This document shows, piece by piece, positions 1-48,901 of a stretch of 48,901 nucleotides of DNA (its first letter is position 1; each line of letters opens with the position of its first letter). The translations under genes and the position numbers were made by a program. The stretch covers positions 1 to 48,901 of the forward strand of contig JAKAEJ010000007.1 of the NCBI GenBank assembly GCA_021818335.1, read 5' to 3'. The notes under the pieces are model-generated. The model did no database searches. It saw nothing but the letters and a program-made list of their open reading frames with translations, and was not told the DNA's origin. The stretch is from Pseudomonadota bacterium. GTDB taxonomy: Bacteria; Pseudomonadota; Gammaproteobacteria; Xanthomonadales; Rhodanobacteraceae.

Positions 1-759
1 GACGACCCCGCGCACAGCCCCCACGTCGATGCACAGGAGCTGGCGCATATCCGGCCAGCGGGTTCCGCGCGAGCGGCGGAGGCACCGCCCTCGACCTCGA
101 CCCACGGCGGCCGAGGCGGCCTCTGGCGGTTCCTGTTGCGCGATCCCACGCTGCTGGCCAATGACTGGGCGTTCTTCGTCTTCGGCTATTTCCTGTTTTT
201 CTTCATGACCTGGCTGCCGAGCTACCTGGGCCAGGCCTATGGCCTGAAGCTGTCGGTCGTGGGCTGGTTCGCGGTGCTCCCGTGGGGTTGCGCCACGCTG
301 ATGCTGTGGGCGACCGGCTACCTTTCCGATGCCTTGCTGCGCGCAACCGGCAGTTTGCGCATCGCCCGCTCGCACCCGATCTGGGTCACGCAATTGCTGG
401 CGGGCCTCTGCCTCCTGCCGGTGATCTTCATCCACCGACTGGACGTGGCGCTGGTCTCGATCACGCTGGCGGTCGGCCTGTCGATGGCCGCCAACGCCTG
501 CTTCTATGCGGTCAACGTGGATGTCGCGCGCTCCCGGTCGGGCACGGCGCTGGGCGTCATGGACACCTTTTTCGCGGCCTCCGGCTTCATTGCCCCCGCG
601 CTCACCGGGTGGCTGGTGCAGGCGACGGGGCATTACCGCGCCGCCTTCGGGCTGCTGGCGTTGCTGGCCGCGTCCTCGGTGGTCGTCGTGCTCGTGTTCC
701 ACCGACCGGACCGCAGCGCGCGGAGCGCCCCGGGCGCACTGGCGCCACCCGAGCCCTAG
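1..759 (+). CDS. MFS transporter, C-terminal part (5' end outside window)
   Basis: The frame is open from the first base, so the gene starts upstream of the window. The first ~45 residues form a polar Ala/Pro-rich stretch typical of the cytosolic central loop between the two six-helix halves. About six hydrophobic segments follow, beginning with an aromatic helix (FFVFGYFLFFFMTWLPSYLG). The WLPSYL and 'GTALGVMDTFFAASGFIAP' type segments resemble the anion:cation symporter (ACS) branch of the major facilitator superfamily, whose members import sugar acids and other organic anions. The substrate cannot be read from this part. The C-terminal tail is short and Pro/Ala-rich. Nothing ties it functionally to the downstream hydrolase gene, which begins 75 bases later with its own possible promoter. 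Confidence 0.85.
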   Translation, partial: DDPAHSPHVDAQELAHIRPAGSARAAEAPPSTSTHGGRGGLWRFLLRDPTLLANDWAFFVFGYFLFFFMTWLPSYLGQAYGLKLSVVGWFAVLPWGCATLMLWATGYLSDALLRATGSLRIARSHPIWVTQLLAGLCLLPVIFIHRLDVALVSITLAVGLSMAANACFYAVNVDVARSRSGTALGVMDTFFAASGFIAPALTGWLVQATGHYRAAFGLLALLAASSVVVVLVFHRPDRSARSAPGALAPPEP

Positions 760-769
760 CGTCTTGCCA

Positions 770-799
770 TTGTCAGCTGCCGCAACCCGCAGCTAGGCT
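770..799 (+). promoter_or_regulatory. Possible sigma-70 promoter for the hydrolase-natAB operon
   Basis: TTGTCA (770-775) is followed after 18 bases by TAGGCT (794-799). The -35 is good and the -10 weak. It sits between the MFS stop codon and the start codon at 835, the only gap in front of this operon. Confidence 0.3.
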
Positions 800-834
800 T
801 TGGCCTCCGCCCAGCCGATTGGAGCCGTCACCGC

Positions 835-2391
835 ATGAAGCGACGAACCCGCCTGTTCCTCGCCGCGCTGGCCGGGGCGCTGGCCTTCGGCGGACCCTGG
901 CTGTGGCGCCACCGTGCGGTCGTGTGGACGCCGGCCGCGCCGGCCACGGCGGCGCCAACCTACCGGCTGGGCTCGGTCACGTTCGTGCCCTGCACGCTGC
1001 GCCAACCCCACTCGGGCCTGGCCACCCACGCGTGGTGTGCGCCATTCCGGGTGCCCGAGGACTGGGCCCATCCGGCGGGGCCGACGATCGCGCTGCGGCT
1101 GGCGCTGATCCGCTCCCGCGCCGCCCGACCGGCCCGGGACCTGATGGTGCCGATTGCCGGCGGTCCCGGCCAGTCGATCATCGATTCCTGGCCCGAGATG
1201 GCACCGGCGCTCGATGGCGTGCTCGCGCATCGCAGCGTCGTCCTGCTCGACCAACGCGGGACCGGGGGCTCGACGCCCCTCACCTGCCCGAAGGCGGCGC
1301 CTGCCCACGCCGCATCGGCGCCCGCGCCGGATCGCCTCTCGCCACGCTCCCGGCGGAAGGCCCTCGACGCCGAGGTGCGCGCGTGCCTGGGAACCCTGCG
1401 CGCGCGCGGGCTCCATCCGGCCGACTTCACGACCACCCAGTTCGTCGCCGACCTGGCCGCACTGCGCCACGCGCTCGGCAACCCCCCGTTCGACCTGGTG
1501 GGCGTGTCCTACGGTACGCGCGTCGCCCAGCAGTTCGCGATGCGCCACCCGGCCGCCGTGCGCAGCATGGTCCTCGACAGCGTCGTGCCCAACGCGCTGA
1601 TCCTGGGCCAGGATTTTGGCGTCAACCTGGATGCCGCGCTGCATGCCGATTTCGACCTCTGCAAGAGCGAGCCTGGGTGCACCCAGACCTTCGGCAACCC
1701 GTGGGACACGCTCGTCGGACTCAAGCGCGCACTGGCGAAGAACACGCCCGAGGTCCGGTTCCGGGGGCCAGGAGACTATGCGCCCGCGCAGGAACCGCTG
1801 ACGCCGGGCCGGCTGGTCGGCCTGGTCCGGCTCTATGCATACTCGTCACTGACGGCGGCGCTGCTGCCGCTGACGATCCATGCCGCCAGTCGGGGGCACT
1901 ACGGACCGCTCCTGGCGCAAAGCCGGTTCATCGCGCACAGCCTCAGCCACACCCTTGACGACGGGCTGCAGTTGTCGGTGGTTTGCAGCGAAGATGCGCC
2001 CTGGCTGAAGGCGACGCAGCGCGAGGCGACCACGCTGCTGGGCGACCGCTACATCCGCGAATTGCAGGCGCAGTGCGCGATCTGGCCCCGCGGTGCCATG
2101 CCCCGCGATTTCCACGCGCCGCTGCGGAGTTCGGTGCCGACACTGCTGCTGGCAGGCCAGTTCGACCCGGTCACGCCACCCCGCTATGCGCGAGAGGTCC
2201 TCCGCGGGCTCGGCGACGGACGCCTGCTCATCGCCCCCGGGCAAGGCCACAACGTCATCGGCGCCGGCTGCATGCCGCGCCTCGTCCGGCGCTTCATCAA
2301 CCGCATCCAGCCGCGCAAGCTCGACGCACGATGCCTCGACGCGCTGAAGCCGACGCCTCCCTTCCTCAACTACAACGGCGGTGCGCCATGA
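835..2391 (+). CDS. Secreted S33-family alpha/beta hydrolase (tripeptidyl aminopeptidase-like)
   Basis: A 518-residue protein with an N-terminal hydrophobic segment after KRRTR (residues ~6-25), suggesting export or a membrane anchor. The alpha/beta hydrolase fold is shown by the oxyanion-region motif AGGPGQS (108-114), DQRGTGGS, and the nucleophile elbow GVSYGT with Ser225. The other likely triad residues are Asp444 (GQFDPVTPP) and His472 (GQGHNVIG). The C-terminal part matches the TAP-like domain of Streptomyces tripeptidyl aminopeptidases and proline iminopeptidase relatives (peptidase family S33), which remove N-terminal residues or short peptides. Its stop overlaps the start of the ABC ATPase gene (ATGA), so the three genes to 4321 are probably one transcript. 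Whether the exporter acts on a product of this enzyme is unknown. Confidence 0.85.
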   Translation: MKRRTRLFLAALAGALAFGGPWLWRHRAVVWTPAAPATAAPTYRLGSVTFVPCTLRQPHSGLATHAWCAPFRVPEDWAHPAGPTIALRLALIRSRAARPARDLMVPIAGGPGQSIIDSWPEMAPALDGVLAHRSVVLLDQRGTGGSTPLTCPKAAPAHAASAPAPDRLSPRSRRKALDAEVRACLGTLRARGLHPADFTTTQFVADLAALRHALGNPPFDLVGVSYGTRVAQQFAMRHPAAVRSMVLDSVVPNALILGQDFGVNLDAALHADFDLCKSEPGCTQTFGNPWDTLVGLKRALAKNTPEVRFRGPGDYAPAQEPLTPGRLVGLVRLYAYSSLTAALLPLTIHAASRGHYGPLLAQSRFIAHSLSHTLDDGLQLSVVCSEDAPWLKATQREATTLLGDRYIRELQAQCAIWPRGAMPRDFHAPLRSSVPTLLLAGQFDPVTPPRYAREVLRGLGDGRLLIAPGQGHNVIGAGCMPRLVRRFINRIQPRKLDARCLDALKPTPPFLNYNGGAP

Positions 2392-3122
2392 TCGAGGTGC
2401 GCGGCTTGCGCAAGGCCTTTGGCACCGTGCAGGCGGTGGACGGGGTTGAATTCATCGCGCGCGATGGCGCCATCACCGGCCTGCTCGGCCCCAACGGCGC
2501 CGGGAAGACCACCACGCTGAGGATGCTCTACACCCTGATGCGCCCGGATGCAGGAAGCATCCTGGTGGACGGACTCGATGCCGTGCGCAATACGCTCGCC
2601 GTCCGCGAGCACCTGGGCGTCCTTCCGGATGCGCGTGGCCTCTACAAGCGGCTGACCGCCCGCGAGAACATCGCCTACTTCGCGCGGCTGCACGGGCTCT
2701 CCGGCGCCGCGGTCCGCGCGCGCGTTGACGAGATGGTGGCGCTCCTGGACATGCAGGACATCGCCGCGCGCCGCACCGAAGGCTTCTCGCAGGGCCAGCG
2801 CGTCAAGGTGGCGTTGGCCCGCGCCCTGGTCCACGACCCGCGCAACATCATCCTGGATGAACCGGGGAACGGGCTCGACGTCATGGCCACGCGCGCATTG
2901 CGCGCCTTCCTGCGGAACCTGCGCAACGAAGGTCGATGCGTGCTCTTTTCCAGCCACATCATGCAGGAGGTGGCAGCCCTGTGCGACCGCATCATCGTCA
3001 TCGCGCACGGCCGGGTGGTGGCCGAAGGAAGCCCCGACGAATTGCGCGCGCGCACCGGGGCCGCCACCCTCGAGGACGCTTTCGTCAGCCTGATCGGTAG
3101 CGGCGAGGGACTTGCGGCATGA
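2388..3122 (+). CDS. natA: ABC transporter ATP-binding protein, NatA-like
   Basis: A 244-residue nucleotide-binding subunit. Walker A is GPNGAGKTT (34-42). The Q-loop region follows LGVLPDARGLY, the signature is FSQGQ in place of LSGGQ, Walker B is NIILDEP, and the switch His lies in SSHIMQE. The short length and the 'LPDARGLYKRLTARENI' region match the NatA/CcmA/DrrA-like exporters. Bacillus NatAB exports sodium ions and relatives export small toxic molecules. It overlaps both neighbours by four bases: the hydrolase stop at its ATG and its own stop with the permease ATG. The symbol reflects family similarity only. The sequence does not show the substrate. Confidence 0.85.
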   Translation: MIEVRGLRKAFGTVQAVDGVEFIARDGAITGLLGPNGAGKTTTLRMLYTLMRPDAGSILVDGLDAVRNTLAVREHLGVLPDARGLYKRLTARENIAYFARLHGLSGAAVRARVDEMVALLDMQDIAARRTEGFSQGQRVKVALARALVHDPRNIILDEPGNGLDVMATRALRAFLRNLRNEGRCVLFSSHIMQEVAALCDRIIVIAHGRVVAEGSPDELRARTGAATLEDAFVSLIGSGEGLAA

Positions 3123-4321
3123 GCAAAGGACGATTCCGCACCGGATTGCACGCAGCGGTCACCGTATACCTCAAGGAGGTCCGGGAAAACCTGCGCGACA
3201 AGCGTACCGTCATCAATGCGCTGATCACGGGCCCCCTCCTGGGACCGGTCCTGTTCGGGATGATTTTCAGCTTCACCCTGCAACGACAACTGGCCGAGGC
3301 GGAAAAACCCCTGCCGGTGCCCGTCGTCGGCGCGCAGTACGCTCCCAACCTCCTGCATGCACTCGAGGCCCAGGGACTGGTCGCCAAGCCTGCGCCCACG
3401 GACCCCGCCGCCGCCATCCGTTCGCATGCGGCGCGGGTGGTGATGGTGATCCCCAAGCGATTCGAGCAAGCCTGGCGCAAGGGCGAACCGGCGGGGGTCG
3501 AGCTCTACTACGACTCGGCGCGCCAGGACAGCGGGACACCGGTGCGGCGACTGAAGAAGATGCTGCAGGCGTATGCCTCGACACTGGCGGCGCAACGCCT
3601 GCTGGTTCGCGGCCTCTCGCCCGTCTTGATGCGCCCCGTGGTGCCCGAGGACCGCGATCTGGCGACGCCCCAATCACGCAGCGCGCTGATGTTCTCGATA
3701 TTGCCGTATTTCTTCGTGCTCACCGTGTTCCTCGGCGGGATGTACCTCGCCATCGACACGACGGCAGGCGAGCGCGAACGGCAATCACTCGAGCCCCTGC
3801 TGTCGAACCCGGTCGGGCGTGGGACGCTGTTGGCGGGCAAGCTTGCGGCGACCGTCAGCTTCGCGCTGGTCAGCCTGCTGCTGGCCACGGCCGCGTTCGG
3901 CGTCGTCGGCCGGTTCCTCCCGGTCGAGAAGCTGGACATCGTGCTCGACCTGGGGCCGCGGTTCGCCGCCTACCTGATGCTGCTGATGCTGCCGCTCGCC
4001 GTCCTGCTGGCGACGCTGCAGACGCTGGTGTCGGCCTACGCGAAGAGCTATCGCGAGGCGCAGACCTATCTCTCGATCCTGATGCTGCTGCCCGTCATCC
4101 CGTCCTTGCTCCTGGCGGTGATGCCGGTGCATGCCAAGCCCTGGATGTACGCGGTGCCGCTGCTGGGCCAGCAACTGGGGATCATGGACCTCGTCCGGGG
4201 CGAGGGCATCGGCTGGCCCCTCCTGGCTGCCGTCCTGGCCGGGACCAGCCTTGCCGCCGTCCTCGCCTTCGCCGTGACGCGCTGGCTCTATGCCAGCGAG
4301 CGCCTCGCGGTATCGACGTGA
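3119..4321 (+). CDS. natB: ABC transporter permease, NatB-like
   Basis: A 400-residue integral membrane partner of the preceding ATPase. The N-terminus (LKEVRENLRDKRT) is the usual start of NatB/ABC-2 type permeases. One transmembrane helix (~residues 35-58) precedes a periplasmic domain of about 140 residues, and five or so further helices begin near residue 185. The segment TTAGERERQSLEPLLSNP is the conserved ABC-2 coupling region. It overlaps the ATPase gene by four bases (ATGA) and is the last gene of the operon; rsgA converges on it from the other strand. Likely role: export of an ion or small molecule across the inner membrane together with the NatA-like subunit. The substrate is not deducible. 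Confidence 0.85.
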   Translation: MSKGRFRTGLHAAVTVYLKEVRENLRDKRTVINALITGPLLGPVLFGMIFSFTLQRQLAEAEKPLPVPVVGAQYAPNLLHALEAQGLVAKPAPTDPAAAIRSHAARVVMVIPKRFEQAWRKGEPAGVELYYDSARQDSGTPVRRLKKMLQAYASTLAAQRLLVRGLSPVLMRPVVPEDRDLATPQSRSALMFSILPYFFVLTVFLGGMYLAIDTTAGERERQSLEPLLSNPVGRGTLLAGKLAATVSFALVSLLLATAAFGVVGRFLPVEKLDIVLDLGPRFAAYLMLLMLPLAVLLATLQTLVSAYAKSYREAQTYLSILMLLPVIPSLLLAVMPVHAKPWMYAVPLLGQQLGIMDLVRGEGIGWPLLAAVLAGTSLAAVLAFAVTRWLYASERLAVST

Positions 4322-4378
4322 CCACCGGATCGGGTGCGCCGCAGGTCCGATCCCTGCCGATCGACCGGCGCAGCCCTC

Positions 4379-4394
4379 GCCCGGGACCCCGGGC
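4379..4394. terminator. Possible GC hairpin between convergent natB and rsgA
   Basis: GCCCGGG-AC-CCCGGGC is a perfect inverted repeat (stem 6 with a 4-base loop) between the two convergent stop codons. There is no T-run on either side, so intrinsic termination is uncertain. Confidence 0.3.
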
Positions 4395-4414
4395 TCGCGT
4401 GTCCGCGGAATCCA

Positions 4415-5470
4415 TCAACGGTCGCGCTGCCGCCGCCCGAGAAGACGCGGCGTCGGCCTGCGCTTGCGATCGAGCACCGCCTCCGAATGTGCTTCCTGGG
4501 CATCCCGTTCGGCACTCAGCTTCCGCCACGCCTGCCAACGCTCCGGGGCGATCTCGCCGGAATCCAGCGCCGCGCGAACGGCGCAACCGGGTTCGTTGGT
4601 ATGGCCGCAGTCACTGAAGCGACACGCCGCCGCGAGCGCGTCGAAGTCGGCGAACTGGGCGAGATCCTCGTCGCCCGTGAGCTTGAGCTCGCGCATGCCC
4701 GGCGTATCGATCAGGCAGGCACCGCCCGGCAGCGGCAGCAAGGCACGATGGCTGGTCGTGTGCCGCCCTCGGCTGTCGTGCTTCCGAACCGCACCGGTTG
4801 ACTGGCGCGGTTCGCCCAGCAACGCGTTGGTGAGCGTCGATTTCCCGGCACCCGACGACCCGACCAACGCCAGGGTCGCGCCCGGCGTCAGCCAGGGCGC
4901 GAGCAGGGTGCGTACCTGCGCGGCGTCCTTGGCATTGAGCGCAACGAACGGCACCTTCGCAGGCAGCGTCCGCACGAGCAGGGAGGCCTGCGTTGCGTGA
5001 TCGGGGTGGGCATCGGCCTTGGTCAGGACAACCACCGGCTGCGCCGCCGAACCTTCCACCAAGGCGAGGTACCGTTGCACGCGCGCCGGATTGAAGTCGC
5101 CGTCCAGTCCCATCAGGACGCAGACCGTGTCGACATTCGCGGCGATGGGCTGGCGGCTATAGCGTTCGCCCGCTGCCGCCCGCGCCAACAGGCCATGCCG
5201 CGGCAGGATCGCATCGATCTGCGCGGGCGCGCCCTCGCGCACGATCACGAAGTCCCCCACCACCGGCCGGCCCTCCGGCGCCAATCCCTTGCGCAGGAAG
5301 GCGGGCGCGGGCTGCGCGGTGAACGTGCGGGTGCCGTCGTGCAGGACGTATCCCGTGCGATGCTGTGCGGCGACGCGCGCCAGCGACTGCGTGGCGTCCA
5401 GGGATGGCCACGGAGCCGCAGGAGGCCAGCCGATGGACGCAAGCGCGATCCGGGCAATCTCGTCTTCCAT
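4415..5470 (-). CDS. rsgA: Ribosome small-subunit-dependent GTPase A
   Basis: A 351-residue, circularly permuted GTPase that helps mature the 30S ribosomal subunit. The N-terminal OB-fold region (~38-110) is followed by the G domain with motifs in permuted order: G4 TKAD (150-153), G1 GSSGAGKS (204-211), the switch region RGRHTT (234-239) and G3 DTPG (255-258). A C-terminal zinc knuckle is formed by Cys283, Cys288, His290 and Cys296. Length and motif order are as expected for RsgA (YjeQ). It is transcribed away from the aminotransferase gene, with 77 bases between the two starts, and ends facing natB. No defect is visible. Confidence 0.96.
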   Translation of the reverse strand: MEDEIARIALASIGWPPAAPWPSLDATQSLARVAAQHRTGYVLHDGTRTFTAQPAPAFLRKGLAPEGRPVVGDFVIVREGAPAQIDAILPRHGLLARAAAGERYSRQPIAANVDTVCVLMGLDGDFNPARVQRYLALVEGSAAQPVVVLTKADAHPDHATQASLLVRTLPAKVPFVALNAKDAAQVRTLLAPWLTPGATLALVGSSGAGKSTLTNALLGEPRQSTGAVRKHDSRGRHTTSHRALLPLPGGACLIDTPGMRELKLTGDEDLAQFADFDALAAACRFSDCGHTNEPGCAVRAALDSGEIAPERWQAWRKLSAERDAQEAHSEAVLDRKRRPTPRLLGRRQRDR

Positions 5471-5547
5471 GGGGCCATTATGCCGACCGCACGGCCCGCC
5501 ACCGCGCTGCTAGCATGGCGCGCCCCAATCCCCCGTCGTCCATTCGA

Positions 5548-6795
5548 ATGAACCCGGCATCACCGCTACCCGCCTCGCGACTGGCTGAAGTGCGCTACGA
5601 CATCCGCGGTCCGCTCAGCCAGCGGGCGCGCGAACTGGAACAGCAGGGCGTGGACCTGCTGCGCCTGAACATCGGCAATCCCGCGCGTTTTGGCCTGCAC
5701 GCGCCGGAGGCGCTGCGCGACGCCATGGCAGCCCATCTGCGCGATGCGGATGCCTACGGCCATGAGTTGGGGTTGGAAGCCGCGCGCGCTGCCTTGGTCC
5801 AGGACGCCGCCGCCCGTGGCGTCGCCGTTGCCGACGTGGAACACGTCTTCATCGGAAACGGCGTCAGCGAACTGATCGACATGGCCCTGCGCGCGCTGCT
5901 GGAGCCGGGCGACGAGGTGCTGCTGCCGCGCCCCGACTATCCACTCTGGAGTGCCGCCACGCGGCTCAACGGCGGATCTCCCCGCTACTACGACTGTCCC
6001 GCCGGTCGCGGGCACCTGCCGGACCCGGGGGAGATCGAGTCCCTGGTCACCCCGAGGACGCGGGCCCTGGTGCTGATCAATCCCAACAATCCGACGGGCG
6101 CGGTGTATCCGCGACCGCTGCTCGAGCAGCTCGTCGAATTGGCCGCGCGCCACGGTCTCCTGCTGCTCAGCGACGAAATCTACGAAGGCATCGTCTACGA
6201 CGGCGTGGAATCATTGCCGCTGGGACGCGTGGCGGGCGACGTGGCCTGCCTGAGCTTTGGCGGTCTTTCGAAAGTCTGGCGTGCCTGCGGCTACCGGTGC
6301 GGCTGGCTGCTGCTGAGCGGCGGGACGCGCGCGCTCAGGCCGCTGCGCGACGCGCTGCAGTTGCTGGCGGCGCTTCGCCTCTGCGCCAACCAGCTCGGCC
6401 AATGGGCCATTCCCGCGGCGCTGGAACGGCGCCGGGACATCGAGTCCATGACCGCGCCCGGGGGCCGCCTTCATGCGACCCGCGCAGCCCTGATCGAAGG
6501 CGTGGAGAACAGCGAATTCCTTGAATTGGTCGCTCCGGCCGGCGCGATTTACGGGTTTCCGGCCGTACGCCGCGACGTGCTGCCACGCTTCGACGACCAG
6601 TCGTTCGCGCTCGATCTGCTGGAGCACGAACACGTCCTGCTAACCCCGGGCAGCGGCTTCAATGTCACGGACAGCCGGCATCTGCGCCTGACCTTGCTGC
6701 CCCCGCCCGCGGTGATGACGGAAGTCCTCCGCCGCATCGAGCGGGCCCTGGCCCGCCGCGCGGAAGCCGCCATTCCTCGCACAGCGCGTGGCTGA
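5548..6795 (+). CDS. alaA: Alanine-type aminotransferase (AlaA-like, class I PLP enzyme)
   Basis: A 415-residue fold-type I aminotransferase. The opening SRLAEVRYDIRGPLSQRA and the block LNIGNPARFG are characteristic of E. coli AlaA (glutamate-pyruvate aminotransferase). Other conserved blocks are GNGVSELI, the PDYPLW substrate region, NPNNPTGAVY and SDEIYEGI. The PLP lysine is Lys242 in FGGLSKVWRACGYR. AlaA makes alanine from pyruvate and glutamate in the cytosol. An upstream in-frame ATG at 5515 would add 11 residues. The start at 5548 was preferred because it places the conserved block at the usual distance. The gene overlaps the next by eight bases, suggesting coupled translation. Confidence 0.85.
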   Translation: MNPASPLPASRLAEVRYDIRGPLSQRARELEQQGVDLLRLNIGNPARFGLHAPEALRDAMAAHLRDADAYGHELGLEAARAALVQDAAARGVAVADVEHVFIGNGVSELIDMALRALLEPGDEVLLPRPDYPLWSAATRLNGGSPRYYDCPAGRGHLPDPGEIESLVTPRTRALVLINPNNPTGAVYPRPLLEQLVELAARHGLLLLSDEIYEGIVYDGVESLPLGRVAGDVACLSFGGLSKVWRACGYRCGWLLLSGGTRALRPLRDALQLLAALRLCANQLGQWAIPAALERRRDIESMTAPGGRLHATRAALIEGVENSEFLELVAPAGAIYGFPAVRRDVLPRFDDQSFALDLLEHEHVLLTPGSGFNVTDSRHLRLTLLPPPAVMTEVLRRIERALARRAEAAIPRTARG

Positions 6796-7411
6796 AAAAC
6801 CCCTCCGACTGCTCGCCCTCGGCGATTCCTACACGATCGGCGAGGGCGTGCCGACGCCTGCATCCTGGCCGGCCCAGCTGGCGAATGGCCTGGCGGACAT
6901 TGGCCATCCGGCCGCCCCACCGGTGGTCCTTGCAAAGACCGGCTGGACGACCGACGAGCTGCTCGCCGCCATTCATCCGACTTCCCTGCATCCACCCTAC
7001 GACCTGGTGACGCTGCAGGTCGGCGTGAACGACCAGTACCGCGATCGCGCGCTGGCGTCGTTTCAGGCGGGGTACGACCTGCTCCTGCAGCGCGCGATCG
7101 CGCTCGCCGGCGGGCGGGCCGCGCGGGTGCTGGCGGTGTCCATCCCTGACTGGGGCGTCACGCCCTTCGGTGCCCGGGACCGACGCGGCCCGGCGGCCAT
7201 CGGCAAGGCCATCGACGCGTTCAACGCCTGCGCGGGGGAACGCGCGCGCGCGGCGGGCGTGTGGTGGGCGGACGTCACGGACGCCAGCCGCCGCGCCGGC
7301 TCCGCGCCCGGCATGGTGGCCGCCGACGACCTGCATCCCGGCGCCGGCCAATATGCCCTGTGGGTCCGGGAGTCGCTGCTTCCCGCATCCCGTCGCCTGC
7401 TCGGCGCGTGA
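6788..7411 (+). CDS. SGNH/GDSL-family esterase
   Basis: A 207-residue hydrolase of the SGNH superfamily starting at a GTG that overlaps the aminotransferase stop region. Block I is ALGDSYTIGEG with nucleophile Ser14, block III is VGVNDQYR, and block V supplies Asp180 and His183 (DDLHPG). The N-terminus has no hydrophobic signal, so the enzyme is probably cytosolic, unlike TesA. Family members hydrolyse acyl esters or thioesters. The ADVTDASRRA segment before block V is typical of small bacterial GDSL lipases. The specific substrate is unknown. Confidence 0.82.
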   Translation: MAEKPLRLLALGDSYTIGEGVPTPASWPAQLANGLADIGHPAAPPVVLAKTGWTTDELLAAIHPTSLHPPYDLVTLQVGVNDQYRDRALASFQAGYDLLLQRAIALAGGRAARVLAVSIPDWGVTPFGARDRRGPAAIGKAIDAFNACAGERARAAGVWWADVTDASRRAGSAPGMVAADDLHPGAGQYALWVRESLLPASRRLLGA

Positions 7412-7499
7412 ACCCGGGGAAGCGGGGCATGGCGTCGCACGCCCTGCAGTCGTTGTTGCGAGCAGTTATCATTCGCACCTCTCCCGCGGGATCCCATCC

Positions 7500-8750
7500 A
7501 TGTCCGCCACCCCCCGAGCGCCTCGGGCGCAACCCAGCCGCCGCTGGATCGCGTTCTTCGCCGTGCTGGGCCCGGGCCTGGTGGTCATGCTCGCGGACAC
7601 CGACGTCGGCAGTGTCATCACGGCCGCGCAGAGCGGCGCGCAATGGGGTTACCGGCTGCTCGTCTGGCAGCTGCTGCTGGTGCCCGTCCTTTACATCGTG
7701 CAGGAACTGACGGTGCGCCTCGGCATCTTCACGGGCAAGGGCCACGGCGAACTGATCCGGGAGCACTTCGGTTCTGCCTGGGCCTGGATCTCGGTGGGCG
7801 GGCTTGCCGTGGCCTCGATGGGCGCCATCGTCACGGAATTCTCGGGCGTGGCCGGCGTGGGTGAATTGTTCGGGGTGCCGCGGATCCCAAGCCTTGCCCT
7901 GGCCGCCGCGTTCCTGCTCCTGGTCGTCTGGACCGGCAGCTACCGCCGCGTCGAGCGCGTGGCGATCTTGCTGGGCCTTTTCGAACTGGCATTCGTGTGG
8001 GTCGCCATTCGCGCGCCCCTGGATGGCACCCAGGCGGCCCACGAATTCCTCGCGATGCCCCTGCACCACAGCGGCTACTGGTACCTCGTGGCCGCCAACA
8101 TCGGCGCGGTGATCATGCCGTGGATGGTCTTCTATCAGCAGTCGGCGGTGGCGGACAAAAAACTGACGCCGACCGACTACACGCACGCGCGGCTGGATAC
8201 CGCACTTGGCGCGCTGCTGACCCAGGTCATCATGGCGGCTGTGCTGATGGCCGCCGCGGCGACGCTGGCACGGCAGCACAGCAACGCACCGCTGGCGGAT
8301 GTGGGCCAGATTGCCGGTGCGCTGACCCCGATCCTCGGCCACGAGCTCGGCACCACGCTCTTCGGGCTCGGCATGCTGGGCGCAGCCATGGTGGCCGCGA
8401 TCGTGGTGGCGCTGGCCGCCGCGTGGGGCTTTGGCGAGGTCACGGGCTACAAGCACTCGCTCGAGCACCATCCACTCGAAGCGCCCTGGTTCTACATCGT
8501 CTTTAGCCTGGGCGTGATCGGCGGGGCGGCCGTCGTTGCGCTGGTACCCAACCTCGTGGCCCTCGCGGTGGGCGTCGAAGTCATGAACGCGTTGATGTTG
8601 CCCCTGGTCCTGGGACTGTTGGTGGCCCTGGCCGTGCGCGCGCTGCCGCTGGCCCACCGACCACGCGGGGCCTACCTCGGGGTCGTCATCGGGGTCGTCG
8701 CGCTGACCTCGGTGTTGGGAGTCTACGGCGGCCTTGCAACGCTCCTCTGA
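7500..8750 (+). CDS. Divergent NRAMP-family divalent metal transporter
   Basis: A 416-residue membrane protein with about 11 helices and the SLC11/NRAMP signature GPGLVVMLADTDVGS at the start of helix 1. The canonical metal-binding DPGN motif reads DVGS here (Asp35 kept, Asn replaced by Ser38). In helix 6 the canonical Ala-x-x-Met-x-His is kept as Ala203 and Met206, but the His is replaced by Trp208 (GAVIMPW). Classic NRAMPs import Mn2+ or Fe2+ with protons, and groups with altered metal-site residues include Mg2+ carriers, so selectivity is likely changed. The ATG at 7500 was chosen because it places GPGL at the usual distance from the N-terminus. The gene converges on srkA with 12 bases between stops. 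Confidence 0.85.
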   Translation: MSATPRAPRAQPSRRWIAFFAVLGPGLVVMLADTDVGSVITAAQSGAQWGYRLLVWQLLLVPVLYIVQELTVRLGIFTGKGHGELIREHFGSAWAWISVGGLAVASMGAIVTEFSGVAGVGELFGVPRIPSLALAAAFLLLVVWTGSYRRVERVAILLGLFELAFVWVAIRAPLDGTQAAHEFLAMPLHHSGYWYLVAANIGAVIMPWMVFYQQSAVADKKLTPTDYTHARLDTALGALLTQVIMAAVLMAAAATLARQHSNAPLADVGQIAGALTPILGHELGTTLFGLGMLGAAMVAAIVVALAAAWGFGEVTGYKHSLEHHPLEAPWFYIVFSLGVIGGAAVVALVPNLVALAVGVEVMNALMLPLVLGLLVALAVRALPLAHRPRGAYLGVVIGVVALTSVLGVYGGLATLL

Positions 8751-8762
8751 GGCCAGGCCCGG

Positions 8763-9710
8763 CTACGCCGAGAGGTCCTCCGCCAGGCTGTCCAGGTCGG
8801 CCAGGTGTTCGTCCCACCAGCGTGCTTCGCCGGCGAACGGAAAGGCGTGCGGGAAAGCGGGATCGTGCCAGCGGGCCGCGATCCAGCCGGCATGGTGGAC
8901 CTGGCGCAAGGTCCGAAGCGCGGGAACCAGCGCCAGCTCCGCCCGCGCGAACGGGCGGACCTGCTCGTAGCCCTCGAGCAGTTGCTCCATGGCGACCTCG
9001 TCCGTGGCCAGCATCCAGAGGTCCTGGACGGCGGGGCCCATGCGTGCGTCGTCGAAGTCGACCAGCGCCGGCCCGGCCTCGGTCCACAGGACATTGCCCG
9101 CATGGCAATCGCCATGCAGGCGCAGCAGGCGCGCCGGGACCGCAGCGAACCGTGCGCCGAGCAGGCGGTCCAGCCGGGCCATGGCCGCCCGGTAAGCCGC
9201 TTCGCGGTGAGCCGGCAGCAAGCCCGAGTCCAGCACGGCCGCCGCGGGCTGGCGGAGGAACGCGTCGAGATCCAGGGCGCCGCGGGCGATGAACGGCGTG
9301 CGCGCACCGACCTCATGAACCCGCGCGAGCAGGCGCCCGAGCCAGGCCAGGGTTTCGGCGGATTCGAGCACGGGCGCGTGACCTCCCCGCCGCGGATAGA
9401 CCGCATAACGGAAGCCCCCATGCTTCAGCAGCGTGCGCCCGGCGCAAGCAAGCGGCGCCACGACCGGCAGCTCCGCGGCCGCCAATTCAGCGACAAATCC
9501 ATGCTCCTCGGCAATCGCCGCATCGGTCCATCGCCCGGGGCGATAGAACTTGACCACCGCGAAGCCGCCCGCCTCGAGACCCACCTGGTACACCCGATTC
9601 TCGTAGCTCGGCAGTGCCAGCAGGCGACCATCGGGCACGTGGCCCGCCGCCTCGACGGCGGCCAGGACCCGCTCGGGATCGAGGCCCGCATAAGGCGCCG
9701 CGCGGCTCAT
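8763..9710 (-). CDS. srkA: Stress response kinase A (YihE/RdoA-like)
   Basis: A 315-residue eukaryotic-like Ser/Thr kinase of the SrkA/YihE family, which counters stress-induced death in E. coli. The start region PSYENRVYQVGLE and the ATP-binding Lys54 (VVKFYRPGRW) are typical. The catalytic loop is LHGDCHAGN (Asp201, Asn206), and the metal-binding Asp218 lies in VDFDDARMGP, a variant of DFG common to the aminoglycoside-phosphotransferase-like fold. Its start overlaps the stop of the upstream thioesterase gene by four bases, so it is the last gene of a three-gene operon (rhodanese, thioesterase, srkA). In enterobacteria srkA instead neighbours dsbA. Here the redox link is the rhodanese. Confidence 0.92.
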   Translation of the reverse strand: MSRAAPYAGLDPERVLAAVEAAGHVPDGRLLALPSYENRVYQVGLEAGGFAVVKFYRPGRWTDAAIAEEHGFVAELAAAELPVVAPLACAGRTLLKHGGFRYAVYPRRGGHAPVLESAETLAWLGRLLARVHEVGARTPFIARGALDLDAFLRQPAAAVLDSGLLPAHREAAYRAAMARLDRLLGARFAAVPARLLRLHGDCHAGNVLWTEAGPALVDFDDARMGPAVQDLWMLATDEVAMEQLLEGYEQVRPFARAELALVPALRTLRQVHHAGWIAARWHDPAFPHAFPFAGEARWWDEHLADLDSLAEDLSA

Positions 9711-10150
9711 TCGCGAGCGTCGGAGGATTCACGCTCCGCAACCACGGCGCACGTCAGGCGCGACACGCAGGTCAATCGACCCTCGGCATCCTCGATGCGG
9801 ATCTCCCACACCTGGGTCGCACGACCCCGGTGCAGCGGCCGCGCCGTGCCGGTGACCTCGCCCGCACGCACGCCCCGCAGGTGGTTGGCATTGAGCTCGA
9901 GTCCCACGGCCCGCGTGCCCGGCGCGCAACAAAGGTTCGCCGCGATGCTGCCCAGCGTTTCCGCCAGCGCGGCCGAGGCGCCGCCGTGGAGCAACCCGAA
10001 TGGCTGCACCGTCCGGGCATCCACCGGCAACGTCCCGCGCAGGAAATCGTCGCCGACCGTCGTCACGCGGATGCCCAGCGACTCGACCAGCGTCCCGCGG
10101 GCGGCGGCGTTGATGGCGCCGAGATCCGGCGGGTGTCGCCAGATCGCCAT
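9707..10150 (-). CDS. Hotdog-fold acyl-CoA thioesterase (PaaI/YdiI-like)
   Basis: A 147-residue protein matching the PaaI/MenI-type hotdog thioesterases. The segment RTVQPFGLLHGGASAALAE contains the conserved HGG at the start of the long hotdog helix and a downstream Glu that acts as the catalytic base in related enzymes. The LELNANHLRGVRAGEVTGTA strand pattern completes the fold. Members cleave aromatic or acyl-CoA thioesters, such as 1,4-dihydroxy-2-naphthoyl-CoA. The substrate here is not known, and an organism using ubiquinone (see ubiA) would not need the menaquinone step. It overlaps srkA by four bases and follows the rhodanese gene by three bases. Confidence 0.83.
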   Translation of the reverse strand: MAIWRHPPDLGAINAAARGTLVESLGIRVTTVGDDFLRGTLPVDARTVQPFGLLHGGASAALAETLGSIAANLCCAPGTRAVGLELNANHLRGVRAGEVTGTARPLHRGRATQVWEIRIEDAEGRLTCVSRLTCAVVAERESSDARE

Positions 10151-10153
10151 CGA

Positions 10154-10597
10154 TCAGTCCTTGCCCTTGGCCACGGGCAGGTCTGCCTGGCGCCAGGCGG
10201 CCATGCCACCGTCCAGGCTGTAGACGTGCTCGAAACCCGCCTTGACCAGCCGCTGCGCCGCGCGCTGCGAGGTGGTCCCCGTCCGGCAGCACACCACGAC
10301 CGGCATGCCCTTCACCTTGGCAAGGTCCTTGTGCTCGGGATCGAACTGCTCCATCGCGACATGGCGCGCGCCGGGGATATGGCCTTTCTCGAAGTCCGTC
10401 CGTGGCGAGACATCGACCAGCAACGCGTTGTCGCGATTGATCAGCCGCGTGACGGTGGCTGGCGTGGCCTCGTGCCAACCGCGCCGGAGGCGCATCACCT
10501 CGGTGACCAGCAAGGCCACCAGCAGGGCGGCAAACGCGAGGACCAGCGGCAGGTGTTGAGGAACGAATTGCGACAGGCGGTGCAGGAACAGATCCAT
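10154..10597 (-). CDS. Membrane-anchored rhodanese-like protein (YibN-like)
   Basis: A 147-residue protein with an N-terminal transmembrane helix (~residues 16-34, LVLAFAALLVALLVTEVM) followed by a single rhodanese domain. The active-site loop VVVCCRTGTTSQRA carries the sulfur-accepting cysteine (CRTG[TS]), and SPRTDFEKGHIPGARHV is the conserved CH2A-type region. This matches E. coli YibN, a membrane-attached rhodanese. The ATG at 10597 was chosen because it opens directly into the conserved N-terminus; an upstream in-frame ATG would add a charged, Arg-rich stretch. It is first in the rhodanese-thioesterase-srkA operon and is divergent from the XRE gene. Confidence 0.88.
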   Translation of the reverse strand: MDLFLHRLSQFVPQHLPLVLAFAALLVALLVTEVMRLRRGWHEATPATVTRLINRDNALLVDVSPRTDFEKGHIPGARHVAMEQFDPEHKDLAKVKGMPVVVCCRTGTTSQRAAQRLVKAGFEHVYSLDGGMAAWRQADLPVAKGKD

Positions 10598-10734
10598 CGG
10601 ATGCGCTCGGTCGGCAGGATAGCCCCCCATTATCAGGCCGCGCCGACCACGCTGCACCTGCCCGGGCAAGCGCGCGCACCGCGGCGCTGGCCAAGTCTGC
10701 CCTCGGCGTTGACCGGTTGCCGCCGCCGTCCACC

Positions 10735-10765
10735 TTGAACTAGCATTATACATGTCTAAAACATG
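10735..10765 (+). promoter_or_regulatory. Promoter with overlapping CATGT-N5-ACATG operator before the XRE/hyf operon
   Basis: TTGAAC (10735-10740), a 16-base spacer and TAAAAC (10757-10762) form a plausible promoter. CATGT-CTAAA-ACATG (10751-10765) is a perfect 5-bp inverted repeat over the -10 element. The next gene downstream encodes a helix-turn-helix protein, so autoregulation of the whole operon is a reasonable inference. Confidence 0.45.
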
Positions 10766-10776
10766 AGTATTGATGT

Positions 10777-11046
10777 TTGATAACGTCATCTCAGTTGCGG
10801 GCTGCCCGCGCGCTACTCGGCCTCGACCAGCGACAACTGGCCGAGCGCTGCGCGCTCTCCGTCCCCACGATCCAGCGCATGGAGGCGAGCGAAGGGACGA
10901 TCCGCGGGACGGTGGACTCGCTGACCAAGCTCATCCGCGCGCTGGACGACGCCGGGGTCATCCTGATCGATGAGGGTGCGCCCAGTGAAAGCGGCGGACG
11001 GGGCGTCCGCCTGAAGGCCGCGATGCCACCGGGGGCCGGACCATGA
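10777..11046 (+). CDS. Small XRE-family transcriptional regulator leading the hyf-like operon
   Basis: An 89-residue protein that is essentially one helix-turn-helix domain. MITSSQLRAARALLGLDQRQLAERCALSV is the Cro/C1-type start, and VPTIQRMEASEG is the recognition helix region. The TTG at 10777 is the only sensible start because an in-frame TGA lies two codons upstream, and it gives the normal family N-terminus. No good ribosome binding site precedes it. The stop overlaps the ATG of hyfB (ATGA), so regulator and complex are one translationally coupled unit. It probably regulates this operon through the overlapping palindrome just upstream. The C-terminal 20 residues are Gly/Ser-rich and unlikely to be structured. 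Confidence 0.82.
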   Translation: MITSSQLRAARALLGLDQRQLAERCALSVPTIQRMEASEGTIRGTVDSLTKLIRALDDAGVILIDEGAPSESGGRGVRLKAAMPPGAGP

Positions 11047-13028
11047 ACGCCAGCTGGGCGCTGCCGCTGGCGGGCTTGGCCGTCGCCGCGGCGCTGGGCT
11101 CGGCTGCCAGCAGCCTGCTCGCCGCGCGGTGGCCGCGGGCACTGACGGTGCTGGCTTTCCCGATGCTCGGCGTATCGGGCATTGCCGCGCAGGCGGCGGG
11201 TCTCATCGCGCTGGCCAGTGGCGCGCGGCAAACGACCCTCCTGCCGGCAGGCCTCCCCGGCCTGCCCTGGCACGTCGCCATCGACCCACTGGCCGGTGCC
11301 TTCCTGCTGATGCTCGGAGCCGTGCTCCTGCCGGTCGCCCTTTACGGTCCGGGCTACGTGCGCGCATTCCGCAACGGCCGCGACTCGCTGGCCACGCTGG
11401 GCGCATGCACCGGCCTGTTCGTCGCCGGAATGCTCGGCGTCCTGCTCGCGGCGGACGCCTTCCTGTTCATGCTTGCCTGGGAGCTGATGTCGCTGGCTTC
11501 CTATTTCCTGGTCTGCTTCCAGCACGACCAGCCGGAAAGCCGCCGCGCGGCATTCGTCTATTTGCTCCTCGCCCAGGTCGCTGGCCTGCTGATCCTGATG
11601 GCCTTCGGCGTCCTGGCGACGACCGGCGGGTTTGCCTTCCCGGCCATGCGCGCCGCACATCCCGATGCCACCTGGGCGGCCATCGCCTTCATCCTGGCGC
11701 TCATGGGCTTCGGGACCAAGGCAGGGCTCGTGCCCCTGCATGTGTGGCTTCCCGAGGCGCATCCCGCGGCGCCCAGCCACATTTCGGCCCTGATGTCGGC
11801 GGTGATGCTCAAGGTGGCGCTGTATGGCTTCCTTCGCGTGGTCTTCGACCTGCTCGGGCCACCCCAATGGGGCTACGGGATCACCCTGGTCGTGGTGGGC
11901 GCGACCACCGCCCTCCTCGGCGCGATGCTGGCCGTCCAGCAGGTCGACCTCAAGCGGTTGCTGGCTTATTCGTCGATCGAGAACCTTGGCACGGTGTTCC
12001 TCGCGCTCGGCCTTGCGGAGATCTTCCAGGCGGCAGGGCACCCGGCGATGGCGGCGCTGGCGCTGCTCGCCGCGCTCTTCCAGGCATTGAGCCACGCACT
12101 GCTGAAGGCGCTGCTTTTCCTGGGCGCGGGCGCCGTGCAGCATGGCGCGCATACCCGCAGCCTTGAACAGATGGGCGGCCTGCTGCGACGCATGCCGAGA
12201 ACGGGCTGGATGTTCCTGGTCGGCTGCCTGGGCATGTCGGCGGTGCCGCCGCTATCCGGCTTCGTTTCGGAATGGCTCACGTTCCAGGCGGCGCTGCAGG
12301 CTTGGCGGTTGCACGACAGCCTGCTGCGCATCCTCGTGCCGCTGGCCGCCGCATCGCTCGCCCTGACCACGGCGCTGGCGGCGGTGGTGTTCGTGCGTGC
12401 CTTCGGCATCGGCTTCCTGGGTCGCGCCCGCAGCCGGCAGGTGCGCCATGCGCACGAAGTCGGCGATGGCATGCTCGCTGGGCAGGCATGGCTCGTCGCC
12501 AGCATCGCGGGCGTTGCGCTTTTCCCAGTCCTCGTCGCGAGCCTCCTCGGCAGCGCCGTTCTGCAACTGACCGGCCGCGTGCCTGGCAGCCCGGGGTGGT
12601 TGTGGTTGACGCCGCTCGGACCGACGACGGCAAGCTACGCGCCGCTGCTGGTGCTCGCCGTCCTGCTCGGCGTCGGCCTGCTCGGATGGGTCGTCCTGCG
12701 ACCGCGACGAGGCGCCCCGGTTCGACGCGTGGATGCGTGGGGCTGCGGGTATGCACCGCCGACGCCCGACATGCAATTCAGCGCCATGGGCTTCGCGCAA
12801 CCCCAGCGGCGCGTGTTCGCGCCGGTTTACGCGCTGCGGGAGGGGTTCGCGGGCAGCGCATATGAGGTCGTGGCCGGCGACCGCAGCTGGAGCTGGATCT
12901 ATCGCCCCCTCGGCGCGCTCATGGATCGGACTGCCGACCTCGCCCGGCGCCTGCAGGCGGGACACGTGCGCCGCTACCTCGCGTGGTCGCTGCTCACCCT
13001 GCTGCTGCTCCTATGGATCGTCTCCTGA
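11043..13028 (+). CDS. hyfB: Hydrogenase-4-like proton-pumping subunit B (NuoL/HyfB family)
   Basis: A 661-residue antiporter-like membrane subunit with about 14-16 helices. The conserved proton-channel block FGTKAGLVPLHVWLPEAHP contains Lys226. KRLLAYSSIENLG and ALSHALLKALLFL follow, as in HyfB, HycC and NuoL. A Glu in LAWELMSLASYF corresponds to the helix-5 glutamate of these subunits. The C-terminal part has a soluble loop (CGYAPPTPDMQFSAMGFAQP) typical of the HyfB branch, followed by a last helix. In complex I and group 4 hydrogenases such subunits move protons or sodium when driven by the peripheral arm. The gene begins inside the stop of the XRE gene and overlaps hyfC by 16 bases. Confidence 0.93.
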   Translation: MNASWALPLAGLAVAAALGSAASSLLAARWPRALTVLAFPMLGVSGIAAQAAGLIALASGARQTTLLPAGLPGLPWHVAIDPLAGAFLLMLGAVLLPVALYGPGYVRAFRNGRDSLATLGACTGLFVAGMLGVLLAADAFLFMLAWELMSLASYFLVCFQHDQPESRRAAFVYLLLAQVAGLLILMAFGVLATTGGFAFPAMRAAHPDATWAAIAFILALMGFGTKAGLVPLHVWLPEAHPAAPSHISALMSAVMLKVALYGFLRVVFDLLGPPQWGYGITLVVVGATTALLGAMLAVQQVDLKRLLAYSSIENLGTVFLALGLAEIFQAAGHPAMAALALLAALFQALSHALLKALLFLGAGAVQHGAHTRSLEQMGGLLRRMPRTGWMFLVGCLGMSAVPPLSGFVSEWLTFQAALQAWRLHDSLLRILVPLAAASLALTTALAAVVFVRAFGIGFLGRARSRQVRHAHEVGDGMLAGQAWLVASIAGVALFPVLVASLLGSAVLQLTGRVPGSPGWLWLTPLGPTTASYAPLLVLAVLLGVGLLGWVVLRPRRGAPVRRVDAWGCGYAPPTPDMQFSAMGFAQPQRRVFAPVYALREGFAGSAYEVVAGDRSWSWIYRPLGALMDRTADLARRLQAGHVRRYLAWSLLTLLLLLWIVS

Positions 13029-13969
13029 GCCTCTTGCTGGCGCTGCTGCAGCCGCTGGCCCTGCTGGCCGCGGCGCCGTTGTTCACGGCCGTCGTCGGTC
13101 GCTTCAAGGCGCGGCTGCAGAACCGTCGCGGCGTGCCACTGAAGACCCCATACCGCGAACTGCGCAAGTGGGCCGCGAAGGAAGCGGTGGTGGCGCGCAC
13201 GGCGTCACCGCTCTTCCGCGCCGCGCCCTACATCGTGTTCGCCTCGACCCTGCTGGCTGCGGCTGCGTTGCCCGTCTGGGAGACCGCGTCACCCGGCGCC
13301 CATGTCGCGGACGCCATCGTCCTGATCGGCCTGCTCGGCCTGGCCCGATTCATGCTCGTCCTGGCCGGACTTGACGTCGGCACGCCTTTTGGCGGGATGG
13401 GCGCCTCCCGCGAAATGCTGGTGGCCAACTTCGCCGAGCCCGCGCTGCTGCTCGTGGTCTTCACTCTGGCGATGACCACCCACACGACCAACATCGGCGC
13501 CATGGCGGCGGCGACACTTCACGGCGCACCTGTCCTGCGGCCCTCGTACATGTTCGCCCTGGCAGCCCTTCTCATGGTCGCCGTGGCCGAATGCGGCCGC
13601 ATCCCGGTGGACAATCCGAGCACCCACCTAGAGCTGACCATGATCCACGAGGGGATGGTGCTCGAATACAGCGGCCGGCACCTCGCGCTGATGGAATGGG
13701 CTGCCCAGTTGAAGCTGCTGCTGTTCGCAGTCCTCACCGTCGACCTGTTCCTGCCCTGGGGCCTGGCCACGCGCATGAGTCCCACGGCCTGGCTGCTGGC
13801 GCTGCCGCTGCTGCTGGTGAAGCTCGCAGGCCTCGCCCTGGTACTGGCGGTCAGCGAGACGGTCCTGGCCAAGATGCGCCTCTTCCGCGTCCCCGGTTAC
13901 CTGACCCTGGCATTCCTGCTGGCGCTGCTCGGGTTGCTCAGCCATGTGATCCTGGAGTCGGCGCCATGA
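13013..13969 (+). CDS. hyfC: Hydrogenase-4-like subunit C (NuoH/HyfC family)
   Basis: A 318-residue membrane subunit of the NuoH/HycD/HyfC family, which connects the peripheral arm to the pump modules. GRFKARLQNRRGVPL at the N-terminus, GTPFGGMGASREMLVANFAEPA and the acidic loop AECGRIPVDNPSTHLELTMIHEGMV are the family hallmarks. The last provides the charged residues near the quinone/cluster cavity in complex I. About eight helices are visible. Length is close to E. coli HyfC. The ATG at 13013 was chosen for its family-like N-terminus; it lies within the 3' end of hyfB. Its own stop overlaps hyfE (ATGA). Confidence 0.92.
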   Translation: MDRLLSLLLALLQPLALLAAAPLFTAVVGRFKARLQNRRGVPLKTPYRELRKWAAKEAVVARTASPLFRAAPYIVFASTLLAAAALPVWETASPGAHVADAIVLIGLLGLARFMLVLAGLDVGTPFGGMGASREMLVANFAEPALLLVVFTLAMTTHTTNIGAMAAATLHGAPVLRPSYMFALAALLMVAVAECGRIPVDNPSTHLELTMIHEGMVLEYSGRHLALMEWAAQLKLLLFAVLTVDLFLPWGLATRMSPTAWLLALPLLLVKLAGLALVLAVSETVLAKMRLFRVPGYLTLAFLLALLGLLSHVILESAP

Positions 13970-14670
13970 ACCTTGGCACGCTTCCCCTGGTCGACCAGGC
14001 CGTGCTGGTCCTGGCAGCGATGGCGCTGTTCAGCGCCTTTGCGCTGCTGGCGCAGTCGCGGCTGCTCGCGGCGATCCACGTCTTTGCCTGGCAGGGCTTC
14101 CTGGTCGCGGCCGTGGCGGCGCTGACCGGAGCGGCCAGCCGTGACCCGCACCTGTATCTGTCCGCGGCCATCACCCTGGGGCTCAAGGTCTTGCTGATCC
14201 CCTGGATGCTGCATCGCCTGCTGCGGCGGCTCTCGCTGGAGCGGCAGGCCGACCCGCTCGCGTATCCGGCCCTGACGCTGCTTGCCGCCGCCGCCATCGT
14301 TGTGTTCGCGGACTGGGTTGCCGCACCTGTGGCGCAATTCGAACATTCCGCCACGCGCAACGTCATTGCCATCAGCCTGGCCATCGTTCTGCTGGGACTC
14401 CTGATGATGGTCGTCCGCCGACAGGCGCTGGCCCAGGTCCTGGGATTCATGGCCATGGAGAACGGATTGTTCCTGGCCGCCGTCGCAAGCACCCACGGCA
14501 TGCCGCTGGTCGTCGAGCTGGGCGTTGCGTTCGACGTCCTGGTCGCGATGGTGCTGTTCGGCGTTTTCTTCCTGCAAATCAAGGACAGCATCGACAGCCT
14601 CGACGTGGACCGCCTCAGCCAGCTCTCGGCCAGCATCGAGCGGGACGAGATCACGGAGCAGCGGCCATGA
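13966..14670 (+). CDS. hyfE: Hydrogenase-4-like subunit E (NuoK-like fusion, HyfE family)
   Basis: A 234-residue membrane protein with about seven helices and the HyfE pattern. An N-terminal helical region (LLAQSRLLAAIHVFAWQGFLVA) is followed by a NuoK-like part (VVRRQALAQVLGFMAMENGLFLAA) that carries the conserved membrane Glu in MAMENG. HyfE has no counterpart in hydrogenase-3 (Hyc), so its presence places this complex on the hydrogenase-4/Ehr/Mrp-like side of the family. It overlaps hyfC and hyfF by four bases each, implying coordinated stoichiometry. Confidence 0.9.
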   Translation: MNLGTLPLVDQAVLVLAAMALFSAFALLAQSRLLAAIHVFAWQGFLVAAVAALTGAASRDPHLYLSAAITLGLKVLLIPWMLHRLLRRLSLERQADPLAYPALTLLAAAAIVVFADWVAAPVAQFEHSATRNVIAISLAIVLLGLLMMVVRRQALAQVLGFMAMENGLFLAAVASTHGMPLVVELGVAFDVLVAMVLFGVFFLQIKDSIDSLDVDRLSQLSASIERDEITEQRP

Positions 14671-16142
14671 TCTGGCTTCTGCTGGCCGTATTCACGCCGC
14701 TCGCAGGCACGCTGCTCCTCGCGTTGATTCCGCGCGCGCGCATGGCGGGCCTCGCCAATCTCGCGCTGTCCGCGCTCAGCCTCGCGGGTTCGCTGGGCCT
14801 GGCGCTGCGGGTTCTCCACCGAGGGTCCCTGCACGGACACGGCTTCCTCGTCGATCCCTTCAACGTCTACCTGGTCGTGCTCACCGCGTTCGTGGGCCTG
14901 ACAACGGCGGTGTTCTCCCGCCCTTACATGGAACACGTGCATCTCGCGGAAAAGCGCGTCAGCCCCGCGGGGATGCGGCTCTATCACAGCATGTACCAGG
15001 GCTTCCTCTTCACCATGCTTCTCGCGCTGACCACGAACAACCTAGGCATCCTCTGGGTTGCCGTGGAAGGCGCGACGCTGGCCACGGTCCTGCTGGTATC
15101 ACTGTACCGGACACCGGCGGCCATCGAGGCGGCATGGAAGTACTTCATCCTGTGCGGCGTCGGCATCGCGCAGGCACTGTTCGGCACCGTCGCGCTCTAT
15201 TTCGCAGCCCAGCACGTGCTTCCCCCCGGGGCCAACGGCCTGGACTGGAGCACGCTCTACGCCATCGCCCCCCAGCTCGAGCCTCGCGTGATGGTCGTCG
15301 CGTTTGCGTTCCTGTTGGTGGGCTACGGCACCAAGGTCGGGCTCGTGCCGTTGCACAGCTGGCTGCCGGATGCCCACTCGGAGGGCCCGACCCCGATGTC
15401 GGCCGTGCTCTCGGGCCTGCTCCTGAACGTGGCGCTGTACGCGGTCATTCGCATGAAGATGCTCACTGACGCCGCGCTCGCCGCCAGCCGCACACCCGCG
15501 CTGGCAGGACACCTCCTGATGGGCTTCGGCCTTCTCACCTTCCTCACCGCGGTCGTTTCGCTGCACCGCCGCCACGACATCAAACGCCTGTTCAGCTATT
15601 CGTCGATCGAGCACATGGGCCTCATGACCTTCGGGTTCGGCGTGGGTGGGCCCTTGGCCACGTTTGCGGCGCTTCTGCACATGCTGGTCCATGCCCTGAC
15701 CAAGAGCTCGATCTTCGTGACCGTGGGCCATGCCACGCACATTGCCCGGACGCAGCGCATCGAACGCATCCGCGGTTTGATCCGTACCCAGCCGGCCGTC
15801 GGCTGGGGCCTGCTGCTCGGGGTCGTGGCCATCGCGGGGTTCCCGCCTTTCGGCATCTTCGCCAGCGAATTCCTGCTGCTCTCGGCGACCATGGCATCGT
15901 GGCCCTGGCTCGCTCCCATGCTGGTGCTGGGGCTGGTCATCGCCTTCGCGGGCCTGTTCCGCAACATCCAACCCATGGTGTTCGGGACGCCGCCAGTGGA
16001 CCAGCAAGCGGTACGCGCCAACATGCTGCCCGTCATGCTCCACCTGGCGCTGGTCCTGTCACTGGGCATCGTCATCCCGGCCGTGCTTTCGAACTGGCTT
16101 GGCGCCGCGACGATGTTGATCACCGGGGCCGCATTGCGATGA
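14667..16142 (+). CDS. hyfF: Hydrogenase-4-like proton-pumping subunit F (NuoM/N-like, HyfF family)
   Basis: A 491-residue second antiporter-like subunit with about 14 helices. The conserved block YGTKVGLVPLHSWLPDAHSEGP carries Lys223, and DIKRLFSYSSIEHMGL and HMLVHALTKSSIFV follow, as in HyfF and NuoM. WVAVEGATLATVLLVSLY carries the helix-5 glutamate. Together with HyfB it gives this complex at least two ion-translocating channels, more than hydrogenase-3 has. It overlaps hyfE and hyfG by four bases each. No missing channel residue was noticed. Confidence 0.92.
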   Translation: MIWLLLAVFTPLAGTLLLALIPRARMAGLANLALSALSLAGSLGLALRVLHRGSLHGHGFLVDPFNVYLVVLTAFVGLTTAVFSRPYMEHVHLAEKRVSPAGMRLYHSMYQGFLFTMLLALTTNNLGILWVAVEGATLATVLLVSLYRTPAAIEAAWKYFILCGVGIAQALFGTVALYFAAQHVLPPGANGLDWSTLYAIAPQLEPRVMVVAFAFLLVGYGTKVGLVPLHSWLPDAHSEGPTPMSAVLSGLLLNVALYAVIRMKMLTDAALAASRTPALAGHLLMGFGLLTFLTAVVSLHRRHDIKRLFSYSSIEHMGLMTFGFGVGGPLATFAALLHMLVHALTKSSIFVTVGHATHIARTQRIERIRGLIRTQPAVGWGLLLGVVAIAGFPPFGIFASEFLLLSATMASWPWLAPMLVLGLVIAFAGLFRNIQPMVFGTPPVDQQAVRANMLPVMLHLALVLSLGIVIPAVLSNWLGAATMLITGAALR

Positions 16143-17704
16143 GTCCGGCACGCCCGACGCTCGCCGCCGCGGTTGCGGACCTCGTGCTCGCCGGCCCGGA
16201 AGCACGCCCCGGACTGGGCGGGGTGCTGGCCTGCGACGTGGCCCCCGCCGATTGGGCCCGCTCCGCGGCAGCGATGGCGGCAAATGGCGGCCGCCTGGCC
16301 GCACTGTGGATCGACCCGGGTGCGCAGCCTTGGCGGGCTCTGGCCCTGTTCGCCAACGGCGGTGACTACGTGCTCCTCCAAGCCGAACTGGCCGAGGATC
16401 CGACGCGGCTGCCGTCGCTCAGCCCCCATTTCGCCGCGGCCGAACGCATCGAACGCGGCCTGCACGACTTGCTGGGCTTGGAATTCGAGGGCCTTGTCGA
16501 CCGCAGGCGCTGGGTCCGCCACCGCGCCTGGGGCGCCGATGAGCATCCGCTGCGCGCGGCGCCGGTCCCGCCTGCCCGCGTGCCCGCGGATACCGACTAC
16601 GCCTATGCACCAATCCACGGCGAGTCCGTGCATCAAGTCCAGGTCGGTCCGATCCACGCAGGCATCATCGAGCCGGGGCAGTTCCGGTTCGCCACCGTCG
16701 GCGAGCAGGCATTGCGACTGGAGCTGCGCCTCGGCTTCGTCCATCGCGGCGTGCAGGCCCAGGCGGTCGGTCGCAACGCCGACGGCCTGCTGCGGCTGGC
16801 GACGCGCGTGTCGGGAGACAGCGCGGTCGCCCATGCATGGGCTGCGGCCATGGCGCTGGAGCGGGCCGCGACGACGGAGCCTCCGGCGCGGGCACTCGCG
16901 TTGCGTGCCCTGCTCCTCGAGCGCGAACGCGTGGCGAACCACCTCGGTGATGCCGGCGCAATCGCCAACGATGTGGGATTCAGTTTTGCGCAAATGCAGT
17001 TCAGTGCGCTGCGCGAGCGCTGGCAGCGCAGCAACGCCATGCTATTTGGCCATCGCCTGCTGTTCGACACCCTGGCGCCGGGCGGCGTCCGCTGCGACCT
17101 CGATGGCGAGGGCATGGCTCGCCTGCTGCGCGACCACCGGGAACTGCGCGAGTCCATGACGCCCCTGACGGACATCGTCCTCGACCACCCTTCGCTCGAC
17201 GACCGGTTGATCGGAACCGGCGTGCTCAGCGCCGAGGATGCCCGGCAGCTGGGCTGCATCGGCTACGTGGGTCGCGCCAGCGGGCAGGACGTCGACCTCC
17301 GCCGCGATGCACCGCACGCGCCCTACGACAGCCTGGACGTCCGGGTTCCCCTCTATGCGCAAGGCGATGTCGCGGCGCGACTGCGCGTCCGGCTGGACGA
17401 GATCATGGTGTCGCTGGACCTGATGGACCGGCTGCTGGCAAGCCTCCCCGCGGGCCCCGTCGCGACGACCTGGGAACCACCGGCGCGCGGCGGCGCGGGC
17501 CTGGGGCTGGTCGAGGGCTGGCGCGGCGAAACGATCGCCTGGGTAAGCCTCGACGGGAGCGGTCGCGTTACCTGCTACCAGCCGCGGGACCCGAGCGTGA
17601 TGAACTGGCCGGCGCTGGAAAGGCTGCTGCCCGGCAACATCGTTCCGGACTTCCCCGTGTGCAACAAGTCGATCAACGGCAGCTATGCCGGACACGATCT
17701 CTGA
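16139..17704 (+). CDS. hyfG: HyfG/HycE-like large subunit lacking the NiFe cysteine pairs
   Basis: A 521-residue NuoC-NuoD-like fusion. The N-terminal ~170 residues are NuoC-like. The NuoD/large-subunit part begins near AYAPIHGESVHQVQVGPIHAG and GQFRF. In true group 4 hydrogenases the first metal-binding pair lies in a motif like RxCGxC; here the same place reads RVSGDS (residues 223-228), with both Cys replaced by Ser. The C-terminal pair (DPCxxC in HycE) is replaced by a tail with one cysteine, Cys508 (VCNKSINGSYAG), and the protein ends without a cleavable extension. It therefore should not carry a NiFe centre and is unlikely to be a hydrogenase. It resembles the large subunit of Ehr-type complexes. 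It overlaps hyfF by four bases; hyfI follows after nine. Confidence 0.9.
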   Translation: MSPARPTLAAAVADLVLAGPEARPGLGGVLACDVAPADWARSAAAMAANGGRLAALWIDPGAQPWRALALFANGGDYVLLQAELAEDPTRLPSLSPHFAAAERIERGLHDLLGLEFEGLVDRRRWVRHRAWGADEHPLRAAPVPPARVPADTDYAYAPIHGESVHQVQVGPIHAGIIEPGQFRFATVGEQALRLELRLGFVHRGVQAQAVGRNADGLLRLATRVSGDSAVAHAWAAAMALERAATTEPPARALALRALLLERERVANHLGDAGAIANDVGFSFAQMQFSALRERWQRSNAMLFGHRLLFDTLAPGGVRCDLDGEGMARLLRDHRELRESMTPLTDIVLDHPSLDDRLIGTGVLSAEDARQLGCIGYVGRASGQDVDLRRDAPHAPYDSLDVRVPLYAQGDVAARLRVRLDEIMVSLDLMDRLLASLPAGPVATTWEPPARGGAGLGLVEGWRGETIAWVSLDGSGRVTCYQPRDPSVMNWPALERLLPGNIVPDFPVCNKSINGSYAGHDL

Positions 17705-17713
17705 GGTACTCCC

Positions 17714-18247
17714 ATGCTGCGCATCCTCAATCGCGTCGCCCGCACCGGCACCCTGACCGAGGCACTCGATGACACGCCGCTCCAGTCCCTGGGCATCGCG
17801 GTGCGGCGACGACTGGATGCGCGCTTCGCCGGCAGCCTGGCCATTCGCCACGTCGACGCGGGATCCTGCAATGGCTGCGAACTCGAACTGCACGCGCTGG
17901 GCAATCCCTACCACGACCTGGAACAGTACGGAATTCGCTTCGTGGCATCGCCACGCCACGCCGACGCGCTGCTCGTGACGGGCGTGGTGAGCCGCCACAT
18001 GCAGGCGGCCTTGCTCGATGCCTGGCAGGCCATGCCGGCACCGAAGCTGGTGATCGCCGCCGGAAGCTGCGCGTGCGATGGCGGGGAATTCGGTTGCAGC
18101 TATGCCACGGTCGGGGCCGTGGATGCGCTGCTGCCCGTGGATGTGGCGATCGCCGGCTGCCCGCCGACACCCGTGGCCTTGCTCAAGGGCCTGCTCGCCG
18201 CCCTGGGCCGCGAGGGCCGACTTACGGGACGCGACCGCCCTCGCTGA
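17714..18247 (+). CDS. hyfI: HyfI/NuoB-like small subunit with a [4Fe-4S] cluster
   Basis: A 177-residue small subunit of the NuoB/HycG/HyfI family. Candidate cluster ligands are retained: Cys52 and Cys55 in GSCNGCELE, Cys119 in AAGSCACDGG and Cys149 in IAGCPPTP. Cys121 and Cys128 are additional. The proximal [4Fe-4S] (N2-like) cluster should therefore be present even though the large subunit has lost its NiFe site, so electron transfer rather than pure ion transport remains possible. It is the last gene of the operon. Its 3' end overlaps the oppositely directed lipoprotein gene by 26 bases. No ferredoxin-like HyfA/HyfH gene follows. Confidence 0.92.
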   Translation: MLRILNRVARTGTLTEALDDTPLQSLGIAVRRRLDARFAGSLAIRHVDAGSCNGCELELHALGNPYHDLEQYGIRFVASPRHADALLVTGVVSRHMQAALLDAWQAMPAPKLVIAAGSCACDGGEFGCSYATVGAVDALLPVDVAIAGCPPTPVALLKGLLAALGREGRLTGRDRPR

Positions 18248-18644
18248 TGTCGGGCAATCCCGAGACCAGCCACCAGTGCTTGTCCTTCCGGCTCCAGTGC
18301 CACGTCTGCCTGTCGAGCACGGTGCGTGCAACCTGCGTATTGCGGTTGATCAATTCGATGGCCACGACCTGGCGATAGCGATCCGGCGGACTGGGCAACA
18401 CGCCCTGCACCTCGTAGGTCGCCACGCTGACCTGCGCATAGCGAGCGAGATCGAACCGGCTCAGCGGATGCGCGTGGCGCTGGTGTGGCGAAAGGAACGT
18501 GAAGCCCGCGGCCAGACCGTCCCAGCGCAATGCGTTGCCGTAGGCATCTACCGTCTTCCGCAAGTCGTTCTGGCGTCGGTCGGTTGCGCACCCCCCCAGG
18601 AGAAGTAGCGCGATCGCCAGCGCCGCAAGCGACCGCCGCGGCAT
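18222..18644 (-). CDS. Putative outer-membrane or periplasmic lipoprotein
   Basis: A 140-residue protein with a lipoprotein signal: positive start MPRR, hydrophobic stretch, and lipobox LLGGC with Cys19 as the likely lipidated residue. The mature part (LRKTVDAYGNALRWDGL ... LVSGLPD) has an alpha+beta pattern with several aromatic residues and resembles the small NTF2-like lipoproteins of Xanthomonadales. No enzymatic motif is seen. The ATG shares a base with the TAA stop of the upstream thioesterase-like gene (TAATG), which implies translational reinitiation. It is convergent with hyfI and overlaps its 3' end. Confidence 0.72.
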   Translation of the reverse strand: MPRRSLAALAIALLLLGGCATDRRQNDLRKTVDAYGNALRWDGLAAGFTFLSPHQRHAHPLSRFDLARYAQVSVATYEVQGVLPSPPDRYRQVVAIELINRNTQVARTVLDRQTWHWSRKDKHWWLVSGLPDISEGGRVP

Positions 18645-19150
18645 TACCGGCCCTCCCCGGCAGGACATTTGGCCACGAACCGCGCGCGCAGACGCGCCGC
18701 CGTGCGGCCGGCATGCGCGACCTCCACCGAAATGCCGAGGCGGCCCTTGCCTCGCATCGCCAGCGCCGAGAAAAACGCCTCCCAGGATTGGTCCTCCGCC
18801 AGCGTGGCCCGCGCCTGCAATTCGCCCCATACGGGCACCAGGTAGTCGATGCTGCTGTCCTGGACATACACGTCGCAATCCAGGCCACGCGCTTCCAGGC
18901 GCAGTTCGATCGCGGCCCACGCCGCGAGCGTCATCAGCGACGCCAGGCTGCCGCCAAACGCGCAGCCCTTGTCGTTGACGTTGGGCGCCAGGGGCGCCCG
19001 CAACACGAGTGCCTCATCGTCGACGGGGCCGGCTTCCAGCTGCATGGCCGCCGTCAGGGGAATCTCGTGGCGCAGGCGCGCCACGAGCCGCACCAGCGCG
19101 GCGGCAGCGGGCAGCGGCAGGACGTCATCCAAGCTGGTCACGGCATTCAT
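18644..19150 (-). CDS. Hotdog-fold protein, YiiD C-terminal-type putative thioesterase
   Basis: A 168-residue protein whose NVNDKGCAFGGSLASLMTLAAW block matches the YiiD_C (thioesterase-type) hotdog domain: the N(D)KG.AFGGS turn leads into the central helix, and YVQDSSIDYLVPVWGEL forms the next strand. Such domains are usually acyl-CoA or acyl-carrier thioesterases, sometimes fused to a GNAT acetyltransferase in YiiD. Here the domain stands alone. The gene is first in a two-gene unit with the lipoprotein. The substrate is unknown. Confidence 0.75.
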   Translation of the reverse strand: MNAVTSLDDVLPLPAAAALVRLVARLRHEIPLTAAMQLEAGPVDDEALVLRAPLAPNVNDKGCAFGGSLASLMTLAAWAAIELRLEARGLDCDVYVQDSSIDYLVPVWGELQARATLAEDQSWEAFFSALAMRGKGRLGISVEVAHAGRTAARLRARFVAKCPAGEGR

Positions 19151-19620
19151 CCCGGCCAGTGTGCCGGCTCACGCGCACCGCAACAAGTCTGCGTGAGGGT
19201 ACGCGGCGGCGCCGCTGCGTGGAATATCCACAGTCTGATTGTGATTTGAACATTTGCACCAAGCTTGTAGGACCGGCAAACAAAGACCGCTCGGGCTGTG
19301 TTGACGCTCTAATCGCGCAAGTACTCAAACTGACCGCAGCTTCACTTTGTCAACAAAGCGGACAAGCATGGTTTCGTGTTCGCTTTTGATCATGGCCACG
19401 GCACTCTGCCGCGGATCGCTTGTCGTCTGCTCGCTTGATCGCCCCGCGCATACGCAGACTTTCCTCGTCCGGCACAAGATGATGTGGGTGCTTGGAAAAA
19501 AATGAGCAATTCTTGACGTAGAGACTGAACATCCGGCCGGACTCTACTGCATGCGAATGCCGCGTATGCGCCTGACCCTGCCGGTCGGAAGTGTGACGCG
19601 GAACGTTGCCGAGGTTCAGG
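19151..19620. other. Gene-poor spacer before the secreted-protein region
   Basis: 470 bases with no convincing gene. TTGACG boxes at 19301 and 19513 lack a good -10 at the right distance. Composition drops from the very GC-rich core and short A-runs appear (for example near 19495). It marks the left edge of the accessory region that runs to about 30.5 kb. Confidence 0.5.
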
Positions 19621-21241
19621 ATGGGTCGCACGCGAATGACAACGCGAGTGAGTCGTGGGGTGGGCGTCGGCGCATTGGCGCTGGTTCTGATGACGGCCGT
19701 GGGAGACGCCACTTCCGTAGCGACCGGCATGCGGAGTACCAGGCTCGCGGTAGCCTCTTCCGGGCTGGTGGCGGCCATCAGCCAGAGCGCGCAGCGCGAG
19801 GCTACCCTCAGTCCCACCCGCCGCATCGATGCGCGGGGTTGCGCCCTGCTCATAGCACAGCGCACGAACGGCTGCTTTAGCCCGGCCGACGCCGCGATCG
19901 TTCGCCTACCCCATGCTGCGCTGCACATAAGACTGACCATCTGGGGCCATCACCGCCGGCTTACAGCGCCGGCACTTGCCGCCGGACGGCCACACGCCAA
20001 CCGGATGAAGTACCGGAGCGAGGGCATCCGGCCTTGGTGGCGAGTATTGCCTTTGGGCTACAAACAGGGGTTTACCGTGGAACGTGCACCGGCGAGTCGC
20101 GGCCCAGTAGTCATCGAACTGCACGCGAGCCGCACGCCAGCAGTGCGACGCGACAGGCTCGCCTGGGGCACCCTCCGTTACGGTAAGCTGCGGTGGATAA
20201 ATGCTGCGGGACAGGTGCTGCCTGGCACGCTGATGGCCATCGGTCGCAGGGTTTTTCTGCGCTTCGGCGCCGCCCACGCCCGCCATCCAGTCAACTTAGA
20301 CCCGCTGGCGTGGGTTGAGCAGGAAGTGACTGCCTGCGATGGCGCAGCCAGCGATGTCTTCGGCTTCTCGGTTGCGCCCTCTGTCGATACCGCCTCGGTG
20401 GGAACGCCGTTCCGTCAAGTCGGCAGCAATGCCGATGAGAGTGCGGTCTATTTCTTCGGCAGTGCCGACCTCGACCTGACGCTGAGCACCTCGGCCACGG
20501 CGGCGCCCGGTGCCCACTACAGCGGCCAAGCGTTCCTCGCCAACAGCCACAGTACGGCAAGTTCGGCGCTGAGCGTGACGTTGTCGGTGCCCACTGGCAC
20601 GAACTACGTGTACGCCTGCGCCACCCAAGGCAGCTGCAGCCAGACAGCAGGCACCGTCACCTGCAATCTTGGCAGCCTTGCGGTCAGGGGCAGCAGCGCC
20701 AACACCAGCGTCACCCTCCAGGCCACCGCCGCAGCGGGGACCGTGCTCGCCAACGGCGCGAAGTTATCTTCAAGCACCCCAGCTCTGAGCCAGAATTCCA
20801 CTATCAGGATGGCCATGACGTTAGCCGTCACGGACCTCGCGAACCTGAACATGACCGCGGGTCAGAGCAGTCCGGCCGAGAATTTCTCGATCGCCGGGAC
20901 CGGTTTGCTTGCGGCGGACGTCAGTTCCGCCAACACCACCCGGTTGTCATGTGCGGGGCCTCTGATTGCCTCGGGCCGCGATGCCAACGGCGCCCCCACC
21001 ACGCTCACCCTAATACCGGCGGCAAGCCAGACGGGCACCGCCACGATGACCGTGAAGGAAGAACACTCTCACGCTCACGGTGAACGGTTTGCCGCCATCC
21101 CCCTGCGGAGGTAGCGGTGCAATGGGCAGCCGGAGTCTGCTCGGTTTGCCGCTGGCTTTACTGCTGTCGATCCGTCGCAAGCCGCGGAATCGATCTAGCG
21201 GCACAGATGGGTTCAAAACGGGTTTCTTCGAAACGTCATAA
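19621..21241 (+). pseudogene. Degenerate FG-GAP/integrin-like secreted protein, frameshifted near its C-terminus
   Basis: The frame opens at ATG 19621 with a signal-like segment (GVGVGALALVLMTAVGDA). It continues through the N-terminal domain seen before FG-GAP repeats in Xanthomonadales surface proteins (YKQGFTVERAPASRGPVVIEL ... HPVNLDPLAWVEQ). One FG-GAP-like unit follows (CDGAASDVFGFSVA ... QVGSNADESAVYFF). The usual run of such repeats is missing: the protein goes straight into a DUF11-like Ser/Thr-rich domain with paired cysteines. The frame then stops at 21114. A +1 shift around 21055-21062 restores NTLTLTVNGLPPSPCGGSG, a hydrophobic stretch and a RRKPRNR cluster up to a stop at 21239, a typical C-terminal sorting/anchor signal. 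I infer an indel that removed the anchor, plus loss of internal repeats. Confidence 0.6.
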
Positions 21242-21257
21242 GCAAAGGAGAATGTCC

Positions 21258-22346
21258 ATGAAATTGCATTGCGGATCTTTCGTTTTGGGCGTCCTTGGAA
21301 CGCTTGGATTGATCACAGCTGCTGCAGCCAATGGCAAGGATCCTACCCATAACCTGGTGGTCAACGGAGACTTCGAAAGAGGAAATACAGGGTTCGCCAC
21401 GGGATATACGTTTGGAGACCTCTCCGGCCCAGGCAGCTACAACATTGTCAGCAATCCTTCCACTGCCAAAGGCTCGTATGGCGACTGGTGCAACTGCGGT
21501 GACCATACGACAGGATCGGGAAACATGATGGTCGTGAACGGCGCCAACTCCGCTTCGACGCCAGTTTGGAAGGAAACGGTGCATGTGACGCCGGCGACGG
21601 ACTATACCTTCTCCTATTGGGGAGCCGAGGTGGACCATGACAGCTCGTCTTTGCCGCGCTTACTAGTGAAGATCAACGGCAGAGTGATTGGAACAGGCAC
21701 CATCCCCGAGAGAAGCCCAGACAACGGCGGAAGCTGGCACGATTACAAATCAAAGTGGAACTCTGGTTCCAGCAGCAGAGCGCATTTGGCCATTTACGAC
21801 GCGAATACACATACTGGCTGGAACGATTTCATGATTGACGACATCCACTTCAGTTCATCCTCAGTTGCCGCTGGAGCCGCGGCAAAAGAGGCGCGCCAAG
21901 CATCAGGTGCAGACCCAATCACCACCCACGCCCAGATCATCGTGAAAGATGCACGTGGCAGCGTAATTCCGCTCAAGCCACAGGAGAAGACTGCGCTGAT
22001 GTTCATGCAGGCGATTTCTTCCCTGGAGGATGATTGTATTCTCCAGTTGAACCGGAGTTGTTCTTTGGTAGAGTTGATCGCCGGGCCGAAGGCGTCCAAC
22101 TGGAACATCGGTAGATTGAAATATGATCCGCGCAGGGATCCAAATTACAATTACACGGTCACAATCAGCAGAAACGGCTGGACGGCGAGCGCCAGGCCGC
22201 AACGTCCGGACCTGGGCGGATTCTTTGTCGATGGCATCGGCAGAATGGCGGCCAATACCTATTATCATGCAAATGGCCCTGCCACGAATAAAGACACGAA
22301 ACTGGACGAGATCTCCATTTCGGGAGAATTGTTTCAAGTGCATTGA
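21258..22346 (+). CDS. Secreted protein with a carbohydrate-binding-like jelly-roll domain
   Basis: A 362-residue protein with a signal peptide (KLHCGSFVLGVLGTLGLITAAAA). Residues ~30-195 read like a CBM4/9-type galactose-binding fold: NLVVNGDFERGNTGF at the start, GNMMVVNGANS in the middle, and WNDFMIDDIHFSS at the end. The C-terminal ~140 residues, after a short Ala/Lys linker, form a separate domain (SLEDDCILQLNRSCSLVELI ... YTVTISRNGWTASARP ... GGFFVDGIG) that I do not recognise with confidence. The start at 21258 was chosen because AAGGAG lies eight bases upstream; ATG 21252 is too close to it. G+C is clearly lower than in the core (sampled 60-base lines 45-57%), suggesting acquisition. 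No catalytic motif is seen; a surface or extracellular binding role is an inference. Confidence 0.75.
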   Translation: MKLHCGSFVLGVLGTLGLITAAAANGKDPTHNLVVNGDFERGNTGFATGYTFGDLSGPGSYNIVSNPSTAKGSYGDWCNCGDHTTGSGNMMVVNGANSASTPVWKETVHVTPATDYTFSYWGAEVDHDSSSLPRLLVKINGRVIGTGTIPERSPDNGGSWHDYKSKWNSGSSSRAHLAIYDANTHTGWNDFMIDDIHFSSSSVAAGAAAKEARQASGADPITTHAQIIVKDARGSVIPLKPQEKTALMFMQAISSLEDDCILQLNRSCSLVELIAGPKASNWNIGRLKYDPRRDPNYNYTVTISRNGWTASARPQRPDLGGFFVDGIGRMAANTYYHANGPATNKDTKLDEISISGELFQVH

Positions 22347-22536
22347 TCAATGAGTTCATCTCTATCTCAGACTCCTGCATCCGCTGGTACAACGGAGGCC
22401 AGGATCAAGATCTTGCTGGGCTCACGCAGCCCAACCGAACAGCTCAGCAACATGAAGCCCGCTGCTTGGCCCGTCCAGGTTTTCTGCCGCATCCCCGATG
22501 GTCAACCTTCAACGGGCAGCAACAGGAGTGCGCGTC

Positions 22537-23214
22537 ATGCGAACAATGCAGATCTCGCTTGTTCTCGTCCTGGTCGCAGGTTGCATCGCCGTACCAGCCT
22601 CCGCCCCGGCGTTTGCCGAGGGTTCGGTCGATTGGGGGTCGGTGACGGAGCTGGTCGGGACCTATCATGCGGTGAGGATCTCAAACGGCGGACGTCGCAG
22701 CGAAGTCAAGGGAACGGCAATACTCTCGTTCCAGAGGTCCTATCCGGTAAAGCCCGGCCAACTCGCGTACGCTTTTCAGGGAACGGCCGATTCAACCGTG
22801 CACAAATCGAGGCCGTCATCCGCCGATCCGTGCCTTGCGATGGGGCCACCACCGGACCTCTCGGGGCATGCACGCAGCACGGGAATCACGCTCACGATCG
22901 ACACCGCGCACGGGATCTACTATTGGAGCGCGCAGCCGATCAAGCTCAGGTTCGAGGTCGGTGGCCCGTATACGCCGCAGTGCGGAAGCCCCTTCGGCCC
23001 CCGCCATATGAGGACATCCAGCGCCGGCGGGGTCAGCGTCGGCAAGTTGCCGTTGCCCGAGAACGGCGAGATCCTGTGCGGCAAGGCGGTGTTCAGCGAC
23101 CCGGGTGACTTCACGACTTACGTCGACTGGATGTTCAAGCCGAAGAACGTCATGCTGAAGAACGCCGCACCGCACTGTCCATCGGTGAAGAAGGCCACCG
23201 GCGGAACCACGTAG
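22537..23214 (+). CDS. Secreted protein of unknown function
   Basis: A 225-residue protein with a clear signal peptide (MQISLVLVLVAGCIAVPASAPAFA) and a good AGGAG ribosome site eight bases before ATG 22537. The mature part is rich in beta-strand-like stretches (VTELVGTYHAVRISNGG, KGTAILSFQ, ITLTIDTAHGIYYWSAQPIKLRFEV) and has four cysteines, which may form disulfides. I recognise no family and see no active-site motif. It follows the jelly-roll gene in the same direction after 190 bases and is convergent with the PKD protein gene. Confidence 0.65.
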   Translation: MRTMQISLVLVLVAGCIAVPASAPAFAEGSVDWGSVTELVGTYHAVRISNGGRRSEVKGTAILSFQRSYPVKPGQLAYAFQGTADSTVHKSRPSSADPCLAMGPPPDLSGHARSTGITLTIDTAHGIYYWSAQPIKLRFEVGGPYTPQCGSPFGPRHMRTSSAGGVSVGKLPLPENGEILCGKAVFSDPGDFTTYVDWMFKPKNVMLKNAAPHCPSVKKATGGTT

Positions 23215-23412
23215 CAGTGGCGTGGGTGGTCACCATTCCGCCACCGGAGTCAACAGGCACATCGATGCGCGTCCCCGTTCGTGACGGGCAGTTCCGACCC
23301 GCCTTGCCACTGACCACCAGCCGCTGTGTTTCGGCGGCGCCAAGGAAATGAGCTATAGCAAACAAGGCGGGTGGGGGCGCATGGCGTCGCGGTGATACGG
23401 GTGACCTGCAGG

Positions 23413-24429
23413 CTAGTGCTTGGAACACTTGTACCAGCGTGCAAGAGGGACACTCATGGGTGAGTTTCTTGCAGGCCCGAGATAGCGGCATGTCGCCTTG
23501 GCGAAATGGATGTGCAGGTCGACCTTGCCGGAAACGTGTTCGTTGCCCCATGCACCGGTGACATGCAGGGCTTTGCCGGGATCGATCTTGCAGGAAGAGG
23601 CCGCCTGCGCGGTAGCAGGTTTGCATTTGAGCTTTGTTGCACCGCTGCGGATGTCGGCCGGTGCGAAGCTGAAACCGGATGCCATTTGTGCGGCAACAAG
23701 GCGGATCCTTCGCGTGCACGGGCGGGCTTCCCAAATGCGGTTGAGCGCCGCGATATTGACGTATTTGGGATCCACTGCAGTGACTTGTCCGGAGTTCAGG
23801 AACACCAGGATGTTGTCCGGATCACGCTGGGTCAAACCGTTCGAAGTGATTACGGCCGTTCCGAACAGCTGCAGCACGGGATATGGAAAATCGCTCCGCT
23901 CGATGCCAAAGCGCGGGATCCAGGTCATGGTGGCGTCGAATGCCCCACATCCAGGTGCTTGAGCAACAATGGCCGTACTCGCGGTGCTGCCGCGCAGGTC
24001 CAGTCTCGTTAAACCCCTTTGTTGGGCACTATTCACGATGAGTATCGGGTTGCCTGCCGTGCACTGCGCGCCATTCGAGTAGCTCAGCAGCAGGTGGATC
24101 TCATAGGTTTTTCCCATCTTTGCCATAGGGACGGGATACACGTGGCTCACCGTGCCAGTGGCACTGCGGCCCGAAAGTGACGCCCCATCACCAAAGAACC
24201 ACGAGCGGGAGGTCAGCGTCGCCCCTCCGGGGGCGACGCTGTCGTCGGTGATCGCGACCGGAACTCCACCGGACGCACTTTGCGGCGCCTCGATGAGCGC
24301 GCGGCAGCCCCGAGAGCCGGTTGAGACTGCCTTCACCTGAGCGGCCACGGCAATGGCAAGCCAGGCGAGCACAACCAGCACACCCTTGCTTGCGGGGTGC
24401 AGAGCTTTGCAGAAACGGCTCATGTCCAT
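23413..24429 (-). CDS. Secreted PKD-domain protein
   Basis: A 338-residue protein with an N-terminal signal/anchor (ALHPASKGVLVVLAWLAIAVAAQVKA). Residues ~45-115 form a PKD-like immunoglobulin domain: TLTSRSWFFGDGASLSG carries the WxFGDG signature, and VSHVYPVPMAKMGKTYEIHLLLSYSNG carries the HxY element. The rest (~220 residues) is unrecognised, with several cysteines and a Lys/Cys-ending tail. PKD domains usually mediate protein or glycan contacts at the cell surface. Start choice: AGGAGAGG lies just before ATG 24429; the ATG at 24423 is equally in frame. It is co-directional with the two genes upstream (24492-25052 and 25313-26668). Confidence 0.7.
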   Translation of the reverse strand: MDMSRFCKALHPASKGVLVVLAWLAIAVAAQVKAVSTGSRGCRALIEAPQSASGGVPVAITDDSVAPGGATLTSRSWFFGDGASLSGRSATGTVSHVYPVPMAKMGKTYEIHLLLSYSNGAQCTAGNPILIVNSAQQRGLTRLDLRGSTASTAIVAQAPGCGAFDATMTWIPRFGIERSDFPYPVLQLFGTAVITSNGLTQRDPDNILVFLNSGQVTAVDPKYVNIAALNRIWEARPCTRRIRLVAAQMASGFSFAPADIRSGATKLKCKPATAQAASSCKIDPGKALHVTGAWGNEHVSGKVDLHIHFAKATCRYLGPARNSPMSVPLARWYKCSKH

Positions 24430-24491
24430 GTTCCTCTCCTCCGCGTCAACCACTGTTCGCCCGTGTCAAGCTCTATCCGAAGGCTCGCCAG

Positions 24492-25052
24492 TCAACGCGC
24501 GAAGCATGGATAGAACAGGTAATACGTATCGGGGAATCCGGGATCGTTGTTGGCGGCGTAGCGCAGGATCAGCTTGACGACTGGGTTGGTGCGCGAAGGC
24601 CTGGGCACATTGGTGATGGTGTAGTACATGGTCTTGCCCTGTCCGGGTTCGACGTTGGTCGTGGTCAGCGGAGTGCCGTCCTCTGCAAACGGTGTCTCGT
24701 CGCTGGTCGCGCTGGTGCCGTCCTTGTAGACGGCGGTGACATCGAGGCCAGGCGCGCCCGCTTCGCCGCTCTGGACGTTGCGCACCGGCACCGTGAACAC
24801 CAGGTCGCCGTCGGGCGGCGTGGCGGCTTTGGCGTAGGGCGTGACGGCCTCGGCAAACGCGCTGTCGGAGGCAACCCAGCGCATGGCATGGATGCGGTAG
24901 TCGAAACCGGTCAGGTGAAACGGCTGATTCATAAATGCCTCGTCGCGAGGCACGCCGTGATGAATGGAACCGCCGCTCCAGCCCGTCGCAGGAGCACCGG
25001 CGGCTATGAGGGCAGTGATCGAGAGTCCGACAAAACATGCAATCTTTTTCAT
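24492..25052 (-). CDS. Secreted protein of unknown function
   Basis: A 186-residue protein with a signal peptide (KKIACFVGLSITALIAAGAPATG) and a good AAGGGG ribosome site before the ATG at 25052. The mature protein begins WSGGSIHHGVPRDEAF and continues with strand-rich segments (GDLVFTVPVRNV, GLDVTAVYKDG, TMYYTITNVPRPS), ending in TYYLFYPCFAR. No known domain is recognised. It lies between the PKD-domain gene and the beta-propeller gene on the same strand, with a perfect palindrome 43 bases before its start. Shared export and orientation suggest that these genes belong together functionally; this is inference. Confidence 0.65.
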   Translation of the reverse strand: MKKIACFVGLSITALIAAGAPATGWSGGSIHHGVPRDEAFMNQPFHLTGFDYRIHAMRWVASDSAFAEAVTPYAKAATPPDGDLVFTVPVRNVQSGEAGAPGLDVTAVYKDGTSATSDETPFAEDGTPLTTTNVEPGQGKTMYYTITNVPRPSRTNPVVKLILRYAANNDPGFPDTYYLFYPCFAR

Positions 25053-25094
25053 GGTCAACCCCTTGCAGATTCGTTTGGGTGAAACACGCGGGCT

Positions 25095-25111
25095 ATGCAT
25101 GCGACATGCAT
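25095..25111 (-). promoter_or_regulatory. Perfect 7-bp inverted repeat upstream of the 25052 gene
   Basis: ATGCATG-CGA-CATGCAT is a perfect inverted repeat 43 bases before the start codon of the minus-strand secreted-protein gene, a usual place for a repressor or activator site. No cognate regulator is identified. Confidence 0.35.
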
Positions 25112-25312
25112 CGACCAACGGAGGAGGCCTGGGACGCGGACGATCCATCCGCCGGTGGGCCGGCATCGGCTGCTGTGGGCCTGGCCGATGGTGCGCACGT
25201 ACCTCCCGCGTGCCAACGAAGCCGGCATCCGGGCGGATTTTCCGTTCACGGGCACGTCGGTACGGGCCGGGTCTGGAATTCCGCCTAGCAAGACATGCCC
25301 GGTTTTGCGGCG

Positions 25313-26668
25313 CTACGGCCATTGCGGTGCAAACGGCGTCGTGAGGGTATCGTAGGGGAAATACTGTGGGCTGCGCGCCGCGCCGATGATTTCGACGACC
25401 CGCCCCGCGGATACCGCCCACACATCGCCGTGCCGATCGATGGCAAGATCACGGGCTTTGACGTTCGGGAAGCTGCGACGGATGGATCCGTCGGGTTCGA
25501 TATCGGCCACGCCATGGAGCATCGGCGCATAGGCCCAAAGGTTGCCGTCCCGCGAAATCGCGAAGCGCCGGATCATTTTCAAGTCCTTTCTGCATAGCTC
25601 GCGCTTGATGACGCCGTGCTTGAGGTCGACCGCGATCAGCCCTGCGTCCCATGACCGCCAGAGGAATCCATCTGGCGCAAGCGCTGCATAACGCCAGCCA
25701 CTGCCGCCGCTGCTACCATCTACGCCCTTGACCGTGGACTCGCAATCATAGGGTTCGCCCGCAAGGTCGTAGTCGCGGAGCAATCGCACCTCGGTCGTGG
25801 GCTCGCCGATGGCCAGGCACTGTTTGCACTCGTACTGATGATCCTTGGTGTCCAGCGTGACGGAGATGTTTGTGAAGTTTCCGGTCGGCGTGAACACGAG
25901 GTTGTGGGCGACCTCCCAGATGTCGGTCCGCTTCAGGATGGTTGTGGGTGACTGGGTGACTGGAAACTCGATGTACTTGACCTTGCCGATCAGCGCGCCA
26001 CTGCTGCTGTAGACGCGCAGTTCCGGGTTCCCACCCCACAGCCGATGGATGGCCGATTGCGAACCCGTCTTCGGTGGTGGCGCATCGGTGTCGACCTTGG
26101 GCGTGGCGCCGGTGAATACCCAAAGATCGCCGTTGGGTGCGATTGTCAGGTCACGCGCGTTGATACCAGCACCGGTCGGTTTGCCGAGGATGGCGCCGTC
26201 CGGCGAGAGCTCGAAAAGCTCCGAAGTACCTTTCGAAGCGCCGACGCTGACTACCCAGAGATGCCCGGCATGATCGATAGCGATGCCGATGGGATAACTG
26301 ATATTGTCGGTCTGCCCCAAGGCCTTGACACATTGCATGAAGGCCGCACCCTGCGCCTGCAGTGCTTCCGCCGATCGCGCCCACGGATGTGCTGCACAGG
26401 ACTCGCTGGCCGCAATGGGACTCCACGTTGCGGGATATTTGCCGATCAACCGGCCGCTCGGGGTGAATGCGTAAAGCGCGTGGTACTTGTCGCCAGCCGC
26501 TGCATTGAGCACCCAGACGGTTCCTGACTCGGCAATCGCAATTCGACTGAAATCGTGATCGGCTTTCGTCACCTGATACACCGTCCTGATTTCAGCCGAA
26601 TTTGATGCAGCATGAGTCGATTGAACCAGGAAGAGCCCGACCAGAAGGGCACCGATGATGCGCAGCAT
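25313..26668 (-). CDS. Secreted beta-propeller (NHL/SMP-30-like repeat) protein
   Basis: A 451-residue protein with a signal peptide (LRIIGALLVGLFLVQSTHA). It carries repeated blade motifs of the form xGxLW: DHAGHLWVVS, APNGDLWVFT, APDGFLWRSW, SRDGNLWAYA and DRHGDVWAVS, with an SGTVWVL blade near the N-terminus, as in NHL and Vgb/streptogramin-lyase-type propellers. The paired cysteines in ECKQC may form a disulfide or bind metal. Such propellers often bind ligands or partners outside the cytoplasm. No lyase active-site residues were identified, so no enzyme is claimed. The start at 26668 has GGAGA upstream; an in-frame ATG at 26686 would add six residues. Confidence 0.72.
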   Translation of the reverse strand: MLRIIGALLVGLFLVQSTHAASNSAEIRTVYQVTKADHDFSRIAIAESGTVWVLNAAAGDKYHALYAFTPSGRLIGKYPATWSPIAASESCAAHPWARSAEALQAQGAAFMQCVKALGQTDNISYPIGIAIDHAGHLWVVSVGASKGTSELFELSPDGAILGKPTGAGINARDLTIAPNGDLWVFTGATPKVDTDAPPPKTGSQSAIHRLWGGNPELRVYSSSGALIGKVKYIEFPVTQSPTTILKRTDIWEVAHNLVFTPTGNFTNISVTLDTKDHQYECKQCLAIGEPTTEVRLLRDYDLAGEPYDCESTVKGVDGSSGGSGWRYAALAPDGFLWRSWDAGLIAVDLKHGVIKRELCRKDLKMIRRFAISRDGNLWAYAPMLHGVADIEPDGSIRRSFPNVKARDLAIDRHGDVWAVSAGRVVEIIGAARSPQYFPYDTLTTPFAPQWP

Positions 26669-26931
26669 GCGGATGTCTCCGCGCATGCGTTTGGTCGGTG
26701 CGGAATCTGCCGCGATCATGCGGCTGGTCAGTACATCCAGGCCGTGGTCGTGGTGTGCCCGTGGACGCCGCCATTCATCCGCAATCGCTTTTGCTGAAGC
26801 GGACAACAGCATAGATTTCGGATTCCGGCTGCCTTGGTACGTGTCCATGCCGCCAGGTTCCGGAAGCCTTCGCAACACAGCGGGAAACCGCTCGTGGCAC
26901 ATATCGGGAGTTCCTCCGGTCTGGCCTTTGG

Positions 26932-26944
26932 CCAAGCGATGCAG
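26932..26944 (-). terminator. Weak hairpin downstream of the Yip1-family gene
   Basis: TGGCC-TTT-GGCCA lies just after the Yip1-family stop codon on the minus strand. There is no T-run, so it is only a candidate terminator. The remainder of 26669-26959 shows no gene. Confidence 0.25.
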
Positions 26945-26959
26945 GCATCCGTAGCAGCG

Positions 26960-28132
26960 TTACTTGAGCGCCGCCAGATCCTTCAGGTCCACTGCATGGA
27001 CGAATGCCTCGAGGGTCGCCATCGATGTGGGCGAGCCCTTGGCCTGAACCAGGAACCGGCCGGCCACGTAGACCACGTAGTGTCCGCTCTGCGTCGGTCC
27101 GTACCAGCGTTCCGAGACCGGCATGCCATCGATGATCGTGCTGCGGTTATAGCCATGGCTGCTCTGCGTCTCGAACTGGGTGTTGGCCGCGATGGCGGCC
27201 ATGAAACGCATGCTGCCAAGATCCTCGACTTTCACATCGACGGCGTGGCCAGCCGGATCCTTGTAAATCGCTTCGACTTCCGAATATTGTGTTGGCCCGA
27301 CCGCGACCTGATTCGCAGTCAGGTGCGATCGCACGTAGCCGTTGAGCGCGGCGGGCAGAAAGTGCTTCAACTGATCCACTGGCACCGCAGTAACGGGGGC
27401 ATTGTCTGCGTTACCGCGGGTGGCCGAGCCATGTCCCCCCTCGCCCCAGGCGGGAACCGTGGTGGCGGCTCGGTGTCCAGCGAACAAAGGCGCGGACAGG
27501 GTGGAAACATCGCCGGCCATACCGGAGGACCGCAGCCAGAGCATTCCGATCGGAGCGGTGATCGCAGCGGACAGGACGAACGAGAGGACCACCGCGATCA
27601 CGACACTCACGGCGGCATAGGCCGCCGACCGGTCCTCCGGGCACTTCATCGTGAATGGAAGGCCGATGTAGAGCAGGTAGATGGAATAGCCGGCCGCCAA
27701 CAAACCTGTCACCGGCAGCAGTACCCCCAAAGCCGGTATCAAGCCGAGAATCGCGACGATCCAGACAGGCGTGTACGCGTAGGCCACCGTCCTGAGCGCT
27801 TGGGAAAAATTGCGCGTGCCGCCGAAGCTGGCGGCAAGCAGGTCCACGATGAACGCCATGATGGTCGCCATCGCCACGGCCAGCGCATACGCGATGACCG
27901 CCTGGACCAGTGAATAGACAAACGCCACATGCATGCTGCCGAGGAACGGCGTCCAGAATCCGAAAGCCGTCCGGCCGATCAGCCGCGCGAGCGGACCGAT
28001 GGCCGCGAACCACAGCACCCATCCGGAGAAGACGGCGTGGGTGGCAACTGGCTCGGCGGCGATGGACGGCCAGGTCTCCCTCGGTGCCTGCAGGATCCCG
28101 CGCGCGCGTTCAATGATGGTCTGGAATGACAT
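26960..28132 (-). CDS. Yip1-family membrane protein with a C-terminal soluble domain
   Basis: A 390-residue protein. Residues ~1-205 contain a Yip1 domain: the start SFQTIIERARGILQAPRETWPSIAAEP is the standard bacterial Yip1 opening, and about five transmembrane helices follow, including the AYAYTPVWIVAILGLIPALG segment. After a Gly/Ala-rich linker comes a soluble domain of about 140 residues (VDQLKHFLPAALNGYVRSHL ... RFLVQAKGSPTSMATLEAFVHAVDLKDLA) that I recall as a companion domain of unknown role, probably periplasmic. AAGGAG lies eight bases before ATG 28132. It is divergent from the HTH-TPR regulator across 257 bases. Confidence 0.78.
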   Translation of the reverse strand: MSFQTIIERARGILQAPRETWPSIAAEPVATHAVFSGWVLWFAAIGPLARLIGRTAFGFWTPFLGSMHVAFVYSLVQAVIAYALAVAMATIMAFIVDLLAASFGGTRNFSQALRTVAYAYTPVWIVAILGLIPALGVLLPVTGLLAAGYSIYLLYIGLPFTMKCPEDRSAAYAAVSVVIAVVLSFVLSAAITAPIGMLWLRSSGMAGDVSTLSAPLFAGHRAATTVPAWGEGGHGSATRGNADNAPVTAVPVDQLKHFLPAALNGYVRSHLTANQVAVGPTQYSEVEAIYKDPAGHAVDVKVEDLGSMRFMAAIAANTQFETQSSHGYNRSTIIDGMPVSERWYGPTQSGHYVVYVAGRFLVQAKGSPTSMATLEAFVHAVDLKDLAALK

Positions 28133-28389
28133 GGTGTTGACTCCTTCTGAAATCGTGCCGCAAGGCGGCAAGTTGTTCGGTGCAGTTGGATTGGAGGCGT
28201 GCGGAACTGGCAGGCAGGCAGGGCAGCCGACTGCTGCCTGCGTGCGAGCGACAAGATGTCAATGCCGGCAGTACAGCGCACGATCGTTCCTGGTATCTAC
28301 GTCAATCGCTGCTCGATTTCTGCTCAGGCAAACGCCGTAAAACGGTACCGAGCCGTCCGTCCGGCGCGTAGAATCGGCACGGGGAAAGT
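28133..28389. promoter_or_regulatory. Shared divergent promoter region
   Basis: 257 bases between two divergent start codons. It contains a GGCAGGCAGGCAGGGCAG tract (28208 onward) and a good -10-like TAGAAT at 28369-28374 without a matching -35. If that -10 is used, the leader of the plus-strand gene would be very short, which leaves the true start of that gene open. Confidence 0.35.
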
Positions 28390-30474
28390 ATGAACAAGGC
28401 ACGGTGGCGAAAGGGGGTCGCCGGGCAGATGATGAATCCAAGGCGATCCTTCGAGGATCCCAGGGGCAACGCACGGGATGCGCAAGGAACCCGCATGGCC
28501 GCGGGCGGCCTCAGGCAGCCGGATGTGCGGTCGGAAGCTGGATTTGCCGCCGCCGTCCGTCGAGCGCTGCGGGACTTTCACCGCCCCGACGTCCTGCGCG
28601 ACAGTCCTCTGCTCGCCAGTCGGCTGTTGACCGCAGCACTGCAGCGCGATCCGACGACGCCTCCGACACATGTTCTACGTGCCATTCTCCGGGAGCACTG
28701 TGAGCGGCTCGGCGAGAACGCGAGATCCGAGCGCTACAGGCAGGTCCTGACCCTCACGTACCTGGCACCCCTGCGCAGCCAGCAGGCCGCGGCAGAGGCC
28801 TTGCACCTGAGCTGGAGTACCTATCGGCGACGGCTGGCCGAGGCCATCCGCATGCTGACCGCCTCGTTGTGGGACGCCGAAATATCCACACTACATCCGC
28901 CCGCACCCTCGAATCCGGCACCGCAGGATCTCGCTGCCGCAGTCGCGCCATCCTCCGGTCGCCGGCCATGGATTGCCGCCATAGCTGCCCTGGCGTTTCT
29001 GCTCCTGCTCGGCGGGGGCGTTCTGCTGCTGCACACTTCGCGCGTCAGGAAATCACCGGGCACGGTTGCTGACCAGGCGTCAACCGTGGCGGTGCTGCCG
29101 TTCATCGATCTCGACCACGTGCCCGCGTTGCGCTATCTCGGCGATGGCATGACAGACGAGTTGATCACGCGCCTCGGGCGTATATCCGCCTTGCACGTGG
29201 TCGCACCGACCTCCTCTTTCAGTCTGCGCGGCAAGCCCATGAATGCGCGCCAAGCTGGTCGTCTGCTAGGCGCAGCATCGATCGTTGAGGGCAGCGTCCA
29301 GAAGATCGGTTCTTTACTGCACATCGATGTTATGCTGGTCGACACCGCCAACGGCTATGGGCGCTGGACGGACGAATTCACGGTCGATGCGAGCGCCATT
29401 GGCGGCGTGGAGGACATCATCGTCCGCGGCATCGCCAACCAGCTGCATGTCGCGCCGCCGCCACCGGATTCCGTCTGGAGCCAAACAGGTGCCGATGTCA
29501 ATCCCCAAGCACGCGATTTCTACCTGGTGGGCTTGGAGTACCTGGATTACCGCGACCCAGGGGCCATCCTGCAGGCGATTGCCTACCTGCAAAAGGCCAC
29601 CCAAGCCGACGAATCCTACGCACCGGCCTGGGCCAACCTGGCTATGGCCTATGCAGTCATGCGCTCCTATCAGGCTGGTGTGCCGCCCGATACGTATTAC
29701 CAGACCGCATTCGCCACAGCCCGAAAATCCATCGCCCTGGACTCGGAGTTGCCCCGGGCCTATGAAGTGCTCGGCCTGCTCGACGACCAGCACTGGCACT
29801 GGCGCAGAGCAGAATCAAACTATCGGCGCGCGCTGCAACTCGATCCCAGCGACGCAACCGCGCATCAGTGGTATGCGATCCACCTGTGGTTCATGGGACA
29901 GATGCAGGCCGCCTTGCTCGAGATGCAAATCGCGCGCCGCCTCGATCCGCTGTCGCCAATCATCAATGTCGACCTCGGCCGTGCGCTGCTCTATGCGGGA
30001 AACCCACGGGCATCTCTCGCGCAATATCGTGCAACAGCAGCCATGGATCCGAACTTCCCGCTGACCTACATTTTCATGGGGGAGACGGATCTGGCGCTCG
30101 GCAATCCCCGTGCGGCGCTCACTGCGGTCCACAAGGCAGACAGGCTCTCAGGACGCACGCCACAGTTCGCACTGGCCGAAATCGGCGCCAGCGAAGCGTT
30201 GCTGGGCCATATGGGCAGTGCACGTCAGACACTCGACAGGTTTAAGCAAGGTGCAAGAGGCCGCTACGTTTCGGGTGTGCTGCTGGCCTGGCTGGATTGG
30301 AGCCTGGGCAATAAGCCCGGAACTATCGATGCGTTGCGGCGCGCTGTGCGCGAGCACGATTTTCTGATGATGGTCGTATTCGGGCCGCTTGGAGCCGGCA
30401 TGCGTGCCGATCCGCAGTTCGCCGAGATCCGTTCACTGATGAACTTGCCGGCAGCATCCGCCGGACGCCGCTGA
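28390..30474 (+). CDS. Membrane-anchored HTH-TM-TolB-like-TPR protein (putative regulator)
   Basis: A 694-residue multidomain protein. Residues ~48-160 form a cytoplasmic helical region ending in a sigma-70 region-4-like helix-turn-helix (SQQAAAEALHLSWSTYRRRLAEAIRML). One transmembrane helix (~194-215) follows. Residues ~231-360 resemble the TolB N-terminal/FlgO-like domain (VAVLPFIDLD ... YLGDGMTDELITRLGRI ... GRLLGAASIVEGSVQ), as found in CadC-like sensors. From ~375 to 680 there are about six to eight TPR repeats (AYAPAWANLAMAYAV, PRAYEVLGLLDDQ and so on), predicted to be periplasmic. The layout is that of a one-component signal receiver. GGGGA precedes ATG 28390; internal ATGs at 28429/28432 and 28495 are alternatives. 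The divergent Yip1-family gene is a likely target or partner. Confidence 0.75.
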   Translation: MNKARWRKGVAGQMMNPRRSFEDPRGNARDAQGTRMAAGGLRQPDVRSEAGFAAAVRRALRDFHRPDVLRDSPLLASRLLTAALQRDPTTPPTHVLRAILREHCERLGENARSERYRQVLTLTYLAPLRSQQAAAEALHLSWSTYRRRLAEAIRMLTASLWDAEISTLHPPAPSNPAPQDLAAAVAPSSGRRPWIAAIAALAFLLLLGGGVLLLHTSRVRKSPGTVADQASTVAVLPFIDLDHVPALRYLGDGMTDELITRLGRISALHVVAPTSSFSLRGKPMNARQAGRLLGAASIVEGSVQKIGSLLHIDVMLVDTANGYGRWTDEFTVDASAIGGVEDIIVRGIANQLHVAPPPPDSVWSQTGADVNPQARDFYLVGLEYLDYRDPGAILQAIAYLQKATQADESYAPAWANLAMAYAVMRSYQAGVPPDTYYQTAFATARKSIALDSELPRAYEVLGLLDDQHWHWRRAESNYRRALQLDPSDATAHQWYAIHLWFMGQMQAALLEMQIARRLDPLSPIINVDLGRALLYAGNPRASLAQYRATAAMDPNFPLTYIFMGETDLALGNPRAALTAVHKADRLSGRTPQFALAEIGASEALLGHMGSARQTLDRFKQGARGRYVSGVLLAWLDWSLGNKPGTIDALRRAVREHDFLMMVVFGPLGAGMRADPQFAEIRSLMNLPAASAGRR

Positions 30475-30499
30475 GGGTGCAGAGTCCGGCAAGCAGAAA

Positions 30500-30514
30500 G
30501 GGCCGAGACGGCCC
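30500..30514. terminator. GC hairpin after the HTH-TPR gene
   Basis: GGGCCG-AGA-CGGCCC is a perfect 6-bp stem with a 3-base loop, 26 bases after the stop codon and between two convergent genes. The T-run is poor (GTCATT), so efficiency is uncertain. The rest of 30475-30678 holds nothing recognisable. Confidence 0.45.
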
Positions 30515-30678
30515 GTCATTCCGGACGGGTATTTCGCAAATGCTGCTGGATCCCCGCTTTTGAACCGGCGCCAGCGGATTTAGAGCTGTACGCTTCGCAC
30601 TGCTCGCGCCACATGGGCACAGGGGTGGCGGTCAATCTGGCAGAAAGGCCGCAGCGGTCCCCGCAACGACGTGACCAC

Positions 30679-32046
30679 TCAATACGCAAACTCTCGGAAC
30701 AACGGGTCCACGCTTCCGCCCCATTCGCCGTGGAACAGCGCGAGCTTCCGCTCGGCGGGGGTCTGATTGGCCAGCGCGAACTCGATCAGCGGCTCAATGA
30801 ATTGCGACTCGTCGCCTCCGCCCGCGTTCCGTCGGCCGCGCCGCGACAAACCCGCCTGCGCGATGCGGAGCGCCTCGAGCGCGAGTTCACGGACGGTCGC
30901 CTTGCGAAACGGCAGCTTCAAAGCCTGCCGCGGCACCCCGTCGCGCAATACGTGGCGTTCTTCCATGGAGAAATCCCGCACCAGGTCCCAGGCGGCATCG
31001 AGCGCCGCATCGTCGTACAACAGGCCGACCCAGAACGCGGGAAGCGCGCACAGTCGATTCCAGGGGCCGCCATCGGCGCCCCGCATTTCCAGATATTTCT
31101 TCAACCGCACCTCGGGGAAAGCGGTCGTGAGGTGATCGGCAAAATCGCGAAGCGTGGGTCGCGCGCCCGGCAGTTCACAGAGCCGACCGGCCATGAACGC
31201 ACGGAAGTCGCGTCCGGCCAGGTCGACGTAGCGGCCATCGCGGTAGCTGAAATACATCGGTACGCCGAGGATGTAATCGACGTAGCGCTCATAACCGAAG
31301 CCGTCCTCGAAGACGAAGTCCAGCATCCCGGTGCGATCCGGATCCGTGTCGGTCCACACATGCGAACGGAACGAGAGAAAGCCGTTGGGCCTGCCTTCGG
31401 TGAAGGGCGAGTCCGCGAAAAGGGCCGTGGCGACGGGCTGGAGAGCGAGCGCGACGCGGAACTTCTTCACCATGTCCGCCTCGGTCGCGTAATCGAGGTT
31501 GACCTGCACGGTGCACGTGCGCGTCATCATGTCCAGCCCGAGATTGCCACGCAGCGGCATGTAGCGCTTCATGATCGCGTAGCGACCCTTGGGCATCATC
31601 GGCATGTCTTCGCGTCGCCACTTCGGCTGGAAGCCCATGCCGAGGAACCCCATGCCCAGGGGATCGGCAACCCCCCGCACCTCCTCGAGGTGGCCGTTGA
31701 CCTCGCAGCAGGTCTCGTGGATGTCGACCAGCGGCGCACCCGACAACTCCAGCTGGCCGGCCGGCTCGAGCGTGATCGACGCCCCGGCCCGCGCCAGCGC
31801 AACCGGCAAATCCCCCTCGACGACGACCTCCCAGCCGTGCCGCGCCGCGATGCCTTCGAGCAGCGCCCGGATGCCGCGCTCGCCGGCATAGGGCGGCGGC
31901 CTCAAGTCCTCCAGGTAAAACCCGAACTTTTCATGTTCGGTGCCGATGCGCCAGTCGGCACGCGGCTTCTCGCCGCCCGCGAGGTATTCAACCAGCATCC
32001 GCTCGTCGGTGATTTCGGTATCAGGTGCAGCGCTGGGAATCGACAT
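30679..32046 (-). CDS. gshA: Glutamate-cysteine ligase, plant/proteobacterial type
   Basis: A 455-residue enzyme making gamma-glutamylcysteine, the first step of glutathione synthesis. It belongs to the plant-like (GCS2-superfamily) type found in Xanthomonas and alphaproteobacteria rather than the E. coli type. The RIGTEHEKFGF start, ITLEPAGQLELSGAPL, DMMTRTCTVQVNLDY and KKYLEMRGADGG blocks are conserved ATP/Mg2+ and substrate regions. AAGGA lies five bases before the ATG. The plant enzyme is redox-regulated by a disulfide; several cysteines are present here (CC in ETCCEVNG, RLCELPG), but regulation is not shown. It follows the LOG gene by 68 bases on the same strand. Confidence 0.95.
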   Translation of the reverse strand: MSIPSAAPDTEITDERMLVEYLAGGEKPRADWRIGTEHEKFGFYLEDLRPPPYAGERGIRALLEGIAARHGWEVVVEGDLPVALARAGASITLEPAGQLELSGAPLVDIHETCCEVNGHLEEVRGVADPLGMGFLGMGFQPKWRREDMPMMPKGRYAIMKRYMPLRGNLGLDMMTRTCTVQVNLDYATEADMVKKFRVALALQPVATALFADSPFTEGRPNGFLSFRSHVWTDTDPDRTGMLDFVFEDGFGYERYVDYILGVPMYFSYRDGRYVDLAGRDFRAFMAGRLCELPGARPTLRDFADHLTTAFPEVRLKKYLEMRGADGGPWNRLCALPAFWVGLLYDDAALDAAWDLVRDFSMEERHVLRDGVPRQALKLPFRKATVRELALEALRIAQAGLSRRGRRNAGGGDESQFIEPLIEFALANQTPAERKLALFHGEWGGSVDPLFREFAY

Positions 32047-32114
32047 GGAAATCCTTGCTCGGGCAGGAGACCCGAGATGGGGTGGCCCGTCCGGTTTTGC
32101 AAGCGTTCAGGGTA

Positions 32115-32693
32115 TCAGCGCACGACGGCATATTCCCGGGCGTCGCTGCGCCAGTTGGGCATCGCGTGGATCGTCGGCAAGACCTGCTCCGGCGAAGCCA
32201 CAAGGCGCCACATGTCGCCATGGCCGGGATTCATGAAGCGCTCGTCGATCAGCCGCTCCAGGTAGGCCGCCAACGGAGCGAACAAGCCATTGGTGTCCAG
32301 CATGACTATCGGCTTGAAGTAAAGGCCCAGCCGCTTGAGGGTAATCGCCTCGAACAACTCTTCCAGCGTGCCGCATCCACCGGGCAAAGCGACGACTGCA
32401 TCGGCGCCGCTGAGAAGACGGTGCTTTCGCTCCCGCATGTCCTCGACCAGTTCCAGGCGAGTCAGCCCGGGATGCCCCCATTCCAGATCGGCCATGAAGC
32501 GGGGGAGGATGCCGATGATTTCCCCTCCGCGACTGAGGGCACCTTCGGCCAGGGCCCCCATGGATCCCGTGGACCCGCCACCGTACACGACCGTGCAACC
32601 CGCCTCGGCCAGCAGTTCGCCAAGCCGTCGGGCATCGCGTCGGAATCCCTCGTGTGTTGCTTCACTGGATGCGCAGTAAACACAGACCCGCAT
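32115..32693 (-). CDS. LOG-family nucleotide 5'-monophosphate phosphoribohydrolase
   Basis: A 192-residue protein with the full LOG (TIGR00730) signature: MRVCVYCASSEA at the start, VVYGGGSTGSMGALAEGAL, RERKHRL (86-92) and PGGCGTLEE (104-112), which binds the phosphoribosyl moiety and supplies the catalytic Glu. Family members remove ribose 5-phosphate from cytokinin nucleotides or AMP/CMP-like nucleotides and are often misannotated as lysine decarboxylases. The second of two ATGs (32693) was chosen because the GGGGG run then lies about seven bases upstream; the ATG at 32699 would add two residues. It is divergent from the small membrane-protein gene at 32862 and upstream of gshA. Confidence 0.92.
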   Translation of the reverse strand: MRVCVYCASSEATHEGFRRDARRLGELLAEAGCTVVYGGGSTGSMGALAEGALSRGGEIIGILPRFMADLEWGHPGLTRLELVEDMRERKHRLLSGADAVVALPGGCGTLEELFEAITLKRLGLYFKPIVMLDTNGLFAPLAAYLERLIDERFMNPGHGDMWRLVASPEQVLPTIHAMPNWRSDAREYAVVR

Positions 32694-32861
32694 TGGCATG
32701 CCCCCGTTGGCGCGCTCCGTCGTGGAACCGCGCCGTCTGATCTTACATGCCGGCTCGTCATTCCGATCATGGATGGACGCGCCCGGCCCAAGTGCATCAC
32801 AACATGCCACGCCAAGGCGAGTGTCCTAGCATCGGCCAACCGCACGCATGCAGGGGGTCGA

Positions 32862-33164
32862 ATGAACTTCGATGTGAGTACCGTCATCAGCTTGGCCGCG
32901 ATCGTCGTGATGGTGTTGTGCATCATCAACGTCTTGCGCCTGGGCAAGAGCGTGCCGGGCGGCATCATCGGCCAGACGTGGAAGCAGCTCACCGCGCTAG
33001 TCGCGCTGTTCACGGCAGGCTAGCTGGTGACACCGTTTTTCTCGCTGCTGCCGCCCGGCATCGTCGATCTCGTGGTGGCGCTGATCTTCCTGTTTGGCGC
33101 GGGCTACGTGTGGCTCACGGTCCGCCTGATCCACCGGGTGATTCGCGAGCTCGCCGGCGACTGA
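32862..33164 (+). pseudogene. Small two- to three-helix membrane protein interrupted by an in-frame amber codon
   Basis: The frame from ATG 32862 (GGGGG upstream) encodes 53 residues with one strong helix (STVISLAAIVVMVLCIINVLRL) and the start of another (LTALVALFTAG). TAG follows at 33021-33023 (codon 54). The same frame then continues without interruption for 46 codons (LVTPFFSLLPPGIVDLVVALIFLFGAGYVWLTV...) to TGA at 33162-33164. The second half has its own hydrophobic segments and no independent start signal. The sense residue replaced is most easily Tyr (TAC or TAT to TAG), giving FTAGYLVTPFF. The simplest reading is a recent nonsense mutation. Read-through or a sequencing error are alternatives. 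The function of the intact protein is unknown. Confidence 0.65.
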
Positions 33165-33186
33165 TCCCGGGCAACCCGAACTCGTC

Positions 33187-33657
33187 TTGCGCAAGACGGC
33201 CCAGGGCCTCGAGGAAGTCCAGCGCAACGCACTGGGCCTTGGCCATGGCGTCCGACGCGTGATGATCCAGGTCGATGGCCGACGAACCGTTGCCCAATTG
33301 CTGCACGACAATGCCGGTGCCATCGACGTCACGGCGGCACTCGAGCAACTGCTGCGGCAGGGTCTGGTCGACGCGACCGGTGCCGGGCCGGCAATGACAG
33401 CGGTCGACGCAGCCTCCGGGGCCGGCCCATCGACGCGCGAGGCGCTGATCCAGCTGGCGGAGACCCTGCTCGGTCCCAAGCCGGCAGCCCAGGTGGCCCA
33501 GAAGCTCCGCGGCGTCGCGGATGCGCCGCCTGCGCTGGGGGCGGCCATCGAGCCGTGTGCGCGATTGATCAAGCTCTTCATCGACGAGCACAAGGCCGTC
33601 GATTTCCGCCAGCAGGCGGCGATCATCCTGGGCCGAGCCACGACCTCCCCGTCCTGA
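33187..33657 (+). CDS. Conserved hypothetical protein with a winged-helix-like N-terminus
   Basis: A 156-residue protein starting at TTG 33187; an in-frame stop 46 bases upstream leaves no other start. LRKTAQGLEEVQRNALGLGHGVRRVMIQVDGRRTVAQLL is the opening of a family in beta- and gammaproteobacteria that I recall as uncharacterised. The pattern of a long helix, a short 'VDGRRT' turn and 'AALEQLLRQGLVDATG' looks like a small winged-helix fold. The C-terminal half is helical with a single Cys. It follows the interrupted membrane-protein gene by 22 bases and may be co-transcribed with it. No function can be assigned. Confidence 0.65.
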   Translation: MRKTAQGLEEVQRNALGLGHGVRRVMIQVDGRRTVAQLLHDNAGAIDVTAALEQLLRQGLVDATGAGPAMTAVDAASGAGPSTREALIQLAETLLGPKPAAQVAQKLRGVADAPPALGAAIEPCARLIKLFIDEHKAVDFRQQAAIILGRATTSPS

Positions 33658-33682
33658 GGGAACGGCGCCCGCCCGGGGTTCG

Positions 33683-34234
33683 TCAGTTCACGCGTGGCAC
33701 CGTCGGCAGCAGGACTGCTCCGCCAAAGTCGGCCCGGCCATCCTTGATGCCGAGCGCGTGGCGGCCGAGGGGATCGAGGCCATTCCATTCCCCGGACAAA
33801 CGGCGCAGTTCGACCAGTGCACGCACCAGCGCGGTGAATGCCGCCGCCAGCTGCGAGTACAGCGCGCCCAGGGCGGTTCTCACATGGTCAGCCTCGGCGC
33901 GATAAGCGGCGACGCCCAGGTCCAGGAAGTAGGTCAACGAGACATTGCGCCGCCGCGCCTGCTCGGGGAAAAGCCCGGCGATCAACAGGCAACGATCGCC
34001 GGTTTCGCGCAGAGCCTGCTCGCGCTGCCGGCCACGTGCCAGCAGCGCCTCCAGATAGTCCAGGGCCAATGCGCGGCCCCCCAGCCCCACGTCGCCCAGA
34101 TGGCTCATCAGCACGAACACCAGGTACGACTCGAGATCTTCGTCCAGGCAAACGCCGGCACGTCGTGCGCCCTCCTGCACGGCATCACGCCACAGGACCG
34201 TCGGGGAAGCGGTATTGAGAATGCCCTGGGCCAT
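33683..34234 (-). CDS. Conserved hypothetical all-helical protein
   Basis: A 183-residue protein, convergent with the preceding hypothetical gene and with no motif I can name. The N-terminal segment TASPTVLWRDAVQEGARRAG is followed by long amphipathic helices (DLESYLVFVLMSHLGDVGL, DYLEALLARGRQREQALRETGDRCLLIAGLF) and a C-terminal part that ends in strand-like sequence. There are no transmembrane helices and no signal. Charge distribution suggests a cytosolic protein. The ATG at 34234 gives MAQGILNT; an in-frame ATG further upstream would add an Arg/Pro-rich stretch. Confidence 0.6.
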   Translation of the reverse strand: MAQGILNTASPTVLWRDAVQEGARRAGVCLDEDLESYLVFVLMSHLGDVGLGGRALALDYLEALLARGRQREQALRETGDRCLLIAGLFPEQARRRNVSLTYFLDLGVAAYRAEADHVRTALGALYSQLAAAFTALVRALVELRRLSGEWNGLDPLGRHALGIKDGRADFGGAVLLPTVPRVN

Positions 34235-34354
34235 GCATGGACTCCGCGCGGCCGCCGGGCGGCCCATGCTTCATATAACCGCAAGGCCGAATTCCGCAAG
34301 TGGCGTGGAATCCCGAACCGGGCATGCAACCGTGACGGGGCACGCAACGACAAG

Positions 34355-34381
34355 AAGGCGCCGGCTCTGGGCCGGCGCCTT
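34355..34381 (-). terminator. Strong intrinsic terminator of the TonB-dependent receptor gene
   Basis: AAGGCGCCGGC and GCCGGCGCCTT form a perfect 11-bp stem with a 5-base loop. On the minus strand it is followed by the T-rich TTCTTGTCGTT. It lies 31 bases after the receptor stop codon and clearly separates it from the hypothetical gene at 33683-34234. Confidence 0.8.
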
Positions 34382-34412
34382 CGCGCACTGCAAACCGCTC
34401 CGTGACGTGCGG

Positions 34413-37226
34413 TCAGATCCGCACGCGGACGCCCAACTGGAAGTACCGTCCGACGATGCCCTGCTGCTGATAGGTGGGGTTGTAGTTCACCCCTGCATAG
34501 TCGATCGGATCAAAGCCGGGGCCGCGATCGAAGAGGTTCTGGATCCCCCCGAAGACGTCGATGTTCTTGGTCACGTGGTAGCTGCCATTGAGATCGACGT
34601 AGGTGAACGAGGGCACCGTGCAGTTCGCGGGCAGGTTGCCGTTGGGACCTTGCGAGAAGCAGGAATTGTTTCCCGTGAGATCCGGCACGCTCATGTACAG
34701 ATGGCTCACGTAATAGATCGACGCCGTCGCCGACCACCGGCCATCGGTGAGCGTGTTCGACCATGAGGCGCGCCACTTTGGCGTCCCGGCGCCGGAGGAG
34801 AGGATGTAGGGTCCTTGGGTGCCGACCATCTGGATGTAACCCTGGCCAAAGTCCTTCTTCCACGTCAGCATGTCGGTGGCCGTGAATTCGCTGATCCACT
34901 CGAGGTTGTCCGCGAAGTGGAAGGTTCCGCGGACATCCAAGTCGACGCCCTTGGTCAACAGGGAATTGGCATTGATGTAGGGCGCTCCCACCAGAATCGG
35001 GCGCAGCGGCGCCGAAGGAGCGTTGGGATCCGGCAGATCGTACTGGATCGTGTAACCGGGCGGGATCGGCTGTCCGTTGAAGTAGGCATTGAGCGGCACG
35101 CCGACGTTGCCGCCGGTGATGATGTTGTTGACCTTGATGTGGTAGTAGTCGATGGTCGCACTCAGGTTCGGGAGCGGTTGCAGTACCGCACCCAGCGTGT
35201 AGCTCGTCGAGGTCTCGGGCTTGATGTTCGGATTGGCCGTACTCAGCACCGCCAGCGAGTAAGGCTGGGTGTACGCGTCGTTGTTGTGCAGAGCCGCGAA
35301 ATTGGCCGGCACCTGCTCGGTGATGAAGCCCGTCGTCTGGCTGGATCCATTCTCGGCGAAACTGGGGGAACGGAAGCCCTTGGAAAAGGTGCCGCGCAAG
35401 GCCAACATCTTGAAGGGCTGCCACTTCAGGCTGGCCGACGGTGAGAAGTTGGTGCCAAAGTCCGAATAGTCACTGAAGCGTCCGGCGACGTCGGCCTCCA
35501 GCGAGCGCAGAAGCGGCGCCTGGAACTCGCCGTAGAGGGACCCGACCTTGTGCGAGCCGATGATCTGCGTGTTGCCCAAGCCGAGCGCTTCGTTGCCTGG
35601 GTTGAGCGCTGGCTCGTACTGCGATTCATGTCGAACACTGGCACCCAGGGCCAAGGCGCTATGGCCGCCCTCCAACTTCCACAGGCGATGCGAAACGGTC
35701 AGCGATGCTTCCTGGAGGTCCGTCGTGGCCGTGTTGCTGATCGGAGGCGCCAAGGCCGCCAGCACGGCGGGCGTGTTGGACGCCGGGTCGACGAAACTGT
35801 AGGCACCGGTCTGGATGTCGTTGAGCAACGTCGGGATATTGAGGTAACCGTAACTGTTCTCGGTCAGATAGGTGTGGTTGATCACCGCAGCAGCGTTGTA
35901 TCGCCAGCTGTCGAAGTAGCCATGGAGGTCGGCAACGAGCCGCATGTTGTGGTTGGTGTAGTTGATGATGCCAAAGCCAGGCAAGTCACCGAATGCGTAG
36001 TTCAGCAGAGCGTACTGACCTGCCGCTGCAAACGGATCGTTGGGATTGGGCTGACCATTGAGCAAGGTCGGCGGGAGCGCGATCGCGCCGAAATTGACCG
36101 GGGTGGAGAGCTGGATCTGCGATGGGGCGGCGTACGACTGCGTCTGCACCTGCACGTAGCTGGCGTTGAGGTATCCCGTGGTGTCGTCATTGATCTTGAA
36201 TGTCACGCGCCCATCGATCGCGTAACGCGTCAATTTCGGCGACGCCGCGCCGTACTGGGCGGCGAAGTTCTGCGTGCAATATGTCCCGACACCCGCCGTC
36301 GTCACCTGCTGGCTAGCCGGGCCGCACGGCCGCAACGGCTGCCACAGCGTGCCAGGGATCTGTTGACCCGAGAGCAGGTTTCCGGGCTGACCCAGCGTAG
36401 CGGGCGCCACGGAACCATAGATCGAGCCCGAGTTGAGGAACGGTTGACCACCCACTGCATTGAAACCGCCGAGGGAGGACAGGTTCGCCGTATTGAACGG
36501 GAATCCGCGGTCGCGAAGGAAGATCGGGTTGATGTTCTGGTACTCGACGTCGATGTACTCGTTGTGGCCGTCCCGCTCGAGGTTACCGGTACCCGCCATG
36601 AAGTTGCCGCGGGTCATGCTGCCGCCTCCGTGCTGCGACGTGCCCGCCTCGGCGCTCGCTTCCACGCCATGGAAGGTACGGCGCATGATGATGTTGACCA
36701 CGCCGCCAATGGCGGCCGAGCCATAGATCGAGGAGGAGCTCGCCTTGAGGACCTCGATGCGTTCAACCGCATTCAACGGGATGGAATTGAGATCCGTGAA
36801 CGACCGCTGGCCATCGTCGTCCAGGGCGTAGGGCGCGGTGCGCTGGCCATCGATCAGCACCAGGGTCGAGCCCACGTTGAGGCCGCGCAGGGCGACGCCC
36901 GAAGCGCCGGCCGCAAAACCGAGCGAGAACGCGTTGGGAATCGTGCCGCTGTTGTCGGCGCTGATGGCCCGGATGACCTGCGACACGGACGTGAAACCGC
37001 TCCGCTTGATTTGCTCTGACGTGATGACCTGCACGGGGGCAGGCGTCTCGACATCGATCTGCGGAATCAACGAACCGGTGACCATGATGGTCTTCAGGCG
37101 CTCGACCTTCTTCGCCGGCGCGGCGTTGCCCGTACTGGCCGCTTGCGCAAAGACGGCGCCTGTCGCCAACGACAGCGCAAGACCGATGCAAACGGACAGC
37201 TTGCTGCGAGACAGATTGGTATTCAT
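34413..37226 (-). CDS. TonB-dependent outer-membrane receptor
   Basis: A 937-residue receptor with a signal peptide (KLSVCIGLALSLATGAVFAQ). A TonB-box-like ERLKTIMVTGS segment is followed by the plug domain (PAPVQVITSEQIKRSGFTSVSQVIRAI ... GVALRGLNVGSTLVLIDGQR ... ERIEVLKASSSSIYGSAAIGGVVNIIMRR). A long beta-barrel ends in YFQLGVRVRI. The FTSVSQVI...ALRGL style matches the large receptor group, common in Xanthomonadales, that takes up oligosaccharides, peptides or other nutrients rather than classical siderophores. No adjacent siderophore or degradation genes define the ligand. The ATG at 37226 has GAGAGG just upstream; an in-frame ATG at 37238 is a poorer alternative. A strong hairpin follows the gene. 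Confidence 0.93.
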   Translation of the reverse strand: MNTNLSRSKLSVCIGLALSLATGAVFAQAASTGNAAPAKKVERLKTIMVTGSLIPQIDVETPAPVQVITSEQIKRSGFTSVSQVIRAISADNSGTIPNAFSLGFAAGASGVALRGLNVGSTLVLIDGQRTAPYALDDDGQRSFTDLNSIPLNAVERIEVLKASSSSIYGSAAIGGVVNIIMRRTFHGVEASAEAGTSQHGGGSMTRGNFMAGTGNLERDGHNEYIDVEYQNINPIFLRDRGFPFNTANLSSLGGFNAVGGQPFLNSGSIYGSVAPATLGQPGNLLSGQQIPGTLWQPLRPCGPASQQVTTAGVGTYCTQNFAAQYGAASPKLTRYAIDGRVTFKINDDTTGYLNASYVQVQTQSYAAPSQIQLSTPVNFGAIALPPTLLNGQPNPNDPFAAAGQYALLNYAFGDLPGFGIINYTNHNMRLVADLHGYFDSWRYNAAAVINHTYLTENSYGYLNIPTLLNDIQTGAYSFVDPASNTPAVLAALAPPISNTATTDLQEASLTVSHRLWKLEGGHSALALGASVRHESQYEPALNPGNEALGLGNTQIIGSHKVGSLYGEFQAPLLRSLEADVAGRFSDYSDFGTNFSPSASLKWQPFKMLALRGTFSKGFRSPSFAENGSSQTTGFITEQVPANFAALHNNDAYTQPYSLAVLSTANPNIKPETSTSYTLGAVLQPLPNLSATIDYYHIKVNNIITGGNVGVPLNAYFNGQPIPPGYTIQYDLPDPNAPSAPLRPILVGAPYINANSLLTKGVDLDVRGTFHFADNLEWISEFTATDMLTWKKDFGQGYIQMVGTQGPYILSSGAGTPKWRASWSNTLTDGRWSATASIYYVSHLYMSVPDLTGNNSCFSQGPNGNLPANCTVPSFTYVDLNGSYHVTKNIDVFGGIQNLFDRGPGFDPIDYAGVNYNPTYQQQGIVGRYFQLGVRVRI

Positions 37227-37754
37227 GGGGCCTCTCATGGGTCTGTGTGGTGAACCGAGGGAAGCGCCGACGGCGCCGGTTGCGGCTGGTGTATTTGGGC
37301 GCGCGGATCGACCATCCCCTCCCGCGCAAACGCCCCCGCCGTCACACGACGGTAACGCTCCATCCAAGGAGCAACGCAGCCTCTATTTCGCTGTAAATAA
37401 AGCGTATTCGCAGCGATAGCATTTCGACAGCTGGATCAATCGCCGCGTTCACGCTCGTTATGCGCGAAGAGTCCGGAGGGAGCCAACGTAGGGACGCCCG
37501 CTATCGCGCCATCAGACCGCCGAATACGCGGAGTCTGCGGCAAGCGTTGGCTGAACGCGGATATCCGTCGAGACACCGTGGCGCGCCGCTTCAGGCGCGA
37601 CCGTCCTGTCGGTCGTGTGCCATCGTCATCTGGGCCGCTCCCGGCAAGCGAAAGGAGCCCGTCTCGCCACCCTTTGCGCCCCAATCATCCTTGCCGCCCG
37701 TCATTGGTGCTGGCGACCCTGCCGATCGGGATCAGACGCCTCTACACTTCGGCC
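37227..37754. other. Intergenic region between the receptor and ubiA (divergent promoters expected)
   Basis: 528 bases between two divergent genes. An AT-rich segment near 37385-37405 with TCGCTG (37388-37393) and CAGCGA (37411-37416) as an imperfect dyad is the most likely promoter region of the receptor. No clear -35/-10 pair, Fur box or small gene could be supported. Part of 37578-37754 is open in frame with ubiA but reads as Arg/Ser-rich non-homologous sequence. Confidence 0.4.
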
Positions 37755-38771
37755 ATGGCCAAACCGCGTCCCCCGCGCCGGCAACCGGTGATCGCGCATG
37801 TCGCGCAGCGCGCGTCGCGCAATGGCGCGCCACCGCCACGGCCGGCCGACGCCACGCCACGATCGACGCGCGTGTTGGACGCCCTGCTGCGCCGACTGCC
37901 GGAGCACTGGCGCGGAACGGCCCGCGACTATCTGGTCCTCGTTCGCATGGACCGTCCCATCGGGGCGCTGCTCCTGCTCTGGCCCACGTGGTGGGCGCTG
38001 TGGCTTGCGGCGGGCGGCATGCCCCCCATCCGGTTATTGCTGATCTTCACCGTCGGCGTATTCCTCATGCGCTCGGCTGGCTGCGCGATCAACGACTATG
38101 CCGACCGGAAGCTCGATCCACAGGTCGCACGCACGGCGGGACGGCCCATCGCCTGCGGCCGGATCGCGCCCAAGGCAGCGTTGCGGTTATTCCTGGCACT
38201 GCTCGTGCTGGCCTTCCTGCTGGTCCTGCTGACCAACCGCACCACCATCGAACTCAGCTTCGCCGGAGCCGCGCTGGCCGTGCTGTATCCCTTCAGCAAG
38301 CGGTACACGAGCCTTCCCCAGGTGGTGCTTGGTGCCGCGTTTGGCTGGTCGATCCCGATGGCTTTCGCGGCCGTGCAGGGACATGTGCCCGCACTTGGCT
38401 GGCTGCTGTTCCTGGCCAATGTCCTCTGGAGCACGATCTACGACACCGAATACGCCATGGTGGACCGAGACGACGACATCAAGGCGGGGGCGCGGTCCAC
38501 GGCGATCCTGTTCGGCGACGCCGACCTGCCGATTCTTGGCGTGCTGATCGCCAGCCTGTTGCTGACCCTGTTGTTGGTTGGCGCTCGCGCCCACCTGCGG
38601 TGGCCCTGGTTTCTCGCCATGGCACTGGCACTGGGCCAGTTCGCGTGGCAACTCTGGATGATGCGGACGCGCGCGCCGGCGCAATGCCTGCGAGCGTTCC
38701 GCCAGAACAATTGGCTGGGCCTTACGCTTTGGGCTGGCCTGGTGCTGGCCCTGCTCCTGGCGCATCCCTGA
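37755..38771 (+). CDS. ubiA: 4-hydroxybenzoate polyprenyltransferase
   Basis: A 338-residue integral membrane prenyltransferase attaching the polyprenyl tail to 4-hydroxybenzoate in ubiquinone synthesis. The first Asp-rich motif is NDYADRKLD (113-121) and the second YDTEYAMVDRDDD (229-241). They bind the Mg2+-diphosphate of the prenyl donor. RPIGALLLLWPTWWALWLAAGG is the typical first helix. About eight helices are present. The N-terminus carries roughly 45 extra residues before that helix relative to E. coli UbiA, so an internal start cannot be excluded. The gene stands alone, followed by the biotin operon after 141 bases to the old start or 213 bases to the start used here. Confidence 0.93.
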   Translation: MAKPRPPRRQPVIAHVAQRASRNGAPPPRPADATPRSTRVLDALLRRLPEHWRGTARDYLVLVRMDRPIGALLLLWPTWWALWLAAGGMPPIRLLLIFTVGVFLMRSAGCAINDYADRKLDPQVARTAGRPIACGRIAPKAALRLFLALLVLAFLLVLLTNRTTIELSFAGAALAVLYPFSKRYTSLPQVVLGAAFGWSIPMAFAAVQGHVPALGWLLFLANVLWSTIYDTEYAMVDRDDDIKAGARSTAILFGDADLPILGVLIASLLLTLLLVGARAHLRWPWFLAMALALGQFAWQLWMMRTRAPAQCLRAFRQNNWLGLTLWAGLVLALLLAHP

Positions 38772-38900
38772 CGCGCCCAGCCCATCAAGGCCATGCTTTC
38801 GACGATGAAGCCTCGGTCCCGCGCGGCCGCAGCGAGCCAGCCGACGAAGGCACGCCCTCGCGGATAGGGACGTGAGAAGCCGCGGTGCATCGTTCCAATC

Positions 38901-38930
38901 GTCAACCTTGCCATGGGCATTCCGGTTGAC
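38901..38930 (+). promoter_or_regulatory. BirA-type biotin operator
   Basis: GTCAACC (38901-38907) and GGTTGAC (38924-38930) are perfect inverted half-sites separated by 16 bases. The known BirA operator form is TTGTnAACC-N15/16-GGTTnACAA. The flanking bases keep eight of nine positions on each side. It overlaps the -35 box of the bioB promoter, so biotin-loaded BirA should repress the operon. Confidence 0.85.
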
Positions 38931-38955
38931 AGTTCTCCGCCCCCCCTTCCAGACT
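38926..38955 (+). promoter_or_regulatory. bioB promoter
   Basis: A perfect -35 TTGACA (38926-38931) lies inside the right arm of the BirA site. CAGACT (38950-38955) follows after 18 bases as a weak -10. Transcription starting near 38962 leaves about 23 bases of leader with GGAG before ATG 38985. Confidence 0.55.
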
Positions 38956-38984
38956 TGCAGGCCTTCGTTGCGGAGCCGCCCGAC

Positions 38985-40022
38985 ATGGCCTCAGTGCGTC
39001 GAGACTGGACGCGCGCGCAGGTGCGCGCGCTGTTTGACCTGCCGTTCAATGACCTGCTGGCGCAGGCCCACGCCGCGCACCGGACGCACCACGATGCCAA
39101 TGCGGTGCAGGTCTCGACCCTGCTGTCGATCAAGACGGGAGGATGCCCGGAAGACTGCGCCTACTGCCCCCAGGCGGCGAGGCATGACACCGGCGTGCAG
39201 GCCGAGAAACTGATGAGCACCGAGGCCGTGGTGGCGCGGGCAAGAGCCGCCAAGGACGCGGGTGCCAGTCGCTTTTGCATGGGCGCTGCATGGCGAAGCC
39301 CGAAGGACCGCGACGTGGCCAAGGTGGCCGAGATCGTCTCCGCCGTGAAGGCGCTCGGCCTCGAGACCTGCGCGACGCTGGGCATGTTGACGGGTGAACA
39401 AGCCGGCACGCTCAAGGCTGCAGGCCTGGATTACTACAACCACAACCTGGACACGGCGCCGGAGTTCTATGGCGAGATCATCCATACACGGCAGTTCCAG
39501 GACCGCCTGGACACGCTGGAACACGTGCGCAACGCCGGGCTGAAGACGTGCTGTGGCGGCATCGTCGGCATGGGCGAGACCCGTGACCAGCGGGCCGGGC
39601 TGCTGCACGTGCTGGCGACGCTGCCGGAGCACCCGCATTCGGTGCCGATCAACCAGTTGGTGCAGGTGCCGGGAACGCCGCTGGCCAGCACCGAAGCCCT
39701 GGATCCGCTGGAGTTCGTACGCACCATCGCCGTTGCGCGCATCCTCATGCCGACTTCCATGGTTCGCCTGTCCGCCGGGCGCAGCGAGATGAGCGATGAG
39801 TTGCAGGCCTTGTGCTTTTTCGCCGGAGCGAATTCGATTTTCTATGGCGAAAAGCTGCTGACGACCGGCAACCCCGACGTCGCGCATGATCGGTCGCTGT
39901 TTGCGCGCCTCGGCCTGCGCGCCCTGGATGGCGATACATCCACTGGCGAACTGCACGCCCATGTCGAAATCGATCGCGAGGATGGTTGCTGCGGCGGCTG
40001 CGCCTGCAGTGCCCCGGGTTGA
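38985..40022 (+). CDS. bioB: Biotin synthase
   Basis: A 345-residue radical SAM enzyme that inserts sulfur into dethiobiotin. The SAM cluster motif is Cys54-x3-Cys58-x2-Cys61 (CPEDCAYC), and [16 protein letters not shown] and [15 protein letters not shown] are conserved. The ATG at 38985 is preferred over ATG 38913: the latter lies inside the BirA operator and upstream of the likely transcription start, whereas 38985 has GGAG nine bases upstream and gives [13 protein letters not shown], which aligns with the start of E. coli BioB. Unusually, the C-terminus ends with four cysteines in seven residues (Cys335, 336, 339, 341), not needed for either known cluster. It is first in bioB-bioF-bioH-bioC; one base separates it from bioF. 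Confidence 0.96.
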
Positions 40023-40023
40023 C

Positions 40024-41232
40024 ATGCGGCCCGACCTGCTCGCGCGCCTCGCCGCGCGCCGGCAGGCGCAAGCCGAAGCTGGCCTGCTGCGGCGGCTGCG
40101 CACGGTCGAGGAGTCCTCGGCGCCGTGGCTGGTCATCGGCGGACGGCGACTGCTGTCGTTTGCCACCAATGATTACCTGGGCCTTGCGGCACACCCCGGC
40201 GTGCGCAAGGCGCTGACGCAGGCTGTCCAAAAGTGGGGCGTCGGCGCGTCCGCCGCACATCTGCTCGGAGGCCACCGGGCCCCTCACGCCGAGCTCGAGC
40301 AGGCGCTGGCCGATTGGACCGGACGCGAAGCTGCGCTGCTCTTCGCCACCGGCTACATGGCCAACGTCGGCGTGCTCGACGCCCTGCTGGAACCGGGTGA
40401 CCTGTGCGTCCAGGACCGGCTCAACCATGCCAGCCTGCTGGACGGCGCGCGCATGGCGGGTGCCGAACTTCGTCGCTATCCGCATGTCGATATCGCGGCC
40501 GCCGCGAGGCGGCTGGCAGTGCGACCGTCGGCATCAGCGCTACTGGCCACGGATGGCGTCTTCAGCATGGATGGCGATATCGCGCCCCTGGTCGATCTCG
40601 CGACGCTGGCCCATGGTAGTCACGCCACGCTGCTGGTCGACGATGCGCACGGCATCGGTGTCTTGGGTCCCGACGGAGCCGGCAGCGTGGCTGCAGTCGG
40701 ACTCGACGCACGTGCAGTGCCCGTGCTCGTGGGCACGCTGGGCAAGGCGCTGGGAACGCAGGGCGCGTTCATCGCCGGCCCACGCGAACTGGTCGAGGCG
40801 TTGGCGCAGTCCGCGCGGGCGCACGTGTACTCGACGGCCCCCCCTCCCGCCGTCTCCGCCGCGACCCTCGCCGCCGTGCGGCTGGCGAAAGGGACCAGCG
40901 GCGAGGCGTTGCGCCAACGATTGCGCGACAACATCGCGCGGCTCCGTCAGGGCGCCGCTCAACTCGGCCTGCGCCTGCTGCCGTCGGAGACACCCATCCA
41001 GCCGCTCCTGCTCGGTGATGCCCATTCGGCACTGGCGTGGTCGCAGGCACTGGAACTGGCCGGAATCCACGTGCCGGCCATTCGTCCGCCGACGGTGCCG
41101 TCCGGGCGATCGCGGCTGCGTATTGCCCTGTCGGCAGCGCACCTGCCGGCGCATGTCGATCGTCTCCTGGATGCGCTGTCCGGATTGCAGGCACGGATGC
41201 CCTTGACCACGGGCATCAATGGGAAGCCATGA
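40024..41232 (+). CDS. bioF: 8-amino-7-oxononanoate synthase
   Basis: A 402-residue PLP enzyme condensing pimeloyl-ACP/CoA with alanine in biotin synthesis. Conserved blocks: FATNDYLGLAAHP, GASAAHLLGGHRAPHAELE, DRLNHASLLDGARM, DDAHGIGVLG, and the PLP lysine Lys241 in VGTLGKALGTQG. Length is close to other BioF proteins. It starts one base after the bioB stop, and its stop overlaps the bioH ATG (ATGA), so translation is coupled along the operon. It should be repressed with bioB through the BirA site. Confidence 0.96.
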   Translation: MRPDLLARLAARRQAQAEAGLLRRLRTVEESSAPWLVIGGRRLLSFATNDYLGLAAHPGVRKALTQAVQKWGVGASAAHLLGGHRAPHAELEQALADWTGREAALLFATGYMANVGVLDALLEPGDLCVQDRLNHASLLDGARMAGAELRRYPHVDIAAAARRLAVRPSASALLATDGVFSMDGDIAPLVDLATLAHGSHATLLVDDAHGIGVLGPDGAGSVAAVGLDARAVPVLVGTLGKALGTQGAFIAGPRELVEALAQSARAHVYSTAPPPAVSAATLAAVRLAKGTSGEALRQRLRDNIARLRQGAAQLGLRLLPSETPIQPLLLGDAHSALAWSQALELAGIHVPAIRPPTVPSGRSRLRIALSAAHLPAHVDRLLDALSGLQARMPLTTGINGKP

Positions 41233-42008
41233 GCGACCTCGCGATTGAAACCATCGGCACCGGCAAGCAGCCACTGGTCCTGATCCATGGCTGGGCAATG
41301 CATGGCGGCATCTTCGCGCCGCTGGTCCGAGCCCTCTCGAACGATTTCTCGCTGCATGTCGTCGACCTCCCCGGTCATGGCCATTCACGCGATTCCGCCC
41401 TACCCCTCGACCCCGCCGCCGTCTGCAGGGCGCTGCGCGGCCGGATCCCTCCCGGCGCGCTCTGGGTGGGGTGGTCGATGGGTGGCCTTTTCGCGCTCGA
41501 AGCCACCCGCGATGCCATGCTCGCGCCACGCGCCCTGTCCCTGCTCTCTTCGACACCCCGGTTCGTGCAGGCCCCTGATTGGCCGCAGGGCATGCCGGCC
41601 GCGCAATTCGATGCCTTCGAGCAAGCCCTCGGCACCGACTATCGCGCGACCGTCGAGCGGTTCCTTGCGCTTGAAGTGCTCGGGGACATCCATGCGCAGA
41701 CTGATCTGCGCGCACTCAGGCATGAGATCTTTGCCCGCGGCACCCCCGATCCCGCGAAGCTTCGGGAAGGCCTTGGGCTTCTCGCGCGGACCGACCTGCG
41801 CGAAGCGCTGCAGGCGGTTGTGCTGCCTACCCTCTGGGTGGCCGGTCGGCGGGACCGCGTCGTGCCCCCGGAAGCACAGCGCCTCGCAGCGGCATCCATG
41901 CCGCAGGCGCGCTATCTGGAGCTTCCCCGCGCAGCCCACGCCGGATTCATTGGCCATCCCGACGCCGTGGCCGCGGCACTTCGAGACCTGACGGATCGAA
42001 AGCCGTGA
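41229..42008 (+). CDS. bioH: Pimeloyl-ACP methyl ester carboxylesterase
   Basis: A 259-residue alpha/beta hydrolase that removes the methyl group from pimeloyl-ACP methyl ester, closing the BioC-BioH pathway. The nucleophile elbow is GWSMGG with Ser83. The remaining triad residues are Asp209 (GRRDRVVPP) and His237 (RAAHAGF), almost the same spacing as E. coli BioH. LVLIHGWAMHGG supplies the oxyanion hole. Location between bioF and bioC confirms the role. It overlaps both neighbours by four bases. Confidence 0.95.
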   Translation: MSDLAIETIGTGKQPLVLIHGWAMHGGIFAPLVRALSNDFSLHVVDLPGHGHSRDSALPLDPAAVCRALRGRIPPGALWVGWSMGGLFALEATRDAMLAPRALSLLSSTPRFVQAPDWPQGMPAAQFDAFEQALGTDYRATVERFLALEVLGDIHAQTDLRALRHEIFARGTPDPAKLREGLGLLARTDLREALQAVVLPTLWVAGRRDRVVPPEAQRLAAASMPQARYLELPRAAHAGFIGHPDAVAAALRDLTDRKP

Positions 42009-42886
42009 CCGAAACGTTTTCACTCGATGGGATGCACGTCCGCCGGGCGTTCTCGCGCGCTGCCCAAAGTTACGAGCAACACGATGCATTGCAGCAAGAG
42101 ATTGGCGCGCGGCTGCTGCGGTCGCTGCTGGACATCAGTGCCAAGCCCGAACGTATCCTGGACCTCGGTGCCGGCACGGGCCGGGGTAGCGCGGCGCTGG
42201 CGAAAGCGTTTCCGCGGGCGAAGATCGTCGCTGTCGACCTCGCCGTACCCATGCTGCGCAACGCCCGTCGCCGGGCCGGCATCCTGGGACGCAGTTTTGT
42301 GCGCGTGGCCGGCGATGCCCAGGCACTTCCGTTCGCCGATGGCGCATTCGACGCGCTGTATTCCAACTTGTGCATCCAGTGGATCAGCGATCCACGGCCG
42401 CTGTTCGCAGAATTGCTCCGGGTCCTCCAGCCGGGCGGGGCCCTGCTGCTTTCGAGTTTCGGGCCCGACACGTTGAGGGAATTGCGCACCGCCTGGGCCA
42501 TGGCCGACGGCGTCCATCCGCACGTGTCGCGCTTCCTGGACATGCACGACCTTGGCGATGCGGCCCTGGCAGCGGGCGTTCGGGATCCTGTCTTGAGCAG
42601 TGAGCGCGTCACCATGACGTATCCGGACGTCCACGCCTTGCTGCGGGAACTGAAGGGACTGGGCGCCACCAATGCCGATAACGAACGGACGCGCGGCCTC
42701 ACCGGCCGCGCGCGACTGGATCGCATGTGCAAGGCCTATCCCTCGCAGCCTGATGGACACATCGCATCAACCTGGGAAATCGTCTACCTGCATGGCCATG
42801 CCCCGCGCGCGGGGGAACCCCGCCGCACACCGCTCGGACACGAATCGAGCTTTCCGGTGGAGGCGCTGCGCCGACGCGACCGCTGA
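42005..42886 (+). CDS. bioC: Malonyl-ACP O-methyltransferase
   Basis: A 293-residue SAM-dependent methyltransferase that masks the malonyl-ACP free carboxyl so the fatty acid pathway can extend it to pimeloyl. The SAM-binding motif I is ILDLGAGTGRGS (51-62), with SNLCIQWISDPRPLFAELLRVLQPGG as later conserved blocks. The N-terminus HVRRAFSRAAQSYEQHDALQQEIG is typical of BioC. It starts with GTG overlapping the bioH stop (GTGA). It is the last gene of the operon; bioA and bioD are not in the window. Confidence 0.95.
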   Translation: MTETFSLDGMHVRRAFSRAAQSYEQHDALQQEIGARLLRSLLDISAKPERILDLGAGTGRGSAALAKAFPRAKIVAVDLAVPMLRNARRRAGILGRSFVRVAGDAQALPFADGAFDALYSNLCIQWISDPRPLFAELLRVLQPGGALLLSSFGPDTLRELRTAWAMADGVHPHVSRFLDMHDLGDAALAAGVRDPVLSSERVTMTYPDVHALLRELKGLGATNADNERTRGLTGRARLDRMCKAYPSQPDGHIASTWEIVYLHGHAPRAGEPRRTPLGHESSFPVEALRRRDR

Positions 42887-42972
42887 AACGCAGCGGGTCG
42901 CGTCTCATGTTCGTTCCGGTTCGACGCTGCTAGGCTTGCATCCGGACGACCGTTTTCGCCAGAGGGGGGATT

Positions 42973-43344
42973 ATGGATGAGCGTAGCGAAGTGGTTCGTG
43001 ACGTCAGCATGCCGCTGGCCAGCGGCAAGGGGTGGGTGAAGTTCGTCGGCATCGTCAACATCGTCGTTGGCGCGCTGCAGGCGATGTCGATCATCGGCAT
43101 CCTGTGGGCGTGGATTCCGATCTGGCAAGGCGTACTGCTGGTGCAGTGCGGCGGCGCCATCGAGCGGGCGCAGATGGCGGGCGACGAAAGTGCCCTGCGC
43201 ATGGCCCTGGAGAAGCTGAGGGTCTACTTCGTCATCCAGGGCGTGCTGCTCATCATCGGTTTCGCCTTCATGGCCCTCATGTTCACGCTGTTCTTCGGCG
43301 TCATCATGGCGGCCATCTCCAGTCATGGCTTCCAGACGATCTGA
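42973..43344 (+). CDS. DUF5362-like small membrane protein
   Basis: A 123-residue protein with three to four transmembrane segments: WVKFVGIVNIVVGALQAMSIIGILWAWIPIWQGVLLV, then a polar, probably cytosolic loop with a conserved-looking EKLRVYFVIQGVLLIIG. This pattern resembles the DUF5362 family, whose members are uncharacterised inner-membrane proteins. A GGGGGGA sequence gives a strong ribosome site in front of ATG 42973. It lies after bioC, separated by 86 bases, and is convergent with the cytochrome b561 gene. No function is proposed. Confidence 0.72.
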   Translation: MDERSEVVRDVSMPLASGKGWVKFVGIVNIVVGALQAMSIIGILWAWIPIWQGVLLVQCGGAIERAQMAGDESALRMALEKLRVYFVIQGVLLIIGFAFMALMFTLFFGVIMAAISSHGFQTI

Positions 43345-43360
43345 AGCAGCTGCATCGGGC

Positions 43361-43906
43361 TCAGAGCATGCGTTTCAACGTGTCGTCACGCCGGAACCAG
43401 TGGTGCCACAGGGCGGCGACGATGTGCAGGCCGATGACCCAATAGAAGATGTCGCCGACATCCTCGTGGATTTCGCGGATGCTGTGCGCGAGCGCGGCAT
43501 TGCCAGGCGTGTGCAACGCCGGGATCGCCAGCCCGAAGGGCAGGTCAATGGCATGCCCGCTCAGCTCGACCGCCAGGATGCCAAGCACCGGCTGGACAAC
43601 CAGAAACAGGTACAGAAGCCCGTGGGTGATGTGGCCGAGGATCCGAACCGGCCGCGGCGGTTCCGGCGTCACGGCCGGCGCGCCACGGCGCAGGCGCAGC
43701 ATCAGGCGCGGCACGATCAGCAGCAACACGGCAAGGCCGGCCGCGAAATGCGCCTCGAGCATGCCGACCCGGGCCGCGTCACCGCGTGGCAGCCAGCCCT
43801 TGATGTTGATGAATACGTAAGCCAGCAAGACAAAAGCGAAGATCAGCCAGTGGAAGCTGCGCTGGCCGGCGCTGTAGCGCACGCCGGTAACTGGGGGCTG
43901 GGCCAT
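43361..43906 (-). CDS. Cytochrome b561 (CybB-like)
   Basis: A 181-residue four-helix di-haem membrane protein. Candidate axial histidines are in RSFHWLIFAF (helix 1), EAHFAAGLAVLL (helix 2), GHITHGLLYLF (helix 3) and GLHIVAALWHHW (helix 4), the bacterial cytochrome b561 arrangement. Members oxidise ubiquinol, and some pass electrons to superoxide or periplasmic partners. Its start is 68 bases from a perfect 16-bp palindrome that could be a regulator site. The gene lies downstream of queF on the same strand, but the 91-base gap and palindrome argue for a separate transcript. Confidence 0.92.
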   Translation of the reverse strand: MAQPPVTGVRYSAGQRSFHWLIFAFVLLAYVFINIKGWLPRGDAARVGMLEAHFAAGLAVLLLIVPRLMLRLRRGAPAVTPEPPRPVRILGHITHGLLYLFLVVQPVLGILAVELSGHAIDLPFGLAIPALHTPGNAALAHSIREIHEDVGDIFYWVIGLHIVAALWHHWFRRDDTLKRML

Positions 43907-43973
43907 GTTCGATCTCCCGTGCTGGGGCCGTAAAGCCTAGCAGGCTCCCATGGCGGCTGCCGCCCGGGGCAGC

Positions 43974-43989
43974 CTTACCGATCGGTAAG
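43974..43989. promoter_or_regulatory. Perfect 16-bp palindrome upstream of cytochrome b561
   Basis: CTTACCGATCGGTAAG is its own reverse complement, 68 bases before the b561 start and 8 bases after the queF stop. Uninterrupted dyads of this length are typical of TetR-family operators. No T-run follows, so a terminator role is less likely. Confidence 0.5.
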
Positions 43990-43997
43990 ACGTCACC

Positions 43998-44831
43998 CTA
44001 CTGCACGGGATCGCGCCGCCAGGATGGAAGCCGCACGCCCGGAACATCGCTGCGCAACGGCGTGATGTCCAGCCCGCCGCGACGGGTGAAGCGCGCATGG
44101 ACGGTCAATTGGTCGCACCCGCAGCGCCGTTTCAAATCCAGCCAGATACGCTCGACGCACTGTTCATGGAACCCGGCGTGGTCGCGATAGCTGATGAGAT
44201 AGGCGAGAAGCGCTGGGTGGTCGATCCTCCGCCCCGCGTAGTCGACGACAACCGTTGCCCAGTCCGGCTGCCCGGTCACGGGGCAGTTGGACCGGAACAG
44301 CGTTGTATGCACCGTTTCCGCCACGTGGTGCTGCGGATCGGCGCGCAGCAGTTCCGGTGCAGGCGGTCCGTAGCCATCCACCGTCATGGGTTCGCCATCC
44401 AGACAGATCCCCAGGGCGGCTTCGAGTTGCAGTCCCGACCACTGGGCACTCGGCAGCAGTGTGAAGCCCACCGGCGCGCCAACGACATGCTCGAGGTCCC
44501 GTGAAATCTGCGAACCCAGGTCGATTTCGCTGTCGAAGCGCTCGTATGCATAGCCGTTCAGGTAAAGCTTGAGGGACTTCGACTCGACAAGGCTCGGCGA
44601 TGAGGCAGGAACCCGCATTTCCGCAACCGCGCGCATCGGCTTCCCTCGCGCATCCAGCCAGGACAGTTCGTAGCAGCCCCAGAGGTCTTCGCCATGGAAG
44701 GGCAGCGCACCCGCGTCGATGCCCCATCCGGCCCGCGAGTCCGCCCGCGCGATGGGCGCCAGCAGGCCGCGATCGACCCGACGCGGGTACGCTACCGAAC
44801 GGCCCAATGGGATATTTTCGTGCTGGGTCAT
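43998..44831 (-). CDS. queF: NADPH-dependent 7-cyano-7-deazaguanine reductase
   Basis: A 277-residue enzyme reducing preQ0 to preQ1 in queuosine synthesis. It is the long (YqcD/E. coli-type) QueF with two T-fold halves. ESKSLKLYLNGYAYERF is the signature of the NADPH site. The catalytic Cys183 and Asp190 lie in SNCPVTGQPDWATV. The C-terminal YRDHAGFHEQCVERIW is conserved. The ATG at 44831 gives the standard MTQHENIPLG opening. No preQ1 riboswitch is visible in the short upstream region. Confidence 0.96.
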   Translation of the reverse strand: MTQHENIPLGRSVAYPRRVDRGLLAPIARADSRAGWGIDAGALPFHGEDLWGCYELSWLDARGKPMRAVAEMRVPASSPSLVESKSLKLYLNGYAYERFDSEIDLGSQISRDLEHVVGAPVGFTLLPSAQWSGLQLEAALGICLDGEPMTVDGYGPPAPELLRADPQHHVAETVHTTLFRSNCPVTGQPDWATVVVDYAGRRIDHPALLAYLISYRDHAGFHEQCVERIWLDLKRRCGCDQLTVHARFTRRGGLDITPLRSDVPGVRLPSWRRDPVQ

Positions 44832-44964
44832 GGACTTCGGCTGACGTAACGGCGTGAACCGGCATTGTAGTTCTGCGGACCACTGCCTGACTGCTCCCGC
44901 TGATCGCTCCAAGCGGCGAGTCGCTCGCAGGGAATACCTGGCGGGATGTCATCCAAGCGCGACG

Positions 44965-45375
44965 TCACTCTCGCCATCGGCGCCTTGGCGGCCATCGCCA
45001 CCACAACCAAAGAACGTAAACCAACACGGTGACATAGATGGCGGTGAAAACGGCCATCGGGATGCGCCAGAACACCAGGCGATCCACCCATTGCTGGATC
45101 AACGGCACCGCCACCCGCCTCTGCAGATCATCCTGCCAAATGGTCAGGAAGCACGCACGCCCAAGAACTGCCTGCAGTGCCACGATCGCCAGTGAAACAA
45201 GATGGAGCGCGCGCCAGAGGGGCGCCCGCACCCATCGCCAGCCCCGCCATGCACCGAGCGGTATCGCGACCAACCCGCCGATATTGAATGCGATGACGAT
45301 GAGGTGCAGGGCAAGTATCCACGCAGCAGAAACGTCGTCGCCACGGCCAATGGCCAGGAAAAGGGCCCCATTCAT
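44965..45375 (-). CDS. DUF2784-family membrane protein
   Basis: A 136-residue protein with four transmembrane helices: ILALHLIVIAFNIGGLVAIPLG, ALHLVSLAIVALQAVLG, a middle LIQQWVDRLVFWRIPMAVFTAIYVTVLVYVLWL hairpin, and a basic C-terminus. The WRWVRAPLWRALHL and RACFLTIWQDDLQ segments match DUF2784, an uncharacterised family of short membrane proteins. It lies between queF and zapE on the same strand but is not overlapping. Function unknown. Confidence 0.82.
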   Translation of the reverse strand: MNGALFLAIGRGDDVSAAWILALHLIVIAFNIGGLVAIPLGAWRGWRWVRAPLWRALHLVSLAIVALQAVLGRACFLTIWQDDLQRRVAVPLIQQWVDRLVFWRIPMAVFTAIYVTVLVYVLWLWWRWPPRRRWRE

Positions 45376-45428
45376 GGGCCAAGCCTACGCCAAACGCTCG
45401 CCGGTCCGTTCCATCGTTAGCGCTGGAC

Positions 45429-46547
45429 TCATCCGCGATGAGGCCGGGCCAGGTAATCCTCGCTCTGCATTTCAATGAGCCGGCTCTCGGTGCGGGCGAA
45501 TTCGGCGCGCAGGCGGCGCCCGTCATAGATCTCGATGATCGGGACGGCCGCGGAGCAAATCAGCTTCACGTCGCGATCGTAGAATTCGTCGACCATGCGG
45601 ACGAAGCGCAGTGCCGGGTCCTCCGTATCCGCATTGAACTGCGGAATGGACGAGACGAGGACATGGTCATGACTGCGCCCGATTTCGATGTAATCCGCCA
45701 CGGCGCGCCCCTCGCCGCAAAGCGCATCGAACCCGAACCAGGCCACCGAGCCGGCCAACCGCCGGACGACGATGGGGCGATCGAGCACCTGGATGATCCC
45801 GCCCTGCTGGGCGGAACCTCCGTGCGTGAGCCGGTCGAAAATGCGCGCCAACTGCCGCTCGCTCTCGGCATCCAGTGGCGTCAACCACGTGGGCGCCTGC
45901 TTGAGCGCTCGCAGGCGCCAGTCATGCGGGCTGTCCATTTGCAGGACGCGGCAGTGCTCCTCGATCCAAGCGATCGCAGGGAGAAAGCGTGCCCGCTGCA
46001 ATCCATTGCGATAAAGATCCAAGGGCGGCGTATTGGATGTCGTCACCAGGGTCACGCCCGCGCTCTCCAGCGCACGCAACAGGCCGGCCAGGATCATGGC
46101 ATCACCAATGTCGCCGACCTGGAACTCGTCCAGGCACAGCACGCGCGCACGCGCGCCAATCGCCGCGCCTATCCGGAGCAGCGGATCGATGGTTCCATCC
46201 AGGCGCTTCAGTTCGGTCTGGACCATGCCCATGAAGCGATGGAAGTGCCATCGCTCGGCCATCCCGGGCGGGAGTCCCTCGACGAAAAGATCCATCAGGA
46301 AGGTCTTGCCGCGGCCGACCTGCCCCCAGAGGTAGAGCCCCTGCCCCAACGACCGCTTCGCAGCGCGCGAACCGGCGATCCACTGCCTGAGCCTCGCGCC
46401 CAATGAGGTTGCCGCCTGGCAAGTCGCCGCGTGCAGGGCGTCGAAACTAGGCAGCGCCTGGCGTTGCGCAGGATCGTCCTCCCACAGCCCTTGCTCCACG
46501 CCGGCCGCATAACGCGCGCTGGGGAGCAACCCCGTTTGTGCGCTCAC
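45429..46547 (-). CDS. zapE: Cell division ATPase ZapE
   Basis: A 372-residue AAA-type ATPase of the AFG1/ZapE family, which reduces the stability of FtsZ polymers and helps constriction under stress. Walker A is GQVGRGKT (75-82) and Walker B is VLCLDEFQV (137-145). TTSNTPPLDLYRNGLQRARFLPAI is the characteristic sensor region. It starts at GTG, overlapping the stop of the upstream hydrolase gene by four bases (GTGA). Length and motifs are normal. Confidence 0.95.
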   Translation of the reverse strand: MSAQTGLLPSARYAAGVEQGLWEDDPAQRQALPSFDALHAATCQAATSLGARLRQWIAGSRAAKRSLGQGLYLWGQVGRGKTFLMDLFVEGLPPGMAERWHFHRFMGMVQTELKRLDGTIDPLLRIGAAIGARARVLCLDEFQVGDIGDAMILAGLLRALESAGVTLVTTSNTPPLDLYRNGLQRARFLPAIAWIEEHCRVLQMDSPHDWRLRALKQAPTWLTPLDAESERQLARIFDRLTHGGSAQQGGIIQVLDRPIVVRRLAGSVAWFGFDALCGEGRAVADYIEIGRSHDHVLVSSIPQFNADTEDPALRFVRMVDEFYDRDVKLICSAAVPIIEIYDGRRLRAEFARTESRLIEMQSEDYLARPHRG

Positions 46548-47236
46548 TCGTGGTCGCGCAGTGGCGGTAGCCAGCCGCGAATGGCATGGCGCACGGCGCC
46601 GCGCAAGTCCATCAGCTTGCGATGGAAAAAGTGCCCTGTTTCCGGCATTCGGATCAACGCAGGCTTGGCTTCCAGTTGCTCGACGAAATCGTAGACGGCC
46701 TGGGGGCGCACGACATCGTCATCTTCGCCTTGGACGATCAGCCATGGGCAGCCGGGCAGCGCCAAGGCAGCGAATGGCCAGCGCTCGACGGGCGGCGCAA
46801 CGCTGACAAGGCCTGCCGCATCCAGTTGTCGGGCGTGGGCGATGCTGACATAGCTTCCAAACGAGAACCCGCCGAGCCAAAGCGCGTCACCGGGTTGCGT
46901 CGATCGGACCCAGTCCGCGACCGCCACGAGGTCGGCGCCCTCGCCATTGCCATCGTCAAAGGTACCTTCCGACTCGCCTACGCCGCGGAAGTTGAAGCGC
47001 ACGGTGTTGAGGCCGGACTCGCCGAGCGTGCGTGCCAGCATCGTCACCACCTTGTTGCTCATGCTGCCGCCCTGCAGCGGATGCGGATGGCAAATGATGG
47101 CGGTGCCGGCACGCGCCAGTGCTGGCTCGGCAGGATCGACGGCGACCTCGAGGAGACCCGCCGGTCCCGCAAGCGCGAAGCGGCCCGCGGATACAGGGAA
47201 TTGCGCCGGAAGCGCGGCGAGCGATGTTGCACCCAT
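46544..47236 (-). CDS. Short-chain alpha/beta hydrolase
   Basis: A 230-residue hydrolase typical of the gene preceding zapE in xanthomonads. AIICHPHPLQGGSMSNKVV gives the oxyanion region. GGFSFGSYVS is the nucleophile elbow (GxSxG) with the catalytic Ser. EDDDVV supplies the Asp and ETGHFFHRK the His. The family hydrolyses small esters and is often annotated CocE/DLH-like; the substrate is not known. The short form lacks a lid domain. It overlaps zapE by four bases and is probably co-transcribed. Confidence 0.86.
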   Translation of the reverse strand: MGATSLAALPAQFPVSAGRFALAGPAGLLEVAVDPAEPALARAGTAIICHPHPLQGGSMSNKVVTMLARTLGESGLNTVRFNFRGVGESEGTFDDGNGEGADLVAVADWVRSTQPGDALWLGGFSFGSYVSIAHARQLDAAGLVSVAPPVERWPFAALALPGCPWLIVQGEDDDVVRPQAVYDFVEQLEAKPALIRMPETGHFFHRKLMDLRGAVRHAIRGWLPPLRDHE

Positions 47237-47311
47237 CTTGCGTGCCCGTGGTGATCAGATGTTCGATGGCTCGGCGGTGACGCACGCGGCGGGCAACCGC
47301 AACGGCACGGC

Positions 47312-47848
47312 CTATTTCTTGACCTGCGACACCATCCATTTGATGGTGGCTTCGATCTGCGCCTGGCTCAAGGCCGGATTGCCACCTTTGGGTGGCATGA
47401 AGTTTCCGTCAGGGCCGTGATAGCCGTTCATCGCGTGCTGCACGAGCACTGCGAGGCCTTGGGCGATTCGCGGGTCCCACATCTTCGCGTTACCGACCAC
47501 TGGCGCGCCCGCGACGCCTGTCGCATGGCATGTGTGGCAGAGGTGGTTGTAAATGTCATGGCCATTGAGCGTGCCGCCATAGGCGACCTCGGACGCAGCC
47601 GCCTTCGCAGCTGCTGCTTGAGCGGCCTGGATCGCTGCGGCGCCAGCGGCGCCAGCGTAGGAAGCACCGACGGGCGCGATGCGCGCTTCAATCGAGCTCG
47701 CCAGCGCCGGATCGGTGGGCTGCGGCATGCGGTCGTAGATATATGCCGCTGTCGCGATGAGCCCAAAGGCAACAAGCACGAGGATCACGATCACCGTGGA
47801 AAATTGGCGCAGGAAACGCTGGTCGGAAGAGCTGATCGGTCCGCTCAC
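47312..47848 (-). CDS. Membrane-anchored cytochrome c5-type protein
   Basis: A 178-residue monohaem cytochrome c. An N-terminal transmembrane anchor (~residues 19-37) is followed by an unusually Ala-rich linker (residues ~63-88) and a class I cytochrome domain. The haem-binding motif is CHTCH (Cys104, Cys107, His108), and the distal ligand is Met151 in NFMPPKGG. This arrangement fits the c5 family, periplasmic electron carriers that feed terminal oxidases. It starts with GTG, preceded by GAGG. Next to it is tRNA-Arg. The linker should hold the domain flexibly off the membrane. Confidence 0.9.
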   Translation of the reverse strand: MSGPISSSDQRFLRQFSTVIVILVLVAFGLIATAAYIYDRMPQPTDPALASSIEARIAPVGASYAGAAGAAAIQAAQAAAAKAAASEVAYGGTLNGHDIYNHLCHTCHATGVAGAPVVGNAKMWDPRIAQGLAVLVQHAMNGYHGPDGNFMPPKGGNPALSQAQIEATIKWMVSQVKK

Positions 47849-47993
47849 GTCTATACCTCGTCAAGGATGCGGCCGCGCCCCACTGAGGGCACAGTGCCGC
47901 GCAGTATAGCCAAGCCGGCCAGCGGCTCAACCTCGGCCGCCAAAGCCGGCTCTTGGCCCGATGCCATGGAACCGTGCGAGAATACTGGGCCAC

Positions 47994-48070
47994 GCGCCCG
48001 TAGCTCAGCCGGATAGAGTAGTGGCTTCCGAAGCCATTGGTCGGGGGTTCGAATCCCTCCGGGCGCGCCA
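47994..48070 (+). tRNA. tRNA-Arg (anticodon CCG)
   Basis: A 77-base tRNA with CCA encoded. The acceptor stem is GCGCCCG paired with CGGGCGC, discriminator G. The D-arm is GCTCAGCCGGATAGAGT, the anticodon stem GTGGC/GCCAT with loop TTCCGAA (anticodon CCG, reading CGG), and the T-arm is GGGGGTTCGAATCCCTCC with the normal TTCGAATC. It is a good integration site for mobile islands, which is relevant to the repeats and regulator that follow. Confidence 0.96.
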
Positions 48071-48672
48071 CTCGCCATTGGTCACGAGTGCTTCGGCGCT
48101 TCGCGCGAGTCGCCTCGGGCCCGCGTGGCTCGAACCCAAGCCACGCCTCGACGAGGAACTCCAGCGCAGTTTGTCGGCGTGCTTGCGATTGTTTGTTGTT
48201 CGAGCCTCGGTGACCGATGTCCTTGTGACGGCGTTTCGGCGCGAGACAGAGGTTGGGACGAAATTGGGACACTTTTGGGACAGCGCTGGGACAGTCGATT
48301 CCTGTCCCAACCAAATTCGAGTAATGGCCACTGTGACGCCAACCGTGGACAGCGAGTTTTCTCGCTTGTGTCACCACGCACCCTGGAATCTCAGCCATGC
48401 CGCGTGGCGAGCGCACACACGAGAGTGATCGCAACGCAGTCGACATCGCATTCTGACCAGCAGGGAACGCGCGTCATGTCTGCGCAACTGGCGCAAGGGT
48501 AGCGACGGCAATCGTTAGGTCGCGTGAGTTTCAAAAGATGGGGCGGACGACCCGCTGCGCCCGCGGCCAGTTCAAGATCGTGTGCATGCACCGTTGATTC
48601 AGCAGTGCGACGCCGAACTCCTTGTCCTGCGCATTTGGCCTTTCGTTTCTTTCCGGTGGCTCGCACCCACTC
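48071..48672. other. Gene-poor stretch after tRNA-Arg, possible island boundary
   Basis: About 600 bases with no credible gene. It contains the TGGGAC repeat array described separately. Long frames opposite the tRNA read as the well-known false peptides (RRDSNPRPM type) and are not genes. No integrase could be recognised. Confidence 0.5.
48251..48312. repeat. Four TGGGAC direct repeats at 11-bp spacing plus an inverted copy
   Basis: TGGGAC starts at 48254, 48265, 48276 and 48287, exactly 11 bases apart each time, roughly one helical turn. TTGGGAC recurs inverted at 48304-48310. The outer ends GGTTGGGAC (48251-48259) and GTCCCAACC (48304-48312) form a perfect 9-bp inverted repeat. Such phased repeats are typical of protein-binding arrays, for example integrase arm sites or iterons. 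Confidence 0.7.
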
Positions 48673-48901
48673 TCAACCAATCACGTCCCGCCCAGCTCCG
48701 GGATCGTCGGGAAGATGTTCGACGAGTTCCTCGATCCGGCATCCAAAATAAGTGCACAACTTGTCCAGCACCGCTGTCTGCACATTGGCGCCGTGCTGAT
48801 TGGCGATCTTGGATAGGGTCATCCGGTTCAAACCGGTTGCGATCGCAACGTCCTGGAGTTGCACCCGACGCTTCTCGCGGAACTCCATGTCAGCGATGCG
48901 T
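48673..48901 (-). CDS. XRE-family regulator, probably with its true start beyond the window
   Basis: A small DNA-binding protein with a Cro/C1-type helix-turn-helix. LQDVAIATGLNRMTLSKIANQHGAN contains the turn and recognition helix, and DKLCTYFGCRIEELVEHLPDD is the typical last helix and tail of mini-XRE regulators common in genomic islands and prophages. An ATG at 48888 gives 71 residues, but the frame stays open to the edge (RIAD before that Met), and related proteins usually have several residues ahead, so the gene is marked as reaching the edge. The tail PGAGRDVIG is short. It may bind the repeat array 360 bases downstream of its stop. Confidence 0.72.
   Translation of the reverse strand, partial: RIADMEFREKRRVQLQDVAIATGLNRMTLSKIANQHGANVQTAVLDKLCTYFGCRIEELVEHLPDDPGAGRDVIG

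Follow-up and report, generated by a model that had tools for sequence, protein, structure and literature searches.

Gene clusters carrying the same six names as the operon analyzed here, hyfBCEFGI, have been published for Acidithiobacillus, Cupriavidus and Nitrospira, and, as far as the sections drawn on here go, HydDB labelled the At. ferrooxidans large subunit a non-hydrogenase (PMC7735108, PMC2864759, PMC5596200). In Cupriavidus necator H16 the hyf genes are H16_A2196 to A2201 (PMC2864759). Energy-converting hydrogenase-related (Ehr) complexes are a known class, as the earlier note on this DNA had said, and clusters without a nickel site appear in the consulted parts of three reports (PMC7735108, PMC4378227, PMC12542776). 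According to the excerpts used, the Ehr complexes of Geobacter (GSU0739-45) and Sulfobacillus combine, like our operon, NuoL- and HyfE-type membrane subunits with a large and a small subunit (PMC7894505, PMC4378227); the Geobacter subunits are of the same kinds as our six (PMC7894505), and the Sulfobacillus large subunits, like ours, lack Ni-binding motifs (PMC7894505, PMC4378227), a likeness drawn from published descriptions and not from sequences.

The operon lies on a 48,901-nucleotide stretch of DNA, all of which we call the window. With E. coli Hyf and Hyc it shares homologous genes and a fused NuoC/NuoD large subunit but, unlike them, it has no hyfA, hyfD, hyfH or hyfJ between the XRE gene and hyfI, no Ni-binding cysteines and no C-terminal peptide. 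With complex I it shares homologous pump, connector and NuoB-type subunits, whereas the NADH and NuoI modules are missing and the positions of Nqo4 38 and 87 are altered. The archaeal MBH and MBX/MBS complexes retain a ferredoxin subunit similar to NuoI, together with additional Mrp-type subunits; 6cfw_L and 6u8y_L, from these systems, match the window's HyfG. MBX is termed a hydrogenase-related complex in the part of PMC6349859 consulted. A tblastn search with HyfG matched C. metallidurans CH34 (46.8%). In the passages seen, the published neighbours differ from the window's, with CODH in Ca. N. nitrosa and, by locus tags, cbbM in At. ferrooxidans; the XRE gene beside hyf is a feature of the window that the consulted portions of the Acidithiobacillus, Cupriavidus and Nitrospira descriptions do not mention.

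Gene content and conservation of the operon

The hyf genes span positions 11043-18247 of the forward strand in the order B-C-E-F-G-I, as six intact open reading frames free of internal stops, overlapping from hyfB to hyfG and directly behind a small XRE gene. A complete hyfBCEFGI-like operon had been proposed, and Pfam and NCBIfam matches agree with the subunit kinds assigned to it. HyfB (11043-13028, 661 aa), a NuoL-like antiporter-type pump subunit, passes NF005086 'hydrogenase 4 subunit B' (724.6 bits, cut-off 667), and the second such pump subunit, HyfF (14667-16142, 491 aa), passes NF005045 'hydrogenase 4 subunit F' (702.8 bits, cut-off 543). HyfC (13013-13969), the NuoH-like connector, matches NADHdh (PF00146) with 122.3 bits when the in-frame slice 13001-13969 is scanned, its start, GTG at 12983 or ATG at 13013, being uncertain. 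The NuoK-like membrane subunit HyfE (13966-14670, 234 aa) stays under the cut-off of NF008556 'hydrogenase 4 membrane subunit' (89.1 bits against 136; E 3.6e-25). HyfG (16139-17704, 521 aa) is the large subunit, in which NuoC- and NuoD-like parts are fused and Ni ligands are lacking. HyfI (17714-18247, 177 aa), the NuoB-like small subunit, has a site for one [4Fe-4S] cluster and matches Oxidored_q6 (PF01058) with 104.7 bits. The start at 10735 given in the earlier note takes in the XRE gene; the first hyf base is 11043.

Among relatives, 64 of 80 named loci show all six genes in identical order, which argues that the hyfBCEFGI reading is not due to chance; of the remaining 16, contig ends account for 13, which are truncated, but not for the three loci L036, L058 and L060. 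The operon had been called a version with a minimal subunit set, a description that we drop: six genes are the usual set of the clade. Of 24 gene-by-pair comparisons, 23 gave a dN/dS of 0.06 to 0.23 and one, that of HyfI between two closely related genomes, gave 0.47. A scan for promoters and terminators gave no signal above chance. As the earlier note stated for the adjacent genes, the ORFs flanking the operon, to which this inspection was confined, include no hyp, hyfA, hyfD, hyfH or hyfJ.

Charged residues of the membrane subunits, presumably those of the pump and connector, are strongly conserved. Invariant are E147, K226, K304, H351, K355 and E410 of HyfB (73 sequences); D110, D131, E152, E203, D210, E217, E223 and E228 of HyfC (77 sequences); E184 of HyfE (76 sequences, with E165 in 75); and E134, K223, K264, K306, H342, K346 and E401 of HyfF (80 sequences). 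The cysteines C52, C55, C119 and C149 of HyfI, making up the single cluster site, are kept in 85 of 85.

A large subunit without nickel ligands

HyfG matches Complex1_30kDa and Complex1_49kDa and remains under the cut-off of the NiFe-hydrogenase family (18.7 bits against 25.8). Structure matches give it the HycE and NuoCD type of fold, the best PDB match being E. coli HycE (7z0s_E, TM 0.92). The AlphaFold model has a pLDDT of 91.9; two stretches, 172-178 and 518-521, are of low confidence and hold Ile177 and Gly518, so that the placement of these residues depends on the sequence alignment. Aligned with E. coli HyfG and HycE, the protein has Ser225, Ser228, Ser515 and Gly518 at the four positions of the Ni-ligand cysteines, and reads RVSGDS and GSYAG in place of the RxCGxC and DPCxxC pairs, bearing out the claim that both pairs are lacking. 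At most one of the four cysteines is kept in any of 92 orthologues, and judged from this alignment the missing pairs are a trait of the whole family. The C-terminal peptide of group 4 [NiFe] hydrogenases is removed on Ni insertion; in HyfG it is absent, all 92 orthologues ending one residue past Asp520.

What replaces the metal site is itself conserved: D227, D271, N509, K510 and G518 are present in 92 of 92 orthologues and differ from E. coli HyfG, HycE and NuoD. With Asp227, Asp271, Asn509, Lys510 and the HyfI cluster cysteines invariant, and many pump charges kept, HyfG is evidently not decaying. In a tree of 61 rows (39 type A, types B and C, two E. coli hydrogenases, six NuoD and two other), the window's clade, type A, has support of 100/99 and stands apart from the two hydrogenases and the six NuoD. 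The locus thus combines a group 4-type large subunit without NiFe cysteine motifs, a NuoB-like small subunit with cluster ligands, a NuoH-like connector and antiporter-like pumps, and sequence evidence supports its proposed placement as an Ehr-type, non-hydrogenase complex belonging to a known and widespread class. Of 369 genomes drawn evenly from the window's class, 44 have such a complex, the window genome counted; in annotation, type A operons bear hydrogenase names.

The XRE gene

The XRE-type HTH gene (10777-11046, forward strand; 89 aa, TTG start; HTH_3 27.9 bits, cut-off 23) overlaps hyfB by 4 bases. A homologue stands immediately 5' of hyfB in 20 of 71 testable loci, nine of them from the window's genus, and the 4-base overlap recurs in 12 of the 20. 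At the start of the gene lies a putative operator, TGATGTTT (10771-10778, forward strand), which occurs on either strand in 10 of the 20 XRE upstream regions (shuffled mean 0.09, maximum 2): in six of nine from the window's genus and four of seven from other gammaproteobacteria, while it is missing from the other three of the genus and from all four alphaproteobacterial regions. Of the coupled XRE regulator proposed earlier, the coupled gene stands; that its product regulates the operon is probable on this pattern.

Alternative readings and candidate partners

The operon might encode a pared-down complex I in which an altered site continues to reduce quinone. The best NCBIfam matches of HyfG are NuoD and FpoD models, all below cut-off, and D278, aligned with Nqo4 residue 139 (presumably a quinone-site residue), is conserved in 92 of 92, so that HyfG may still hold an altered quinone site. 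Against this, the positions of Nqo4 His38 and Tyr87, which we take to be the quinone ligands of complex I, are occupied by Ile177 (92/92) and Gly226 (90/92), whereas six NuoD of the window's genus have Tyr at 226 and, where there is no gap, His at 177; no shared NuoI-type input gene lies near type A operons, and HyfG falls on the hydrogenase-like side of the tree, away from NuoD, although the midpoint root serves for drawing only. We consider this reading unlikely. The loss of complex I is unsupported as a reason for retaining hyf, since NuoD is over the cut-off in 9 of 13 genus genomes; none was found over it in the window genome, which is 77% complete. A cryptic [NiFe] hydrogenase with unusual ligands is hardly credible: the window genome does carry hypB, hypD, hypF and a maturation protease, but these are grouped with a separate [NiFe] hydrogenase on another contig (C16), away from the operon, and HyfG has all four cysteines replaced and no C-terminal peptide.

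A scan for recurrent neighbour families covered 104 of the 127 that lie on the same strand, neighbours of type B operons among them, with XRE and SulP clustered and set aside and the other 23 being mostly second neighbours and neighbours of other types; the 171 opposite-strand neighbours were clustered, and a few of them scanned with Pfam. Besides XRE and SulP, the only families with more than two matches were spermidine synthase-like (6/104), DUF2490 (4/104), response regulator (3/104) and histidine kinase ATPase (3/104). A pump coupled to bicarbonate or CO2 uptake is known from the DAB and NDH-1MS systems, and the complex could similarly handle inorganic carbon, partnered in some lineages by SulP or RuBisCO. 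Of 93 type A loci, 16 have a SulP gene adjoining the operon, 11 of them co-directionally and less than 700 bp before hyfB, and the one such protein searched (from L055) has as its best PDB match 6ki1, whose record reads low-affinity sulfate transporter and which we take to be BicA. In a Thiomonas locus (L073), the only one with RuBisCO by motif within the locus DNA, a form II-like RuBisCO and a VWA-domain (CbbO-like) gene lie 3' of hyfI; in the portions of the reports used, hyf adjoins cbbM in A. ferrooxidans by locus tags (PMC2621215 with PMC6458275) and at ANFP_19460-19520 (PMC8759370). On the other hand, record titles assign eight of the 16 SulP loci to Methylococcales, and SulP lies near the complex in only 1 of 43 genomes of the even class sample, in which some hyf contigs are short, so we rejected it as a general partner. 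The lone SulP-positive contig of that sample has clear matches to hyfF and hyfG only, along with a weak 36% HyfB match that overlaps hyfF. RuBisCO was rejected as a general partner, being not enriched with the complex (25/44, including two genomes, G150 and G389, with weak, RuBisCO-like matches only, vs 162/325, p 0.42). The beta-carbonic-anhydrase motif occurs in no ORF of the loci, the window's scanned neighbours include neither SulP nor RuBisCO, and DabA (DUF2309) and CupA/B are not among the 25 families listed for the 104 neighbours. A role in inorganic carbon thus seems quite improbable. More specifically, that type A Ehr is an energy-coupled CO2/bicarbonate complex, with the altered HyfG cavity and its invariant Asp, His, Asn and Lys serving carbon chemistry or gating next to a NuoL-type pump, and with SulP or form II RuBisCO linked to it genetically in several lineages, is very doubtful; if true, it would add one more inorganic-carbon solution to DAB and NDH-1MS. 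A formate dehydrogenase supplying electrons, as suggested for Geobacter and Riflemargulisbacteria, strikes us as rather improbable. Such a partnership is put forward in the part of PMC6349859 seen, and higher levels of Geobacter Ehr proteins on formate are reported in PMC7894505; among the matches listed, one of the 44 genomes (G304) has both on the same contig, about 15 kb apart. Yet formate dehydrogenase is not commoner with the operon (23/44 vs 149/325, p 0.43), on which ground we rejected it as the partner, the family is absent among those matched by at least two of the 104 neighbours, and the window genome, 77% complete, has no match at E <= 1e-150.

Proposed mechanism and implications

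On balance, we think it probable that the six subunits form a membrane-bound Ehr complex of the complex I superfamily, a redox-coupled ion pump that neither makes nor uses H2. Electrons would enter or leave through the one [4Fe-4S] cluster of HyfI, and an external carrier or enzyme would dock directly on this subunit, because no NuoI/HyfH-type ferredoxin subunit is encoded: none of HyfA or HyfH type lies between the XRE gene and hyfI, and of 93 type A loci only four have a ferredoxin-type motif in an ORF belonging to the operon or lying no more than 5 kb from it, with no gene common to the four seen by eye. No electron donor or acceptor emerged from the genome comparisons. The substrate reacting in the altered HyfG site would be something other than H2, and probably also other than a quinone held as complex I usually holds it; its pocket is presumably lined by Asp227, Asn509-Lys510-Ser511 and Tyr516, to which Asp271 and Asp278 can probably be added. 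The movement of charge could then pass by way of HyfC to HyfE, HyfF and HyfB, which would move H+ or Na+. Through the TGATGTTT sites, the XRE protein would probably regulate the operon that it belongs to.

Ehr clusters themselves are already published; to these the present analysis adds the residue signature, the XRE motif and the links to SulP and cbbM. The signature, Ser/Ser/Ser/Gly with D227, D271 and N509-K510, distinguishes the clade from E. coli hydrogenases and NuoD and provides named targets for mutation. The XRE motif, SulP and cbbM are extra leads on regulation or partner beside the published ideas of formate and CO. Finally, hydrogenase names on widespread complexes of this type can mislead metabolic models.

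Large subunit and operon

The large subunit, HyfG, departs from the [NiFe] hydrogenases at the metal site itself. In alignment with E. coli HyfG and HycE, the positions of the four nickel-ligand cysteines are occupied by Ser225, Ser228, Ser515 and Gly518, and the commonest letters at these positions among 92 orthologues of the same clade (type A) are S80/A7/C4/V1, S66/T24/A2, S80/A8/N4 and G92; no orthologue therefore has more than one of the four cysteines, and the earlier note's claim that the NiFe cysteine pairs are absent is borne out. The protein ends one residue past Asp520 in 92/92, whereas E. coli HyfG extends beyond the C-terminal ligand region. The AlphaFold model (pLDDT 91.9, with stretches below 50 at 172-178 and 518-521 that include Ile177 and Gly518) has its best PDB match in HycE (7z0s_E, TM 0.92) and its next in E. 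coli NuoCD. Beside the former ligands and elsewhere in HyfG lie residues that differ from the letters of HyfG, HycE and NuoD, with D227, D271, N509, K510 and G518 fixed in 92/92 and N513 in 90/92; D271 and D278 may face the cavity.

Complex I provides the other comparison. A profile alignment with Thermus Nqo4, ungapped in the compared region, places Nqo4 residues 38, 87 and 139, which we take to be quinone-site positions, at HyfG 177, 226 and 278. In type A, position 177 is Ile (92/92), 226 is Gly (90/92) and 278 is Asp (92/92); in six NuoD proteins of the window's genus, 226 is Tyr, 278 is Asp and 177, where there is no gap, is His. Judged by its sequences, the type A complex is no hydrogenase, and no ordinary complex I either. 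The earlier statement that no hyp maturation gene adjoins the operon stands for the locus and not for the genome: contig C16 of the same assembly carries the large and small subunits of a [NiFe] hydrogenase, hypB, hypD and hypF, as well as a maturation protease gene and one for a protein resembling nickel transporters, and hyp genes are thus present, unlinked to the operon.

The operon comprises six tightly packed ORFs on the forward strand (hyfB, hyfC, hyfE, hyfF, hyfG and hyfI, 11043-18247), which overlap at every junction except the last, hyfG/hyfI. HyfB and HyfF score above their NCBIfam hydrogenase-4 cut-offs, while HyfE matches its own family below the cut-off; HyfC matches NADHdh, HyfG Complex1_30kDa and Complex1_49kDa, and HyfI Oxidored_q6. 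Cysteines 52, 55, 119 and 149 of HyfI are kept in 85/85 orthologues, and many charged membrane residues are kept in HyfB, HyfF, HyfC and HyfE, in a pattern resembling the Glu-Lys-Lys-Glu/Lys series that NuoL, NuoM and NuoN carry. With dN/dS of 0.06-0.23 in 23 of 24 comparisons (the outlier, 0.47, being HyfI between two closely related genomes), the operon is, by these substitution patterns, conserved and not decaying. Elsewhere the window holds an Nramp-type metal transporter (7305-8750) and a TonB-dependent receptor (34413-37367).

Neighbouring genes and regulation

A small XRE gene (TTG start, 10777-11046, forward strand) overlaps hyfB by four bases. Among the type A loci, 71 extend far enough upstream to be judged, and 20 of these have a homologue immediately 5' of hyfB: by title nine are from the window's genus, seven from other gammaproteobacteria and four from alphaproteobacteria, and the overlap is four bases in 12 of the 20; Methylovirgula and Rhizobium plasmids also have an annotated HTH gene directly upstream. 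The motif TGATGTTT, at 10771-10778 in the window, occurs on either strand in nine other XRE upstream regions, which makes 10/20. Shuffled regions gave 0.09 on average and never more than 2; the shuffle preserved nothing beyond base composition, and the loci are related to one another. Its distribution (6/9 in the genus, 4/7 in other gammaproteobacteria, 0/4 in alphaproteobacteria) suggests that it is likely an operator in gammaproteobacteria, possibly that of the XRE protein.

The neighbours point to no common redox partner. Only 4/93 type A operons have ORFs with ferredoxin-type motifs, inside the operon or up to 5 kb away, with no gene common among those ORFs by eye, and among the 104 of 127 same-strand neighbours scanned (XRE and SulP removed beforehand) no redox enzyme family had more than two matches. 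A SulP transporter adjoins 16/93 type A loci, eight of them Methylococcales and the others scattered; in 11 of the 16 the gene has the orientation of the operon and precedes hyfB by less than 700 bp (loci L046, L048-L052, L055, L063, L064, L070 and L110). In the even sample of 369 genomes of the class, SulP was near the operon in only 1/43, on a contig where hyfF and hyfG alone gave clear hits. Several betaproteobacteria have a spermidine-synthase-like gene nearby (L061, L071, L077, L081, L082, L086, L101, L109, L111 and L193).

In a Thiomonas MAG (L073, 6374-10902), the genes directly after hyfI encode a form II-like RuBisCO and a VWA-domain (CbbO-like) protein. Published accounts give the A. 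ferrooxidans cluster as AFE2149-54 (PMC2621215) and cbbM as AFE_2155 (PMC6458275); for strain NFP31 the tags are ANFP_19460-19510 for hyf-type genes and ANFP_19520 for cbbM (PMC8759370). The locus tags suggest that hyf adjoins cbbM there, in the same order as in Thiomonas. Across the even sample, RuBisCO was not enriched with type A (25/44, two weak, vs 162/325 without; p 0.42), nor was formate dehydrogenase at E <= 1e-150 (23/44 vs 149/325; p 0.43). No ORF of the loci had a beta-carbonic-anhydrase motif.

Distribution

The window's genome (2.19 Mb, 90 contigs, 77% complete) and 60 relatives include 19/61 with a HyfG homologue (E <= 1e-10), and by sequence type A occurs in 10/12 other genomes of the genus. 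Two further types, B (nine sequences) and C (three), are found in the family (L019-L021, L024-L032; e.g. L149, 1-17222). A tree of 61 rows, in which a random draw supplied the 39 type A rows with the window's among them, was rooted at the midpoint and has some long branches that meet. Each of A, B and C forms a supported group in it, separate from NuoD and from HyfG and HycE of E. coli. A genome of the genus can have as many as three different Ehr-like large subunits, and G008 and G012 have all three types; in G012 a single 17 kb contig carries B and C in opposite orientations, facing each other. Cyclopropane-synthase-like and histidine-phosphatase genes lie near type B in L147.

A scan of named genomes found at least 573 relatives among at least 588 candidate stretches. 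Among the matches listed, the 80 loci kept are by title from Nitrospirae and from Proteobacteria broadly defined, and 64/80 have the six genes in order; contig ends cut 13/80, and L036, L058 and L060 lack some genes with no such cut. Type A (E <= 1e-100) is present in 44/369 genomes of the even sample, the window's own included. Homologues of all types pooled (E <= 1e-20) occur on 90 of 72,556 plasmid records. Of these 90 plasmids 22 are predicted to be conjugative, and related complexes can therefore sit on mobile replicons.

Discussion

Our best reading of these sequences is a redox-coupled ion pump, in which a single cluster in HyfI would serve a partner substrate bound in HyfG; the conserved cluster cysteines, the charges and the specific residue signature are observed features, and that the complex pumps ions is a prediction. 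In the passages available to us, published work describes hyfBCEFGI of At. ferrooxidans as non-hydrogenase by HydDB (PMC7735108), a six-gene hyf in Cupriavidus (PMC2864759), clusters in Nitrospira (PMC5596200 and PMC12542776, the latter remarking on the missing motif), Ehr in Sulfobacillus (PMC4378227) and ammonia oxidisers (PMC10432482), a Geobacter Ehr more abundant on formate (PMC7894505) and a proposed FDH-Ehr (PMC6349859); as far as these passages go, the class, the six-gene set and the missing nickel site were thus already known. For the XRE link, the SulP link and the residue signature we found no report in the mostly open-access hyf/Ehr literature, where SulP alone was sought by name. 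As a representative of a known class with no established reaction, the operon is well preserved.
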